This document shows positions 1 to 64,000 of a stretch of DNA of 64,000 nucleotides, piece by piece. Source of the stretch: Deltaproteobacteria bacterium (GTDB lineage Bacteria > Desulfobacterota > Syntrophia > Syntrophales > JACQWR01); assembly GCA_016209105.1 (NCBI GenBank), contig JACQWR010000007.1, positions 124,001-188,000 on the forward strand, in the 5' to 3' direction. Both the position numbers and the translations under genes were made by a program. The notes below the pieces were generated by a model. It saw nothing but the letters and a program-made list of their open reading frames with translations. It was not told the DNA's origin and made no database searches. Numbering within the stretch: the stretch's first letter is position 1; every line of letters begins with the position of its first letter.

Positions 1-137
1 ACCATTGACAGGCGGATAAAGCGCCAGCCGCCGTTTTCGCGTTGTCTTTGACATTATCGCCGTATGGCGCCAATTCCCTTTTGCTTTACCGCCTTCCTTC
101 TGGTATAAGTCGAACGGAAAAAAATCCGGGGAAGGAC

Positions 138-3116
138 ATGGCTGACAGGATAGAAATTGGTTTCAAGAAAGGGATCAGGGATGCCCTGGGCGGGAAGATC
201 AGGCGCAGGATCGTAGAACACTTGGGAATACAGGTGGACGGCGTAAAGACGATTGAGGTCTATACTATCGCCGATGGCCTGAGTGCCGAGGAACTTCGTC
301 AGGCGGCCAGCGCCCCCCTTTCCGATCCCATCATCCAGGAATTTGCCGTTAATACTCCTCTTGCAGTCAGCTTTGATTGGCTCATCGAGGTGGGCTTCCG
401 TCCCGGCGTCACGGATAACGTGGGAAAGACGGCGCGGGAGGCCATCGCTCTCCTCCTCAAGAGACGCACCGCCGACATGCCCCCCGTCTATACATCCCGC
501 CAGTACCTGATCGAAGGGAAAATCGGCAGGAACGAGGCGGAGACGATTGCCACCAGCCTCCTCGCCAACGAGCTTATCGAGCACTACAAAATCATTGATG
601 GGAAGATCTGGGACCGGAGAAAGGGGATTGCCCCCTACGTGCCCCGTGTCGCGGGCACGGATCGGCCGCACACGGAAGAAATAGACCTGGATGTGGATGA
701 TGGGACGCTCATCGGGATCAGCAACGAGCGCGTGCTCGCCCTCACCCTTGCGGAAATGAAGATCATCCGCGACTATCTGAAAAAGAGAGATGTCCTCACG
801 GCGAGAAAAAAAGAGGGGCTCGGCGGCAAGGCGACAGACGCGGAACTGGAATGCCTCGCCCAAACCTGGTCCGAGCACTGCAAGCACAAGATATTCAGCA
901 GCCTGATTAACTATGACGATGGTGAAGGCAATACCCGTCAGATAGATTCCCTCTTCGATAGCTACGTCCGGCGCACCACGACGGAAATCCGGGCACGCCT
1001 CGGCAAGGATGACTGGTGCCTCTCCGTCTTCAGCGACAACGCGGGCATCATCAAATTCAACGACGAGCACAACTTGGTCTTCAAGGTGGAAACCCACAAT
1101 TCCCCCTCGGCGCTCGATCCCTACGGCGGCGCGCTGACGGGTATCGTGGGCGTTAACCGGGACCCCTTCGGCACCGGCCGGGGGGCAAAACTCATCTTCA
1201 ATACCGATATCTTCTGCTTTGCCCCGCCCACCTACGCAAAACCGCTGCCGCCGCGCATCCTCCATCCGCGCCGCATCTATGAGGGCGTGCGCGAAGGGGT
1301 GGAACACGGGGGCAACAAGAGCGGCATCCCCACGGTGAACGGCTGCATCGTCTTCGATGAACGCTACCTGGGAAAGCCGCTCGTGTACTGCGGGACGGGG
1401 GGAATCATGCCCGCCCGCATCAACGGCGAGCCCACCCATACGAAAGCGATCCTGCCCGGCGACCTGATCGTCATGACAGGCGGCCGCATCGGCAAGGACG
1501 GCATCCACGGCGCCACCTTTTCCTCGGAAGAACTGCACGAGGGCTCGCCCGTTACCGCCGTCCAGATCGGCGATCCCATCACCCAGAAGAAGATGACCGA
1601 TTTTCTCCTCATGGCGCGGGACCGGGGCCTCTATCGCGGCCTCACCGACAACGGGGCCGGCGGTCTTTCCTCCTCCGTGGGGGAGACGGCACGACTCGCC
1701 GGCGGCTGCGAGATAGACCTGAAAAAAGCGCCCCTCAAGTATCCCGGCCTCAATCCCTGGGAGATTCTCATTTCGGAATCGCAGGAACGGATGACCCTGG
1801 CCGTTGATCCGGCAAAAGCGGATGCATTCCTTGCCCTGGCAGAGAAGATGGACGTCGAGGCGACCGTTCTCGGCAGGTACACTGACTCGGGAATGTTTCA
1901 TATTCGCTACGGGAAAGAGACCGTTGTTTATCTTTCCATGGAATTCCTCCACGGAGGCCTCCCCCAGATGCAGTTACCTGCCCGGTGGACGCCGCCGCGT
2001 TATGCAGAACCGGACTTCCCCGAACCGGAAAACCTGGGGCAGGCCCTCCGGGATATGCTCTCCCGATTTAACATCTGCAGCAAGGAGTCCGTCGTCAGGC
2101 AGTACGATCACGAAGTGCAGGGCGGAAGCGTCATCAAGCCTCTCTCAGGCGTCGCCAACGACGGTCCTTCTGATGCAGCGGTGATCAGGCCGCTCCTCGA
2201 TTCCTTCGCCGGAGTTGTCGTGGCTAACGGCATCTGCCCCCGCTACGGGGATATTGACGCCTATCACATGGCGGCCTGCGCCATAGATGAAGCGGTAAGA
2301 AACGCCGTTGCCGTTGGCTGCCCTCTGGACAGGATAGCGGGACTGGACAACTTCTGCTGGTGCGATCCCGTCCAGTCGGAAAAAAATCCCGACGGCCCGC
2401 ACAAGCTCGCCCAACTCGTCCGCGCCAACATGGCCCTCTATGATGTGGCCACGGCGTACGGCGTGCCCTGCATATCGGGGAAGGACAGCATGAAAAACGA
2501 TTACCAGATCGGAGGGACAAGGATATCAATCCCGCCGACGCTCCTCTTTTCCGTGCTCGGCAGGATGGACGATGTGCGAAAGGCGGTCACCATGGACGCC
2601 AAGAAAGCGGGAGATCTCGTATATGTCCTCGGCATGACGTACCCGGAACTGGGCGCATCGGAATGGTACGCCCTGCACGGCGCCGTCGGCAATGCGGTGC
2701 CCAAGGTAAATGTCAACGCGGCTTGGACGCTCTACGGTGCCCTGCACCGGGCAATTCAAGCAGGATGCGTGGCATCGTGCCACGATTGCTCCGACGGGGG
2801 TCTCGGTGTGGCGCTGGCGGAAACGGCTTTCTCCGGCGGCTTGGGCATGGCAATTGACTTAAAACAGATTCCGGGCACGGGGATTGACCGCGACGACACC
2901 CTGCTCTTTTCTGAATCCCAGAGCCGCTTTGTCGCAACCGTCGCCCCGGAGCACCGGGAACAATTCGAAAAGATCATGGACGGCTGCGTGGCGGCGCAGG
3001 TGGGAACGGTGCACGCCGAAGAACTGCTCATGATAAGCGGCCTCCGGGGAACGCGCATTCTCAATGAGGACATTCATACGCTGAAAGCGGCATGGCAGAA
3101 ACCGCTGAACTTTTAG
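138..3116 (+). CDS. purL: phosphoribosylformylglycinamidine synthase, PurS-PurL fused form
   Basis: ATP-dependent amidation of FGAR to FGAM in purine synthesis (cytosol). The 992-residue protein begins with about 150 residues that look like two PurS-type repeats (starting IEIGFKKGIRDALGGK and IEVGFRPGVTDNVGK), followed by the PurL linker with WSEHCKHKIF and the two AIRS/PurM-like lobes (VETHNSPSALDPYGGA; later SGKDSMKN and HDCSDGGLGVA). It stops before a glutaminase domain, which is the separate purQ downstream. I chose the ATG at 138 because GGGGAAGG precedes it by a few bases and the PurS-like homology starts there; an in-frame ATG at 42 would add 32 unconserved residues. A repeat element separates it from purQ. 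Identification is secure; the double-PurS reading is by eye. Confidence 0.95.
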   Translation: MADRIEIGFKKGIRDALGGKIRRRIVEHLGIQVDGVKTIEVYTIADGLSAEELRQAASAPLSDPIIQEFAVNTPLAVSFDWLIEVGFRPGVTDNVGKTAREAIALLLKRRTADMPPVYTSRQYLIEGKIGRNEAETIATSLLANELIEHYKIIDGKIWDRRKGIAPYVPRVAGTDRPHTEEIDLDVDDGTLIGISNERVLALTLAEMKIIRDYLKKRDVLTARKKEGLGGKATDAELECLAQTWSEHCKHKIFSSLINYDDGEGNTRQIDSLFDSYVRRTTTEIRARLGKDDWCLSVFSDNAGIIKFNDEHNLVFKVETHNSPSALDPYGGALTGIVGVNRDPFGTGRGAKLIFNTDIFCFAPPTYAKPLPPRILHPRRIYEGVREGVEHGGNKSGIPTVNGCIVFDERYLGKPLVYCGTGGIMPARINGEPTHTKAILPGDLIVMTGGRIGKDGIHGATFSSEELHEGSPVTAVQIGDPITQKKMTDFLLMARDRGLYRGLTDNGAGGLSSSVGETARLAGGCEIDLKKAPLKYPGLNPWEILISESQERMTLAVDPAKADAFLALAEKMDVEATVLGRYTDSGMFHIRYGKETVVYLSMEFLHGGLPQMQLPARWTPPRYAEPDFPEPENLGQALRDMLSRFNICSKESVVRQYDHEVQGGSVIKPLSGVANDGPSDAAVIRPLLDSFAGVVVANGICPRYGDIDAYHMAACAIDEAVRNAVAVGCPLDRIAGLDNFCWCDPVQSEKNPDGPHKLAQLVRANMALYDVATAYGVPCISGKDSMKNDYQIGGTRISIPPTLLFSVLGRMDDVRKAVTMDAKKAGDLVYVLGMTYPELGASEWYALHGAVGNAVPKVNVNAAWTLYGALHRAIQAGCVASCHDCSDGGLGVALAETAFSGGLGMAIDLKQIPGTGIDRDDTLLFSESQSRFVATVAPEHREQFEKIMDGCVAAQVGTVHAEELLMISGLRGTRILNEDIHTLKAAWQKPLNF

Positions 3117-3226
3117 TGAAGCTCCCCGCTCAGAGAGCGGGGCTTCCCGGTAAGGAATATTAATTTTCATTACGCCCCTTAACCCCGCCGGGAAGGCGGG
3201 GCTTGCGGGGGCGCCCCCGGTGAGAG
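3117..3226 (+). repeat. dispersed repeat family B, copy 1
   Basis: It starts directly after the purL stop and fills the purL-purQ gap. It holds two GC-rich hairpins (CCCCGCTCAGAGAGCGGGG and CCCCGCCGGGAAGGCGGGG) joined by an AT-richer stretch. The same layout recurs at 43132-43240, and a shorter copy lies at 43737-43788. Any transcript joining purL and purQ would carry both hairpins. Confidence 0.75.
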
Positions 3227-3231
3227 AACAA

Positions 3232-4059
3232 ATGCCGAAAAGAGTAAAAGCAATCGTCATCACGGGCAACGGCACCAACTGCGAAATGGAGATGGCCCAT
3301 GCCTGCCGACTCGCCGGAGCCGAAGAAGTGGACATCGTACACATTAGCGTCCTCCTCTACGGTGAGAAGAGCCTGGACGATTACCACTTCCTTAACCTTC
3401 CGGGCGGTTTTCTCGACGGTGACGACTTGGGTTCTGCAAAGGCGGGAGCCAACCGGATCCTGCACGCCGCAGTCGTGGGAACGGGAGAAAAACTCTATGA
3501 CCAGTTTGCCCGGTTTATCAAGGATGGGAAGCTGATCCTCGGTGTCTGCAATGGCTTCCAGTTGCTCGTCAAACTCGGCATGCTTCCCGGCCTGGACGGA
3601 AAACACAACGATCAAACAACAACCCTCACCTTCAACGACTCGGGCCGGTTTGAGGACCGCTGGGTGTACCTGCGGGTCAACGGCGATTCTCCCTGTGTTT
3701 TCACGAAGGGCATGAAAGGCATCTACCTGCCCGTACGGCATGGCGAGGGGAAGTTCATCATGAAAGACGAGGAAACGAGGAAACGGCTCCGCGCCGCCGG
3801 CGGGATCGTCCTCCAGTACAGCGGTCCCGATTATCGGGAGCCGACCCTGGATTACCCGGCCAATCCCAACGGTTCCGTAGATGCCATTGCCGGCATCTGC
3901 AACGCAACGGGGCGGATCTTCGGCCTTATGCCCCACCCGGAAGCCTATCTCCACTATACGAACCACCCGCGCTGGACCCGGGAAAAACTGCCGGAAGAAG
4001 GAATGGGACTCGCCATTTTCCGAAATGCCGTTGATTTTATCAGGAACGGGAATTTTTGA
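3232..4059 (+). CDS. purQ: phosphoribosylformylglycinamidine synthase, glutaminase subunit
   Basis: Class I glutamine amidotransferase that supplies ammonia to PurL. The nucleophile Cys is in GVCNGFQ and the His-Glu pair is in MPHPEAYLHY near the C-terminus. The length (275 residues) is near that of stand-alone PurQ proteins. The ATG at 3232 is preferred; an in-frame GTG at 3220 lies inside the upstream repeat. The glutaminase is separate while the PurS part is fused to PurL, which is intermediate between the three-subunit and the single-chain FGAM synthases. Likely cotranscribed with purL despite the 115-bp gap. Confidence 0.93.
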   Translation: MPKRVKAIVITGNGTNCEMEMAHACRLAGAEEVDIVHISVLLYGEKSLDDYHFLNLPGGFLDGDDLGSAKAGANRILHAAVVGTGEKLYDQFARFIKDGKLILGVCNGFQLLVKLGMLPGLDGKHNDQTTTLTFNDSGRFEDRWVYLRVNGDSPCVFTKGMKGIYLPVRHGEGKFIMKDEETRKRLRAAGGIVLQYSGPDYREPTLDYPANPNGSVDAIAGICNATGRIFGLMPHPEAYLHYTNHPRWTREKLPEEGMGLAIFRNAVDFIRNGNF

Positions 4060-4089
4060 GGCCGGCGAAACGGTGCTCCCGCGAGGGGG

Positions 4090-4117
4090 TTGACAAACGG
4101 GAGAAACTGTTATAAAA
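4090..4117 (+). promoter_or_regulatory. putative sigma70 promoter for tRNA-Met
   Basis: TTGACA at 4090-4095, then TATAAA/TAAAAG around 4111-4117 (spacer 15-17 depending on register). It lies about 160 bp upstream of the tRNA, with a repeat copy in between. Read by eye; no experimental support. Confidence 0.5.
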
Positions 4118-4168
4118 GTCCGTCACCTTTTCAGTAGCTTGCAATATCTCCTTCACCGGATTCACCGG

Positions 4169-4217
4169 TTAATCTCTCCGCAGTAAACCGCGGGGAATGC
4201 GTTCGCTGCTGGATTCA
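4169..4217 (+). repeat. dispersed repeat family A, copy 1 (partial)
   Basis: Contains CTCCGCAGTAAACCGCGGGG followed by AATGCGTTCGCTGCTGGATTCA, the signature of a palindromic family seen at least eight more times in this window. It lies between the putative promoter and tRNA-Met. Confidence 0.65.
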
Positions 4218-4273
4218 GGCTGGGCAGAACGTTTGTTTGCCAATCCTGCCGTAGTCGTCAGTCAAGAAAATCA

Positions 4274-4350
4274 GGCGGTGTAGCTCAGATGGTTAGAGCA
4301 TACGGCTCATATCCGTAGTGTCCGGGGTTCGATTCCCTGCACCGCCACCA
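4274..4350 (+). tRNA. tRNA-Met (anticodon CAT), elongator type
   Basis: Full cloverleaf: acceptor GGCGGTG/CACCGCC, D-arm with AGCTCAG, anticodon stem TACGG/CCGTA around CTCATAT, T-arm with GGTTCGATTCC, and encoded CCA. The G1:C72 pair argues against initiator tRNA. A CAT anticodon could also be tRNA-Ile with lysidine, which sequence alone does not fully exclude. Confidence 0.93.
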
Positions 4351-4459
4351 TTTTTTACCGCTTCGCGGCGCGGCACCCTAACGGCCCGCCATCCGATCAC
4401 ACCATACCGTGAAGTTCCCCGCGCCCGGGGAAGGAAAACTCAACCGGAGGATCATGTTC

Positions 4460-5113
4460 ATGAACGAGCGTGAATGGTTGCAGGAAAAACGGGCAGAACG
4501 AATTATCCGGAACTTAAGCAAGAACTGCATGAACGGGCACTACTTTGCCTCCGCGCGGGATGCCGTGCCGGAGATACTCAGACACATCCCCGGCGGTTCG
4601 GTGGTGGGACTGGGGGATTCCCTTACGCTCCAGCAGACAGGAATCATCGCTGCCCTGGAGAAAGGGGATTATCATCTACTCAATCCCTGGGCGGAACAGG
4701 ATGGGGAACGAAAGGTCGAAATGCAGAGACGGATCTTCACCGCTGACGTGTTCGTGGCGGGAACGAACGCGATCACGCTGGAGGGTGAACTTATCAACAT
4801 GGACGGGCGGGGGAACCGGGTCGCGGCCATGATCTTCGGACCGAAGAAAGTCCTGGTCGTGGCGGGGACAAATAAAATCGTGCCGGACCGGGAGGAAGGA
4901 TTTCGCCGGATCAGAGAGATCGCCGGACCGGCAAATGCCCAGCGCCACCGATGGTTTCCGAAAGATATGCAGCCCCCCTGCGCGACGACCGGTTTTTGCA
5001 GCGATTGCAAGCCCCCCGCGACCATCTGCTGCGCGCTCACGGTTATTCGAGGCCAGAGGGTAGACAAAGACAGGATACATGTTTTTCTTATTGCTGAAGA
5101 ACTCGGCTTATAG
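4460..5113 (+). CDS. LUD-domain protein (LutC/YkgG family, DUF162)
   Basis: A 217-residue single LUD domain. Visible features are SVVGLGDSLTLQQTGI near the N-terminus, the central ADVFVAGTNAITLEGELINMDG, and a C-terminal cysteine cluster PCATTGFCSDC followed by TICC. LUD proteins belong to lactate-utilisation complexes (LutABC) or occur alone with unknown roles. No lutA or lutB lies nearby, so the substrate is unknown. The ATG at 4460 is 9 nt after CCGGAGG; an ATG at 4454 is also in frame. It converges on lptD. Confidence 0.85.
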   Translation: MNEREWLQEKRAERIIRNLSKNCMNGHYFASARDAVPEILRHIPGGSVVGLGDSLTLQQTGIIAALEKGDYHLLNPWAEQDGERKVEMQRRIFTADVFVAGTNAITLEGELINMDGRGNRVAAMIFGPKKVLVVAGTNKIVPDREEGFRRIREIAGPANAQRHRWFPKDMQPPCATTGFCSDCKPPATICCALTVIRGQRVDKDRIHVFLIAEELGL

Positions 5114-5140
5114 CCCTTGTCCACAAATGGCGGGCATGTT

Positions 5141-8131
5141 TTAGTTACGCGGCGGTGGGATGGTGTCTTTCCATATCTCCTGGCCAAACTGGCCCAGACC
5201 GTAAAGCGAAATCAGCACCATCCAAATCCTGTCATTCTCTTTCTCCGAATAGGTTGCTTCAACCTTCCAGCACTGTTTCCGATACTTAAAGCCATACGTT
5301 TTTTCCAGGGTTATGTGATCGAATTCGTTTCTCCGTAAAATATAAATCGCATCCAGGGAGCGGGTGAGCGCGGCATTCAGGGAAAGGTTAACCTCCTCCA
5401 GGGAAAACTGGGTATACCGGTAGCCGAGAGTGGCGGCATCGCCGCGGACGTCGCTTACGCTCACATCATAATTCGTCTGCTTCCAGTGGCCCGAATTTAC
5501 GTTGAACTTGTGGCGCGCCGCGAACGACAGGTAGCTGAACGGTAAAAAATCTGCCTCCATGTCCACGTCACCGAAGGGCCTCCTGTCCGGATCGGGGGCA
5601 ACGACAGTCCTCCTTGACTCTCTAATATTATAGGTCTGGGCCAGCTTGAGGCGGAGGAACTCCCGGTAACTTGCCATCCCCCCTTTCTCCTTCAGCCGGG
5701 CAATAAACGTGTTGGTCAACGCATAGGTCAGCGTGTTCTGCTCCGCAACCGCGCCAACATAATTGGGCATGTCCGTCTGGTTAATATTGGGGATGTAGGT
5801 GTACGTGAGCTCCGGTTTGATACCGTGGCGGATCTTATCCAGCCTCTCGCCTCCTATGATGAAAATCCGGTGCACCTCCGTGTTGAGATTAAGCCCGAGA
5901 CGATACATGGAGCGGTCCCCTTGCCGGTTGTCATCAGACGTCTTGTCGTCCCTGCTCCAGTATGTCTCCCGCAGGGCTATCTCCGGTATCACCTGGAAGT
6001 ACGGGACAACGTTATAGGGATAGGAAAGTATGGGCTGGACATCAGTAAAATGCCCCTTCTGACCTTTTACCCGGTAAAAATAATCATAGGCAGCGGCAAA
6101 CTCCAGATTGTACCCGGTATCCATGATAGGCCTCTTTATCCCCGCCAGCGTGATCTCCGGATATCGCTGCAGCGTGGCATCGTTGGTAACGTTGTTGAAA
6201 TCGTCGCTGTATTTGACAAGCCCCGTCAGATTGTAAAGCGGCCAGTTCTTGACGAAGCGCACCGTCGAATCCGTCCCCGCCAGGGATTCATTTGCCTGGA
6301 AGGAGATTTTTTTGAATCGCCGCTCCTCTTTCGAATAATTATCAAGATAGTAATTGTAAGAGTCGAAGTCCCGGAAGTACCAGGGATCGGAAACCTTCAT
6401 GATATCGGTCCTGACATAGGATGTGGGGCTGAAGGTGGTTTCGTGATTCCAATAAAGCGACCAACGCCTCTGGCCAACCTTCCAGTCTCTGTTTAAGGTT
6501 GGTCCGGTGAAACGCCCAGTATCGTTCATGTAATCGCCGTAAAACGTACCGGAGGAATCCTTGCTGATAAAATACCTGAATTCCACGCCCTCCTTGAAAC
6601 CGCGTTTATCCATATAGCGCTGGTAGAAGGTGGCATCCGAGCTCTTGGAAATTGCCCAGTAGAAGGGCAGCTCCGTATCCCATCCGCTTTTATCTTTGGA
6701 ATAGGAAAGACGGGGATAGAGCAACCCCGACTGCCGCGTTGTTTTGGCGGGAAAAAACAGATAGGGGGTATAGAGGACGGGGAGATTCTTTGCCAGCAGT
6801 GTGCCGTCCTTCAGGGTGCCGTAACCGTCAACGGTGACGTTTAGTTCGCTGCCCTTCAACTGCCAGTCCGGGGAATCGCCGTCACAGGTGGTTGCCAAGG
6901 CATCGTACACACGGTAAGTCGCCTCGCCCTTCTTCTCGATCTTCTTCCCCTGCAGATAAAAATGGTTCTGGGCCAGAAACACCTTGCCCTGATAGGCGAC
7001 GCCCATCTTGGTCGCGATATTAAACGCAACCCGCTCCCCTTCGAGGATGTCGTTATCGCTCCAGACGGTCACTGCGCCCTCGGCAAGGGCGTCGTTCGTG
7101 CCCTTGTTCATGACTACGGAATCCGCCGTTAGGACGCTGCCTTCATAGGTGATGACCACATTGCCGCGGGCATGGTAGGTATCCTCATCTCTGCTGTAGG
7201 AGATGCTGTCCGCTTCGATATCCACCGCACCCGTCGCAGGAGGGGTATCCGGTTCGGGCAGAAGGGACTCCGGACCGGCGGGAGGGGGTTTCGGATCAGG
7301 CGGCGAGGCAGGCGCCGGGGAAAGACCTTCCCGCGGCATGGCCGCGAGCGCCGCCGGTGACAGGGGACGCATCGTATAGCGCTCCGGTTCCCCTTTGATG
7401 TCTGACGAAACATCAATGATAGGGGTGCGGATCGTATCATACCCTTCCCTGACAATCTTCAGGGAAAACACCTTGAATGGGGGAAGGCCGGAAATAGTGA
7501 AGCCTCCATCGTCACCGGTCTTTACGGGGGCAAGCGAAATGCCGATGATCTCCACGGTTGCATCCCTGACCGGTTTCCCCTCGCCGTCATGAACCACCCC
7601 CCTGAACACCGTCGTCGTTTCACCGCCGGCGCTTACCGGTCCGCTCTCACTCCTCATTTTTTCACTGCCGACGGGATCCTGAACCACTGCTGCTTTCCGG
7701 AGGGGGGCTTCCGAAGGCGCTGCGTTTTCCGGCATTTCTGGAATCGTTTTCCCGGGGGCTTCCAAAGGCGCAACATTCTCCGGCATCTCCGGAATCGCGT
7801 TCCCGGCGTATACGATCCGCTCCGGCATGTCATATGCCCTTCTTAAGATAGCACCGGGGTATACCTTTCTTGCCCTCCCGAGACAGGCAATACCCTCTCC
7901 GTTCTTTGCGTACCTGCCGGCCCTCAGCGTATAGAGACCGTTTATCTTCTCTACCCGTACCCCGTCCTTTTCCGAAGTTTCAAGCATGCGTGCGGCCCGG
8001 ACGATTTTTCCCTCGCTTGTGGAAGAGCAGGCCTGCACCGTGTAAATCACCCTGTTCTCCGCCAAGGCGGATCCAGCCGACCAGAAAACGAGAAGGAACG
8101 CTGCTATGAAATGAACCCCGAATTTTTTCAT
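5141..8131 (-). CDS. lptD: LPS-assembly protein LptD with extra N-terminal domains
   Basis: Outer-membrane translocon subunit that inserts LPS into the outer leaflet. The 996 residues read as: signal peptide 1-24 (AGSALA cleavage region); a possible SPOR-like segment about 28-100; a linker with two PEMPEN motifs (about 111-145); a carboxypeptidase-regulatory-like beta-sandwich about 174-255 (FRGVVHDGEGKPVRDATVEI); a proline-rich linker; an OstA/LptA-like jellyroll from about 302 (VDIEADSISYSRDED); and the LptD beta-barrel to the end. Proteobacterial LptD is usually about 750-850 residues and lacks the first two modules. The start overlaps the folC stop by 4 bp. The LptD call is firm; the N-terminal domain labels are by eye. 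Confidence 0.9.
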   Translation of the reverse strand: MKKFGVHFIAAFLLVFWSAGSALAENRVIYTVQACSSTSEGKIVRAARMLETSEKDGVRVEKINGLYTLRAGRYAKNGEGIACLGRARKVYPGAILRRAYDMPERIVYAGNAIPEMPENVAPLEAPGKTIPEMPENAAPSEAPLRKAAVVQDPVGSEKMRSESGPVSAGGETTTVFRGVVHDGEGKPVRDATVEIIGISLAPVKTGDDGGFTISGLPPFKVFSLKIVREGYDTIRTPIIDVSSDIKGEPERYTMRPLSPAALAAMPREGLSPAPASPPDPKPPPAGPESLLPEPDTPPATGAVDIEADSISYSRDEDTYHARGNVVITYEGSVLTADSVVMNKGTNDALAEGAVTVWSDNDILEGERVAFNIATKMGVAYQGKVFLAQNHFYLQGKKIEKKGEATYRVYDALATTCDGDSPDWQLKGSELNVTVDGYGTLKDGTLLAKNLPVLYTPYLFFPAKTTRQSGLLYPRLSYSKDKSGWDTELPFYWAISKSSDATFYQRYMDKRGFKEGVEFRYFISKDSSGTFYGDYMNDTGRFTGPTLNRDWKVGQRRWSLYWNHETTFSPTSYVRTDIMKVSDPWYFRDFDSYNYYLDNYSKEERRFKKISFQANESLAGTDSTVRFVKNWPLYNLTGLVKYSDDFNNVTNDATLQRYPEITLAGIKRPIMDTGYNLEFAAAYDYFYRVKGQKGHFTDVQPILSYPYNVVPYFQVIPEIALRETYWSRDDKTSDDNRQGDRSMYRLGLNLNTEVHRIFIIGGERLDKIRHGIKPELTYTYIPNINQTDMPNYVGAVAEQNTLTYALTNTFIARLKEKGGMASYREFLRLKLAQTYNIRESRRTVVAPDPDRRPFGDVDMEADFLPFSYLSFAARHKFNVNSGHWKQTNYDVSVSDVRGDAATLGYRYTQFSLEEVNLSLNAALTRSLDAIYILRRNEFDHITLEKTYGFKYRKQCWKVEATYSEKENDRIWMVLISLYGLGQFGQEIWKDTIPPPRN

Positions 8132-9405
8132 ATCTCAACTAACGGGTTTCCCCCTGCGGAAAAGGCCCGCTTCACCTCCCCGACAAGATAAAGCGAACCG
8201 GTTACGCATACGAGGTCATCTTTCCCGGCCTGATTGAGCGCCAGCCGCAATGCCTCGTCCGACTTTTCCACGATGCGGACGCGCTTCCGATACTGTCCCA
8301 CAAGCGGCAGGAGTCCCGCAGGGGACACGGCCCTGCCGATTGCCGGCCTGGTAATGATAACGCTGTCCGCAAGGGAAAGCAGCTTCTTCAGCATGCCGGC
8401 ATAATCCTTGTCATCGAGAACACCGAAAACCAGGATTAACCGTTTATAGGAAAAATCCTCTTTTAATGCGCGGCAAAGGACGGTAATGCCTGCCGGATTG
8501 TGGCCGCCGTCCACCACGAGCGTGGGAGCATGCCGCAGTATTTCCAGTCTTCCTTCCCACTGCACGCCGGCAATGCCTTGATACACGGCGCGGTCATCAA
8601 CAGCAACTCTTTTTGCAGCGAATATTTCCGCGGCCGCGATGGCCGCAGCGGCATTTTCAAACTGGTGCCGCCCCCTGAGGGGACAGGACAGGCCTCGATA
8701 CTGCCGGTGAATACCCCGGTAAGAAAACATCCCCTCCCCGGTTCTCCTGACCTTGATATCATTGCCGATCCGGTAAAGTTTCGCCCCCTTTGCACGGCTC
8801 GCACGCCTGAACACTTCGACAACCTTTTTCTGTCTCGCCGCCGTAACGCATATCCCTCCGGCTTTTATAATGCCGGCCTTTTCGCGGGCAATTTCCTCCA
8901 AGCTGTTTCCCAGATAGGACCGGTGTTCCAGGGAAATGTTGGATATGACCGATACGACGGGAGTAACCACGTTGGTTGCGTCCAGTCTGCCACCCATGCC
9001 GACTTCAAGAACAGCCACATCCACCCGCTCGTACCGAAAATGGAGGAACGCCACTGCGGTGAGAAACTCAAAATAGGTAACCTCCTCCCCGCCAAGGTGC
9101 GCCCGTACCTCTTCAATGCATGCCCGCAGATCCTCCGACGGTATCATACTGCCGTCAACATTTATTCTCTCCCGCAGATCAATCAGATGGGGGGAAGTAT
9201 ACCGTCCGACCCGTAAACCGGCCATGCGGAGAATGGACGCCGTCATCGCGGCGATAGAGCCCTTGCCGTTGGTTCCTCCGATAAGAATGCTTGGGTATTT
9301 TTTGTGAGGATTGCCCAGGCGGCCGAGAAGGCGGGAAACAGGTTTAAGTCCCAAGCGTATAACGGTGCTGTTTAATCCGGAAAGATATGCGAGGGGATCT
9401 TGCAT
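8128..9405 (-). CDS. folC: bifunctional dihydrofolate synthase / folylpolyglutamate synthase
   Basis: Mur-ligase-family enzyme that glutamylates dihydropteroate and folates. The P-loop is GGTNGKGSIAAM, followed by TSPHLIDLRERI, VLEVGMGGRLDATN and the C-terminal-domain motif VVDGGHNPAG. About 425 residues, normal for FolC. The ATG at 9405 is used; a GTG at 9411 is in frame and neither has a strong Shine-Dalgarno. It lies 36 bp after the phosphodiesterase-like gene and overlaps lptD by 4 bp, so the three probably share a transcript. Confidence 0.93.
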   Translation of the reverse strand: MQDPLAYLSGLNSTVIRLGLKPVSRLLGRLGNPHKKYPSILIGGTNGKGSIAAMTASILRMAGLRVGRYTSPHLIDLRERINVDGSMIPSEDLRACIEEVRAHLGGEEVTYFEFLTAVAFLHFRYERVDVAVLEVGMGGRLDATNVVTPVVSVISNISLEHRSYLGNSLEEIAREKAGIIKAGGICVTAARQKKVVEVFRRASRAKGAKLYRIGNDIKVRRTGEGMFSYRGIHRQYRGLSCPLRGRHQFENAAAAIAAAEIFAAKRVAVDDRAVYQGIAGVQWEGRLEILRHAPTLVVDGGHNPAGITVLCRALKEDFSYKRLILVFGVLDDKDYAGMLKKLLSLADSVIITRPAIGRAVSPAGLLPLVGQYRKRVRIVEKSDEALRLALNQAGKDDLVCVTGSLYLVGEVKRAFSAGGNPLVEI

Positions 9406-9441
9406 GTACACTATCTATCGTTAGGGGTAATTTTCTTCGAA

Positions 9442-10209
9442 CTATATCCGGACGATCTGACCGTCTTCGAGGATACAGACATTTTTGTTATTGAGCAGAG
9501 AAATCTCTTTCTGTATGAACGTGTGATACTGCAATTTCATATGATAGAGATAAATATCGATTTTATGGGTGTCCAGCTTCTTCAACTCGCGGGACAAACT
9601 GGCGGGAGTAAGATGGCCGGTCATATCGGCGATATCCTTCATTCCATCGGGCAGAGACGTTTCTACAAATACCGCTTTCAGTTGTTTAACCTTGTTTGCG
9701 ATATCCCAAACATCATCCGTTGGGCCCGTATCCCCCATGAAGATGACGGCGCCCTCTGCGGCTTCTATGACATACCCCACGGTTTCCACGGTGTGGTTTA
9801 CACTGAAGGCAGTTACGGACAGATCATACAGTTTGATGGTTACTCCGGGCGTAATGGCTTCAAACTTGAGAACAGGATGCTCGGCGCTCGGCAACAGGGA
9901 AAAATCAGGCCATATGATCCCGTTGAAAAGACAGGTCCTGATCGTTTCAATAATTTGGGGTGTGCTGAGAACAACCAGCGGTTTATCTTTTTTCAGAAAA
10001 CAGATATTATCCGCCAGAAACATGATGTCCCGTACATGATCCAGGTGGGTGTGGGTCACCAGGATATAGTCAATATTGACCTGCTCCTCCAGGGTCAGCA
10101 CGGGTGTTACGGTGCCGGCATCGACAAGGATCGTGCTGTTTAAAAGGAAACTCGTTGTATTGCAGCCGGGTAGTTGTGATCCATGGCAACCCAGAATCCT
10201 GATCTCCAT
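9442..10209 (-). CDS. metallo-beta-lactamase-fold hydrolase, class II cAMP phosphodiesterase-like
   Basis: The 255 residues carry the metal-binding motif HTHLDH (His53-His58), GDTGPTDDVWD in mid-chain, and a late TGHLTPASL. The LPGCNTTSFLL start and overall layout resemble class II 3',5'-cyclic-nucleotide phosphodiesterases (CpdP/PDE1 type). Substrate assignment is by family only; it could be another MBL hydrolase. No signal peptide, so probably cytosolic. Confidence 0.75.
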   Translation of the reverse strand: MEIRILGCHGSQLPGCNTTSFLLNSTILVDAGTVTPVLTLEEQVNIDYILVTHTHLDHVRDIMFLADNICFLKKDKPLVVLSTPQIIETIRTCLFNGIIWPDFSLLPSAEHPVLKFEAITPGVTIKLYDLSVTAFSVNHTVETVGYVIEAAEGAVIFMGDTGPTDDVWDIANKVKQLKAVFVETSLPDGMKDIADMTGHLTPASLSRELKKLDTHKIDIYLYHMKLQYHTFIQKEISLLNNKNVCILEDGQIVRI

Positions 10210-10275
10210 TTTCTTTTGAGCACCCCCGTCACATCAGCACGTAAGCGGAAACCCGCCTACCGGATACACAACACG

Positions 10276-10533
10276 TTAGGAAACCACTTTGAAAACCTCA
10301 TCCCCGGGACGGACTCGTTGACTTACCTTGATGCCGATAAAATCACCTGCGGCTGCTCTCTCCACCGCTCTGTTATCAACTTCCATGGAGTCAAGGGTCT
10401 CTGTCAGATCCGTAGTATGTCCCGTAAACTTAAGCGTATCTCCCCGTTTTAGTTCTCCTGCCGTTATTTTTACGGCTGCAACGGACGGTTTTGAAAAAAA
10501 CTTGACCACCTCACCGATTTTCTCTTCAGCCAT
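10276..10533 (-). CDS. small translation-elongation-factor-like protein (EF-Tu domain 2-like)
   Basis: An 85-residue single domain (KIGEVVKFFSKPSVAAVKI, ELKRGDTLKFTGHTTDL, VRPGDEVFKV) resembling the beta-barrel domain 2 of EF-Tu/IF2 without a GTPase domain. The ATG at 10533 follows GAGGAGGGG at good spacing; the longer reading to 10557 is unsupported. Stand-alone proteins of this type are conserved in many anaerobes; the role is unknown to me. It lies just past the terminator of the ribosomal block. Confidence 0.7.
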   Translation of the reverse strand: MAEEKIGEVVKFFSKPSVAAVKITAGELKRGDTLKFTGHTTDLTETLDSMEVDNRAVERAAAGDFIGIKVSQRVRPGDEVFKVVS

Positions 10534-10653
10534 GATGAACCCCCTCCTCGCCCACACACTGCCTTATGCTTGTACTAAAGTGGTTCTATTATCATAACCT
10601 TTTTGGGCTCAAGATTATATCCTTTGTAACAAAAAAACAAGCGAAAACAGGCA

Positions 10654-10685
10654 CAAAAAAAGCAGGTATTTTTCTACCTGCTTTT
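10654..10685 (-). terminator. intrinsic terminator of the ribosomal block
   Basis: On the minus strand AGCAGGTA, a 6-nt loop, TACCTGCT, then seven T. It lies 33 bp downstream of the rplQ stop and marks the end of the alpha operon. Confidence 0.85.
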
Positions 10686-10717
10686 GAAATGCCGGGATTG
10701 CCTTTAGCGAAAAAAGA

Positions 10718-11116
10718 TTACGACCGTGCGGAAGGTTTTTTCTTCGCCTTCGGCTGCTTGACCTCGGCAACAAATTCGATAACCGACATGGGCGCATTGT
10801 CACCTTTACGGTAGCCTGTTTTGATGATTCTCGTATACCCGCCGGAGCGGTCCTTATAGCGCGCCGACAGCTCACTGAACAGCTTCCCCACGGTCTCCGG
10901 TTCCCTCACAAAAGAGAGCGCTTGTCTCCGTGCATGGAGATCCCCCCTCTTACCCAAGGTGATCATCTTGTCAGCCACTCTTCTCAGTTCCTTGGCCTTT
11001 ATATCCGTAGTCACAATCTTCTCATGTTTCAGCATGGAGGTAACCATGTTTCTCAACATGGCTATCCGGTGACTCGTTGTTCTTCCCAGTTTTTTCCCGA
11101 ACTTCCCGTGGCGCAT
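10718..11116 (-). CDS. rplQ: 50S ribosomal protein L17
   Basis: 132 residues beginning [20 protein letters not shown], the classic L17 N-terminus, with the expected [21 protein letters not shown] lysine-rich tail (QPKAKKKPS) extends past the core. Last gene of the alpha operon, 22 bp after rpoA. Confidence 0.97.
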
Positions 11117-11138
11117 TGATCGTTATCCTTTCCTTAAA

Positions 11139-12173
11139 TCAGATCGCTTCCCTGCTTTTCCCCGTTCTTTTTCCCGCTTCCTTCTTTTCGTCGCTGCCCC
11201 AGGACTGCGAGTCAAGTTTCATACCGAATCCGAGGCCGATTTCCGCAAGGATCTCTTTAATTTCACTCAGTGATTTTCTGCCAAAATTCTTCGTCTTAAG
11301 CATTTCCGCTTCCGTCTTCTGTACCAGTTCGCCGATAAGGTTGATCCCCGCATTCTTCAGACAGTTGGCGGATCTTACGGAAAGTTCGAGATCATCCACG
11401 TGCCTCATGAGGACATCACTGATATTCCCTTCTTCCTTAACCTCCGGTTTCTCTTCTTCTTCTTCGACCTCATCAAAATTGACAAAAACATCCAACTGCT
11501 CTTTGAGTATCTTGGCCGCATAGGCAACGGCATCTTCAGGCAGGACACTGCCGTCCGTCCATATCTCCATGATCAGCCTGTCATAATCGGCAACCTGCCC
11601 TACACGGGCGTGGGTAACGACATAATTTACTTTTTTTACCGGAGAAAACACCGCATCAATATTTATCGTTCCCGCCGGCTGGTCAGGTCCCAGTTCACTT
11701 TTTGCGGGCACATACCCACGCCCCATATCAACTAACAGTTCCGCCTTGAAGGGCGCGCTGCCGGAAAGGGTCGCAATGTGATGCTCCGGGTTCAATATCT
11801 CAATCGTCCCGTCGGTAATGATATCTCCTGCGGTAATAACGCCTTCCTTTTTCGCATCAATATGGACGGCCTTCGGCCCGTCCTGCTGGTGCATCAACAA
11901 CCGTACTCCTTTTAAGTTCAGAATAATGTCGGTCACATCTTCCTTAATTCCCGGTACGGTGGAAAACTCATGCATGACGCCCTTAATCTTCACGGATACA
12001 ATCGCAGCGCCGCGAATTGACGACAAGAGCACCCTTCTCAAGGCGTTACCGAGTGTGATGCCGAATCCCCTTTCCAAGGGCTGGCAAGAGAATTCCCCAA
12101 AAAAACGAGTATGGGTGCTTTCATCAATATCAATGCGTTTGGGCCGTATCAAACTGGACCAGTTTTTCTTCAT
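11139..12173 (-). CDS. rpoA: DNA-directed RNA polymerase alpha subunit
   Basis: N-terminal assembly domain ([20 protein letters not shown]) and C-terminal DNA-binding domain ([28 protein letters not shown]-like segment). The linker is very acidic ([14 protein letters not shown]). The ATG at 12173 is 9 nt after AAGGA and gives [12 protein letters not shown]; an ATG at 12182 adds three residues. It lies in the usual rpsD-rpoA-rplQ order. Confidence 0.97.
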
Positions 12174-12316
12174 AGTTTCCATTCCTTGCCTTTGTTAAAG
12201 GGTTCAGCAGCCGACAAAAGCCACCAAAGAAAACCCAAAAAAGCGGATTTCACTCGCCTATCCCGTATTCATATACGGTGCACAGCCCCCTACGAGCGCC
12301 TGTCTCCGCCTCAGTC

Positions 12317-12946
12317 CTATTTAGAATACAGTTCAACTACCAACTGTTCCTGAACCGGCATGGTCAGCACATCCCTGGTGGGCAGCATCTTAACCACGCC
12401 CTTAAAATTATCCTTGTCCAGTTCGATCCACGATGCAACACCCCGCCTCGCTATCGTCCCCATGGCTTCCAGGATACTGATCACTTTTCTGCTTTTTTCC
12501 CTGACCTGAATCTCATCGCCGGCGCTGACCAGGTATGAAGGAATATTGATCGCTTTGCCGTTCAGCAAAAAATGATTGTGCGTAACCAGCTGTCTCGCTT
12601 CGCTTCTCGAATTGGCAAAGCCCATACGAAACACCATATTATCGAGCCGCCCTTCCAAGGAAAGCAGCAAATTGGTCCCCGTTATACCCTTCCGCCGATC
12701 GGCTTTTTCAAAGTTCCCTCTAAACTGCCTCTCCAAAAGACCGTACATCCTCTTGAGCTTCTGTTTTTCCCTCAACTGGACGCCGTAATCGGAGTGCTGT
12801 TTTCTGCGCTGCTGACCGTGATCTCCGGGCGCATAGCCCCTTCTCTCAAAGGCGCATTTATCTCCATAACATCTGTCGCCTTTCAGAAACAGCTTCAAAC
12901 CTTCTCTTCGGCATAACCTACATACTGATTCTCTATACCTTGCCAA
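12317..12946 (-). CDS. rpsD: 30S ribosomal protein S4
   Basis: 209 residues: [23 protein letters not shown] start, [11 protein letters not shown], and the S4 domain with [27 protein letters not shown] gives one CxxC near the N-terminus. The start codon is TTG, supported by GGGAGG 6-7 nt upstream. In E. coli S4 represses the alpha operon; no matching RNA structure was verified here. Confidence 0.96.
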
Positions 12947-13010
12947 AAAAGCCTCCCTTAATCTAAACTGGAAATTTTTTTATTTGAAAAAGGAACGGTA
13001 CCACTACCAT

Positions 13011-13056
13011 CCATTCGCTTACCCCAAAGCCAAGCTACGGGAAATGCGCCTGCTGA
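13011..13056 (-). repeat. dispersed repeat family A, degenerate copy
   Basis: CCATTCGCTTACCCC, an AAGCCAAGCT core, then GGGAAATGCGCCTGCTGA, in the 131-bp rpsD-rpsK gap. It resembles the second half of the family A element but is more diverged than the other copies. Confidence 0.4.
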
Positions 13057-13077
13057 CAAATCCACGTTCCCTCTTAC

Positions 13078-13470
13078 CTACACTCTTCTCCTCTTCGGCG
13101 GACGACACCCGTTGTGGGGAATGGGTGTCACATCCCTGATTAGACTGATGTTAAGACCGGCTACCTGGAGAGAACGCAAGGCCGATTCCCTGCCCGAACC
13201 GGGCCCTTTCACATACACCTGAACTTTTCTGAGTCCCTGTTCCTTGGCCTTTTTCACGGCATCCTCGGCAGCCATCTGCGCAGCAAAGGGGGTGCTCTTT
13301 CTTGAACCCTTGAACCCTTGCAGTCCGGCGGACGACCACGCGATTACATTGCCGGCGAGATCCGTTATCGTGATGATAGTATTGTTAAAAGTGGACTGTA
13401 TATGCACTATACCTTCCGACACATTTTTCTTTTCTTTTTTCTTCCCTGTCTTCCTTACTGGCGCTGCCAT
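13078..13470 (-). CDS. rpsK: 30S ribosomal protein S11
   Basis: 130 residues with [32 protein letters not shown] and the C-terminal [18 protein letters not shown]. Normal length and position, 47 bp after rpsM. Confidence 0.97.
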
Positions 13471-13517
13471 GGTGCCTCCGGTTCCCTGCGGGATAACTGA
13501 TTATCGGTAAACGACGA

Positions 13518-13886
13518 TCACTTCTTCTTGCCGGCGATGGACCGTCGTGGGCCTTTTCTCGTCCTGGCGTTCGTGCTGGTTCTCTGTCCTCTCACGGGAA
13601 GCCCCTTCCGGTGCCGTAATCCACGGTAGGTGCCCACATCCATGAGTCTCTTGATTGACATGGAGATGTCTCTCCTCAAATCGCCTTCCACCTTGTGTTC
13701 CTTGTCAATGATGTTTCGTATGGAGGTTATTTCGGAATCAGCGAGGGTATCCGTCTTCGTATCGGGACTAACCCCCGCCTGCTCAAGGATGCTCCTCGCC
13801 TTGCTGCGTCCTATACCATAGATATAGGTCAATGCTATCTCCATCCTCTTATTTTTCGGTAAATCAACACCCGCAATTCTTGCCAC
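13518..13886 (-). CDS. rpsM: 30S ribosomal protein S13
   Basis: 122 residues starting [20 protein letters not shown] with the H2TH segment and the basic tail [19 protein letters not shown] start. First protein gene after rpmJ in the alpha operon. Confidence 0.97.
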
Positions 13887-13917
13887 CTGCCAACCTCCTG
13901 AAGACTAAAAGAACCTT

Positions 13918-14031
13918 CTATCCCTGACGCTGTTTATGCTTGGGATTTTCACAAATCACCCTCAAGACACCTCGCCTCTTGATGATCTTACATTTGTCGC
14001 ATATCTTTTTGACGGAAGACCGTACTTTCAC
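13918..14031 (-). CDS. rpmJ: 50S ribosomal protein L36 (zinc-binding form)
   Basis: A 37-codon gene reading [15 protein letters not shown] followed by [19 protein letters not shown]. The zinc set Cys11, Cys14, Cys27, His32 is complete. GTG start. It lies between infA and rpsM, its standard position. Confidence 0.95.
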
Positions 14032-14091
14032 TTCTACCACCCCTCAATCAATCAAGGACGGGTAACGTCTCTTTTACCCGTTACGCCCCGT

Positions 14092-14310
14092 TTATTTTGT
14101 CCTGTAGGTAATCCTGCCCCGGGTCAGGTCATAGGGGGACAATTCCACGGTAACCTTGTCGCCGGGCAGTATCTTGATAAAATGCATCCGCATCTTCCCC
14201 GATATGTGGGCGAGAACGCGGTGCCCGTTTTCCAGTTCCACACGGAACATGGCGTTGGGAAGGGGTTCAATGACGCGCCCCTCAACTTCTATGGATTCCT
14301 CTTTCGGCAT
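14092..14310 (-). CDS. infA: translation initiation factor IF-1
   Basis: 72 residues, a single OB-fold S1 domain: [37 protein letters not shown] and [13 protein letters not shown]. Normal length. It follows map by 26 bp as in many spc operons. Confidence 0.97.
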
Positions 14311-14336
14311 AAATTCCCCGTCCCCGCAGGTCCCGG

Positions 14337-15086
14337 TTAATGCAGGGCGCTCAGTATTTCCGGTCCATGCTCGGTAATTGCCACGGAGTGTTCGAAATGG
14401 GCGGAAAGCTTTACATCATCCGTTACCACCGTCCACCCATTGTCCAATATTCTCACCTTATACGTACCCTCGTTGACCATGGGCTCAATAGCCAGCACCA
14501 TACCGACTTTTAACTCAATGCCCCGACCTTTTACGCCATAATTGGGTACCTGAGGATCCTCGTGCAGATTCTTCCCGATGCCATGCCCCACAAAATCCCG
14601 GACAACGGAAAAGCCGGCAGATTCAACGCGCCCCTGAACCGCGGCGGATATGTCGCCCAAGCGGTTCCCCGCTTTGGCTTCCTGAATGCCGTCGTAGAGA
14701 CCCTGTTCCGTGACCCTGATAAGCCTTGCCGCCTCTTCGGAAACGTCCCCCACGGGAACCGTTACCGCCGCGTCGCCGTAGTACCCCTTATAATATACGC
14801 CAAAGTCGAGACTTACAATGTCTCCCGCGGCAAGAACTCTCTGCGAAGGCAACCCATGCACAACTTCACAGTTAACCGATACGCAGAGTGAAAAAGGATA
14901 TCCCCGGTATCCCTTGAATGCGGGCTTCGCATTTCTTTTTCGGGCAAGCTCTTCAGAGCATCTATCCAGATCAATGGTCGTAACGCCGGGCTTCACTCTC
15001 TCTTTCAGTTCGCCCAGGACCTCCGCCACAATCCTGTTGCTCGCCCTGATCCGTTCTATTTCCTCCGCTTCCTTCAGGATGACCAT
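14337..15086 (-). CDS. map: type I methionine aminopeptidase
   Basis: Removes the initiator Met. The 249 residues have the pita-bread fold with metal ligands in [40 protein letters not shown] and [11 protein letters not shown]. The ATG at 15086 is 8 nt after AAGGGG; a TTG at 15092 is also in frame. It directly follows secY: the adk gene common at this position is absent. Confidence 0.95.
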
Positions 15087-15114
15087 CCGCAAAACCCCTT
15101 CGCTGCCGGCATCC

Positions 15115-16422
15115 TTAGCGCCTTCTCGCTATCTGGCCCTTCTTCATGAACCCCTCATACTGCCTGGTCAGGAGATGCGTCTCAATCTGACCTGCCGTAT
15201 CCAGGGCCACCCCCACCACGATCAGGAGCGCCGTTCCTCCAAAATAAAAAGGAACATTAAAATTGCTGATCAGGATACTGGGCAAAACGCAGACCGCAGA
15301 CACATAAATAGCGCCGCTTAAGGTGATCTTCGTCAGGACGTCATCTATATATTCCGCCGTTTTCTTCCCCGGCCGTATGCCCGGTATGTACCCGCCATAC
15401 TTCTTGATATTATCGGCAACTTCAACAGGATTGAAGGTAACGGCCGTATAGAAGTAGCAAAAGAAACCGATGAACCCCACAAAGAGCAGCTCGTACCCGA
15501 AATTTCCCGGCATCAGAATATCCGCCACCGTTTTCATCCACGGATGGGGTATGAAATTCGCAATCGTCGCCGGAAACATGATAATCGAAGACGCAAATAT
15601 GGGCGGAATCACGCCCGCCGTATTAACCTTCAGCGGAAGATGTGTTGACTGGCCGCCGTACATCTTGTTTCCTACAACACGTTTTGCGTACTGTATGGGT
15701 ATCCTTCTTTGGGCGCTTTCCACAAAAACGATAGCCGCTACAACGCCGACCATTAAAACAATAAGCAGGACAATAAAAAAAATACCCATCTCGCCGGTGG
15801 ACAAAAGGCGGAACGTATTCAGTATCGCCTCCGGCCCCCTGACCACAATGCCCGCAAAAATGATAAGGGAAATACCGTTGCCGATGCCCCGTTCCGTAAT
15901 CTGCTCTCCGAGCCACATGATAAAAGCCGTTCCGGCAGTCAGCGTGATAACCGTAATCAAGCGAAATCCCCAACCCGGCTGAATGACAATCGAAGCCCCG
16001 GTAGGCCCTGCCATGTTTTCCAGCCCTACGGCAATGCCGAATCCCTGGATGATGCTCAAGAAAACCGTACCGTACCGCGTGTACTGGGTTATTTTTCTCC
16101 GCCCCGCCTCGCCCTCCTTGGAAAGCTTCTCCAGGTGGGGAATGGCAACCGTCAGCAACTGGAGAATAATCGAGGCGCTGATATAGGGCATGATGCCCAG
16201 AGCAAAAACGGATAACTTGCTTAATGCGCCGCCGGCAAACATGTCAAATAATCCCAAGAGCGACCCTTTCGCCTGCTCAAAAAAGGCGGCCAGCGCGACG
16301 GTGTCAATGCCGGGAGTGGGGACATGCGATCCCACCCGGTACACAATCAAAAGGAGAAAAGAGAAGAGTATCCTCTTCTGAAGCTCCTGAACTTTTGATA
16401 TATTTTTTAAACCGTCTAACAA
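15115..16422 (-). CDS. secY: Sec translocon subunit SecY
   Basis: 435-residue polytopic membrane protein with ten predicted helices: [14 protein letters not shown] after TM1, [18 protein letters not shown], the cytoplasmic loop [11 protein letters not shown], and [19 protein letters not shown] start preceded by AGGGG. It is separated from rplO by a MITE-like repeat. It works with the distant secE in this window. Confidence 0.96.
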
Positions 16423-16461
16423 ATCAGATGCCCCTAACAGATTACTAAAAAAGTCGCTTTT

Positions 16462-16587
16462 ACAGGCTGCTCAAAAATGTCCAGATGCAAGGCCCCCGAA
16501 ATCCTGAACCATGAGGCGTACTGGTGCGTACGTCGAGTGGCGAAGGATAAGGGAAACGCCGCAGATGGGCGTTTTTCAGCAGTCTGT
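16462..16587. repeat. MITE-like element with imperfect terminal inverted repeats
   Basis: About 126 bp between rplO and secY. The ends ACAGGCTGCTCAAAAATGTC and, on the other strand, ACAGACTGCTGAAAAACGCC match as a 27-bp imperfect inverted repeat (21 of 27). The interior has GAGGCGTACTGGTGCGTACGTCG. I recall similar elements being common in deltaproteobacterial genomes, but that is memory, not a search. It has no coding capacity and abuts the rplO stop codon. Confidence 0.7.
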
Positions 16588-17021
16588 TAAGAAACCGAAC
16601 CGCCAGCGGTGGTAATCTTCTCCCGCGCAGCAGCGCTGATGCTGCTTACCTTAATAGTGAGCGGGTAATCCAGACTGCCCTTCCCCAGGAGCTTGATACC
16701 ATCGCCTCTGCGCTTCACCAGCCCGCTTTTCAGGATGGCTTCCTCGTCCACCAGGGACCCCTTGGGAAATCTGCCCAGCTGCCCGATATTAACAACAGCA
16801 AACTCCTTCCGGAAGCGATTGCGGAAACCCCGCTTGGGCAATCTCCTGGACAACGGCATCTGACCGCCCTCAAAGCCCGCCCGCACTCCGCCGCCAGAAC
16901 GGGCATTCTGGCCCTTCGCCCCCTTGCCCGCCGTGCCGCCATGTCCCGATCCGTCGCCCCGGCCGACCCGCTTCTTCTTCTTCACCGCTCCCGCCGGAGG
17001 TTTCAATGCACTTAAATTCAT
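16587..17021 (-). CDS. rplO: 50S ribosomal protein L15
   Basis: 144 residues: [38 protein letters not shown] and [20 protein letters not shown]. Its start overlaps the rpmD stop by 4 bp (ATGA type). A repeat element begins right after its stop. Confidence 0.96.
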
Positions 17022-17230
17022 ATATCTTTCCCCTCAAGCTCTGTCACGGTTACCAGGTGGATAACCTTCAGGACCATGCCCCGTATTTCAGGCGTATCGT
17101 TCAGCAGTACGGTCCTGTTCATCTTCCCCAGTCCAAGACCGCGCAAAACTTTCCTCTGCGCTTCCGGTCTGCCGATATAGCTCTTTGATTGCGTTATCTT
17201 GAGTTTCTTCGTATTTTTCTTCTTTGCCAC
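17018..17230 (-). CDS. rpmD: 50S ribosomal protein L30
   Basis: 70 residues with [20 protein letters not shown] and [15 protein letters not shown]. The GTG at 17230 is chosen because GAGGAG lies 6 nt upstream; an ATG at 17251 would place that ribosome site inside the gene. It overlaps rplO by 4 bp. Confidence 0.94.
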
Positions 17231-17295
17231 TACCTGCTCCTCATAGTTCAACGACGGGATACGTTGCAGCTTATTCTGAAGTGTTCAGCGTGAGA

Positions 17296-17781
17296 TTAGA
17301 TTTCCTTCCCTCGTACCAGGGAAAGATCAGCCGGATCTTTCAACTGGGAAAGTCCTTCTATCGTTGCCTTCACCAGATTATGCGGGTTGTGGGAACCGAG
17401 GCATTTCGTCAATATATTATGAATGCCGGCAACCTCAAGGACCGCCCTGACGGCTCCTCCCGCGATAAGCCCCGTTCCCTCGGAAGCCGGCTTCAGGAGA
17501 ACCTTGCCGGCCCCGTAATGCCCGATCACTTCATAGGGGATCGTTCGGTTGACGACCGCAACCTTGAGCATGTTTTTTTTCGCCTGTTCCATGCCTTTTC
17601 TGATCGCTTCGGGAACCTCATGGGCTTTTCCGAGACCGGTGCCTACCGAACCGTTACCGTCGCCCACGACAACCACCGCACTGAATCTGAATCTCCGTCC
17701 TCCCTTGACGACTTTGGCGGTTCTGTTGATCGCCACCACCCGGTCAAGAAGCTCCAAATCTTTCGCATCCATCTTATCCAA
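17296..17781 (-). CDS. rpsE: 30S ribosomal protein S5
   Basis: 161 residues: double-stranded RNA-binding-like N-domain with [23 protein letters not shown] and C-domain with [22 protein letters not shown] start after AAGGGA; an ATG three codons in has poorer spacing. Confidence 0.96.
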
Positions 17782-17816
17782 CGGTCATCCCTTTATAAAT
17801 AGGTTATTTACACACG

Positions 17817-18182
17817 TTAAAATTTAAGTCCAGACTCTCTCGCCGCCTCGGCAAGAGCCTTTACTCGTCCATGATAAAGGTACCGACCCCGATCAAAGAC
17901 CGCCTCGTTCACCCCAAGGTCCTTCAATCGTTTCGATATCAGTTTCCCGACTTCCTTGGCTGCATCAACTTTCTTCTTGCCATCGAGATTGCCGACCAGT
18001 TCTCCGCTCAGGGTTGACGCCGCAGCCAGAGTTTTCCCCACATCATCGGCAATGGCCTGCACATAAATATGATTCGCGCTCCGAAACACGGAAAGGCGCG
18101 GCCTTGTTTCCGTTCCGCTCACTTTCCCTCTTACCCTTGCCTTACGCTTTGCCCTGATCTTCTCTATTTTCTTCGATGCCAC
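17817..18182 (-). CDS. rplR: 50S ribosomal protein L18
   Basis: 121 residues: [19 protein letters not shown] and the C-terminal [21 protein letters not shown]-type end. GTG start after AGAGGGAGAG. 5S rRNA-binding protein in the spc operon. Confidence 0.96.
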
Positions 18183-18260
18183 TGCTCTCCCTCTTTACAT
18201 GCCGCGCGTTGAAACCGCGTGAAGCACCTTCCTCCTCTTAGTAAGCCCCCAACGGGCAAC

Positions 18261-18352
18261 TTGAATCCGGCGCAGACACACTCACCGCAGCAAACAGCGG
18301 GGTAAGCGAACGAATGCTCAACGCCCCCCATTCCTTGCGGAAAGCTTCAATT
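18261..18352 (-). repeat. dispersed repeat family A copy (rplF-rplR gap)
   Basis: CTCACCGCAGCAAACAGCGG then GGTAAGCGAACGAATGCTCA, and TTGCGGAAAGCTTCAATT at the far end, giving both halves of the family A element in reverse orientation. It fills most of the 168-bp gap. Confidence 0.65.
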
Positions 18353-18890
18353 ACGCCCCTACGGACTTCCCGACCTTTCTCCGTATCCGCTCACCCGCGT
18401 ACTTGATTCCCTTGCCCTTGTACGGCTCAGGTTTCTTCAAACCCCGTATCTCTGCGGCAACTTTTCCCACCAGTTCCTTGTCGATTCCGGAAATGATGAT
18501 GTTTACCTGCTTGTCAACCTTGATGGTGATACCTTTGGGCACCTTATACTCCACGGGACTCGAATATCCGAGGAGCAGCCTTACCGTATCATCCTTCGTT
18601 TCAGCGCGGTATCCTACGCCCGATATCTCGAGCGTCTTTTCAAAACCCGCACTGACCCCGATTACCATGTTGGCGAGCAGGGTTCTTACCAGACCGTGGC
18701 GAGACCGCTCCTTCCTCTCTTCAGAAAGCCGCGTCACCACCAGCGTCCTGTCATCACTACTCACTGCAACCCCCTCCGGCAACGCCAGGGAAAGGCTGCC
18801 CTTGGGACCATCAACTCTGATGATATTACTCTCCTGCTTCAGCTTCACGCCTGCGGGAAACTTGATAGGTTTTTTGCCGATTCTTGACAT
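18351..18890 (-). CDS. rplF: 50S ribosomal protein L6
   Basis: 179 residues: MSRIGKKPIKFPAGV start, duplicated L6 fold, and C-terminal KKPEPYKGKGIKYAGERIRR. Its stop codon touches a repeat copy. Confidence 0.96.
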   Translation of the reverse strand: MSRIGKKPIKFPAGVKLKQESNIIRVDGPKGSLSLALPEGVAVSSDDRTLVVTRLSEERKERSRHGLVRTLLANMVIGVSAGFEKTLEISGVGYRAETKDDTVRLLLGYSSPVEYKVPKGITIKVDKQVNIIISGIDKELVGKVAAEIRGLKKPEPYKGKGIKYAGERIRRKVGKSVGA

Positions 18891-18944
18891 GAATTAAATC
18901 TCCCAAACGGGTGCATGGCTTAAGAAGCCCTACGCCTCGCCTTA

Positions 18945-19346
18945 TCACCATATATTGCAGAGAATCTCGCCGCCCACGCTCAAATCCCTCGCTTCGCTGT
19001 CGGTCATCACTCCCCGGGACGTAGATATTATTGCAATACCATAGCCGTTCAACACCTTGGGAATCTTCTCACTCTTCACATAAACCCTTCTTCCGGGCTT
19101 GCTGACCCTTTTTATGCCGGTAATAACGGATTTTTTGTGATCGGGGTATTTCAGATATATTCTCAGCACCTGCAGCCCGGCGCCGTCCTTCTTCACATCG
19201 TAGCCGCTGATATAACCTGCCTTTTTCAACACACTGGCGATATTCAGATTAAGCTTGGACAGCATCACATCCACACTCTTGAAACGAACCCTGCTGGCAT
19301 TTCTGATCCTGGTCAGCATATCCGCAATAGGATCGGTCATCCCCAT
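18945..19346 (-). CDS. rpsH: 30S ribosomal protein S8
   Basis: 133 residues: MTDPIADMLTRIRNASR near the start and the C-terminal IISTSRGVMTDSEARDLSVG-type motif. The ATG at 19346 follows AAGGAG by 6 nt; a second ATG two codons later is possible. In E. coli S8 is the spc operon autoregulator. Confidence 0.96.
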   Translation of the reverse strand: MGMTDPIADMLTRIRNASRVRFKSVDVMLSKLNLNIASVLKKAGYISGYDVKKDGAGLQVLRIYLKYPDHKKSVITGIKRVSKPGRRVYVKSEKIPKVLNGYGIAIISTSRGVMTDSEARDLSVGGEILCNIW

Positions 19347-19372
19347 ATACTACTCCTTAAAAATTGCTCTGG

Positions 19373-19558
19373 TTACCAACTCGATTTTATAACTCCGGGA
19401 ATCTCGCCCTTTAAGGCCAGCTTCCTCAGGCATATCCTGCACATGTCGAATTTCCGGTAATATGCTCTCGGTCTCCCGCAGAGGGGACAGCGGTTATAGT
19501 CCCTCACCGGGAATTTATTGCTTCTCTTGGACTTTACGATTAAGGATTTTTTTGCCAC
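19373..19558 (-). CDS. rpsN: 30S ribosomal protein S14, zinc-binding type
   Basis: 61 residues with Cys24-x2-Cys27 and Cys40-x2-Cys43 ([18 protein letters not shown]), the zinc form. The GTG at 19558 follows GGAGG by 8 nt; the longer reading to 19579 would include that site. Confidence 0.95.
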
Positions 19559-19628
19559 ACCCAATTCCTCCGTGGTCACCGGCTATTACTTCTTCTGTTG
19601 CCCCGGCGCCGGCCCCCGGGACCGTCCG

Positions 19629-20168
19629 CTAACTCTTAAAGGGAACCCCCATGTATCGCAAGAGCTGTCGCGCTTCTTCGTTCGTTTTGGCAGAGGTTAC
19701 AATGACGATATTCATCCCCCGCACCTTGTCTATCTTGTCATACTCTATCTCAGGGAAGATTATCTGTTCCTGCAACCCCAGAGAAAAATTACCTCTCCCG
19801 TCAAAGGAATCCGGCGAAATGCCCCGGAAATCCCTGATGCGGGGGATATCAATATTGACGAGACGGTCGAAAAACTCGTACATTTTTTCTCTCCGTAAGG
19901 TTACACAGCATCCGATAGGCATACCCTGGCGAAGTTTGAAGGTCGCAATAGATTTTTTTGCTTTTTTGATAACCGGTTTCTGTCCCGTAATCAGGGAAAG
20001 TTCTTCCACCGCGCTGTCAAGAACCTTAACGTTTTGAATCGCTTCTCCCAGGCCCATATTGACGACGATCTTCTCGATCCTCGGAGCCTGCATCGGATTT
20101 TTGTAACCGAACTCCTTGATAAGGGCGGGAACCACCTTTTTTTTGTAATACTCTTTCAGTCTTGCCAT
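19629..20168 (-). CDS. rplE: 50S ribosomal protein L5
   Basis: 179 residues: [39 protein letters not shown] and the C-terminal [17 protein letters not shown]. 5S rRNA-binding protein, 12 bp after rplX. Confidence 0.97.
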
Positions 20169-20180
20169 CTCTCCCCCGGG

Positions 20181-20492
20181 CTACACATCCAATATCTCTT
20201 TACACTTATTGCAGACGCGCACCTTCTTACCGTCATCCAGCATTTTGTATCCTATCCTGACACCGGTATTGCACTTGCCGCAGAGCAACATCACGTTCGA
20301 TACATGCAGGGATGACTCTTTTTCCACAATACCGCCCTTGCCCTTGGCGTCGGGCTTGCGGTGCCGTTTAACCAGGTTGATCTTTTCTACAACTACTCGG
20401 TCTCTCTCGGCTATGGTCTTCAGTATTTTGCCGGTTTTCTCTTTTTCCCTGCCGGCAATCACCTTTACCATGTCGCCTTTCTTCAATAACAT
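20181..20492 (-). CDS. rplX: 50S ribosomal protein L24
   Basis: 103 residues: KOW motif KGDMVKVIAGREKEKTGKIL and IVEKESSLHVSNVML. Two CxxC pairs near the C-terminus (CGKCNTG, CNKCKE) suggest a zinc-binding tail. Confidence 0.96.
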   Translation of the reverse strand: MLLKKGDMVKVIAGREKEKTGKILKTIAERDRVVVEKINLVKRHRKPDAKGKGGIVEKESSLHVSNVMLLCGKCNTGVRIGYKMLDDGKKVRVCNKCKEILDV

Positions 20493-20523
20493 CGCTTCGC
20501 CTCTTCTTTTCCCCTTGACGGCC

Positions 20524-20892
20524 CTATAACACCTCCGGGGCCAGAGATATAATCTTCATGAACTGTTTTGCCCTCAATTCGCGTGCCACGGGGCCGAATA
20601 TTCTTGTCCCCACCGGCTCCATCTGATTCGTGATCAGAACGGCAGAGTTGTCATCAAATTTCAGGTAAGAACCGTCCGGTCTCCTTACTTCCTTGACCGT
20701 CCGGACGATAACGGCCTTCATCACATCCCCCTTCTTCACCTTAGAATTGGGGATCGCTTCCTTGACAGCTACAACAATCACATCGCCGAGGCTGGCATAT
20801 CTTCTTCTCGAACCGCCCAACACCTTGATGCATGCGACTTTCTTTGCACCTGAATTGTCCGCCACATTTAAAATGGTCTGCATCTGAATCAT
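20524..20892 (-). CDS. rplN: 50S ribosomal protein L14
   Basis: 122 residues: [19 protein letters not shown] start and the C-terminal [17 protein letters not shown]. Standard length. A 173-bp gap precedes it on the transcript. Confidence 0.97.
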
Positions 20893-21065
20893 AAGAACAC
20901 CTTGCCAAACTTAGGGTTTAAGGCCCGTATACCGCTATCGGCTCTCCTGCCAACCGCATATCCTGACCGGGAGCGCATCACCGTATGCCGCTTTGGAGGC
21001 GGGGTTCGGGGGCGCACGGAAAATTATTATTTCCTCCCCGGGAAGTCCTGCCCGGAAGAGGTTCA

Positions 21066-21323
21066 CTATTTCGCTTTCTCCAGTATCTCCTGCATCCGCC
21101 AGCGTTTCTCACGGCTCAGCGGTCGCGACTCCACAATAAGCACCTTATCGCCGACGCTGCATGCATTTTCCTCATCGTGGGCCTTGTACCGTACGTGTCT
21201 TCTCATAAATTTATGAAACACCGGGTGCTTGACCAGCCGTTCGGCACGAACAACAATGGTCTTGTCCATCTTGTCGCTGACCACAATGCCGGTAATGGTT
21301 CTCTTGCTTCCCCTCTCAGCCAT
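21066..21323 (-). CDS. rpsQ: 30S ribosomal protein S17
   Basis: 85 residues: TGIVVSDKMDKTIVVRAERL and EENACSVGDKVLIVESRPLS. It follows rpmC by 2 bp. Confidence 0.97.
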   Translation of the reverse strand: MAERGSKRTITGIVVSDKMDKTIVVRAERLVKHPVFHKFMRRHVRYKAHDEENACSVGDKVLIVESRPLSREKRWRMQEILEKAK

Positions 21324-21325
21324 TC

Positions 21326-21517
21326 CTACCTATTCTCCCTTTCTCTCAATAGGGTTTCTACTCGAGCAATATCCTTTCTTACCTTACCCAGCGTGGAAGG
21401 GGACTCCAGTTGTCCGGCGGCATGGCGTATGCGGAGCTTGAACATTTCTTCGACAAGCTCCCGATTCTTCTGTTTCAGCTCATCGGTACCCAGTTCCCTG
21501 ATCTCTTTAATTTTCAT
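21326..21517 (-). CDS. rpmC: 50S ribosomal protein L29
   Basis: 63 residues: [20 protein letters not shown] and the helical-hairpin C-terminus [15 protein letters not shown]. Its start overlaps the end of rplP by 11 bp. Confidence 0.96.
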
Positions 21518-21929
21518 CTTCCATCTCCCGGGAAAGGAACTGTGTCGCTATGGGAAGCTTATGGGCAGCCAGTCGGAAGGCCTCGCGGGCCACCTCCGGC
21601 GTGACTCCGTCCATTTCATAAAGAACGATGCCCGGTTTCACCACGGCCACCCATTCTTCAGGATTCCCCTTGCCCTTGCCCATACGCGTCTCAGCCGGTT
21701 TCTTGGTAATTGACTTCTGGGGGAATATCCTGATCCATATTTTACCCCCCCGTTTTACATAGCGGGTCATAGCAATACGCGCCGCTTCAATCTGCCGTGC
21801 TGTTATCCAACCGCACTCGCTGGCCTGCAACGCATAGCCTCCAAATACAATGGCGGCACCCTTGCCCGCTTTTCCGCCCATACGGCCTTTTTGCACCTTC
21901 CGGTATTTAACCCTCTTCGGCATTAACAT
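21507..21929 (-). CDS. rplP: 50S ribosomal protein L16
   Basis: 140 residues: [40 protein letters not shown] and [10 protein letters not shown]. The start at 21929 matches the family N-terminus. Confidence 0.97.
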
Positions 21930-21964
21930 GATTCAAAAACCCTGTCCTTCTTCTTACGAGAGCA

Positions 21965-22624
21965 TCAACCTTTCGCCTTCGGTACTTGACTATCCTTGGC
22001 AGGCAACACTTCCCCATGAAATATTAACACCTTCACTCCGATGAGACCGTATGCGGTATGCGCCTCGGCAAATCCTGAATCAATGTCCGCCCGCAGGGTG
22101 TGGAGCGGCACCCGCCCTTCCCGGTACCATTCCGATCTTGACATTTCCGCCCCGCCAAGCCGCCCGGAACAGTTTACCCGTATGCCCTTAGCGCCGAACT
22201 TGTGCGCAGACGTCACGCACTTTTTCATTGCCCTTCTGAAGGCTACGCGTCTCTCCAGTTGAAGCGCCACGTTCTCGGCAACCAATTGTGCATCGGTTTC
22301 CGGCTTACGCACCTCGAGAATGTTTATGATGACATCCCGTTTGGTAACCGCCTCGATATCCTTTTTCAGTTTTTCGATCTCGGCTCCCTTTTTGCCGATG
22401 ATCAGCCCCGGCCGGGCCGCGTAGATATTAACCTTGGCCTTGCTGGCCGCTCGCTCTATCTCTATTTTGGATATACCCGCGTTATACAGTTTTTGTTTCA
22501 GATGTTTCCTGATGCTGATATCCTCGTGAAGCAATTCGCTATATTCTTTGTCCGAAAACCATAACGAACTCCAAGCTTTGATACCGCCCAACCTGAACCC
22601 GATCGGGTTAACCTTCTGCCCCAA
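21965..22624 (-). CDS. rpsC: 30S ribosomal protein S3
   Basis: 219 residues: [13 protein letters not shown] start, KH motif [17 protein letters not shown] and C-terminal [16 protein letters not shown]. The TTG at 22624 is chosen: AGGAGG lies 7 nt upstream and the product starts (M)GQKVNP as in the family. A GTG at 22630 is only 1 nt from the ribosome site. Confidence 0.95.
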
Positions 22625-22644
22625 TCTCACACCTCCTAAAATGG

Positions 22645-22977
22645 TTACGCTTCATCCAGGATAACTGTTATATGACTCATCCTCTTTTTTATCGCGGCCG
22701 CTCTTCCCTGCGCCCGTGCCCTCCACCGCTTCAGAGAGGGCCCCTGATCCACGAATATCTCCTTTACATAGAGAATATTTTCATCCACATTGCTGTTCTG
22801 TTTCGCGTTGGCAACGGCGGACTTGAGCAGTTGTCCCACCACGCCGGCGGCATATTTCCTCGTGAAAAGGAGCACCTGCTGGGCCTCATGAATCTTCTTT
22901 CCTCTGACCAGATCCACCACCAGCTTTGCCTTCTGTGGTGAAACACGGATATATTTCGCTACTGCCTTTACTTCCAT
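22645..22977 (-). CDS. rplV: 50S ribosomal protein L22
   Basis: 110 residues: [20 protein letters not shown] and the hairpin region [20 protein letters not shown]. The ATG at 22977 follows GGGAG by 5 nt; an in-frame extension to 23073 is not conserved. Confidence 0.96.
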
Positions 22978-23078
22978 ATCAACTCCCAAGCACTGCGATG
23001 CAAGGCACCTTAGTGTCCTGTGCCTCCCCACGGTGAAAACGCCGACTGTCCGGTCACGGCCGCAAAACGACACACCTG

Positions 23079-23360
23079 CTATTTACGCAACTTCGACTTC
23101 CGATCGCCAGCGTGACTGTAAAAAGTTCTGGTCGGAGCAAATTCACCGAGTTTATGCCCCACCATATTTTCGGTAACAAACACGGGAATAAATTTCTTGC
23201 CGTTATGCACCGCAAACGTCTGCCCGATAAGTTCGGGAGTAATGGTGGACCGGCGGGACCATGTTTTGATCACGCTCTTATTTCCCGAAGATTCGGCCGC
23301 CCTTACCTTTGCAAGTAACTTCCCCTCGATGAACGCGCCTTTTTTTATCGAACGAGCCAC
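23079..23360 (-). CDS. rpsS: 30S ribosomal protein S19
   Basis: 93 residues: [34 protein letters not shown] and [23 protein letters not shown] start, 3 bp after rplB. Confidence 0.97.
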
Positions 23361-23363
23361 CTT

Positions 23364-24185
23364 CTAATCCCTTCTCTTTACAATATATTTATCCGTACCC
23401 CTGTTTGCCCTCGTCTTATGCCCCTTTGTCGGAATACCCCACGGCGTGCAGGGATGCCTTCCGCCGGAGGATTTACCTTCCCCGCCGCCCATGGGATGAT
23501 CCACAGGATTCATGGCCACACCGCGGACTTTGGGGCGTTTTCCCAACCACCGTGTCCGGCCGGCCTTGCCGAGGCTTACGTTCTCGTGATCGATATTGCC
23601 CACCTGTCCGATAGTCGCCCGACAATCAATGAATACCTTCCTCACTTCACCCGACGGGAGACGCACCTGGGCGTACCGGCCTTCCTTCGCCATAAGCTGT
23701 CCGTACGTTCCTGCGCTCCTGATCATCTGACCGCCGCGTCCCACCTTCAGCTCCAGGTTATGGATCAGGGAACCCAGAGGGATATTCTTGAGCGGCACCG
23801 TGTTCCCCGGTTTTATATCCGCCTTGTCACTGCTCACGATGCTATCCCCCACGATCAGCTTTTCAGGGGCAATGATATAGCGTTTCTCCCCGTCAAGATA
23901 ATGCAGGCGGGCAATCCTTGCCGAACGATTGGGGTCGTATTCAACGGCCGCAACTTTGGCCGGAACGTCCGTCTTGTCGCGCCGGAAATCCACCAGCCGA
24001 TATTTCTTCCTGTGTCCGCCACCGATATGCCTGCTCGTAATCCTGCCGTAGGAGTTACGTCCCCCCGTTTTCTTCAGGGAACGCAGGAGACTTTTCTCTG
24101 GCTCCGGGGAAGTGACTTCCTCGAACGTTGAACAGGTCTGAAATCTTCTCCCCGGAGACGTGGGATTGTACTTTCTTATCGCCAT
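23364..24185 (-). CDS. rplB: 50S ribosomal protein L2
   Basis: 273 residues: [20 protein letters not shown] start and the C-terminal peptidyl-transferase segment [20 protein letters not shown]. Normal S10-operon position. Confidence 0.97.
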
Positions 24186-24230
24186 CCGCCTTTATCCTCA
24201 ATCTACACAGATACTCGTAACAATCTGATG

Positions 24231-24518
24231 CTATACCCCTTCGAAAAGCTCTATGCGACTGCCCGGTTCCAGGGTCACCACAGCTTTTTTCCAGGAACTT
24301 TTCTCGCCAATGATTCTTCCCATTCGCTTCTTCTTGCCCAGAACGTTCATAACGCGAACGTCCAGCACTTTGACCTGGAAAAGCTTCTCCACTGCCTTGC
24401 CGATCTCGATCTTGTTCGTCCTGCGATCAACTTCAAAGACATAGGTATTGCTCTGGTCCTTGGCAATAGTGCTCTTTTCCGTAATCACCGCCCGTTTAAT
24501 GACGTAATTGTTTTCCAT
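24231..24518 (-). CDS. rplW: 50S ribosomal protein L23
   Basis: 95 residues: VIKRAVITEKSTIAKDQSNT, VDRRTNKIEIGKAVEKLFQV and VLGKKKRMGRIIG. Its start shares one base with the rplD stop. Confidence 0.96.
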   Translation of the reverse strand: MENNYVIKRAVITEKSTIAKDQSNTYVFEVDRRTNKIEIGKAVEKLFQVKVLDVRVMNVLGKKKRMGRIIGEKSSWKKAVVTLEPGSRIELFEGV

Positions 24519-25138
24519 TATGACAGCGCCCCTTCTATCAGCTTCACCGAGGGCTCAAGCAGCACCACCTGTTCATAATTGAGCAGGTCATACACATTGA
24601 TGCCCTCGGAGCGTATCATCTTCACATCCGGGATATTCCGCGAAGATTTTTCCAACACCGGATAAGACTTGTCTATCACGAAAAGGGCCTTTTTCCATCC
24701 GAATCGGTCTACAACTTCCTTAAATTTTCTTGTTTTTATTTCCCCCAGAGGGAAATCACGGAGGATGGTCATCATCCCGTCTTTGACCTTCATGCTGAGC
24801 GCCACCGAAAGCGCCTTCTTCCTCACCTTTTTGGGAACCTTGTAGGCATAATCACGCGGATGAGGCCCAAATACGGTACCCCCGCTTCTCCACAGAGGAG
24901 ACCTGGTGGTTCCTGCCCGCGCTCTACCCGTGCCCTTCTGACGCCAGGGCTTCTTCCCCCCACCACTTATATCACTCCGCGTTTTCGTTGCGGCAGTACC
25001 ACGCCTCCGCGAGGCCATCTGCATCTTCACGACTTCGTAGAGGATTGCCTCGTTTGCCTCAGCGCCGAACACGGCATCGCTTAACTCGATTTCCGAGACC
25101 TTCTTTTTTTCAATATCATATACATCCGCAACCGGCAT
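24518..25138 (-). CDS. rplD: 50S ribosomal protein L4
   Basis: About 206 residues: RRGTAATKTRSDISGGGKKP then WRQKGTGRARAG, the exit-tunnel loop, and GPHPRDYAYKVPKKVRKKAL. The ATG at 25138 is 8 nt after AAGG; a GTG at 25147 adds three residues. L4 autoregulates the S10 operon in E. coli. Confidence 0.96.
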   Translation of the reverse strand: MPVADVYDIEKKKVSEIELSDAVFGAEANEAILYEVVKMQMASRRRGTAATKTRSDISGGGKKPWRQKGTGRARAGTTRSPLWRSGGTVFGPHPRDYAYKVPKKVRKKALSVALSMKVKDGMMTILRDFPLGEIKTRKFKEVVDRFGWKKALFVIDKSYPVLEKSSRNIPDVKMIRSEGINVYDLLNYEQVVLLEPSVKLIEGALS

Positions 25139-25163
25139 TATGCTCACCTTAAGATCCTGCTGA

Positions 25164-25796
25164 TCAACTTCCTTTTTTCACAGACTGCTTGATAAGAACA
25201 AAACTGTTCCTGCCGCCCGGAACTGCCCCCCTGACGAGGATCACGTTCCTGTCGGGCCTCACGCTCCACACCAAAAGATTCTGAACCGTTTTTTTCTCGT
25301 TTCCCATTTGCCCCGGCAGCTTGGTTCCCTTGAATACGCGGGAGGGATCCGCACTCGCGCCGATGGAACCCGGCGCGCGGTGGAACATGGAGCCATGCGT
25401 TGCCCTGCCCCCCCCAAAACCGTGCCTTTTCACCACGCCGGCAAACCCCTTGCCCTTCGTGATGCCCTCAATGTCCACATACTCGCCCGGAGCAAAAATA
25501 TCCGCCTTAATCTCCTGGCCGGCTTCATAGTTGCCGACATTGTTGAATTCGCGCAGTATTCTAAAAAGCCCCGTGCCGGCTTTTTTGAAATGTCCCTGGC
25601 GGGGTTTTGTAACCCTGCCCGGTTTCACACTGCCATAACCGAGCTGTATGGCGTCATAGCCGTCCTTTTCCCCGGTTTTCTTCTGCACCACCACGGACGG
25701 CTCAACTTCGATAACCGTAACGGGCACTGTGACGCCCTCTTCCGAGAACACCTGGGTCATTCCCAATTTTCTACCGATAAGTCCCTTTTTCATCAT
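25164..25796 (-). CDS. rplC: 50S ribosomal protein L3
   Basis: 210 residues: GLIGRKLGMTQVFSEEG start, KGKGFAGVVKRHGFGGG and GSIGASADPSRVFKG, containing the residues nearest the peptidyl-transferase centre. Two adjacent ATGs leave a one-residue uncertainty in the start. Confidence 0.97.
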   Translation of the reverse strand: MMKKGLIGRKLGMTQVFSEEGVTVPVTVIEVEPSVVVQKKTGEKDGYDAIQLGYGSVKPGRVTKPRQGHFKKAGTGLFRILREFNNVGNYEAGQEIKADIFAPGEYVDIEGITKGKGFAGVVKRHGFGGGRATHGSMFHRAPGSIGASADPSRVFKGTKLPGQMGNEKKTVQNLLVWSVRPDRNVILVRGAVPGGRNSFVLIKQSVKKGS

Positions 25797-25930
25797 TAAT
25801 CACTTTATCGAATATCGCTCTACCCGCATACCATAGAGACAGAATTTTAAACACCACGCCGCTTTCGGCCTCACGCCTTACCATTCCCACGCGCCAAAAG
25901 ACAACCCGCGCATGAGCCGGGGGAAAAGCC

Positions 25931-26239
25931 CTATGTTTTTATCTCCACATCGACACCGGCGGAAAGGTCCAGCTTCATCAGCGCATCCACCGTCGATTGT
26001 GTCGGTTCGATAATGTCCAGGAGTCTTTTATGGGTCCTGATCTCAAACTGTTCTCTCGACTTTTTGTCCACATGTGGCGACCGGTTGACGCAGTACTTGT
26101 TTATCTCCGTCGGCAGAGGTATGGGACCGGCCACGCGCGCTCCCGTCCTTTTGGCGGTGTCGATAATCTCCTCCACCGACCGGTCAAGCAGTTTGGAATC
26201 ATAGGCCTTAAGGCGAATTCTTATTTTCTGATCTTTCAT
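25931..26239 (-). CDS. rpsJ: 30S ribosomal protein S10 (NusE)
   Basis: 102 residues: [40 protein letters not shown] and [12 protein letters not shown]. First gene of the S10 operon; a 134-bp gap separates it from rplC. Also an antitermination partner of NusG, which is in this block. Confidence 0.97.
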
Positions 26240-26297
26240 TATTCCGTTTAACCCGGTTTAAGACAACGGGAGCAGGGACGATCTGTCCCTCCTCTCC

Positions 26298-27491
26298 TTA
26301 TTCAATAACTTTGCTCACCACGCCCGCGCCCACGGTCCTGCCGCCCTCGCGGATGGCAAACCGAAGCTGCTCTTCCATGGCAATAGGGGTAATGAGTTCC
26401 ACATCCATATTGACATTATCTCCCGGCATAACCATCTCCACGCCTTCCGGCAGAGTGGCAACGCCCGTCACGTCCGTGGTCCTGAAATAAAACTGCGGAC
26501 GGTAGCCGGAGAAGAACGGCGTATGCCTTCCGCCTTCTTCCTTCGTAAGGACGTAAACCGCGGCTTTAAATTTGGTATGCGGAGTAATCGAACCGGGTTT
26601 GGCAATAACCTGTCCCCGTTCAATGTCTTCGCGTTTTGTTCCCCGCAGGAGCAGGCCAACGTCGTCACCGGCCCGGCCTTCGTCGAGGGTTTTGCGAAAC
26701 ATTTCCACACCCGTGCAAACCGTTTTCGCGGTCGGCTTGATGCCGATAATTTCCACTTCATCCCCTGTTTTGACAATGCCCCGGTCTACCCTTCCGGTGG
26801 CCACCGTTCCCCGCCCCGAGATGGTAAACACATCGCCTACCGGCATGAGGAAGGGCTTGTCGAGATCGCGCGTCGGCTCGGGAATATAGCTGTCCACGGC
26901 TTCCATCAACTCCCAGACGGATTTGGCATCGGCGGAATCGGAATCATCGGTTTCCAGCGCTTTCAGCGCCGATCCCCTGATAATGGGAATGTCATCGCCG
27001 GGAAACTCATAGGAAGTGAGCAACTCTCTCAATTCCAGTTCCACCAAATCAAGGAGTTCCGGATCGTCAACCAGGTCAACCTTGTTGAGGTAAACGACCA
27101 TGAAGGGAACCTGAACCTGTCTGGCGAGGAGGATATGCTCCCTGGTCTGAGGCATGGGACCATCCGAGGCGGCAACAACCAGGATAGCTCCATCCATGTG
27201 CGCCGCTCCCGAAATCATGTTCTTGATGTAGTCGGCATGTCCCGGACAATCCACGTGGGCATAATGACGCTTCTGCGTTTCATATTCCACATGGGAAATA
27301 TTTATGGTAACGCCCCTCTCCTTTTCTTCCGGGGCGTTGTCTATTGAATCAAAGGGACGGAACTCGGCAAACCCCTTTTTTGCGAGGTGCTTGGTAATAG
27401 CGGCCGTCAGGGTTGTCTTGCCGTGATCCACGTGTCCGATGGTCCCGATATTTAGATGCGGCTTTGTCCTTTCAAATTTTTTCTTAGCCAT
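26298..27491 (-). CDS. tuf: elongation factor Tu
   Basis: 397-residue translational GTPase: G1 [11 protein letters not shown]3 DCPGHADY, G4 NKVDLVDD, then domains 2 and 3. AAGGAGG lies upstream of the ATG. Here tuf follows rpsG with no fusA between. There is also no second tuf at the tRNA-Thr/rpmG position where a duplicate often lies, so this is the only copy in the window. Confidence 0.98.
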
Positions 27492-27796
27492 CTCTATCTA
27501 CCTCCTTAAACTTTGAATGGTTCGCTCTTTGTTCCTTTAACGTTTCAGCCCCTCACCCCATCACCCGTTCGCCAAACCGACTAAGAAACACATTCCAACT
27601 CATGCCCGGGACATCGGAGATCACCCCCGAATCATCTTCCGCGTTCATCATGGCTGAACGCATATCTGCCAGAGGAATCTCTCTTGTGATTAAACAAGAC
27701 GAGTAAACAGCGGGTTGCCTGCGAGTACCAGCTCGGCCGGAGACGGCCGCTTCTTACGAACGTATTGCACATCGGCCCGGGAAACGAACGTTGGCG
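27492..27796 (-). other. gene-free gap between rpsG and tuf (usual fusA site)
   Basis: 305 bp with no supported gene. It has a small hairpin (CGGCCG TCTC CGGCCG around 27747-27762) and only very short reading frames. fusA (about 2.1 kb) normally lies here; I see no EF-G remnant at either edge. Confidence 0.7.
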
Positions 27797-28267
27797 CTAA
27801 AACCGGTAATGGGCAAACGCCTTGTTTGCCTCCGCCATCTTATGGACACTCTCTCTCTTCTTTACGGCAGCCCCCCGGTTGTTGGCCGCATCAATCAGTT
27901 CCGCGGCCAGTTTCTCCTGCATGGTCTTTTCGGCGCGTTCCCGCGCATGAAGGATCAGCCACCGGATCCCCAGTGCGACCCTTCTCGAGGGCACGACCTC
28001 CGTCGGCACCTGATACGTGGAACCGCCTACCCGCCGCGATTTAACCTCGATCACCGGTTTGACATTGTTGACGGCCTTTTCAAAAAGTTCCACCGGCGGC
28101 TCCTTGGTTCTCTTCTCCAGAATATCAAAGGCCCCGTAAAGGATGGACTCGGCAACGCTCTTCTTTCCCCGCTTGAGGAGGCTGTTGATGAACTTTGCCA
28201 CCAGCTTATTGTTGTATTTGGGGTCCGGCAATATTTCCCTTTTTGCGACTTCTCTTCTTCTCGGCAT
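27797..28267 (-). CDS. rpsG: 30S ribosomal protein S7
   Basis: 156 residues: [40 protein letters not shown] and the C-terminal [16 protein letters not shown]. It follows rpsL by 15 bp. Confidence 0.97.
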
Positions 28268-28282
28268 GATACTGTCCTGAGT

Positions 28283-28654
28283 TTAACTCGGCTTCTTTGC
28301 GCCGTATTTCGATCTGCCCTGTTTCCTGTCCTGGACGCCAACGGCATCCAGCGTCCCCCTGATAATATGGTATCGCACACCGGGAAGATCCTTCACCCTC
28401 CCGCCCCTGACAAGGACAACCGAATGTTCCTGAAGGTTATGTCCCACACCGGGTATATACGAGGTTACCTCGTAGCCGCTTGTCAGGCGAACCCTCGCCA
28501 CTTTTCTGAGCGCCGAGTTCGGCTTTTTCGGCGTCGAGGTATACACCCTGACGCAAACTCCCCTTCTCTGCGGTGAGCCGGCCAGCGCCGGGGTTGCCGC
28601 TTTTCTCTGCATCTTGGCTCTTCCCTTGCGTACCAGTTGGTTAACTGTAGGCAT
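28283..28654 (-). CDS. rpsL: 30S ribosomal protein S12
   Basis: 123 residues: [12 protein letters not shown] start, [20 protein letters not shown] and [17 protein letters not shown]. The lysines usually altered in streptomycin-resistant mutants (in KKPNSA and GRVKDLP) are wild type. The start is set to the family MPTVNQL rather than the ATG/GTG four codons earlier. Confidence 0.97.
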
Positions 28655-28717
28655 CACTCCTCCCAAACCTGTTCCAAACCTCCCCCGTGAGAGGGGGCTG
28701 TAAAGTAGCGAAAACTA

Positions 28718-31700
28718 TCAATTCGCCGCTTGTATGTCAAGCGTTTTCTCAACTATTTTTTCGTCCCCGTCTTGCTTTTCCCGACCGGCGGGTTCTTCAA
28801 CAGCCTCCGTCTGGATACCAAGCTTCCGGTACATGACAAGACCCGTGCCTGCCGGAATCAACCTGCCCATGATAACGTTTTCCTTCAAGCCACGCAGGTA
28901 GTCCGTCTTTCCCGCCAGACCGGCCTCGGTAAGGACGCGTGTAGTCTCCTGGAACGACGCGGCAGAAATGAAGCTCTGCGTGGAAAGGGATGCCTTCGTG
29001 ATGCCGAGGAGGATAGGTCTCCCGACGGCCGGCCGGCCGGCCTTGGCAATGACCCGTTCGTTCTCCTCCTGGAACCGGTATCGCTCCACCTGCTCTTCAC
29101 CGATAAAGGACGTGTCCCCCGGATCAATTACCTTCACCCGCCTGAGCATCTGGCGTACAATGACCTCCATATGCTTGTCATTTATCTTGACACCCTGCAG
29201 ACGGTACACTTCCTGGACTTCATCCACGAGGTACCGGGCCAGCTCTTTTTCACCCTTGATGGCCAGGAGGTCATGGGGATTGTTCACCCCGTCCATCAGC
29301 GGCTCACCGGCGGTAACCCGGTCGCCTTCCTGTACGCTCACATGCTTACCCTTCGGAATCAGGTATTCCTTAGGTTCTCCCCCCTCGGGAGTGACGACCA
29401 CCTTCCGTTTCCCCTTGGCATCCTTACCGTAAGATACAACCCCGTCAATCTCGCTGATAACGGCAAAATCCTTCGGTTTCCGGGCTTCAAAAAGCTCCGC
29501 TACGCGGGGAAGTCCCCCCGTGATGTCCTTCGTCTTGGTCGTCTCCCGTGGTATCTTGGCAATAATATCACCTGCGCTTACCGGATCGCCCTCGGAGACC
29601 ACGATGTTGGCGCCCACCGACAGGAGATGCCTCGCCACGGTGTCCGTGCCGGGAACCTTGGCGGTTTTCCCCTTCTTGTCCTTGATGGACACCCGGGGAC
29701 GCAGATCGGCGCCCTTGAACTCCACGACCACCTTCCGGGAAAGGCCGGTCACTTCATCAACCTGCTCCTGCATCGTCTTGCCTTCGATAATGTCTCCAAA
29801 TTTCACCGTACCATCAACCTCGGCGAGAATCGGGATGGAGAAAGGATCCCATTCCGCAATCAGATCGCCGCTCTTGACGATGCTGTTTTCTTTGACCTTG
29901 AGGTGGGCGCCGTAGGGTACGGTATACTTGCCGCGGCTCCTTCGCTGCTCGTCGAGGACATGCACCTCCCCGTGGCGGTTCATGACCACCAGGTTGCCGG
30001 CCTTCGTTTTGACGGCATTCAAGTTCACAAGCTTCACCACTCCGTCATGTCTCGCTTCCAGGGTGGAATGTTCATCAAACTTTGCCGTACCGCCGATATG
30101 AAACGTTCTCATCGTCAGCTGCGTGCCCGGCTCACCGATGGATTGAGCGGCCACGATACCCACTGCTTCCCCGATGTTCACGATGTGGCCGTGCGCCAGA
30201 TCCCTGCCGTAACACATGGCGCAGACACCGTGCTTGGACTTGCAGGTCAAAACGGAACGGATATTGACTTTCTCTATGCCCGACCGGTCGATTTTCTCCG
30301 CCAGGAACTCATCGATTGCCTCGTTCGCCTGCACCAGGATTTCGCCGGTGAAGGGATCCTTTATTTCCGTCAGGGCGACCCTTCCCAGGACGCGCTCGCC
30401 TGCCGTTTCGATGATCTCCCCTCCTTCCATGAGAGCATACACATAGATTCCATCAATAGTGCCGCAGTCTTCTTCGGTAATAATGCAGTCCTGCGCCACA
30501 TCCACCAGCCTCCGGGTGAGATATCCGGAATTGGCGGTTTTGAGCGCCGTATCGGCGAGCCCTTTTCGTGCGCCGTGGGTGGAGATAAAGTACTGGAGGA
30601 CGGTCAACCCTTCCCGGAAGTTTGCCGTAATCGGGGTTTCGATGATCTCACCGGACGGTTTGGCCATCAATCCCCTCATCCCCGCGAGCTGCCGGAGCTG
30701 TACGGCGCTTCCCCTCGCGCCGGAGTCGGCCATCATGAAAATGGGGTTGAAACTCTCTATTTTCCTCTTCGTGCCGTCTGCCCCTTTCACGTCCTCACTG
30801 CTGATACCGGCAAGCATTTCAGATGCAATATTTTCCGTGGACTGGGCCCAGATGTCTATCACCTTGTTGTACCGTTCCCCGTCCGTGATGAGACCGTCCA
30901 TGTACTGTTTCTGTATCTTCAATACATCCTTATCCGCCTTGCCCACGATCTCTTTCTTATTGGCGGGAATGATCATATTGTGAACGGCAAAGGAGACACC
31001 GGAACTGGTGGCATATTTAAACCCCAGATCTTTGAGACGGTCGGCAAGCAGCACGGTGGTTTTATCGCCGCACGTCCGGTAGCAATGATCAATGAGGTTC
31101 GCCAGTTCCTTCTTGTTCATCACCTTGTTGATGACATCGAAGGGAATTTCTTCGGGAATAATCTCGGCAAGCACCACCCTGCCCGCGGTCGTATCCTTCA
31201 ATTCGCCGTCAATCCGGACCTTAATATTGGCATGGAGATCGACTGCCCCGGCATCCAGGGCGCTGCGGACCTCATCGGGACCGGAGAATTTCATCCCCTC
31301 GCCTTTGGCCGCTATCTTGGCCCTCGTGAGATAATAGATCCCCAGAACAATGTCCTGGCTGGGAATAATGATGGGTTTGCCGTTTGCCGGAGAGAGGATA
31401 TTGTTGGTGGACATCATCAGGACCCGGGCCTCCGCCTGGGCTTCGATTGCCAGCGGCACGTGCACGGCCATCTGGTCGCCGTCAAAATCGGCGTTGAATG
31501 CCGTACACACGAGGGGATGCAGCTGGATGGCCTTTCCCTCTATCAGGACGGGCTCAAAGGCCTGCAGACCGAGCCGGTGCAACGTCGGCGCCCGGTTCAG
31601 CATTACGGGATATTCACGGACAACTTCATCCAGCGCATCCCATACCTCGGCGGTTTCCTTCTCCACCAGTTTCTTGGCGCTTTTCACCGTCGTGACATAG

Positions 31701-32869
31701 CCCTTCTCCTGCAATCGGTTATAGATAAAGGGTTTGAAGAGCTCGAGCGCCATTTTTTTCGGAAGACCGCACTGGTGCAACCGGAGATCAGGCCCTACGA
31801 CAATGACGGACCGCCCGGAATAATCTACCCGCTTGCCGAGAAGATTCTGTCGAAACCGCCCCTGCTTCCCCTTAAGCATGTCAGAGAGGGACCTGAGCGG
31901 CCGCTTGTTGGAACCCGTGATGGCCCTTCCTCTCCGGCCATTGTCAAACAGGACGTCCACGGCTTCCTGGAGCATCCGTTTTTCGTTTCTGATGATGATC
32001 TCCGGCGCGTTCAGCTCTTGAAGGCGCTTCAGCCGGTTGTTCCGGTTAATTACGCGACGGTAGAGATCATTCAGGTCCGACGTTGCAAAGCGTCCGCCAT
32101 CCAGAGGGACCAGCGGCCGCAGATCCGGGGGAATAACCGGCAAAATGGTAAGGATCATCCACTCCGGCCGGTTGCCGGACTTCTTCAGGGCCTCCACAAC
32201 CTTTAGTCTCTTGACGATCTTTTTCCGTTTCGTATCGGAAACGGCGGTCTTCAATTCTGTCCGCAGTTCCTCGTCGAGTTTGACGACGTCCACCTTCTCA
32301 AGAATGGATCGTATTGCCTCGGCGCCGATCCCCGCTTCAAAGGCATCAGCTCCGTGCCGTTCCCGCATTTCGCTGAGTTCCTCTTCGGAAAGGAGCTGCT
32401 TTTCCTTCAGCGTCGTATTCTTGGGATCGAGCACAATCCAGGCCTCAAAATAGAGGACCTTTTCCAGTTCCTTGAGGGTGAGATCGAGAACGTTCCCAAT
32501 GCGGCTCGGAAGGCTTTTCAAAAACCAGATATGGGCTACCGGTGTCGCCAGAGTGATGTGCCCCATCCTCTCCCTGCGCACCTTGGATTGAATAACCTCG
32601 ACACCGCATTTCTCGCAGACGACCCCACGGTGTTTCATCCGCTTGTAGCGGCCGCAGAGGCACTCGTAATCCTTGACCGGGCCGAAGATTTTTGCGCAAA
32701 AGAGTCCGTCTCGTTCAGGCTTGAACGTCCGGTAGTTGATCGTCTCAGGTTTCTTCACCTCTCCATGCGACCACGAAAGGATCTTTTCCGGGGACGCGAT
32801 AGAAATTTTAATGGAATTAAACCTGATCGGATCTTTCGGTTTTTCAAAATAGCTGACAGCGTCTTCCAC
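28718..32869 (-). CDS. rpoC: DNA-directed RNA polymerase beta' subunit
   Basis: 1383 residues: N-terminal zinc site [20 protein letters not shown], the catalytic [15 protein letters not shown], bridge helix and trigger loop ([18 protein letters not shown]), and a second cysteine cluster [19 protein letters not shown] start, 9 nt after AGGAG. It follows rpoB by 71 bp. Confidence 0.98.
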
Positions 32870-32940
32870 GAATGTAATCTCCTGATTTACTTATGAATGC
32901 AGTTCCCAGGGCAAGATACCGCCCCAGGGACAGTGCACAT

Positions 32941-35900
32941 TTACTCTTCCTCAATCAACTCCACATCCAGGGAGAGGCTCTGCAGTTCCTTCACCAAAAC
33001 GTTGAAGGATTCGGGCAGTCCCGGTTCGGATGTGTGCTCGCCTTTTACAATGGCTTCGTAAATCCTCGTTCTGCCCGCCACATCGTCGGATTTTACCGTC
33101 AGGAATTCCTGCAGCGAGTAGGCGGCGCCGTACGCTTCCATGGCCCAGACCTCCATCTCACCCAGCCGCTGACCGCCGAACTGCGCTTTGCCGCCAAGCG
33201 GCTGCTGGGTAACCAGCGAGTAGGGGCCGATGGATCGGGCATGGATCTTATTGTCAACAAGGTGGTGGAGCTTCAGCATGTAGATGATCCCAACGGTTAT
33301 TTCCTGATCGAACGGTTCCCCGGTCCGGCCATCGTAGAGTACGGTCTGACCCGTTTCGGGAAGACCGCCTGCGCTAAGCATGTCCCTGATTTCACTTTCT
33401 TTGGTGCCGTCGAATACGGGCGTGGCCACGGGAACGCCGTTTTTCAGGCGTTTGACAAACCGCCTGACCTCTTCCTCGTTGGCGCCATCGATAAAGCGAT
33501 TGAAATCCGGCGAGGAATAGACTGCCTTCAATTCTTTCTTGATGCGTTCGGCGCTCTGTGCCTTTTCAAGCATTGCGTTGATCTTTGCGCCCATCCCTTT
33601 CGCTGCCAGGCCCAGATGCGTTTCCAGTATCTGTCCCACATTCATTCGCGAAGGAACGCCCAGAGGGTTGAGCACGATATCCACCGGCGTACCGTCCTCG
33701 AAGTAGGGCATGTCTTCTTCCGGAAGGATACGGGACAGAACTCCCTTGTTGCCGTGGCGCCCTGCCATCTTATCACCCACGGAGAGCTTTCGCTTGATGG
33801 CGATGTAAACTTTTACCAGCTTGATAACCCCCGGCGGAAGTTCATCGCTGGCCTTCACCTTCTCCTTCTTTTCCTGGAAGAGGGCCTCGATGGCTTCTAT
33901 CTTTCCGCGAAGGTTCGTGAGCAGGAGGCCCGCCTTTTCTTCCGTTGTCTCGGCGTTGGCAAGCGCGATGTCCTGCCAGAGTTCGATGGGTATCTTCGCC
34001 AGGAGATCCTTGGTAATGACTTCGCCCTTTTTCAGAAATATTTTTTTCTTTTTCTGGTCCATGAGCCTTGCCGCAACGGTCTTCCCGCTGAGCATGGCGG
34101 CGACTTTGCCCCTCACGCTTTCGGTAATGATGGCTATTTCATCATCCCGGTCTTTCTCCAGCGCTTTTATCGCTTCTTCTTCGATGAACTGGGAACGCTG
34201 ATCCTTTTCCGCGCCTTTCCGGGAAAATATTTTGGCATCAATGACGGTGCCTTCCACGCCGGGAGGAACCCGGAGCGACGTATCGCGCACGTCGCTTGCC
34301 TTCTCGCCGAATATGGTGCGAAGGAGTTTCTCCTCCGCAGACAACTGGGTTTCCCCTTTGGGCGTGATCTTTCCCACGAGAATGTCCCCCGGTTTGACCG
34401 CCACGCCGATACGGATGATGCCGCTTTCATCAAGATTTCTGAGGGCGTCCTCTCCCACATTCGGAATATCCCGGGTGATTTCTTCCTTGCCCAGCTTCGT
34501 ATCCCGGGCCATGGTCTCGAATTCCTCTATGTGGATAGAGGTATAGATGTCATCCTTGACGATCCGTTCGCTGACCAAAATAGAATCTTCATAGTTGTAG
34601 CCGCCCCAGGACATGAAGGCCACCATCACATTCCTGCCCAGGGCGAGTTCGCCGTTATCGGTGGCGGGACCGTCGGCGATGATGGCCCCTTCCCTGATCC
34701 GGTCCCCCTTATTGACGATCGGTTTCTGATTGAAGCAGGTATCCTGGTTCGAGCGCTGGTACTTGGCCAAATTGTAAATATCCACGCCCGCGTCGAGACC
34801 GTCCTTCTTGGCGTCGCACTTGATGACGATCCGCTCTGCATCCACGTTTTCCACGACACCCGCCCTCCGGGCAGCGATAACGGCCCCCGAATCCCGCGCT
34901 ACGACCGATTCCATTCCGGTGCCGACAACGGGGATTTCCGGCTTCATGAGCGGGACCGCCTGCCTCTGCATGTTGGACCCCATGAGGGCGCGGTTGGCGT
35001 CATCGTGTTCGAGAAAGGGAATCAGGGTGGCCGCCACACTGACGAGCTGGTTGGGAGAGACGTCCATCATATTCACTTCCGTCGGCATGACGGTAAGAAA
35101 GTCGCCGCCTCTTCGAGCAGAAATGAGGGGTTCCGTGAATTTTCCGTTCGCATCAAGCGGCCGGTCGGCCTGGGCAATGATCTTGTTCTCTTCCTCGATG
35201 GCAGTCAGGAAGCGCACTTCATCCAAAACCCGGCCCTTTTCCACGACCCGGTACGGGGTCTCTATGAAGCCGAATTCATTCACCCGCGCGTAGGTACTCA
35301 GGGAGACGATAAGGCCGATATTGGGACCTTCCGGTGTTTCCACGGGACAGATGCGGCCGTAATGCGTGGGATGCACGTCACGGACCTCGAAGCCCGCCCG
35401 TTCCCGGGTGAGTCCTCCGGGTCCCAGCGCCGACAGCCTGCGCTTGTGCGTAATCTCAGAGAGGGGATTGGTCTGGTCCATAAACTGCGAAAGCTGGCTC
35501 GATCCGAAAAATTCATTGACCACCGCCGAAACGGGTTTGGCGTTCACCAGGTCGTGAGGCATCATCGTTTCGATGTCCTGCAGGCTCATCTTTTCCTTGA
35601 TGGCCCGTTCCATCCTCACCAATCCGATGCGGTACTGGTTCTCAATCAACTCACCCACGGACCGAACGCGGCGGTTGCCCAGATGATCAATGTCATCAAC
35701 CGTGCAGTCACCGACGCCGTTTTTCAGTTCGATCAGGTACTTGACTGCCGCCATGATATCCTCATTTCGTAAAACCGTCACATCGGTAGAAACATCAAGA
35801 CGCAGCTTATAATTCATCTTCGCTCTCCCCACATCGGAGAGATCATAGCTTTCGGGCTCGAAGAAGAGACTGTTGAAGAATTTCCGGGCCGTCTCGGGTG

Positions 35901-37035
35901 TAGGGGGGTTGCTGGGCCGAAGCCTCCGATAAATCTCCATGATCGCTTCTTCCGTGTTTTCAATCCGATCGATAAGGAGGGTTTCTCGGATGGAGGCATT
36001 GGACTTGTCTTCATCAATCTGGATAAACCTAAACTCCCGTATTCCTTTCGTACGCAACAGGTCCAGACCTTCGACGGTCAGTTCCTCGTTGCACTTTAAG
36101 AGAATATCGCCGGTCTTCGGATCCTTGATATCGGAGGAAAGTATCTTCCCCACGATATCGTCCTCACCGACACGTATGCGTCTGATACCGGCATCGCTCA
36201 TCCGTTTCAGCATAACCTTGGTGATTTTCCTGCCCTTCTTGCCGATAACCTCGCCGGTTTTCTGATCCTTGATGTCTTCCGGGGCCTTCTCGCCGACAAG
36301 GGACTCGCCCACAGCTACCGAGAGCCGGTCATCTTCAATAAACACCGTCCCGACATTGTAGAAGTAACTCAGGATGCGCTCCGCCGAATTCCCCATGGCC
36401 TTGAGAAGGATTGTCACCGGCATCTTCCGGCGCCGGTCAATTCTCACATACAGGAGATCCTTGGAATCGAACTCAAGGTCCAGCCAGGAACCCCTGATGG
36501 GGATAATCCTGGCTGAATAGATAAGCTTCCCACTGGTGACGGTCTTCCCCTTGTCATGGTCGAAAAAAATGCCAGGCGACCGGTGGAGCTGGCTGACGAT
36601 CACCCGCTCCGTACCGTTGACGATGAACGTCCCATTGTCCGTCATCAAGGGGATCTCACCGAAGTAAATCTCCTGCTCTTTGATGTCCCGGATGGACTTG
36701 TGCTCAGGATTTCCTGCCCGTTCCACATCAAAGACAACAAGCCGTACCACGATTTTCAGCGGGGCCGCATAGGTCATCCCCTTCTGAAGGCACTCCTTTA
36801 CATCATATCTGACATTACCGATTTTATAACTTTCGAACTCCAGGGAGCATTTCCCACTGAAATCAGAAATGGGGAAAACGCTCTTGAACGCCCCCTGAAG
36901 CCCAAAGGTGCTCCTCTGGGCAGGTTCCATATCTCTCTGAAGAAATTTTTCGTAGGATCGTATCTGGATGTCGATAAGATTCGGAATATCCAATATCTTC
37001 TTTATGTGGCCAAAATATTTCCTAAATTCGCCCAT
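32941..37035 (-). CDS. rpoB: DNA-directed RNA polymerase beta subunit
   Basis: 1364 residues: rifampicin-pocket segment [20 protein letters not shown] and [20 protein letters not shown], both wild type by eye, then [19 protein letters not shown] and the C-terminal clamp with [23 protein letters not shown] after AAAGGA. A 220-bp gap with a repeat precedes it on the transcript. Confidence 0.98.
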
Positions 37036-37109
37036 AGCATCCTTTCGGCTTTGAGCCGGTGGCTTTTAAGCCATACCAAGGTTTTGCATGCCGCGCATGC
37101 AGTGCTTTT

Positions 37110-37226
37110 GAAGCCCTCCGCCGTACATTGCGGAGGATCTTCGATCCTGAAGAATAACGCGGTTCATCATTATTCACTCGCTTACCCCTTGAGCACGTCG
37201 CGGGGAATGCGTTCACTGCGCGATTT
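37110..37226 (+). repeat. dispersed repeat family A copy (rplL-rpoB gap)
   Basis: Both halves: GAAGCCCTCCGCCGTACATT then GCGGAGGATCTTCGATCCTG, and after an AT-rich middle TTCACTCGCTTACCCC with GTCGCGGGGAATGCGTTCAC. It lies in the leader of rpoB, where bacteria often have an attenuator or processing site. Confidence 0.7.
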
Positions 37227-37255
37227 ATCTTGAAACCGGCGAACACCGGCACGTT

Positions 37256-37642
37256 TTACTTTATTTCTACCGTACCCCCGGCTTCCTCTATCTTTTTCTT
37301 GATATCAGCCGCCTCATCTTTGGAAATCCCTTCCTTGACGGGTTTAGGCACACCATCAACCATGTCTTTGGCTTCCTTGAGCCCTAATCCCGTCAATGCC
37401 CTCACCACTTTGATGACCTGGATTTTCTGCTCGCCAAAGCCGGTAAGGATGACATCAAACTCGGTCTTCTCTTCCGCCGGCGCTGCCTGCTGTGAAGCGC
37501 CGCCGGCAACCGCGGCGACCGCTACGGGAGCGGCTGCTGATACGCCGAATTTCTCTTCCAGTTCTTTGACCAGTTCGGACAGCTCAAGAACCGTCATTCC
37601 TTCGATAAACTTTACCACGTCTTCTTTCGTAATCGTCGCCAT
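37256..37642 (-). CDS. rplL: 50S ribosomal protein L7/L12
   Basis: 128 residues: N-terminal dimerisation helices ([20 protein letters not shown]), an Ala-rich hinge, and the C-domain [20 protein letters not shown] with [13 protein letters not shown]. Stalk protein recruiting translational GTPases. Confidence 0.97.
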
Positions 37643-37666
37643 TGTTCCCTTTCCTTCCTGTATGTT

Positions 37667-38191
37667 TTAGTTTCCTGATTCTTTTGTTGTCTTGTACGCT
37701 GCGAGAACCTGCACCAAACTTCTCGGAACCGCACTCAGCACGTTCACCAGCGATGTCTGGGTGCCGACCAAAACAGACAGCAGCTTCCCGAGTAGGACTT
37801 CCCTGCTCGGCAATTCTGCCAGTTGGGTAATCTGTTCTTTGGTCAGCAATTTGCCGTTCAGCATGCCGGCCTTGATTTCCAGTTCGGCATTCTTTTTGGC
37901 AAATTCCACCAGAATCTTTGTTGGTGCCACAACGTCGCCATAATTGAGGACGACAGCCAAGGGACCCTTGAAATGATCCTGCAACACGCCGAGGTCCGTC
38001 TCTTTTGAAGCAATCCCCAAAAGCGTGTTTTTAACCACCCGCAGTTCCGTGTCGGACTTGCGCAAGGCATTCCTCAGGACCGTCATCTTTTCCACGTTCA
38101 TACCGCTGTAATTGGTAAGAACGGCCAACTTGACGCCCTTCAGTTTCTCATGAAGCTCAACGGCTACTCGCTCCTTCGTTCTCCGATCCAA
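37667..38191 (-). CDS. rplJ: 50S ribosomal protein L10
   Basis: 174 residues: LTNYSGMNVEKMTVLRNALR, RVVKNTLLGIA and the long C-terminal helix that binds L7/L12. TTG start with GGAGG 8 nt upstream. A likely L10-binding leader lies upstream. Confidence 0.95.
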   Translation of the reverse strand: MDRRTKERVAVELHEKLKGVKLAVLTNYSGMNVEKMTVLRNALRKSDTELRVVKNTLLGIASKETDLGVLQDHFKGPLAVVLNYGDVVAPTKILVEFAKKNAELEIKAGMLNGKLLTKEQITQLAELPSREVLLGKLLSVLVGTQTSLVNVLSAVPRSLVQVLAAYKTTKESGN

Positions 38192-38329
38192 TCTTTACGC
38201 CTCCTTTCCCTTGGTGAATTCGGTCTGAATTCCCAAATATCGTTTACTGTTTCAGCATTCTGTCGGAAATCAGAGAACTCAAGCGACATACAGGATAAAA
38301 ACGGCAATGAAGCATCCGAAAAAAACGCT

Positions 38330-38395
38330 ACTTACTCGTCTCGGCAGGCCGATATGCTCGTTTAAACCGCTGTACCCGCTGTCTCAGACTCCAAT
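38330..38395 (-). promoter_or_regulatory. probable ribosomal protein L10 leader
   Basis: In the 263-bp rplA-rplJ gap the minus strand reads GAGACAGCGGGT and, about 35 nt later, GGCCTGCCGAGACG. This matches the conserved kink-turn half-sites of L10(L12)4 leaders (an AGAC-purine box paired with CCTGCCGAG) as I remember the family. It would repress rplJL translation when L10 is in excess. A covariance search was not possible. Confidence 0.55.
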
Positions 38396-38454
38396 TTTAC
38401 GGTCAATCAGTCAAATCCTTCCGTTACGGATGAACGCCGATTACCGGTCTAAAC

Positions 38455-39153
38455 TTAAACACTCCTTAAATCAAGGGGATCTACCTTGACCCCTGGGCCC
38501 ATGGTGGAAGACAGGGATACGCTTCTCAGATAAGCGCCCTTGCTCGATGAAGGTTTCAACTTTACAATAGCCTCCACCACGGCCGTAACGTTTTCCACCA
38601 GCTTTTCCACACCGAACGATACCTTGCCCACGGGACTGTGTACGATCCCCGCCTTTTCTACGCGGAATTCCACCTTCCCGGACTTGAGATCCCGAACGGC
38701 ATTGCCCACATCAAAGGTGACGGTGCCGACTTTCGGATTGGGCATCAATCCCCGGGGACCCAGTATTTTGCCCAGCTTCCCCACGCTACCCATCATATCG
38801 GGGGTGGCCACCACCCGGTCGAATTCCAGCCACCCGCCTTTTATCTTTTCCACGATATCGTCGGAGCCGGTCACGTCCGCGCCCGCGTCGAGGGCTTCCT
38901 TTTCCTTTTCCCCCTTGGCAAACACCAGCACCCGTACCGATTTTCCGAGGCCGTGGGGGAGCACCACGCTTCCTCTCACCATCTGGTCTGCATGGGCGGG
39001 ATTGACTCCCAGCCGGATTGCCGCATCCACGGTTTCGTCAAATTTTACCCGGGGGGTACTTACGACCAGCTCTACGGCTTCCCGCAGGCTGTAACGTCTC
39101 CCCGGTTCCACCTTTTTCTTTGCCTCTACAATACGCTTGCCTTTATTAGACAT
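38455..39153 (-). CDS. rplA: 50S ribosomal protein L1
   Basis: 232 residues: [33 protein letters not shown]-like segment, and [20 protein letters not shown]. It follows rplK by 18 bp. In E. coli L1 autoregulates the L11 operon. Confidence 0.97.
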
Positions 39154-39171
39154 GATAAAACCTCAATAATT

Positions 39172-39597
39172 CTATCCTGCTATCTCAATTCCCATAGACC
39201 TTGCCGTACCCTCGACTATTTTTATGGCCCCCTCCACATTTACGGCATTCAAATCCTTATACTTCAGTTCGGCAATTTCCTTCACCTGCGCGGGGGTTAC
39301 GGAACCAACCTTCTCCCGCTTGGGGTCACCGGAGCCTTTCGCAATCTTGGCCGCCTTTTTCAGCAGAACCGATGCAGGCGGCGTTTTGGTAATAAACGTG
39401 AACGACCGGTCGGCATATACCGTGATAACAACGGGAATAACCGTGCCCTCCTGGTTTTGGGTAAGGGCGTTGTACGCCTTACAGAATTCCATGATGTTAA
39501 CACCATGCTGACCAAGCGCCGGGCCGATTGGCGGTGACGGGGTCGCCTTCCCCGCGCTGATCTGAAGCTTAATGTTCGCTATAACCTTTTTCGCCAT
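39172..39597 (-). CDS. rplK: 50S ribosomal protein L11
   Basis: 141 residues from the ATG at 39597: [20 protein letters not shown] then [15 protein letters not shown], and the C-terminal rRNA-binding domain. A GTG three codons upstream is also in frame; the ATG gives the family length. Confidence 0.97.
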
Positions 39598-39623
39598 AAT
39601 AACCACCCTGTATTGTTACGTAA

Positions 39624-39740
39624 ATTGAATCTCTCCGCAGCAAGCTGGGGAGAATCTTCGATTTCTAAAGAACTTCATCGTCCATCCGCTCGCATTCCCC
39701 GCGGCAAGCCGCGGAGAATGCGCTCGCTGCCGAATTCAAC
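39624..39740 (+). repeat. dispersed repeat family A copy (nusG-rplK gap)
   Basis: A full two-part copy: GAATCTCTCCGCAGCAAGCT with GGGGAGAATCTTCGATTTCT, then CATCCGCTCGCATTCCCCGC with GGCAAGCCGCGGAGAATGCG and CTCGCTGCCGAATTCAA. The best-preserved example in the window. Confidence 0.75.
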
Positions 39741-39758
39741 TTGTCCGGTACCGTTCCC

Positions 39759-40289
39759 TCAATTCTGTGTAACCTGTATAAAATCCAATTCCACCGGCGT
39801 CTGCCTGCCGAAGATACTGACGATAACCCTTAGCTTCCCCTTCTCGGCCCTTACTTCGTCAATAACCCCGTCAAAATTCGTAAAGGGACCATCAATAATC
39901 CGCACATGATCGCCGACCTCAAACTTGAATTTTGGTTTCGGTTTGAGGGTTCCCTCGTCAATCCTCGTCTTCAGGTGCTCCACATCTTTATCCGATATGG
40001 GAGAGGGTTTATCCTTGCTTCCGATAAAACCGGTCACCTTGGGGGTGTTTTTGACGATATGCCACGTCTCATCCTGCATTTCCATCCGGACCAGGATGTA
40101 CCCAGGGAAGAATTTCCTCTTTGAGGTCTTCTTCTCGCCGGAAACAAGTTCGACCACATCTTCTTCCGGGATGAGAATATCGGAAAAGTACTGCTGCATC
40201 CCGGCAGCTTCTATCCTCTCCTGCAGGGACAGCTTCACCCTGTTCTCAAAACCGGAATATGTATGAACCACGTACCACTTGAAGGCCAT
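39759..40289 (-). CDS. nusG: transcription termination/antitermination factor NusG
   Basis: 176 residues: NGN domain (WYVVHTYSGFENRVKLSLQE, FFPGYILVRMEM) and KOW domain (FEVGDHVRIIDGPFTNFDGV). It follows secE by 2 bp. Confidence 0.97.
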   Translation of the reverse strand: MAFKWYVVHTYSGFENRVKLSLQERIEAAGMQQYFSDILIPEEDVVELVSGEKKTSKRKFFPGYILVRMEMQDETWHIVKNTPKVTGFIGSKDKPSPISDKDVEHLKTRIDEGTLKPKPKFKFEVGDHVRIIDGPFTNFDGVIDEVRAEKGKLRVIVSIFGRQTPVELDFIQVTQN

Positions 40290-40291
40290 AA

Positions 40292-40495
40292 CTAACCCAA
40301 TATCAGTTTTATTATCTTGACAAGGCCAAAATCAACCATACCCAGGAACAGGGATACGATGATAACCACGATGATTACCACTGATGTAGAAGCAAGGGCC
40401 TGTTTCCGCGTCGGCCAGGTAACTTTTTTGAGTTCGTTCCGCGCCTCCAGCAAAAACTGCTTCACCTTCCCCGCCGTCAACTTTAAGCTATCCAT
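40292..40495 (-). CDS. secE: Sec translocon subunit SecE
   Basis: 67 residues with one transmembrane helix (STSVVIIVVIIVSLFLGMVD) and the amphipathic segment LLEARNELKKVTWPTRKQAL. The ATG at 40495 follows AAGGG by 8 nt; the longer frame to 40558 runs into tRNA-Trp. Confidence 0.93.
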   Translation of the reverse strand: MDSLKLTAGKVKQFLLEARNELKKVTWPTRKQALASTSVVIIVVIIVSLFLGMVDFGLVKIIKLILG

Positions 40496-40525
40496 CCGAC
40501 AAACCCTTGCAAACCTCTGAATAAA

Positions 40526-40602
40526 TGGCAGGCCAGGAGGGACTTGAACCCCCAGCATCCGGATTTGGAGTCCGGCGCTCTATCCATTAGAGCTACTGGC
40601 CT
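40526..40602 (-). tRNA. tRNA-Trp (anticodon CCA)
   Basis: Cloverleaf with acceptor AGGCCAG/CTGGCCT, anticodon stem CCGGA/TCCGG around CTCCAAA, T-arm with GGTTCAAGTCC, and encoded CCA. It lies between rpmG and secE, the standard location. Confidence 0.95.
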
Positions 40603-40639
40603 GTCCGGTGCATTGCTCTCAAATCCCGCGGACGCGGGA

Positions 40640-40789
40640 TTACTTCGTTTCCCGGTGTAACTTGTGGGACCGGCAGAATTTACAGTACTTTTTCAGCTCA
40701 AGACGATTCTGCATGGTCCTCTTGTTCTTCGTCGTCGTATAATTTCTCTGCTTACATTCCGTACAAGCCAGCGTGATAATGTTTCTCAT
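40640..40789 (-). CDS. rpmG: 50S ribosomal protein L33 (zinc form)
   Basis: 49 residues: [33 protein letters not shown] and [13 protein letters not shown]. Cys9/12 and Cys36/39 form the zinc site. It lies between tRNA-Thr(GGT) and tRNA-Trp. Confidence 0.95.
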
Positions 40790-40809
40790 GATCTACCTAC
40801 TCTTCGAGA

Positions 40810-40885
40810 TGGAGCCCACGACCAGGATTGAACTGGTGACCTCATCCTTACCAAGGATGTGCTCTACCGACTGAGCTACGTGGGC
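40810..40885 (-). tRNA. tRNA-Thr (anticodon GGT)
   Basis: Acceptor GCCCACG/CGTGGGC, anticodon loop with GGT, T-arm GTTCAATCC, encoded CCA. Many bacteria have a tuf gene just downstream; here rpmG follows directly. Confidence 0.95.
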
Positions 40886-41025
40886 GGATTAAAAAGCACC
40901 TCCCCCGGTCCTCAACAGCCTAAAACGAATCCAGCTGCTCATCCTTGCTCATCATGGAGCTCCATGCTGCCGAAATGACGCACACATGAAAAGCATCAAA
41001 CAACCGCATCCATTAGCAAAATAAA

Positions 41026-41101
41026 TGGAGCGGGAAACGGGATTCGAACCCGCGACCCTCAGCTTGGAAGGCTGACGCTCTAGCCCCTGAGCTACTCCCG
41101 C
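41026..41101 (-). tRNA. tRNA-Gly (anticodon TCC)
   Basis: Acceptor GCGGGAG paired with TTCCCGC, anticodon stem-loop CAGCC TTCCAAG around TCC, T-arm GGTTCGAATCC, encoded CCA. Part of a five-tRNA cluster. Confidence 0.94.
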
Positions 41102-41115
41102 TTCCCAATCTAAAA

Positions 41116-41200
41116 TGGTGGAGGGGGGAGGATTCGAACCTCCGAAGGCATCGCCGGCAGATTTACAGTCTGCTCCCATTGGCCGCTCGGGAACCCCTCC
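41116..41200 (-). tRNA. tRNA-Tyr (anticodon GTA)
   Basis: 85 nt with a long variable arm (class II), acceptor GGAGGGG/CCCCTCC, anticodon loop CTGTAAA, encoded CCA. Confidence 0.95.
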
Positions 41201-41202
41201 GG

Positions 41203-41254
41203 ATTGAAGCTCTTCGCAGCAAGCTTCGGGGAATACGCTCGCTACTGAACTCAA
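41203..41254 (+). repeat. dispersed repeat family A copy in the tRNA cluster
   Basis: ATTGAAGCTCTTCGCAGCAA, GCTTCGGGGAATACGCTCGC and TACTGAACTCAA: the short form of the element, between tRNA-Tyr and tRNA-Thr(TGT). Confidence 0.65.
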
Positions 41255-41265
41255 AAGCACATTCC

Positions 41266-41341
41266 TGGAGCTGGCGATGGGACTTGAACCCGCAACCTGC
41301 TGATTACAAATCAGCTGCTCTACCTATTGAGCTACGCCAGC
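41266..41341 (-). tRNA. tRNA-Thr (anticodon TGT)
   Basis: Acceptor GCTGGCG paired with CGCCAGC, anticodon stem CTGAT/ATCAG around TTTGTA, T-arm GGTTCAAGTCC, encoded CCA. First gene after the promoter at 41417-41445. Confidence 0.95.
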
Positions 41342-41416
41342 CAACCCATCATAATTCTCTGTCTTTCTCTCTAACTGGCATACCTGCCCGTATAAATTGA
41401 AAGTCTGAATCGCCGA

Positions 41417-41445
41417 CTTTAATTTTAATAATGTTTTTTGTCAAG
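41417..41445 (-). promoter_or_regulatory. promoter for the tRNA/rpmG/secE/nusG transcript
   Basis: Minus strand TTGACA (41440-41445), exactly 17 nt spacer, TAAAGT (41417-41422), in AT-rich DNA about 75 bp before the first tRNA. Confidence 0.7.
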
Positions 41446-41518
41446 AAGATTTTTCCAATCCATTTAAATATTTCTTATGGCTGCACGATATAAGGAACAC
41501 CACGGGGGGGCACTTATT

Positions 41519-41634
41519 GAATTCGATAGCGAGCGCATTCCCCGCGGCTTGCTGGGGGATAAACGAGCGAACGCTTATCAGTACGATTTCTTAAGAATCG
41601 AAGATTCTCCGCAGCCTGCTGGGAGAATCTTCAA
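41519..41634 (-). repeat. dispersed repeat family A copy (41.5 kb)
   Basis: Reverse orientation: GAATTCGATAGCGAGCGCAT, TCCCCGCGGCTTGCTGGGGG, then ATCGAAGATTCTCCGCAGCC and TGCTGGGAGAATCTTC. Both halves present. Confidence 0.7.
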
Positions 41635-41651
41635 ATGGGCGCCAGCAGGCG

Positions 41652-42200
41652 CTATTCCTTCTCACCAATGATATCGGCAGAAAAAATATAAATTTTCGTG
41701 TTCTTATCCTGCCATGCATCGGCGGGAAGTCCCGCTTTACGGCAGGTCTCTCTCAAAAACGTTTTTGGGTCCCATTTATATCGGGCGGCAACCTGGGGAA
41801 GTAAAAGCCCAGAGGAAAACCCCCTTACTATATAAATCCCGTGGACACCAACTTCGATTTCCTTGATGTCGGTGATCTCCCTGAGGGGTGAAAGGACTGA
41901 TATCTCAACGGTTACATCCCTGAATTCTTCCGCAGTCAGGGGTGGGAATCTCGGATCTCCGAAGGCCGCTGCCAGCGCCATTTCCTCTACGGTCTTGTAC
42001 AAGGGTTTCCTGGCCTCGATATAACCGATGCATCCCCTCAATTGCCCGCGCTTTTCTAAGGTTACAAATCCCCCCCTCTTTTCCCGGAGGGCACCCGATT
42101 CCACACTAAATTCGGGGAGTTCTTTGCCGGCTAACCGGCATTCAATAGTTTTTCTCACGATGGCAATAAGCGCGCTTTTCTCTTCTTCCGTGAGTTTCAT
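41652..42200 (-). CDS. amrA: AMMECR1-domain protein (AmmeMemoRadiSam system protein A)
   Basis: 182 residues with the conserved RGQLRGCIGYIEARKPL motif and FGDPRFPPLTAEEF, the AMMECR1 fold. It is paired with the Memo-like gene 23 bp upstream on the transcript. The usual radical-SAM partner is not within the window. Biochemical function is unknown for the family in bacteria. Confidence 0.88.
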   Translation of the reverse strand: MKLTEEEKSALIAIVRKTIECRLAGKELPEFSVESGALREKRGGFVTLEKRGQLRGCIGYIEARKPLYKTVEEMALAAAFGDPRFPPLTAEEFRDVTVEISVLSPLREITDIKEIEVGVHGIYIVRGFSSGLLLPQVAARYKWDPKTFLRETCRKAGLPADAWQDKNTKIYIFSADIIGEKE

Positions 42201-42223
42201 AACGATCCGCCTCCCCGCCCCCG

Positions 42224-43066
42224 TTAATCCAGGGCAGAAACGCTTTTATAAAAGACCGCGGATGCGTAACCGACCACGCTGCTCCTGTCTCCCGTCACAT
42301 CACCCGAATTGGCATACTTCAGCAGTTTGGCGCTGTCGGCGCCAAGACGGCGCGCCGCCATCATGGTCACCGCGGCCGGTCCGCCGCCACAGGCCTCGCA
42401 TCTCCTGTTCTCAATATCATCGAGAAGACCGGCGGCATCCATCTTCTCCATATGATAAAGCGCCCGGCCATCCATTTTCAACGCCTGCTCATAGGCATGA
42501 AAGTGGGAAAGGTCGGAACTTCCCACGATCAGGACACTGCTTTCCCCGACGGCTCCCACGACGGAATCAGCCAATGCCTCGCACGTCCTCAAATCCTGCT
42601 CCCCCATGAGGAGGGGAACAAAACGGAATGACCGGGAAAAAGCCACCTGGAGAAAGGGGAGCTGGATTTCAATTGAATGCTCCCGCAGGTGAGTTTCCGG
42701 CAGGGAGGCCACGATCGCGCTTCCGGCTGCAATATTTCCCGCCAAAGCTTCGTCCACCGCAATAACCCCCAGCGGCGTTTCATAACCACCCTGACCATAA
42801 AGAGAAACGCCGCGAAAAAATGCGTGGTGGCTTGGAGCGATTACGATGACATGATCGAAAATCCTGTCCCGGATTAACTTATAGGCATAGGCGGCCACTT
42901 GTCCCGAATACACATAACCGGCATGGGGCGCTACGAGGCCGACGACGCCTTTTACCTCTTCATCCGGCACACTGCGCAAGAACCCCGCTATTTCCTCCCG
43001 CAAGACCTGGGGATTATCCGGATACCATGAGCCGGCAATGGTTGACTTTCTCACCCCTGCTATCAT
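42224..43066 (-). CDS. amrB: Memo-like protein (AmmeMemoRadiSam system protein B)
   Basis: About 280 residues: RKSTIAGSWYPDNPQVLREE start, VGLVAPHAGYVYSGQVAAYA, APSHHAFFRGVSLYG and GSSDLSHFHAYEQA, the metal-binding-like histidines of Memo/class III extradiol dioxygenase relatives. The ATG at 43066 is preferred over 43111. Confidence 0.87.
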   Translation of the reverse strand: MIAGVRKSTIAGSWYPDNPQVLREEIAGFLRSVPDEEVKGVVGLVAPHAGYVYSGQVAAYAYKLIRDRIFDHVIVIAPSHHAFFRGVSLYGQGGYETPLGVIAVDEALAGNIAAGSAIVASLPETHLREHSIEIQLPFLQVAFSRSFRFVPLLMGEQDLRTCEALADSVVGAVGESSVLIVGSSDLSHFHAYEQALKMDGRALYHMEKMDAAGLLDDIENRRCEACGGGPAAVTMMAARRLGADSAKLLKYANSGDVTGDRSSVVGYASAVFYKSVSALD

Positions 43067-43131
43067 AACCCTTCCCCCTCTCCCGGGCAAAAAAGTAGGA
43101 GCAGTTAACAAGATGATTTGCCAAAACGCAT

Positions 43132-43240
43132 GTGAAGTTCACCGCTCATCGGGTGGGGCTTCCCGGTGAGGAATGGTTATTTTCATCGCACCCCTTATCC
43201 CGCCTCCAAGGCGGGGTTTGCAGGGTGCGCCACCGGTCAG
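43132..43240 (+). repeat. dispersed repeat family B, copy 2
   Basis: It aligns along its whole length with 3117-3226: hairpin TTCACCGCTCATCGGGTGGG, GCTTCCCGGTGAGGAATGG, then CCCGCCTCCAAGGCGGGG and GCCACCGGTCAG. By eye the two copies agree at roughly three positions in four. Confidence 0.75.
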
Positions 43241-43280
43241 ATGTGTGTAAAACGCCCGTCCCGGGCAAGACGGCTGTTTC

Positions 43281-43697
43281 TTAACTGTCGAATTTCGGTA
43301 TGGGAACCTTGATGAACTGGACACCGTCTTCCTTCAGCATATCCTCTTCAACCTTGGTCGTGGTCCCTTTTATATTTTTCTGCTCCTCCTCCCCATTGTG
43401 CATCTTTAGGGCCACCTCGGCAAACTTATCGCCCACATCGTCGAAATTTTTATCCAGGTACTCATGAAACAAACGAAGCGCCTTCATAGGGGAAATTTCC
43501 ACATCCTGCCCCCGCTGCGGCGCCATGCTCTCTTTCCCCATGATGGAAAGAGACGAAAGCACCATCTCCACGTTACAGCCGCCGCATATGGGACAGGCAA
43601 CAAGCTTTCGGGCCTTCTGATCTTCGAAGGCGGCCCTGTCCTCAAACCAGCCCTCAAACTTGTGTCCCTTCTCACATTGTAAATCATAGATTATCAC
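43281..43697 (-). CDS. DUF1178 family protein
   Basis: 138 residues starting (M)IIYDLQCEKGHKFEGWFED, with a Cys pair CPICGG typical of DUF1178 zinc-ribbon-like N-termini and a C-terminal KEDGVQFIKVPIPKFDS. The GTG at 43697 lies about 10 nt after AAGGAG. Function unknown. Confidence 0.82.
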   Translation of the reverse strand: MIIYDLQCEKGHKFEGWFEDRAAFEDQKARKLVACPICGGCNVEMVLSSLSIMGKESMAPQRGQDVEISPMKALRLFHEYLDKNFDDVGDKFAEVALKMHNGEEEQKNIKGTTTKVEEDMLKEDGVQFIKVPIPKFDS

Positions 43698-43736
43698 TTG
43701 CCTTTTCTCCTTAAAGACCCGCAAGACCGTATCCTG

Positions 43737-43788
43737 TGAAGCTCCCCGCCCTTGAGGGCGGGGCTTACCAGGTGCGTACCCGGTCAGA
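43737..43788 (+). repeat. dispersed repeat family B, short copy
   Basis: GAAGCTCCCCGCCCTTGAGG GCGGGGCTTACCAGG then GTACCCGGTCAG: the outer parts of family B without the middle. Confidence 0.65.
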
Positions 43789-43864
43789 ATCGTAGCTATA
43801 CTTCACCCACCATTAAAATAATGATGGACATTTAAAAATAAATTATATATCTTCCGCGCCATGT

Positions 43865-43941
43865 CGGGATGTGGCCCAGCTTGGTAGGGCACTGCGTTCG
43901 GGACGCAGGAGTCGCGCGTTCAAATCGCGCCATCCCGACCA
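43865..43941 (+). tRNA. tRNA-Pro (anticodon CGG)
   Basis: Acceptor CGGGATG/CATCCCG (the C1:G72 pair fits bacterial tRNA-Pro), anticodon stem CTGCG/CGCAG around TTCGGGA, T-arm GTTCAAATC, encoded CCA. Sole plus-strand gene in this region; a weak upstream TATATC box lies near 43845. Confidence 0.95.
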
Positions 43942-44029
43942 TTTATTGCCCTCTTTAGCCCATCTTTTTCGTCTGCAATCGTATCATGTAACGGCCGGAA
44001 AATCCAGTAACTTCCGAAGAAAGAACCGC

Positions 44030-45238
44030 CTAACCGACGGCCCCCGCCATCTTGAAAATAGGAAGATACATGGCAATGATCATTCCCCCCACGACACCCC
44101 CGAGAAAAACCATCATAAACGGTTCCAGGAGAGCGGTCATGGCATCAACGGCCGCGTCCACCTCATCATCGTAAAAGTCTGCAATCTTTGAAAGCATCGC
44201 ATCAAGGGCTCCCGTTGCCTCGCCCACGGCGATCATCTGCACTACCATGGAAGGAAAGATATCCGTCTCGGCGAGCGGTTCGGCAATGCTTTTTCCCTCG
44301 GAGATGCTCTGTCTGACTTTCATCAGGGCGCCCTCAATGATCTTGTTCCCCGCGGTTTTGCTCACGATACCCAGTCCCTCGAGGATGGGAACACCGCTGG
44401 TCATCATGGTGGACATCGTCCTGGTGAACTTCGCCACCGCAACTTTTTTGAGCAGAGGGCCGAAAACCGGCGACTTGAGCACCAAAGCATCAACTATGAG
44501 CGTGCCCTTTTCGGTGCGGTAAAATCTTTTAAAAGCGACAAATAGGGCAATCACGGCCCCAAACATATAGTACCAGTAATGCTGCATGAAACTGCTCGCA
44601 TCAACGAGGAACTGGGTGGGAGCAGGCAGGGTTCCCCCCATGCCCTCGAACATTTTCTGGAAAACAGGGATAACCTTGAGCAAGAGCAGGGAAACAACGC
44701 CTATGGAAATAACGAGCACGCTCGCGGGATAGGTCATGGCTCCCTTTACCTTGCTTTTCAATTTCATCGCCTTTTCCATATAGCCGGAAAGGCGGGACAG
44801 GATGACGTCCAGAATACCGCCGCTCTCCCCGGCAGCGACCAGATTTACGAAGAGCTCGTCAAACACTTCCGGATATTTTTTGAGCGCATCCGTAAGGGTC
44901 GCCCCTCCTTCCACGTCTTCCTTAATCGCGATAATCATTTTGGCGAAGGTCTTGTTCTGCTCCTGGGATGCGAGCAGTTCGAGACACTGGATCAGGGGAA
45001 GACCCGCGTTGATCATGGTGGAAAATATTCTGCAAAAAACGACGACATCCTTCTCCTTGACCTTCTGTTGCAGGAAGGGCAAGTATTCAAGAAGATCTTT
45101 TGGCTTCTTCTTGACGGTGATTGATTTAAAGCCCTGACGGCGCAGCAGTCCCTTGACGGCCGCCTCATCGGCAGCATCCAGCTCGCCCTTTTTCAGTTCG
45201 CCCTTTTTGGTTTCCGCCTCCCACAGGAATACCGCCAT
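44030..45238 (-). CDS. pilC: type IV pilus / type II secretion inner-membrane protein PilC (GspF family)
   Basis: About 402 residues: two T2SF domains (FCRIFSTMINAGLPLIQCLE and FTRTMSTMMTSGVPILEGLG) with three transmembrane segments. Platform protein of the pilus assembly machine. No other pil genes are within the window. ATG at 45238 two bases after the rlmB stop, with GAAGGGG upstream. Last gene of the hldE1 operon. Confidence 0.92.
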   Translation of the reverse strand: MAVFLWEAETKKGELKKGELDAADEAAVKGLLRRQGFKSITVKKKPKDLLEYLPFLQQKVKEKDVVVFCRIFSTMINAGLPLIQCLELLASQEQNKTFAKMIIAIKEDVEGGATLTDALKKYPEVFDELFVNLVAAGESGGILDVILSRLSGYMEKAMKLKSKVKGAMTYPASVLVISIGVVSLLLLKVIPVFQKMFEGMGGTLPAPTQFLVDASSFMQHYWYYMFGAVIALFVAFKRFYRTEKGTLIVDALVLKSPVFGPLLKKVAVAKFTRTMSTMMTSGVPILEGLGIVSKTAGNKIIEGALMKVRQSISEGKSIAEPLAETDIFPSMVVQMIAVGEATGALDAMLSKIADFYDDEVDAAVDAMTALLEPFMMVFLGGVVGGMIIAMYLPIFKMAGAVG

Positions 45239-45240
45239 AA

Positions 45241-45981
45241 TCAAGCCCCTTCCTTCAGTTTTCCGGAAATATGATACATGATGATTCCCGCCGCCACGGA
45301 CACATTGAGAGATTCCACCTTGCCCAACAGGGGAACAGAGACGAAAAAATCACACTTTTTTCTCACGAGCGGCCGTATTCCCGTCCCCTCGCTCCCCATC
45401 ACCAGCGCCACGTTTCCGTCATAATCCATATCCCGAAAATCGTTGCGGGCTGCCGCGTCGGCGGCATATACCCAGAAGCCCTTTTCCTTCAGATAATCCA
45501 GGGTGCCGGCCAGATTAACCACCGCGGCAACCGACGTGTGCTGTGCCGCACCGGCCGACGCCTTGATCACGGCCGCGGTGACAGGCGCGGCACGGTTTTC
45601 CGGAATAATAACCCCGTTTGCCCCGCAACACTGGGCGGTTCTGATCAGAGAGCCGAGGTTTTGGGGATCGGTTATGCCGTCGAGAATGAGCACCAAGCCG
45701 CTTTTCAAGGAGGCATGCCGGTTGGCAATCAGCTCATCCACATCGGCATAGGCATAGGGTCTGCAAATACCGGCCACCCCCTGGTTGGACCTGTTCCCTG
45801 CCAACTTATCTACCTGTTCACGCGTCTTGAATTCAACGGGGATTCCCTTTTCGGCCGCGAGGGTCATTATCCTCTGAACCGGCTTACCCGTTCTCCCCGA
45901 GGCAAGGACGATGCTCCGCACATCCATCCGACCGCATTTCATGGCCTCCAGGAGCGGATTGATGCCGTAGATCACCTGCAT
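45241..45981 (-). CDS. rlmB: 23S rRNA 2'-O-methyltransferase of the TrmH/RlmB family
   Basis: 246 residues: N-terminal substrate-binding domain with VIYGINPLLEAM, then the SPOUT knot with LDGITDPQNLGSLIRTAQCC, VMGSEGTGIRPLV and VPLLGKVESLNVSVAAGI. RlmB is the likely role (Gm2251), though TrmH relatives can differ in target. Confidence 0.88.
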   Translation of the reverse strand: MQVIYGINPLLEAMKCGRMDVRSIVLASGRTGKPVQRIMTLAAEKGIPVEFKTREQVDKLAGNRSNQGVAGICRPYAYADVDELIANRHASLKSGLVLILDGITDPQNLGSLIRTAQCCGANGVIIPENRAAPVTAAVIKASAGAAQHTSVAAVVNLAGTLDYLKEKGFWVYAADAAARNDFRDMDYDGNVALVMGSEGTGIRPLVRKKCDFFVSVPLLGKVESLNVSVAAGIIMYHISGKLKEGA

Positions 45982-45993
45982 GGGAAATCTCCC

Positions 45994-46749
45994 CTATTGG
46001 CGGAGCAGCAAACCCGCCGCGATATCCCCGGCCATATCATCGGCCGCATGAACAGGGTCCTGGGCCAAGAGAATAGGTCTGCCCACGACAAGGTAATCGG
46101 CCCCCCGTCCGATCGCATCAGCGGGAGTCAGCGTCCTTTTCTGGTCATCGCCCGGGATATCCGTTGCGGATCTGATCCCCGGAGTTACGATCACAAAATC
46201 CCGCCCGCAGACCTCTCTGACGGCAGAAACATCGCGGGCAGAAGCCACGACTCCGTGTATTCCGGCATTTTTTGCCATTTTTGCCAGATGGAGGGTAAGT
46301 TCCCCGGCCGAACACTGAAATCCAAATCCCTTGAGGTCATCATCACCCAAACTCGTAAGGACGGTAACGGCGAGAACGATCGGCACTGCACTGTCTGCCG
46401 CACGCGCCGCCCTAACGGCGGCGGAAACCGCTTCCGCCATCATTTTTTCCCCGCCCAGGGCATGGACATTGAACATGGAGACCCCCATCCTGACCGATGC
46501 TTCCGCCGCCCGGGCAACCGTATGGGGGATATCATGAAATTTAAGATCGAGGAAAACCTTGCCGCCCCTGGCCCGTATCTCTCTGACGATCTCGGGACCA
46601 TAGCCGGCAAAAGACTCCTTCCCCACCTTAAACATCCCCACGTGATCACGAAGACGTTCAACCCAGGCAAGGGCTTCTTCGATTTCCCCCGCAACATCGA
46701 GGGCAAAGATCAGATGTTCGCGCGGGGCATTATTCGGTATATTCTTCAT
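45994..46749 (-). CDS. pyrF: orotidine-5'-phosphate decarboxylase
   Basis: Last step of UMP synthesis. About 251 residues: LIFALDVAG start strand, catalytic [15 protein letters not shown] (Lys, Asp, Lys, Asp array) and VTPGIRS with phosphate-binding VVGRPIL. The ATG at 46749 gives the family N-terminus and overlaps rpoZ by 20 bp; an ATG at 46773 is less likely. Confidence 0.93.
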
Positions 46750-47005
46750 CACCGATGAATTCCGTACCGTCATCCACAATGGGCTTGAAATCTTCTTTCG
46801 ATCCCTGCAAATACTCGGGATGGGCATAGGAGACCTTCTCCGCCGCTATTTCCCTCAAAGCCGTCACAATCTCTCTGTTATTCCTCGTATCAATCATGGG
46901 CGCGGACCCCTTCAGCAATTGCCTCGCCCTCTTCGCCGTCAACAAAACCAAGGCAAACCTGCTCTTTCCCACCTTCAAAGAATCTTCAACGGTAATTCTC
47001 GCCAT
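46730..47005 (-). CDS. rpoZ: RNA polymerase omega subunit
   Basis: 91 residues: [32 protein letters not shown] and [12 protein letters not shown]. Common gmk-rpoZ order. The C-terminus is acidic and overlaps the pyrF start. Confidence 0.93.
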
Positions 47006-47090
47006 ATGTTCTTAGAAAACCTCCTCTATGAATTTGCTGATATATACGAACCGACTGCCTGTACCGTACCTATTTCCCGGGACAGGGATA

Positions 47091-47714
47091 TTATGCAAGA
47101 AAGCCCTCTATCCTTTCAGTGAGACGCTCCCTCCTGCTCTTTTCCGCAACATAGATCGACCGGAGACGATCAACGGCATCTTCAAGCCGGTCGTTAAAGA
47201 TAACATAATCATACCACCCGATCTCCCGTATTTCGTCAACCGCCTTATCCAGACGCCGCTTCATTGCCTCTTCGCTCTCACAGCCCCGCCCCCCCAGTCT
47301 CTTCCTAAGTTCCGCAAGCGACGGAGGAAGAACGAATACGAAAATTCCCCCCGGATAATTCGTTTTCAGCGCCTGTGCCCCCCGCGCTTCCACGTCAAGC
47401 ATCAGGTCAAAACCCTGCTCCAGGAAAGCCCTCATTGTTTTACCCGATGTCCCATAAAGCTGGCCGTAGTTTTCAACCCATTCGGCAAATTCGCCAGCGG
47501 CAATACGTTCCCTGAATTCCTGTTCGGAAATAAAGTGATAGTCCCTGCCGTCTACCTCCCCCGGACGCGGCGGCCTCGTGGTATAGGAAACGGAAAACAT
47601 GATATTGGGACAGTTCTGCATAAGCGCTTTCAATATCGAGGTTTTGCCTGTACCGGACGGCGCTGAAACGACGATAAACAACCCTTCCGACTGTCCCGCA
47701 GCATCCCTATTCAA
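47091..47714 (-). CDS. gmk: guanylate kinase
   Basis: 207 residues: P-loop VVSAPSGTGKTSI, VSYTTRPPRPGEVDGRDYHF, and lid region. GMP to GDP. TTG start overlapping yicC by 8 bp; no ATG in frame nearby. Confidence 0.94.
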   Translation of the reverse strand: MNRDAAGQSEGLFIVVSAPSGTGKTSILKALMQNCPNIMFSVSYTTRPPRPGEVDGRDYHFISEQEFRERIAAGEFAEWVENYGQLYGTSGKTMRAFLEQGFDLMLDVEARGAQALKTNYPGGIFVFVLPPSLAELRKRLGGRGCESEEAMKRRLDKAVDEIREIGWYDYVIFNDRLEDAVDRLRSIYVAEKSRRERLTERIEGFLA

Positions 47715-48588
47715 TATTTTGCACCTGTTCTCTCACCTTGGCCAATTCGCTCTTGATCTCAATAACGCTCTTGGATATTTCCGCATCGTTGCTTTTGGAA
47801 CCGATCGTGTTGACCTCCCTCCCCATCTCCTGGAGCAGGAAATCCACCTTTCTCCCCACCGCTTCATCGCTTCCCAGCATGTCGTTAAACTGGCTGATGT
47901 GACTTTTAAAACGGACGATCTCCTCCGTAATATCACTCTTCTCGGCCATAATGGCAACTTCCTGGCACAACCGGGCGGCATCAATCTCCATCCCGCCCGT
48001 GATCTCTTTCACGCGCTCCGCCAACCGCTTCTGGTAACCGGCAACGGCCTGCGGCGCCCTCTGCGCGATTGAGTCGAGGCAACTTTTCATCAGATCAATG
48101 CGCGACACCAGATCCCGGTAAAGCATTTCTCCTTCCCGCTGCTTCATTTCGACCAGAGTGGCCATTGCCTCGTCAAGGGCTTTCTCCAGTTGTTTCCAGA
48201 GCGCTGCAATATCTTCACCCGTATCAAGAGGAACGAATATACCCCCCAGACCGGCGATTATCTCCAAGGTAACGTCATCCGCAAGATTCAATTCCTGTTT
48301 TAACTTAAGAAGCAGGGCATGGTAGTTCTTCACGAGCGGGAGATTCAGGTCGTACCTGCCTGTCCGCTCTCCATTTTCCATATCCATCCGAATAGTTACT
48401 TCGATTTTTCCCCGTGAAAGCTTCTCGCCGAGCTTCTTTTTAATGTCCACTTCGATCTGGGAAAGGATGCCCGGCAGACGAACGGACATCTCCAGATAAC
48501 GATGGTTAAGGGACTTTATCTCTACGGAAAATCTTCTGCCATCGCAAATGGATTCCGCCCTTCCGTAACCGGTCATGCTTTTAATCAT
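47707..48588 (-). CDS. yicC: YicC family protein
   Basis: About 293 residues: MIKSMTGYGRAES start (YicC N-domain) and C-terminal DUF1732 with FLLQEMGREVNTIGSKSND. E. coli YicC has been described as an endoribonuclease; the exact role here is unknown. The ATG at 48588 is 8 nt after GGAGAG. Confidence 0.92.
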   Translation of the reverse strand: MIKSMTGYGRAESICDGRRFSVEIKSLNHRYLEMSVRLPGILSQIEVDIKKKLGEKLSRGKIEVTIRMDMENGERTGRYDLNLPLVKNYHALLLKLKQELNLADDVTLEIIAGLGGIFVPLDTGEDIAALWKQLEKALDEAMATLVEMKQREGEMLYRDLVSRIDLMKSCLDSIAQRAPQAVAGYQKRLAERVKEITGGMEIDAARLCQEVAIMAEKSDITEEIVRFKSHISQFNDMLGSDEAVGRKVDFLLQEMGREVNTIGSKSNDAEISKSVIEIKSELAKVREQVQNIE

Positions 48589-48650
48589 CCGAATATCTCT
48601 CCATCGCAACAAAAGCTCAAGGGAAGACGTTCCCTTTTTGCTTCTATTTC

Positions 48651-49196
48651 CTATGATCCATCACGGTGAGCCGACGGTTTAAGTTGCGCTATATACTTTG
48701 CCCTGATCCTCTGCAGCATCTCCCGGACCTCTACCGCCGCATAATCGGGGTACGTCCAGGGAAGGGCATGAAAAGCCCCGGCCCGGTACACCAGCGTCAA
48801 ATCGGCATAAATACCGTCCCTCAGGTAGGGACGGTGCGTGTATCCCTTTCCCGTGGCAAGGATAAGATGGGCCGGCGATATATACCCGGGGTCTATGTTC
48901 ACCCGCCGTACGCCGCCCAAGGCAAATCGTTCCTCCATGCCGTTTGTCAGGATTTTTATATCGGGCAGAGACTCAGGACGTGCCAACTTCTCAAACGCAA
49001 TAAAACGCCTTGCCAAAGGCCCCCCCATTTCCCCGTGGTAGTACTGGGTAAACTCAAAGGGCATAAAGGCGCTGATAAAATCGGCGCTCCCGTATTGTCC
49101 GGACAAAGCTTCCAGTGCCCCGTTCAACCGGTCCCGATCCGCGGAGAAGACGCTCATGATCAGCTTTACCTCTCCCGCAGTCTTTGGTTTGCTCAT
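48651..49196 (-). CDS. DUF4416 family protein
   Basis: 181 residues: PFEFTQYYHGEMGGPLARRF, VNIDPGYISPAHLILATGKG and GYTHRPYLRDGIYADLTLVY. Start overlaps the hldE1 stop (ATGA). Conserved in Desulfobacterota-type genomes; function unknown. Confidence 0.85.
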   Translation of the reverse strand: MSKPKTAGEVKLIMSVFSADRDRLNGALEALSGQYGSADFISAFMPFEFTQYYHGEMGGPLARRFIAFEKLARPESLPDIKILTNGMEERFALGGVRRVNIDPGYISPAHLILATGKGYTHRPYLRDGIYADLTLVYRAGAFHALPWTYPDYAAVEVREMLQRIRAKYIAQLKPSAHRDGS

Positions 49197-50203
49197 AGGC
49201 TCTTCTTGAGTTCTTCCCGGGAAACCGTGGCTGTTCCTATTTTTCCCACCACGATGCCGGCCGCGTGATTCGCCAGGGCAGCGGCTTCCCGGAAAGTCGC
49301 CCCGGAGGCCATGCTCAGGGCAAAGACACCGATGACGGTATCTCCGGCGCCGGTTACATCGAAAACCTCCCGTGCTTTGGTGGGGAAGAGGGTATGGACG
49401 ATCCCGCCATTCCTCTCAAAAAGACTCATCCCCTCCTCACCCCGGGTAACAAGCAGGGATTTTATGCCATGCCTGGTCAAAAGGTTTTGTACGGCTTTGC
49501 GAATCCCCGGGTCCTTACCGACCCTATCACCATGCATATCCTCAATGCCTAAGGCGCGCTCCGCTTCATGATGATTGGGCGTAATGACATCAAATCCGTG
49601 ATAGAGAGAAAAATCGTGATGTTTCGGATCCACGCAAACGACAATGCTGCGTCCTGAAACGGCACGCCGGATACCGTCGAGCAGAGCGCCGGTAATTACC
49701 CCCTTGCTGTAATCCGAAATAACGATAGCCCCCAGACCGTCACGAACTCTCTTCTCTATGTAGCCGATTATTTTCCCCGTGCTAACGGTATTGACGGAAG
49801 CCCTATTTTCCCTGTCGAATCTCACGACCTGCTGGCCGTGGGCAATGATCCTCGTTTTCAGGGTGGTAGGCCGGTTCCGCTCTACGATGAGCCCCTGCGT
49901 ATCAATATGCCTTTTTCGCAACTCCTTCCGCAAACGCTCACCCGTATCATCGGCGCCCACAACCCCCGTGCCGTAAGCCATACCACCCATGGAGCAGATA
50001 TTATTTAAAACATTCGCACATCCGCCCAGCATCAAATTGTCTTTTTGGACGTCAACGACGGGAACCGGGGCTTCCTGGGAAATCCGCGAGACCTTTCCCC
50101 AGATGAAATGATCCACCATGATATCGCCCACCACCAAGACCTTTGCTTTGGAAAATTTCTCGATAATCCCGTAGGCTTTTTTTTTGGTAATGACGCTCTC
50201 CAT
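49193..50203 (-). CDS. hldE1: D-glycero-beta-D-manno-heptose-7-phosphate kinase
   Basis: 336-residue PfkB/ribokinase-type kinase: VVGDIMVDHFIWGKVSRISQ, MLGGCANVLNNICSMGG and the catalytic DVTGAGDTVIGVFALS. It phosphorylates heptose-7-phosphate for LPS inner core. The nucleotidyltransferase half (HldE C-terminal domain) is absent, as in RfaE1-type stand-alone kinases. Confidence 0.92.
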   Translation of the reverse strand: MESVITKKKAYGIIEKFSKAKVLVVGDIMVDHFIWGKVSRISQEAPVPVVDVQKDNLMLGGCANVLNNICSMGGMAYGTGVVGADDTGERLRKELRKRHIDTQGLIVERNRPTTLKTRIIAHGQQVVRFDRENRASVNTVSTGKIIGYIEKRVRDGLGAIVISDYSKGVITGALLDGIRRAVSGRSIVVCVDPKHHDFSLYHGFDVITPNHHEAERALGIEDMHGDRVGKDPGIRKAVQNLLTRHGIKSLLVTRGEEGMSLFERNGGIVHTLFPTKAREVFDVTGAGDTVIGVFALSMASGATFREAAALANHAAGIVVGKIGTATVSREELKKSL

Positions 50204-50265
50204 GGTTCCCCGGTTTCGTGTCCAATTGCATGAGGCACAGAAGATATAGAATTGCTGGGCTACGC

Positions 50266-50294
50266 ATCTTATTATTAAGTCTGTATTTTGTCAA
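50266..50294 (-). promoter_or_regulatory. sigma70 promoter for the hldE1-pilC operon
   Basis: Minus strand TTGACA (50289-50294), 17 nt spacer, TAAGAT (50266-50271), about 63 bp upstream of the hldE1 ATG. Near-consensus. Confidence 0.75.
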
Positions 50295-50327
50295 TCCTTT
50301 TGAAAATTTTGCCAGTAGCAAGTAATA

Positions 50328-50470
50328 TGTCCGGTATTGTAGCACGTAACCTGTCCGGTTTAGGACGGTCACGTTGGAGGGAACGGATGAGACGGACAGA
50401 GACGCTACAAGAGATGCGAAAGAGGTGATTTGAAGAGATGTGTTTTGGGTGGAGTGAGAAGAGGTCCTGG
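50328..50470 (+). pseudogene. degraded ISNCY/IS1202-type transposase N-terminus
   Basis: From ATG 50387 the reading is MRRTETLQEMRKR, stop (TGA at 50426), FEEMCFGWSEKR, then divergence. From memory this matches the start of ISNCY-family transposases (MRRTETLQE.RKMRFEE..GGW), with one Met-to-Arg change and one Arg-to-stop change. TGTCCGGT occurs twice just upstream (50328, 50352), perhaps part of the old element end. Family label is from memory. Confidence 0.5.
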
Positions 50471-50809
50471 ACAGCAGACCGACCCCTCCCGCCTGATTCC
50501 AGGCTTTTTTTACCGGTAGCTTATGCCTACCAATGTGCTTCCATTCAATCCTCATTGAGTTCCCGTGGCGGGAATATTACTATCACTACAAGAAAACTAT
50601 TCGGCGAAATGCCATCTCCATCCGCGCCATCACTCATCCTACTTTGAAGTCCGCCGCATAACAGTGATCCGATAACGGGCCTCTCCAGCAAACGTTCAGG
50701 AACATCTCGATTCGATCTGATCGGGATGGGTTTTCACGGATGGGAAGATTGACGCATCCGCCATTTGCACAGACCGGGATGTGCGGAAAGAAGAAAGAGG
50801 GGTTGTCCC

Positions 50810-51403
50810 ATGAAAACCATGCTGAAACTTTTCACTGCATTTTTTCTGGCAGCCGCTATCGTTTTATGGATAGCCCCTCTCTACGAAAATCAATTGAGAG
50901 GGGAAAGCTCCCTCCATCCAAAAACCTATAGTAAACCAGTGAAGCGTGCCATGGCAAAGTCCATTCGATGGGCCGATGACAAACAAATTCTCCGGCTGGT
51001 GAACAAGGCTGAGAAAAAATATGGCAGCCACATCAATCTCATCTCAAGAAAGTATTACGCCTGCCCGAAGGATATCAAGGCTATTGCCATCGTCGAGTCG
51101 TCAATGAATGAGAACGCCCAATCCCGCGAGGGCGCAATAGGCCTGATGGGAGTCAAAAGAACGACCGCGAGGGCGATGGGCTTCGACGACATCGAACATT
51201 CGCTCAATAACCTGAACGCGGGGACGAAATACTACACGACGCTGCTGAAGAAATTCAAGGATCGGGAACTGGCATTAGCCGCGTATAACCTCGGCCCGGC
51301 AAGAGTGGAAAACCGGTTAAGCAGAGGTTTCGACCCCGAGACAATGGAGTATATTTGGAAGATCAGGCGGGTCGTCCACATCATTGATAAATCGGAATCA
51401 TAA
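50810..51403 (+). CDS. lytic transglycosylase-like protein (SLT domain)
   Basis: 197 residues: N-terminal signal anchor (TM about 5-24), then an SLT-type domain with AIVESSMNENAQSREGAIG (candidate catalytic Glu96) and LALAAYNLGPARV. The usual GLMQ is GLMGVKRTTA here. The ATG at 50810 follows AAAGAGGGG. Likely cleaves peptidoglycan in the periplasm; partner unknown. Confidence 0.8.
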   Translation: MKTMLKLFTAFFLAAAIVLWIAPLYENQLRGESSLHPKTYSKPVKRAMAKSIRWADDKQILRLVNKAEKKYGSHINLISRKYYACPKDIKAIAIVESSMNENAQSREGAIGLMGVKRTTARAMGFDDIEHSLNNLNAGTKYYTTLLKKFKDRELALAAYNLGPARVENRLSRGFDPETMEYIWKIRRVVHIIDKSES

Positions 51404-51935
51404 CGGCAATCCCCCCTCATGGAGTGTTTCAATTCTTAAGATGTCCTATCGGCCAAAGGGAGATATCTTTTACGAGTTTATTTTCATGAAGATTTTCTGC
51501 GGCGTTTACGCCGAGCGTAGCGAATGTGCTCGAAATGACGGCAGGGTAAAGCCTTTCCTGAAACTCTACAGTATAGAAATACCGTCTTCACTTCCCTTTT
51601 CCGTTCAACGTATTTTGCTGTACAATCTCCTTGACATACAGGGCCGTTCTTCTTATACGTCCCCCGTCAAAAAGGAATATTTTATCAAACAAACAAATCT
51701 GAATTAAAGCTCTCCTTGAGCAAGCCGCGGGGGATACCGAGCGAGCGAATTCAACAGCGGGGTTTAAACGTACGGAATATTCCCGGTTGACTTCAACCAA
51801 TTTATCCAGTAAAAAATTAACGCTCTTCGCTCCGGTTGCAACGGGGAAAATGTGGAATACGCTCCCGGTCGAAGCGTGCGTATTGTTCGCCTCAAACAAC
51901 AGTCCCGCCAAATACAACATTTGAGGATTTCTCTT
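51404..51935. other. gene-free stretch with a repeat copy
   Basis: 532 bp between the transglycosylase and acyltransferase genes. It has a family A repeat at 51702-51765 and no supported gene on either strand. A long minus-strand frame overlapping here is the antisense shadow of the acyltransferase. Confidence 0.75.
51702..51765 (+). repeat. dispersed repeat family A copy (51.7 kb)
   Basis: AATTAAAGCTCTCCTTGAGC, AAGCCGCGGGGGATACCGAG and CGAGCGAATTCAA, a short-form copy. Confidence 0.6.
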
Positions 51936-52655
51936 ATGATTCGTTCTGCGCTCATGATAATAACGGCTGTAGCGGTTACCATAGTCATGGCAAGCTGTGT
52001 TGTCGTCTTTTCCCTTATTTCTCAGGCCATGGGAGAAGACCGGGGACACAAAGTCGCAAAGCTCTGGGCAAGAATACTTCTTCTTCTTTTCAATACCAGA
52101 ATAGAGGTAATCGGGGCCGAAAATATCTACGTGGGAAAACCGCAGATACTGATGGCCAATCATCAAAGCGACTTTGACATATTGGTCCTTCTCGCCGCCA
52201 TACCCGGCCAGTTCCGCTGGATTGCCAAAAAAGAATTGCTCAAAATACCCCTCTTCGGCATAGCGATGCGAAAATCCGGCTACATAGGCATTGACAGGCA
52301 AAATCACGAAAAGGCGATGGAGAGCATCGAGAAGGCCTTGCAAAAAATAAGAGAGGGAAAATCCATCATGAGCTTTCCGGAAGGGACAAGGAGCAGAAAC
52401 GGCATCATCAGGCCGTTCAAACAGGGCATGTTCCACCTGGCCATTGCCTCCGGCGCTCCTATTGTTCCCATATCCATTATCGGCAGCGGTCAGATTATGC
52501 CCAAAGGATCCCTGAACGTAAAACCGGGGAAAATTACCGTTGTCATCGGCAAACAGATAGACGTGAGCGGCTACACCGCCGAAAACCACGACGTCCTGAT
52601 AGAGCAGGTGCGGAGCGCCATTATCAGGAATTACGAGGAGCGGAGCACTTCCTGA
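51936..52655 (+). CDS. plsC: 1-acyl-sn-glycerol-3-phosphate acyltransferase (PlsC-like)
   Basis: 239 residues: N-terminal membrane helix (about 7-31), the HX4D motif NHQSDFD (His76, Asp81), and FPEGTRSR (147-154). Makes phosphatidic acid, or acylates a related lipid. The ATG at 51936 is 9 nt after TGAGG. 116 bp before uppP. Confidence 0.9.
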   Translation: MIRSALMIITAVAVTIVMASCVVVFSLISQAMGEDRGHKVAKLWARILLLLFNTRIEVIGAENIYVGKPQILMANHQSDFDILVLLAAIPGQFRWIAKKELLKIPLFGIAMRKSGYIGIDRQNHEKAMESIEKALQKIREGKSIMSFPEGTRSRNGIIRPFKQGMFHLAIASGAPIVPISIIGSGQIMPKGSLNVKPGKITVVIGKQIDVSGYTAENHDVLIEQVRSAIIRNYEERSTS

Positions 52656-52771
52656 AAAGCCATGACGGTCACGACAACAGTTAGTACGTTAGAAATCATT
52701 TTCTGCGTTTTTCCGGCAGAAAAGAATTTCGCTTGCGCACGTATCCCGTTTATCGGGGTTAGGAAAAACTT

Positions 52772-53590
52772 TTGAATACTGGAGAAGCCATTATCCTGGG
52801 TGTTGTCCAGGGGTTAACGGAATTTTTACCCGTAAGCTCTTCGGCCCATCTGGTCTTTACCCAGAGCCTTATCCCGGAATTCCATCAGCCAGGGGTCCTC
52901 TTTGATGTTACGCTGCACCTGGGCACCCTCTTCGCAGTCATTTTCTTTCTCAGGAAAAACATCGCAGATATCATGGTATCCCTTACCGAGATTCAATGGC
53001 GGAGGGGTTGCTCCGGCAATACCCTGAAAAGCGGCGGAGTAAGAACGGCTTTTCTCATCATCTTGGCAACCTTCTGTACCGGCGCCATCGGACTTCCTTT
53101 CAAGAGCAGGGTGGAGGAACTCTTCCAATCCGTCGAGACGGCGGCATGCATGCTGCTCATCACGGGGGTTCTTCTCTACCTGGCCGGCAAGGCCAAGAAA
53201 GGAATCAAGAAAGAAGAGAACATGACGGTTGCGGACGGCATTATCATCGGCATCGCACAGGGCGTTGCAATCATGCCGGGCATTTCCCGATCGGGGGCAA
53301 CCATCGCATTCGGAATCTTCAGAAACGTTGATCCCGCCGCTGCGGCAAGATTCTCCTTTCTTCTCTCCATCCCGGCCATTGTCGGCGCCGTTCTCCTGCA
53401 AGCGCGTCATATCTCCTCCGTATCGCCCCATGATCTGCCCGTCTATGTCGCCGGCTTCACGGCCGCCCTCATCGCCGGTTTCGCTTCCCTCAAACTGCTC
53501 TTTAAAGTCATTCATAATGCGGGACTACAATTTTTTGCTTACTACTGCTGGTTCATCGGGATTGCCGCACTTATCGCCAAATCCGTGTAA
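52772..53590 (+). CDS. uppP: undecaprenyl-diphosphatase UppP (BacA)
   Basis: 272-residue polytopic membrane enzyme recycling undecaprenyl-PP for cell-wall synthesis. Motif 1 QGLTEFLPVSSSAHL (residues 13-27) and motif 2 PGISRSGATIAFG are intact. TTG start after TTAGGA; no nearby in-frame ATG. Confidence 0.93.
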   Translation: MNTGEAIILGVVQGLTEFLPVSSSAHLVFTQSLIPEFHQPGVLFDVTLHLGTLFAVIFFLRKNIADIMVSLTEIQWRRGCSGNTLKSGGVRTAFLIILATFCTGAIGLPFKSRVEELFQSVETAACMLLITGVLLYLAGKAKKGIKKEENMTVADGIIIGIAQGVAIMPGISRSGATIAFGIFRNVDPAAAARFSFLLSIPAIVGAVLLQARHISSVSPHDLPVYVAGFTAALIAGFASLKLLFKVIHNAGLQFFAYYCWFIGIAALIAKSV

Positions 53591-53664
53591 CGGGCAACCT
53601 TCGCCACTCCTGCCGGCAGAAATTATCACAAATAACCATCATGAGCAGAAAAAATCAACCATGA

Positions 53665-54030
53665 ATGACGGCACTGCCAGACACTCCCTCGCCCCCGGAG
53701 GCGATACGTATCCGGGAGGAGATTTTCTCGCAACTGCCCGGTGGCTTAAGATGCAGAAAGAAAGAACAGTTAAAGTCTTATGGAGAACTCCGGACACTTT
53801 ACCGGGCGATAAACCCGGAAAAGACCGTCATTGTGTACTGCCATTCCGGCCGAAGGGCGTCATTCACGTACTTTGTGCTGAGATTGTTGGGATTCAACGA
53901 TGTAATCCTCTACGACCATTCCCGGAACGGCTGGGGGAATTGGAAATCACCCTACCCGATAGAAACCGGAACAGCGCACCCAAAAACGACAACCCCCCAC
54001 GGGATCCGACCCGCAGGGGGTTGTAAGTAA
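53665..54030 (+). pseudogene. truncated rhodanese-like sulfurtransferase
   Basis: 121 codons whose 3' half matches the end of a rhodanese domain: VIVYCHSGRRASFTYFVLRL with the catalytic Cys, then YDHSRNGWGNWKSPYPIET. The rest of that domain and the other half of a two-domain rhodanese are missing. The last codons run into the hairpin at 53989-54024, so the reading frame probably continues past its original end. Likely a remnant; a short functional protein is not excluded. Confidence 0.55.
53989..54024. terminator. terminator-like hairpin after the rhodanese remnant
   Basis: ACAACCCCC paired with GGGGGTTGT, plus an inner CGGG/CCCG pair. The A-run lies on the left (T-run for minus-strand transcripts) and there is no T-run to the right, so for plus-strand genes it is a hairpin rather than a clear intrinsic terminator. 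Confidence 0.5.
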
Positions 54031-54153
54031 TCCGCCCATGCCGTCTGTACAGGAGGAAGGAATCGCTTTTTAATCAGGATCCCCTCAGAGGGGGTATGTA
54101 TCCTGTGCTTTTATTATGTATTCGATTCCGTTGCCATGTCCCACTAACGGGCA

Positions 54154-54181
54154 TTGCAGATTTATCTTTCGATATGATAAT
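54154..54181 (+). promoter_or_regulatory. promoter candidate for the octaheme nitrite reductase
   Basis: TTGCAG (54154-54159), 16 nt spacer, GATAAT (54176-54181). It would give a 5' leader of about 200 nt containing the G-run and the inverted repeat. Confidence 0.5.
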
Positions 54182-54289
54182 CGGCATTTCTTCTCCCAAA
54201 CTTTAGTGAAACGAGCATACAAAAGCGGACGCACCGGGGGGGGGGGCAAGAATCTTTTCGGCGCGAAACAGGGGGGTGGAAAGAAGAAC

Positions 54290-54326
54290 GGGAAAAGTGA
54301 TAAAGAGAAGTTTTATCACTTTTCCC
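54290..54326. repeat. perfect 15-bp inverted repeat in the nitrite reductase leader
   Basis: GGGAAAAGTGATAAA, a 7-nt loop, then TTTATCACTTTTCCC. No T-run follows, so it is not a standard terminator; it could be an RNA hairpin or a protein-binding operator. Confidence 0.85.
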
Positions 54327-54385
54327 AAAGGGGATGAAACGGCCGCAGAGATATGCACAATAAGCAGAAACGAGGAGGTACCCAT

Positions 54386-56071
54386 ATGACCGCAAAACAC
54401 GTATTACCAATCACGGCTGTCTTGGCTTTCGTCATCATCGCCTGGAGCGGCGGTTCATCCGCCCAGGGCAAGCATAAAACCGCGGCGAAACCGGTCACTG
54501 CGGAAAAAGCGGTAAACGTTGCGGCCTGCTACGGCTGTCATGCGCCCGTGGAGGAACTTCACCAGGGCGGCAAGCATGCTCGGATAAATTGTTCAAAATG
54601 CCACACCGGCCTCGCCAAACATCTGCAAGATCCGGGACCTTCCACAAGACCCGTTACAAATACCTCATGGGAAGCCTGCGGCCAGTGTCACCGCGAACAG
54701 TACAATAGCTTTATGACGACCAGCGTGCACCGGCCGGCGCGCGACGAGAAGTCCCAGCTTACCAACAGGGCGCCCAATCCTTTCTGGGATAAGCTGATGG
54801 CCGGGCACGGCTTCACCAAGGAGCACAATCTCACCAGAAGCCACGTCCTTATGCTGCCGGACCACCTGGTGGTGGACAGGGCATTCGGCGGGCGCTTCCA
54901 GGGCAAGAACGGCTGGAATTACCTGCTGGAAAAGGGCAAGGCATGGGACATCCTGGAAGACAAGTATCCCGACATCAAGGAGCATAAGCCCATTATTCCC
55001 CAGAGCGCCGCGGCGGCAAATCCAGTTTGTCTGCAGTGCAAGTCCCAGGACCACATCCTCAAATGGGCCTACCGGGGAGATCCCGTTGAGGGAGCGCAGT
55101 GGTCGAGAACATCCAAGGTTGTGGACCTGGTGAAAGACCTCCAGCACGGGCTAAACTGCTTTACCTGCCACGACCCCCATGCGGCAAGACCCCGGATCGT
55201 AAGGGATGCCCTTATTGATGCCCTGACGCGGCCCGACGGGGATACCCTGTGGCACAAGGATCCGCAGCGCACAAAGATGCGGGTCATAGAAATGGGCATG
55301 CGGGGCTTCACGAGAAAGATCGCCCTCCTGGAGAAGTACGACACACGGCTTATCTGCGGGCAGTGCCATGTGGAATACACCTGCAATCCCGGTTATGATA
55401 CGAAAAATCCCGATACATCGAAATACACGGTAACCATGACGGACCGGAGGACGAACCACATCCCCTACAAGGATGTCCTCGACCTCTATGACCACTATGT
55501 GAACAAGGTAAACTTCCTCGACTTCAAACACGCCGTCACCGGCGGGCTCCTCTGGAAGGCACAGCATCCGGAGTCCGAGACATTCTACAATTCAAAACAC
55601 GCGCGGGCGGGGGCCGGATGCGGCGACTGTCATATGCCGAAAATAAAAAATAAGAAAACGGGAAAAACCTACACCTCGCATTTTGCCGTCACGTCGAGGG
55701 TGCAGCTCAAGGATACCTGCCTCAAATGTCACAGCGGGTGGACCGAGGAGCAGGCAAGATATTCCATCGATTCCGTGAAAGCCTACATAAAGGGCAAGAT
55801 GAGGAAAGCGGAATACTGGCTTGCGGCCCTGATAGACAACATAGAAGAGGCGAAGAAAGCGGGCGTGGATGCCGAAGCGATAAGACAGTCCCAGGATCAG
55901 CACCTGAAAGCCCATATCCTCTGGGAATACTGGACGGCCGAAAACTCCGACGGTTTTCACAACCCTGAACTGGCGAGGGAATCGCTCACCCGGTCCGTTG
56001 ACGAATCGCAAAAGGGGATAAAAATCCTGGCCGATGCGCTGTCGGCAAATAAGGCCGCTGCAACAAAGTGA
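54386..56071 (+). CDS. octaheme cytochrome c nitrite reductase (TvNiR/ONR type)
   Basis: 561 residues with a signal peptide (about 1-27) and eight c-type heme motifs: CYGCH (48-52), CSKCH (69), CGQCH (98), CLQCK (215-219), CFTCH (258), CGQCH (324), CGDCH (412) and CLKCH (445). The fourth is CxxCK, the catalytic heme position of octaheme nitrite reductases. The active-site segment CHVEYTC has Tyr331 and Cys333, matching the Tyr-Cys cross-linked pair described for Thioalkalivibrio NiR, and KAQHPESE supplies His394. It would reduce nitrite to ammonia in the periplasm. The ATG follows AGGAGG. No NrfH-type partner is adjacent. Confidence 0.9.
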   Translation: MTAKHVLPITAVLAFVIIAWSGGSSAQGKHKTAAKPVTAEKAVNVAACYGCHAPVEELHQGGKHARINCSKCHTGLAKHLQDPGPSTRPVTNTSWEACGQCHREQYNSFMTTSVHRPARDEKSQLTNRAPNPFWDKLMAGHGFTKEHNLTRSHVLMLPDHLVVDRAFGGRFQGKNGWNYLLEKGKAWDILEDKYPDIKEHKPIIPQSAAAANPVCLQCKSQDHILKWAYRGDPVEGAQWSRTSKVVDLVKDLQHGLNCFTCHDPHAARPRIVRDALIDALTRPDGDTLWHKDPQRTKMRVIEMGMRGFTRKIALLEKYDTRLICGQCHVEYTCNPGYDTKNPDTSKYTVTMTDRRTNHIPYKDVLDLYDHYVNKVNFLDFKHAVTGGLLWKAQHPESETFYNSKHARAGAGCGDCHMPKIKNKKTGKTYTSHFAVTSRVQLKDTCLKCHSGWTEEQARYSIDSVKAYIKGKMRKAEYWLAALIDNIEEAKKAGVDAEAIRQSQDQHLKAHILWEYWTAENSDGFHNPELARESLTRSVDESQKGIKILADALSANKAAATK

Positions 56072-56086
56072 AGCTCTCTTCCTATG

Positions 56087-56120
56087 GGTGTGGGGAGTGG
56101 CACTCCCCACACCTTCTTTT
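56087..56120 (+). terminator. intrinsic terminator of the nitrite reductase gene
   Basis: GGTGTGGGGAGT, loop GGC, ACTCCCCACACC, then TTCTTTT. A strong 12-bp stem 16 bp after the stop; the gene is likely monocistronic. Confidence 0.9.
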
Positions 56121-56193
56121 GCTCGCCTCTTATGCCGAAGATATCTATCATCGCATCAATTTTTTGTGGTCACTTTTTCTGCCCATTATTCCA

Positions 56194-56222
56194 TTGATAT
56201 ACAGAACAGTTTTTCTTATACT
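56194..56222 (+). promoter_or_regulatory. promoter for the MgtA-type ATPase gene
   Basis: TTGATA (56194-56199), 17 nt spacer, TATACT (56217-56222). It leaves a 5' leader of roughly 110 nt, possibly room for a magnesium-responsive element, but none was recognised. Confidence 0.65.
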
Positions 56223-56337
56223 CCCCCAAGGAGTTCTTCTCGAAAAAAGATGTTGCCGGGAAACCAGAAGTATCGGGGGAGACCGCTCTACTCGACTCAA
56301 ACAGATTACTCCATCCGACCCATAAGAAAGGGTCCCT

Positions 56338-58893
56338 ATGATCAAGCAGACTTCATCTTTCTGGAACGTACCGCCCGCCGATCTGTTGACACAGCTCGAT
56401 ACGCAGCCGGAAGGATTGAGCGGCAATGAGGCAACGCGGCGGCTGGCAAGCTTCGGCGTTAATCTCCTGAAACCCCCGAAGCGGTCGGACGCCCTGGCCC
56501 TGCTATTGGCTCAGTTTAAAAGCCCGATTATCCTGACCCTCGTATTTGCGGCCGGGTTGTCTTTTTTCCTCCATGACCCGGTGGACGCCGGTATTATTCT
56601 GATTATCGTCCTGATCAGCGGCCTGCTCGGATTCTGGCAGGAACGGGGCGCCGCCGATGCGGTGGCAAAGCTCCTGGCGATCGTCAGGGTCAAGACCGCG
56701 GTGCTTCGTGAAGGAACAGAGCAAGAGATTCCCGTGGAAGATGTCGTCCCGGGAGACATCGTGTGCCTGAATGCCGGCGACGCCATTCCCGCCGATTGCC
56801 TGATTCTGGAATCCCGTGATCTCTTCGTGGATGAGGCCACCATGACGGGTGAAACCTACCCTGTCGAGAAGGAAGCCGCTCTCTTGCCGCCGGAAACGCC
56901 GCTCGCCGGGCGCATCAACAGCCTCTTTATGGGGACCCATGTCATCAGCGGCATCGCCCGTGCGGTTGCGGTTTTCACGGGTAGGCAGGCGGAATTCGGT
57001 AAAATCTCGGAACGGCTGAAACTGAAACCTCAGGAGACGGAGTTTGAACAGGGTATCCGCCGATTCGGCTTTTTCCTGCTCGAAGTGACCCTGTCGTTGG
57101 TGATCGTTATTTTTGCCGTAAATGTCTACTTCCACCGGCCCGTTCTGGAAGCCTTCCTCTTTTCCCTGGCGCTGGCGGTCGGGCTGACACCGCAGTTGCT
57201 GCCGGCCATAATCAGCATCAACCTGGCCCACGGCGCCAAAAGAATGGCCGGCAATAAGGTCATTGTCAAGCGGCTGGCGTCCATAGAAAACTTCGGGAGC
57301 ATGGACGTCCTCTGTTCCGATAAGACGGGAACCCTGACCGAAGGATCGGTGCGTCTGCATTCGGCATTGGATCTCGATGGTCATGCCAGTGACCGGGTCT
57401 TCCTGCACGCCTATCTGAATGCCTTCTTTGAAAAGGGCTTTGCCAATCCCATTGATGAGGCGATCCGGTCCCATAAGCAACCGGATGTCTCCCGATACGA
57501 AAAGGCGGATGAGATCCCCTATGATTTTATCCGCAAGCGTTTGAGCGTCCTGATAAAGCATGACGGCGCACACGTAATGATCACCAAAGGCACCCTTCCC
57601 CAGGTGCTGGCAGTCTGTTCCCATGGGGAAACACCCGCCGGGGACAAGGTGGACATTGCTGCGGTTACTCCGCAGATACTTCGGCAATTCGAGACGCTCA
57701 GCGCTCAGGGCTTGCGCGTGATTGGTCTGGCTTACCGGGAGATGGGACCGGCATCCGTCATCGGCAAAGGTGAAGAACAGGACATGACCTTCATCGGGTT
57801 TGTTCTTTTCTTTGATCCGCCGAAAAAGGACATTGCCGGAACGATTGACCGCCTCAAAAAGCTGGGTGTGGCGCTGAAAATTATTACGGGCGACAATCGT
57901 CTCGTGGCCGCCAAGGTGAGCCGGGATGTAGGCATGCCGGAAGCGATAATCCTTACAGGAGGAGAACTCCGGGAAATAAGCGACGGCGCACTGTTGCGGA
58001 AGGTACAGGAAACGGACATCTTCTCAGAGGTGGAGCCTAACCAGAAAGAACGCATTATCCTGGCCTTGCGCAAGGCGGGGCATGTCGTGGGTTACCTGGG
58101 GGACGGTATCAATGACGCCTCAGCCCTGCATGCGGCAGACGTGGGCATTTCCGTTGACACGGCGGTGGATGTGGCCAAAGAGGCAGCGGATATCGTGCTT
58201 CTGGAAAAGGATCTGGCGGTTCTCGTAGAAGGCGTGCAGGAAGGCAGGACGACGTTTGCCAACACGCTGAAATACGTCTTTATGTCCACCAGCGCCAATT
58301 TCGGCAACATGTTCAGCATGGCAGGCGCATCCCTCTTTCTGCCCTTTCTTCCGCTGTTGCCCAAGCAGATCCTGTTGACCAATCTGATGACGGATTTTCC
58401 CGAGATGACGATTGCCACGGATCAGGTGGACGTGGAAATGGTGAATCGCCCCCGGCGCTGGGATATTGTTTTTATTCAGAAATTCATGTTCGCCTTCGGG
58501 CTGGTCAGTTCGGTCTTCGATTATCTGACCTTTGGAGTGCTGTTGCTCCTTCTCCATGCCACGCCGGAGCAGTTCCGGACGGGATGGTTCATGGAATCGG
58601 TCGCCTCCGCCGCCATCATCGTGCTGGTCATCCGCAGCCGCAGGCCTTTCTATAAGAGCCGGCCGGGGAATCAGCTGCTTGTCGCCACCCTGGCCGTGGT
58701 AATGGCCACGCTTATCCTTCCCTTCACACCCCTGGGCGGGATATTCGGGTTAGTCCCCCTGCCCCTCTCTTTTCTTCTGATCCTCGCCCTGATCATGATC
58801 CTGTATATCTTCATGGTGGAAGTGGTGAAGAAGGCATTCTATCGGCGAATAAATTCACTCGCTCGGCATTCCCCGTCGCGTGCAGCGGGGTAA
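56338..58893 (+). CDS. mgtA: magnesium-transporting P-type ATPase, MgtA/MgtB type
   Basis: 851 residues, P3B ATPase: actuator TMTGETYPVEK, TM4 GLTPQLLPAI, phosphorylation site SDKTGTLT with Asp328, hinge GDGINDASAL, and six C-terminal helices. MgtA imports Mg2+ in enterobacteria; the ion is assumed from the family. The last residues (NSLARHSPSRAAG and the stop) are encoded inside a family A repeat, which appears to have replaced or extended the original C-terminus. Confidence 0.9.
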   Translation: MIKQTSSFWNVPPADLLTQLDTQPEGLSGNEATRRLASFGVNLLKPPKRSDALALLLAQFKSPIILTLVFAAGLSFFLHDPVDAGIILIIVLISGLLGFWQERGAADAVAKLLAIVRVKTAVLREGTEQEIPVEDVVPGDIVCLNAGDAIPADCLILESRDLFVDEATMTGETYPVEKEAALLPPETPLAGRINSLFMGTHVISGIARAVAVFTGRQAEFGKISERLKLKPQETEFEQGIRRFGFFLLEVTLSLVIVIFAVNVYFHRPVLEAFLFSLALAVGLTPQLLPAIISINLAHGAKRMAGNKVIVKRLASIENFGSMDVLCSDKTGTLTEGSVRLHSALDLDGHASDRVFLHAYLNAFFEKGFANPIDEAIRSHKQPDVSRYEKADEIPYDFIRKRLSVLIKHDGAHVMITKGTLPQVLAVCSHGETPAGDKVDIAAVTPQILRQFETLSAQGLRVIGLAYREMGPASVIGKGEEQDMTFIGFVLFFDPPKKDIAGTIDRLKKLGVALKIITGDNRLVAAKVSRDVGMPEAIILTGGELREISDGALLRKVQETDIFSEVEPNQKERIILALRKAGHVVGYLGDGINDASALHAADVGISVDTAVDVAKEAADIVLLEKDLAVLVEGVQEGRTTFANTLKYVFMSTSANFGNMFSMAGASLFLPFLPLLPKQILLTNLMTDFPEMTIATDQVDVEMVNRPRRWDIVFIQKFMFAFGLVSSVFDYLTFGVLLLLLHATPEQFRTGWFMESVASAAIIVLVIRSRRPFYKSRPGNQLLVATLAVVMATLILPFTPLGGIFGLVPLPLSFLLILALIMILYIFMVEVVKKAFYRRINSLARHSPSRAAG

Positions 58894-58968
58894 GCGAGCG
58901 AATGCTGAACGATAGCGCTCCTTAAGCATCGAAGATTATCCGCGGCTTGCTCAAGGAGAGCTTCAATC
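58851..58968 (-). repeat. dispersed repeat family A copy overlapping mgtA
   Basis: AATTCACTCGCTCGGCATTC, CCCGTCGCGTGCAGCGGGGT then AAGCGAGCGAATGCTGAACG, and GAAGATTATCCGCGGCTTGC with TCAAGGAGAGCTTCAAT. The arms around the core form a long hairpin. It supplies the mgtA stop codon. Confidence 0.7.
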
Positions 58969-58979
58969 ACGTTTAATGG

Positions 58980-59387
58980 TTATTTCATTGATAGTACCGG
59001 TTGAAGCCCTTCAGCGCATGCGTTGCTTACACCGGTGCTGGCTTCTTTTTGCCCGGGCATTTTATCCCAGCCTTTTTTTGCAATGTACTCAGGTCTATCA
59101 TAGCTGCTGAGCTTCTGTAATTCTTCCATTTTGGCTTTATTATTTGGTTCCTTCATAATTTGGGCAACGCAGATCGCCGCCTGGCTCTTCAAGACCGCCG
59201 CCTCAGATATCTTTTGGGTAGCGCTGGAGGTTGTCCAACCACCCAGATTAAAGCCGATGACCATGGCGATAACTGCCCCACCAATAAGACCCCCGATACC
59301 AATCTTGATTTTCTCTTCGGTTTCCGGTTTTACGGATAATGCTTCCCTGATTTTCCTCATTGATACCAGCTCGCTAAGTTTCATCAT
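58980..59387 (-). CDS. small membrane-anchored protein of unknown function
   Basis: 135 residues: cytoplasmic start MMKLSELVSMRKIREALSVK, one transmembrane helix (about 29-50, IGIGGLIGGAVIAMVIGFNL), then a helical periplasmic part with one Cys (AAICVAQIM) and a second near the end (SNACAEGLQ). A tract KKGWDKMPGQ precedes the end. The ATG at 59387 follows GGGAGG by 8 nt. I recognise similar proteins only as conserved hypotheticals. The terminator at 59452-59485 lies in its leader. Confidence 0.7.
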   Translation of the reverse strand: MMKLSELVSMRKIREALSVKPETEEKIKIGIGGLIGGAVIAMVIGFNLGGWTTSSATQKISEAAVLKSQAAICVAQIMKEPNNKAKMEELQKLSSYDRPEYIAKKGWDKMPGQKEASTGVSNACAEGLQPVLSMK

Positions 59388-59851
59388 TGGTACTGCCTCC
59401 CTTAAGTTATGGTGCTTCTTTGACCCCCGTAATTCTTTTCCTTCCGGAAACAAAAAAAGCTCCGTCACATTGCAATGGACGGAGCCCGGAAATTCTTGCT
59501 CCTCCTTCCCCATATTGGGAAAGATACTATTCAGTTGTTGAAGTCAATCACGTTGTTGGTATGAGCCTACTCCTATAATAAGCAATGTCAAGCTCTATTC
59601 GCGGTGGGAAGCCGGGAGTTACTTCAGTCAAAATAATAAAAATGCCGGAACTTTACCACTAAGTGTGGTACAAGCTTCAGGCGTGGATATTCCGATCTGC
59701 CAGTTTCATGGGGGGGTGATTCCGGTCGTGATCGGATTCGCCCGGATTCTCTGCTACGGTAAGATTCTCTCGCCTCAAGGAGGCATAAAAAGCCGCTGCC
59801 GCCATTGCGACTGGTTTATCGATACAACTCGCTCAATAAGAGGGCTTGAAC
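59388..59851. other. intergenic region between the small membrane protein and the glucan synthase
   Basis: 464 bp. It contains a minus-strand terminator hairpin (59452-59485), a possible minus-strand promoter (TTGACT near 59542, TATCTT near 59521), a plus-strand TATAAT at 59574-59579, and a GCCTC/GAGGC hairpin near 59771. No gene is supported. Confidence 0.65.
59452..59485 (-). terminator. intrinsic terminator in the leader of the small membrane protein
   Basis: Minus strand GCTCCGTC, an 11-nt loop, GACGGAGC, then seven T. It is only about 65 bp upstream of the gene it precedes, so it is either the end of a small RNA or an attenuator. Confidence 0.75.
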
Positions 59852-62800
59852 GTGACTTTAAACAGCAAGACCATTCCCAAAATTCTGTCCCAGGTGCGGG
59901 CGAGTCTCCGCGGAAACGGTTTGACACAAAAGTTCACCTGTGTCGAGCCGCCGCTGCGAGACGAGTTATTCAGCGCCGATCAGATGGAGCAGCATGGCAA
60001 GACTCTCGCAGGCTCACACACGCTAAGCCCGGTACCGGCTCCGGATCGGCTTCTGACGCGGCTGGCTGAGAATGAAGGCATCCTGATCGGCGTCCACAAT
60101 TTGCTGACGGAGGCGGTTAAGGCAACCCGCCGGATTACGCCTGCCGGGGAATGGCTGCTCGACAACTTCTATCTGATTGAAGAGCAGATACGCACCGCCA
60201 GGAGACATTTGCCAAAGGGGTACAGCCGGGAACTCCCCCGCCTGATGAATAGTCCGTCTTCTGCTCAGCCGCGCGTCTATGACATTGCGCTGGAGATGAT
60301 TTTACATGGCGATGGACGGGTAGATCCGGAGATTCTCATCAGATTTACCGCCGCCTACCAGACCGTCACCCCACTGAAGTTAGGAGAATTGTGGGCCATT
60401 CCCATCATGCTGCGCCTGGCCCTGATCGAGAATCTCCGACGCATTGCCGCCCGGATCGCTGCAGATCGGATCGACCGTAACCTGGCCGATTATTGGGCAG
60501 ACCAGATGGCGGAGAGCGCTGCGAAGGATCCGAAAAGCCTGATTCTGGTGATCGCCGACATGGCGAGATCGAATCCGCCACTGGTGAGCTCGTTTATCGC
60601 GGAAATGACACGCCGTCTGCAGGGACAGGGTCCTGCTCTGTCATTGCCGCTTACCTGGCTTGAGCAGCGGTTGTCCGAGTGCGGCCAGACGATCCGGCAA
60701 CTGGTGCAGGCGGAAAACCAGCAACAGGCTGCCGATCAGGTATCCATGAGCAACAGCATCGGCAGTCTTCGTTTCCTGGGCGCGATGGACTGGCAAGAGT
60801 TCGTCGAGTCGATAAGTGTTGTCGACCAGACCCTGCGCGAGGATCCCGGCGGCGTTTACGGCACCATGGCTTTTTCTACCCGTGACCGTTACCGCCATGT
60901 CGTGGAAAAGATAGCGAGACACAGCCGGTTTTCCGAACGCGAGGTGGCGCGCACGGCGATCGGGCTGGCGCATGGGGGTGCGAACGCAAACGGCGGCAAT
61001 GATCGCGCGGCACATGTCGGCTTTTACCTGATAGACAAGGGATTGCCGCAACTCGAACGGGCGCTGGAGGTACGCCTTTCCCCATTTGAGTACCTTCAGA
61101 GATGGAGCCGCCGGTTTCCTTTGCTCCTCTATCTCGGCACCATCACCCTGATGACGGCAATTTTTGCCGGAGGCTTACTGGCAAAGGCGCATATCGGTGC
61201 GCTACCGGGATGGGCAATTGTTCTGATCGTACTTCTCTCTGCGCTGAGCGCAAGTCAACTGGCCATCGCGCTGGTAAACTTGCTGGCGACGCTGCTGGCG
61301 ACACCTCATTTGCTGCCGCGCATGGACTTCTCCAAAGGGATCCCACCGGAATTCCGTACCTTGGCCGTGGTTCCGACGATGCTCGTAAGCGTGCAGAATA
61401 TAGAGGATCTGATCGAGGCGCTTGAAGTGCGGTTCCTGGCAAATCGGGACGCTAACCTGCTCTTCGGCCTGTTGACGGATTTCCCGGACGCCGGGCAGGA
61501 GACACTGCCGGAGGATGAACCGCTGTTGCGGCTTGCCCGGCAAAGGATCGAAGAGCTGAATACCAAGTACGGTTCTTCCCTGGGTGACTCCTTCTTCCTT
61601 TTCCACCGCCCGCGTCGCTGGAATCCCCCGGAACGGATATGGATGGGTTACGAGCGCAAACGGGGGAAACTTGCTGACTTGAATGCCCTCCTGCGCGGCG
61701 GGGCAGCCCCCTCACCCTCCAGGGGAGAGGGTTGTAATATTTCCCCTCCCTTGAGGGGAGGGGATGAAGGGGAGGGTGTTAGTAATGTCTCCGGGGATCG
61801 CTTTTCGCTTGTCGTCGGCGACAGGGCAGACTTATCGAGCGTGAAGTATGTGATCACCCTGGATACGGATACTGAGCTGCCGCGCGACGCGGCGTGGCAG
61901 TTTGTGGGCGCCATGGCGCACCCGCTGAATCGCGCGCTCTACGACGAAGATAAGCAGCGTGTCTGCGAGGGATACGGCATTCTCCAGCCGAGGGTTGCCG
62001 TGAGCCTGCCCGGCATGAACCGGTCGCGATACGCGGCAATGTGCGGAAGCGAGCCCGGCATCGATCCCTATACGCGCGCTGTTTCCGATGTTTACCAGGA
62101 CCTGTTTGGCGAAGGCTCGTTCATCGGCAAGGGCATCTACGATGTTGATGCCTTTGAACGGACGCTCAACGGACGTTTCCCCGAGAACCGGATCTTAAGC
62201 CACGATCTTCTGGAAGGGTGTTACACGCGGGCGGGTCTATTGAGCGATGTGATGCTCTACGAGGAATATCCGCCCCGCTACAATGCTGACGTGAGCCGCC
62301 GGCATCGCTGGATTCGCGGCGATTGGCAGCTCCTGCAATGGCTGCTGTCGGGTATTCCCGGCCCCGATGCGCGTCTGCAAAAGAATCCGCTCTCCGTGCT
62401 TTCCCAATGGAAGATATTCGACAACCTCAGGCGCAGTCTTGTGCCCGTGGCGTTGACGCTGCTTTTACTCGCGAGCTGGACGGCCTTGTCATCGGCTTGT
62501 TTCTGGACCCTCGCGGTGCTCGGAATCATCCTGATTCCTTCGGTATTTTCCTCTCTCCTGGAAGTGCTTCAAAAGCCGGGCGACGTGCTTCCGGGTCAGC
62601 ACCTTGCGGCCACCCTGCACTCTGCCAGCCGGAGATTTGCGCAGGCCCTCTTTACGCTCCTATGCTTGCCCTACGAGGCATTTTTCAGTCTCGATGCGAT
62701 TGCCCGCACGGGCTGGCGGATGCTGGTAAGCCATAAGGGGCTTCTCGAATGGAGCACGTCGGACGAACGATATGGCAGCGTCCGCACGAGCCTCGGTTCC

Positions 62801-64000
62801 TTTTGCCGATCCATGTGGATCGCCCCGATTCTTGCCAGCGCCACGGTTATCGATCTGGCGCTTTCGAGGCCCCTTACCCTGGCAGTGGCCGGGCCCATAC
62901 TGTGCATCTGGTTTGTCTCTCCTGTTGTCGCCTGGTGGATCAGCCGGCCGCTTGCGCGCCGTGAAGCACGGCTGACGGCTGACCAGACCGTCTTTCTCCG
63001 GAAGCTTTCCCGCAAGACCTGGGCGTTTTTCGAAACCTTCGTCGGCCCGGAAGATCATTGGCTGCCCCCCGACAATTTTCAGGAGCATCCCGATGCCGTT
63101 ATTGCGCATCGCACGTCGCCGACTAACATGGGCCTGGCCCTTCTCGCAAATTTGTCCGCCTACGACTTCGGCTACATTCCGGCGGGACAACTCATCGAGC
63201 GCACGACAAATGCCCTCCATACGATGGAAAAACTGGAACGTCACCGGGGCCACTTCTACAACTGGTACGACACTGAGTCCCTGCAACCGCTCCAACCTAC
63301 CTACATCTCGACCGTGGACAGCGGAAACCTTGCCGGCCATCTGCTGACGCTGCGACAGGGACTGCTCGCACTTCCCGACGACCGCATTCTGGGACCGCGA
63401 ATGTTTGAGGGGATCAGCGACACCCTCCGTGTTCTCGAGGAGGCAGGTGGCAAAGCCGCTTCGGACCAGCTCGGAGAACTGCGGAAATTGCTCAAGTCCG
63501 CAATCGATTCCCCGCCTGCCACGCTCGCAGCGGCGCGGCTGTGCCTCGATCGGTTGGCAACGTCCGCTGCGGAAGTGGTCGCCGGCATCATTGTTCTCAA
63601 TACGGACCCCCAAGCGCAGTGGTGGGCACATGCCCTTGCCCGGCAATGCCGGGCAGCCCTCAATGAGCTGACATTTCTCGCGGCCTGGACATCATTGCCG
63701 GCATCGCCGGACAGTCTCCGCGAGATGCCGGATATCGATGAAATCCCGACGCTGCGCCAATTGGCCAACCTTACTGTAGGGGCGCACAATGTGCGCCCGT
63801 GGGCGGACGCCGTCCTGCCCTACATCACGGAGGCAGGCCAACGTGCCAGGGTAAGAATCGACACCATCGAAGGGCTGGCACGGCAGATAGCCGACCTTGC
63901 CGCCCATATGGAATACGACTTTCTGTTCGACGAGGCGCGCAATCTCCTGGCTATCGGCTACAACGTCGGGGAACGCCGGCGGGACCCGAGTTACTACGAT
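59852..64000 (+). CDS. ndvB: cyclic beta-1,2-glucan synthase (NdvB/ChvB-like), 3' end outside window
   Basis: 1,383 codons, open to the window edge. It begins with a helical domain, then two membrane helices (about 421-490), a GT84 glycosyltransferase domain with LDTDTE (about 670) and RRHRWIRGDWQ, further helices (about 863-905 and 985-1035), and the start of the glycoamylase-like domain at the very end (FLFDEARNLLAIGYNVGE). Full-length relatives are about 2,800 residues and end in a GH94 phosphorylase domain. Product: periplasmic osmoregulated cyclic glucan. The GTG at 59852 follows GAGGG by 7 nt, and an in-frame stop lies at 59837. Two palindromic inserts are in frame. Confidence 0.88.
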   Translation, partial: MTLNSKTIPKILSQVRASLRGNGLTQKFTCVEPPLRDELFSADQMEQHGKTLAGSHTLSPVPAPDRLLTRLAENEGILIGVHNLLTEAVKATRRITPAGEWLLDNFYLIEEQIRTARRHLPKGYSRELPRLMNSPSSAQPRVYDIALEMILHGDGRVDPEILIRFTAAYQTVTPLKLGELWAIPIMLRLALIENLRRIAARIAADRIDRNLADYWADQMAESAAKDPKSLILVIADMARSNPPLVSSFIAEMTRRLQGQGPALSLPLTWLEQRLSECGQTIRQLVQAENQQQAADQVSMSNSIGSLRFLGAMDWQEFVESISVVDQTLREDPGGVYGTMAFSTRDRYRHVVEKIARHSRFSEREVARTAIGLAHGGANANGGNDRAAHVGFYLIDKGLPQLERALEVRLSPFEYLQRWSRRFPLLLYLGTITLMTAIFAGGLLAKAHIGALPGWAIVLIVLLSALSASQLAIALVNLLATLLATPHLLPRMDFSKGIPPEFRTLAVVPTMLVSVQNIEDLIEALEVRFLANRDANLLFGLLTDFPDAGQETLPEDEPLLRLARQRIEELNTKYGSSLGDSFFLFHRPRRWNPPERIWMGYERKRGKLADLNALLRGGAAPSPSRGEGCNISPPLRGGDEGEGVSNVSGDRFSLVVGDRADLSSVKYVITLDTDTELPRDAAWQFVGAMAHPLNRALYDEDKQRVCEGYGILQPRVAVSLPGMNRSRYAAMCGSEPGIDPYTRAVSDVYQDLFGEGSFIGKGIYDVDAFERTLNGRFPENRILSHDLLEGCYTRAGLLSDVMLYEEYPPRYNADVSRRHRWIRGDWQLLQWLLSGIPGPDARLQKNPLSVLSQWKIFDNLRRSLVPVALTLLLLASWTALSSACFWTLAVLGIILIPSVFSSLLEVLQKPGDVLPGQHLAATLHSASRRFAQALFTLLCLPYEAFFSLDAIARTGWRMLVSHKGLLEWSTSDERYGSVRTSLGSFCRSMWIAPILASATVIDLALSRPLTLAVAGPILCIWFVSPVVAWWISRPLARREARLTADQTVFLRKLSRKTWAFFETFVGPEDHWLPPDNFQEHPDAVIAHRTSPTNMGLALLANLSAYDFGYIPAGQLIERTTNALHTMEKLERHRGHFYNWYDTESLQPLQPTYISTVDSGNLAGHLLTLRQGLLALPDDRILGPRMFEGISDTLRVLEEAGGKAASDQLGELRKLLKSAIDSPPATLAAARLCLDRLATSAAEVVAGIIVLNTDPQAQWWAHALARQCRAALNELTFLAAWTSLPASPDSLREMPDIDEIPTLRQLANLTVGAHNVRPWADAVLPYITEAGQRARVRIDTIEGLARQIADLAAHMEYDFLFDEARNLLAIGYNVGERRRDPSYYD
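61700..61795. repeat. palindromic repeat inserted in frame in the glucan synthase gene
   Basis: About 96 bp: CACCCTCC (61713) pairs with GGAGGGTG (61771), and inside it CCCCTCCC TTGA GGGGAGGGG forms a second hairpin. It encodes about 31 residues (GAAPSPSRGEG to GGDEGEGVSN) between LNALLRG and RFSLVVGD, where relatives run directly from LLRG to a VxxGD motif. Confidence 0.75.
63772..63800. repeat. short palindrome inside the glucan synthase gene
   Basis: GGGCGCACA, one base, TGTGCGCCC (63780-63798): a 9-bp perfect inverted repeat preceded by CTGTAG. It encodes TVGAHNVRP in frame and resembles short mobile palindromes. Confidence 0.55.

Follow-up and report, generated by a model that had tools for sequence, protein, structure and literature searches.

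Octaheme cytochrome c nitrite reductases (ONRs) have been described from Thioalkalivibrio, where they form hexamers, convert nitrite to ammonia and carry a lysine-ligated heme 4 (PMC5433712, excerpts). The published signature of the family comprises three CXXCH motifs, one CXXCK and four CXXCH, with a histidine between sites six and seven; the same source describes ONRs as calcium-dependent and reports 93 onr-only assemblies (PMC10716430). Trichlorobacter ammonificans is an onr-only organism, with no pentaheme NrfA and an ONR that partners with Nap (PMC11972089, excerpts); its enzyme TaNiR and a Desulfurivibrio homologue are of known activity (PMC12142623, excerpts). In Nitrospirales the ONR is thought to be assimilatory, with petBC or NapC proposed as the electron donor (PMC12342949, excerpts), and in Desulfovibrio strains that lack nitrate reductase it is NrfHA that counters the toxicity of nitrite (PMC5701242, excerpts).

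The window analysed here, a stretch of 64,000 nucleotides, carries an onr gene for a protein of 561 residues (Table 1). The protein is an ordinary member of the known nitrite-to-ammonia eight-heme family, and its assignment as an ONR is, on the comparisons below, nearly certain.

Family identity and active site

The start codon at 54386 is preferred over an in-frame ATG at 54353, because the Shine-Dalgarno sequence ends 7 nt before the former. Export to the periplasm is probable from the N-terminus as read by eye.

Table 1. Features of the onr locus (window coordinates)
Feature	Position	Strand	Basis
Perfect 15-bp inverted repeat, 7-nt loop	54290..54326	.	onr leader, ends 59 nt before start codon
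Shine-Dalgarno GAGGAGG	54372..54378	+	7 nt before ATG 54386, read directly
onr (ONR)	54386..56071	+	full-length matches to 2zo5 and 8rv0, inside ONR clade
Predicted Sec signal peptide, residues 1 to ~27	54386..54466	+	sequence read by eye
Heme 1 CYGCH, residue 48	54527..54541	+	motif scan
Heme 2 CSKCH, residue 69	54590..54604	+	motif scan
Heme 3 CGQCH, residue 98	54677..54691	+	motif scan
Heme 4 CLQCK, residue 215, catalytic (predicted)	55028..55042	+	Lys219 aligned with Lys188 of 2zo5
Heme 5 CFTCH, residue 258	55157..55171	+	motif scan
Heme 6 CGQCH, residue 324	55355..55369	+	motif scan
Tyr331-Thr-Cys333, after heme 6	55376..55384	+	aligned with Tyr303/Cys305 of 2zo5
Heme 7 CGDCH, residue 412	55619..55633	+	motif scan
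Heme 8 CLKCH, residue 445	55718..55732	+	motif scan
Terminator-like hairpin	56086..56114	+	14 nt after stop codon, consensus scan

A phmmer search of solved chains matched 2zo5, an "eight-heme nitrite reductase" chain that we take to be TvNiR of Thioalkalivibrio nitratireducens, over window residues 41-557 (E = 2.5e-157; 49% identity over 507 aligned residues), and the octaheme chain 8rv0, presumably TaNiR, over residues 47-556 (E = 6.2e-151), while NrfA chains were matched weakly (best E = 3.9e-26). The eight motifs and the full-length alignment to the eight-heme nitrite reductase chain together exclude chance. Common to the window protein and TvNiR are full-length homology, eight hemes, a lysine-bearing fourth motif and the eight active-site positions compared; TvNiR differs in coming from a haloalkaliphile. 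With pentaheme NrfA it shares a homologous catalytic core (Pfam Cytochrom_C552, PF02335, 186.3 bits), but the NCBIfam NrfA models fall far below their cut-off (113.8 versus 595 bits) and there are eight motifs rather than five, with three extra hemes at the N-terminus. The published signature is present in the window protein, with His394 (opposite His361 of 2zo5 in the alignment) as the histidine that separates the sixth site from the seventh. In a tree from which two partial ONRs and TaNiR were absent, 84 ONRs split from six NrfA outgroup sequences (of 24) with support of 100, and the window protein fell on the ONR side. The original prediction had named an ONR rather than a pentaheme NrfA, with eight heme motifs of which the fourth is CxxCK, and had proposed a phylogeny with both families as a check; the motifs are as described, and the assignment is upheld by the solved-chain match, the outgroup tree and the signature.

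The residues Arg131, Lys188, Glu302, Tyr303, Cys305, Asp346, Gln360 and His361 of 2zo5 align with Arg165, Lys219, Glu330, Tyr331, Cys333, Asp379, Gln393 and His394 of the window protein, and all eight positions are identical in 84/84 ONR sequences (window protein and 2zo5 included; the genome scan behind this sample retained the best 80 of 148 relatives). Of these, Arg165, Tyr331, Gln393 and His394 presumably line the catalytic site. We take Tyr303 and Cys305 to be the cross-linked pair of TvNiR, and the corresponding covalent bond between Tyr331 and Cys333 is very probable from the alignment. The two residues had been predicted at exactly these positions and are there (YTC at 331-333), the bond itself being invisible in sequence; since the tyrosine and cysteine are invariant in all 85 ONR sequences sampled, the pair marks nothing special in the window protein. 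Homology with enzymes of known activity (PMC5433712 and PMC12142623, excerpts) leads us to infer that nitrite is reduced to ammonium at heme 4.

Heme 4 is CX2CK in 84 of the 85 sampled sequences, the remaining one having a gap. Against the published four CXXCH motifs, heme 8 is CX4CH in 32/85 of the same sample, among them L007, L014, L031, L037, L039, L040, L042 and the Deferribacterota sequences, and a strict CXXCH/K count would give such ONRs seven hemes. L007 and L039 are two ONRs of a single Nitrospirota MAG (G153), both with CX4CH at heme 8.

The locus and the rest of the host genome

Neither nrfH nor nrfBCD was recognised beside onr: Pfam identified UppP and a rhodanese-like fragment upstream and a P-type cation ATPase downstream, all non-redox, and two further neighbours had no Pfam match. 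No nap gene was recognised among these neighbours, and of the other ORFs listed for the window none carries two or more CXXC[HK] motifs. The absence of an adjacent NrfH, part of the original prediction, is thus borne out. With a terminator-like hairpin 14 nt after the stop codon, onr is probably monocistronic, and a lone transcription unit fits both the hairpin and the non-redox neighbours; the consensus scan found 6 terminator-like sites in the region versus 3.4 expected. The inverted repeat in the leader has arms TGATAA/TTATCA, and the RNA fold z-score of the surrounding 151 nt is -4.35. A search of the assembly that allowed up to 3 mismatches gave no second copy, Rfam gave no match in 53500-56500, and in a script scan of 27 other ONR leaders no perfect repeat with a loop of 3-12 nt exceeded 11 bp.

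Several minor features lie nearby. At 54236-54246, ~140 nt ahead of onr, stands a run of 11 G, which may be prone to slippage or may have arisen in assembly. The short rhodanese-like ORF (53665-54030) covers only profile positions 35-100 of 102 and is possibly truncated, and an ORF of ~1385 residues running to the window end (59846-64000) has no Pfam match at E 0.001. Synteny with the family mate G001 was considered and abandoned, the UppP of G001 being only 34% identical.

The host assembly is 92.3% complete, so the absences of nrfA, nap and nar are provisional. A profile search of this assembly returned no second PF02335 protein, and hence the search for nrfHA proposed with the original prediction yielded no NrfA. 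The six PF00384 proteins of the host include two formate dehydrogenase alpha chains and one FdnG, all with an in-frame TGA and scanned in part (beyond or before it); the formate dehydrogenase fragments score 240-263 bits for NapA, yet are best, and above cut-off, for formate dehydrogenase. A PhsA-like protein and a DMSO-reductase/formate dehydrogenase-like protein beside an HdrA-like protein reach at most 93.6 bits for NapA (cut-off 904), and the sixth is NuoG, judged by position. The best host match to TIGR01706 is 129.5 bits (FdnG), and no NapA- or NarG-like protein was found among the six (NuoG by position); T. ammonificans, in contrast, has Nap as the partner of its ONR (PMC11972089, excerpts).

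The original statement that the electron donor is unclear stands. The sole PF03264 (NapC/NrfH) match in the host is a 507-residue multiheme protein on contig C12 (112.6 kb), unlinked to onr, with 49.8 bits for the NrfH model (cut-off 134.2). Its neighbour, a nine-motif protein, matches cytochrome b weakly (Pfam, 29.0 bits against a cut-off of 30.1), and ~0.4 kb away, divergent from this neighbour, lies a four-motif protein with NrfC/TtrB-like and NrfD-like proteins. These sets are candidate quinol-to-periplasm modules; nothing ties them to ONR. A tetraheme cytochrome was also tried as ONR partner and rejected, the sole host match being weak (E = 1.6e-4, 29%).

The host carries dsrA (591.7 bits, cut-off 392.85) with a dsrB-like neighbour, and a NirA/sulfite-reductase-like protein of 787 residues (219.7 bits, cut-off 523) which, from its similarity, might reduce nitrite too. 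Besides nitrite, the ONRs of Thioalkalivibrio can reduce hydroxylamine, sulfite and hydrogen peroxide (PMC5433712, excerpts), and the main substrate in vivo could be one other than nitrite, such as hydroxylamine or sulfite. We consider this very improbable: the eight compared active-site positions are the same as in the nitrite reductase 2zo5, and the host already possesses dsrA and a second sulfite/nitrite-reductase-like protein.

Placement of the ONR and of its host

The window ONR sits in a Nitrospirota-rich part of the ONR clade, where its nearest neighbours shift between trees. Its identity to the ONRs of the Nitrospirota MAGs L004, L007, L003 and L078 (75.6-77.9%) is the highest among the best 80 of 148 relatives, a sample that leans towards the window ONR because only those 80 were kept in the genome scan. 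A NapA-type enzyme adjoins the ONR in L004 and L078 but not in L007 and L003, and the hosts differ from ours in phylum by RpoB. For L004, the identity to the host is 77.9% for ONR and 61.4% for RpoB, and for Geobacter UBA4057 it is 65.5% and 65.0%. In an RpoB tree of 27 sequences (RpoB was lacking from 4 of 30 genomes), all 14 Nitrospirota sequences lie on one side of a branch with support of 100; the host stands apart from them and adjoins Desulfocapsa and three 'Deltaproteobacteria' MAGs (support 99). RpoB therefore places the host with Desulfobacterota-type genomes. Mis-binning is unlikely, since rpoB and onr are on one contig, together with ribosomal protein genes recognised by eye.

The approximately unbiased (AU) tests, for groups named after the first tree had been seen, did not reject joining the window ONR to Geobacter/Syntrophobacterales-type ONRs (p 0.60) or to a second deltaproteobacterial group (p 0.68), and both constrained trees had a higher likelihood than the free tree. 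A clade of 16 Desulfobacterota-side sequences was not rejected (p 0.10), and one of 21 was rejected weakly (p 0.039). The careful trees held 64 sequences, without TvNiR and the NrfA and Deferribacterota sequences, or 63 when L080 was also left out. The window onr was likely gained laterally; because the nearest sequences vary and the AU tests keep Desulfobacterota placements, we claim no donor lineage. The new element is the discord between the two genes: by RpoB the host groups with Desulfobacterota-type genomes, whereas the ONRs nearest to its own, among the best 80 of 148 relatives, are those of Nitrospirota. This suggests lateral gain; having consulted the open-access literature, we do not claim it to be unpublished. 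Within Nitrospirota, ONR and RpoB identities barely correlate (r 0.09 over 91 pairs), so ONR is mobile or unevenly paced there too.

Across the order, 35 of 149 genomes have a PF02335 match and 114 have none. Classed from the listing by score, coverage and frame length, NrfA-type matches occur in 27/149 (three partial), ONR in 6/149 (G000, G004, G023, G061, G067 and G125, with both types in G061) and weak matches alone in 3/149. Each ONR of the five order mates has eight heme motifs. In the tree, from which G061 was left out, those of G004, G023 and G125 group with the Geobacter H7geo ONR and that of G067 stands beside the Geobacter UBA4057 type; because they fall at different places, ONR entered the order more than once or was shuffled. 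The expectation, voiced with the original prediction, that such a genome would use NrfA is only partly right: it agrees with the greater frequency of NrfA in the order, but onr-only assemblies are known.

The proximity to Nitrospirota ONRs, the nearest among the best 80 of 148 relatives, bears on a second reading, in which the same enzyme serves mainly nitrogen assimilation, converting nitrite into ammonium whenever the latter runs short. Nitrospira moscoviensis and N. japonica express onr in the absence of ammonium (PMC12342949, excerpts). However, the host is not a member of Nitrospirota by RpoB, Pfam recognised no gene for nitrate assimilation or nitrite transport beside onr, and dsrA would point to anoxic, usually ammonium-rich habitats. 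We regard assimilation as an unlikely main job.

Proposed role and ONR loci of relatives

The explanation that we judge best as a whole, with slightly more confidence than doubt, is a stand-alone periplasmic ONR acting on nitrite from outside the cell; for detoxification as its main role we see an even chance. Detoxification or opportunistic use is preferred because the host has dsrA but yielded no NapA- or NarG-like enzyme among its PF00384 proteins, and because the Desulfovibrio NrfHA system offers a precedent (PMC5701242, excerpts). Against detoxification, many relatives pair ONR with a NapA-type enzyme: the NapA-type molybdoenzyme cluster occurs near ONR in 31/79 loci (of 86 loci, from a genome scan that retained the best 80 of 148 relatives, 7 were dropped for want of an ONR ORF by the overlap rule). 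NapG- or NapH-like clusters occur in 29/79 loci and a tetraheme cytochrome in 14/79, always with a NapA-type gene, in the same set. Three length classes are combined in the NapA-type cluster (~770-830, 920-950 and 1110-1165 residues); for representatives of the first and third the best NCBIfam match is NapA, under cut-off.

This pairing, and an assembly that is not fully complete, would favour full respiratory nitrate ammonification as in Trichlorobacter, with a nitrate reductase that is missing from the assembly or unrecognised. A survey with TIGR01706 covered 50 of 80 ONR loci (49 genomes), the six ONR-bearing order genomes with the host among them, and the ONR-less G001. In 12 of 55 ONR genomes the match is above cut-off, and in 17 more its E-value is below 1e-60 (nine NapA-like and eight of the long class, as read from scores and frame lengths), which gives 29/55. 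The other 26 of the 55, host included, have no NapA-type match, so a lone ONR is common and not exceptional; together with the lack of a NapA- or NarG-like member among the PF00384 proteins of the host (NuoG by position), this makes nitrate ammonification improbable here.

In the preferred reading, seven His-ligated hemes would carry electrons to the catalytic heme 4 with its Lys219 ligand. There nitrite would take up six electrons to become ammonium, and hydroxylamine would by analogy be reduced to the same product, beside a Tyr331 whose cross-link to Cys333 is probable. A single transcription unit and lateral gain are both probable for the gene, which would most likely serve to clear nitrite produced by neighbours, which would guard sulfite reduction and allow opportunistic nitrite use. 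Menaquinol would probably be the donor, its electrons arriving by way of a multiheme or NrfD-type module encoded far from onr. A bolder version, which we find doubtful, is that a laterally gained ONR freed of Nap and NrfH became a pure nitrite scavenger fed by a menaquinol-oxidising module new to ONR, one of two sets that lie together on contig C12: the NrfCD-like/tetraheme proteins, or the NapC-like protein and the nine-heme cytochrome-b protein paired with it.

An ONR alone, with no recognisable NrfA, adjacent partner or nitrate reductase, is mildly unusual in a genome with the marker gene of a sulfate reducer. With this host the likely nitrite-ammonifying bacteria gain an ONR-only genome, one in which ONR and dsrA coexist with no nitrate reductase detected. 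Surveys that count nrfA alone, or that require all eight heme motifs to read strictly CXXCH/K, would overlook such organisms or their relatives.

Two further arrangements were seen among the relatives. At L010:9721-13700, L015:9873-13845 and similar loci, ONR is followed by a small one-heme choice-of-anchor-V protein and a NapA-like molybdoenzyme of 1111 residues, a putative and unusual nitrate-to-ammonium cluster in Nitrospirota (the L010 copies were scanned). At L003:9875-11110 and L080:9700-10929, a protein of 411 residues (409 in L080) with eight heme motifs lies directly downstream of ONR; the L003 protein matches Multi-haem_cyto and, weakly, hydrazine dehydrogenase.
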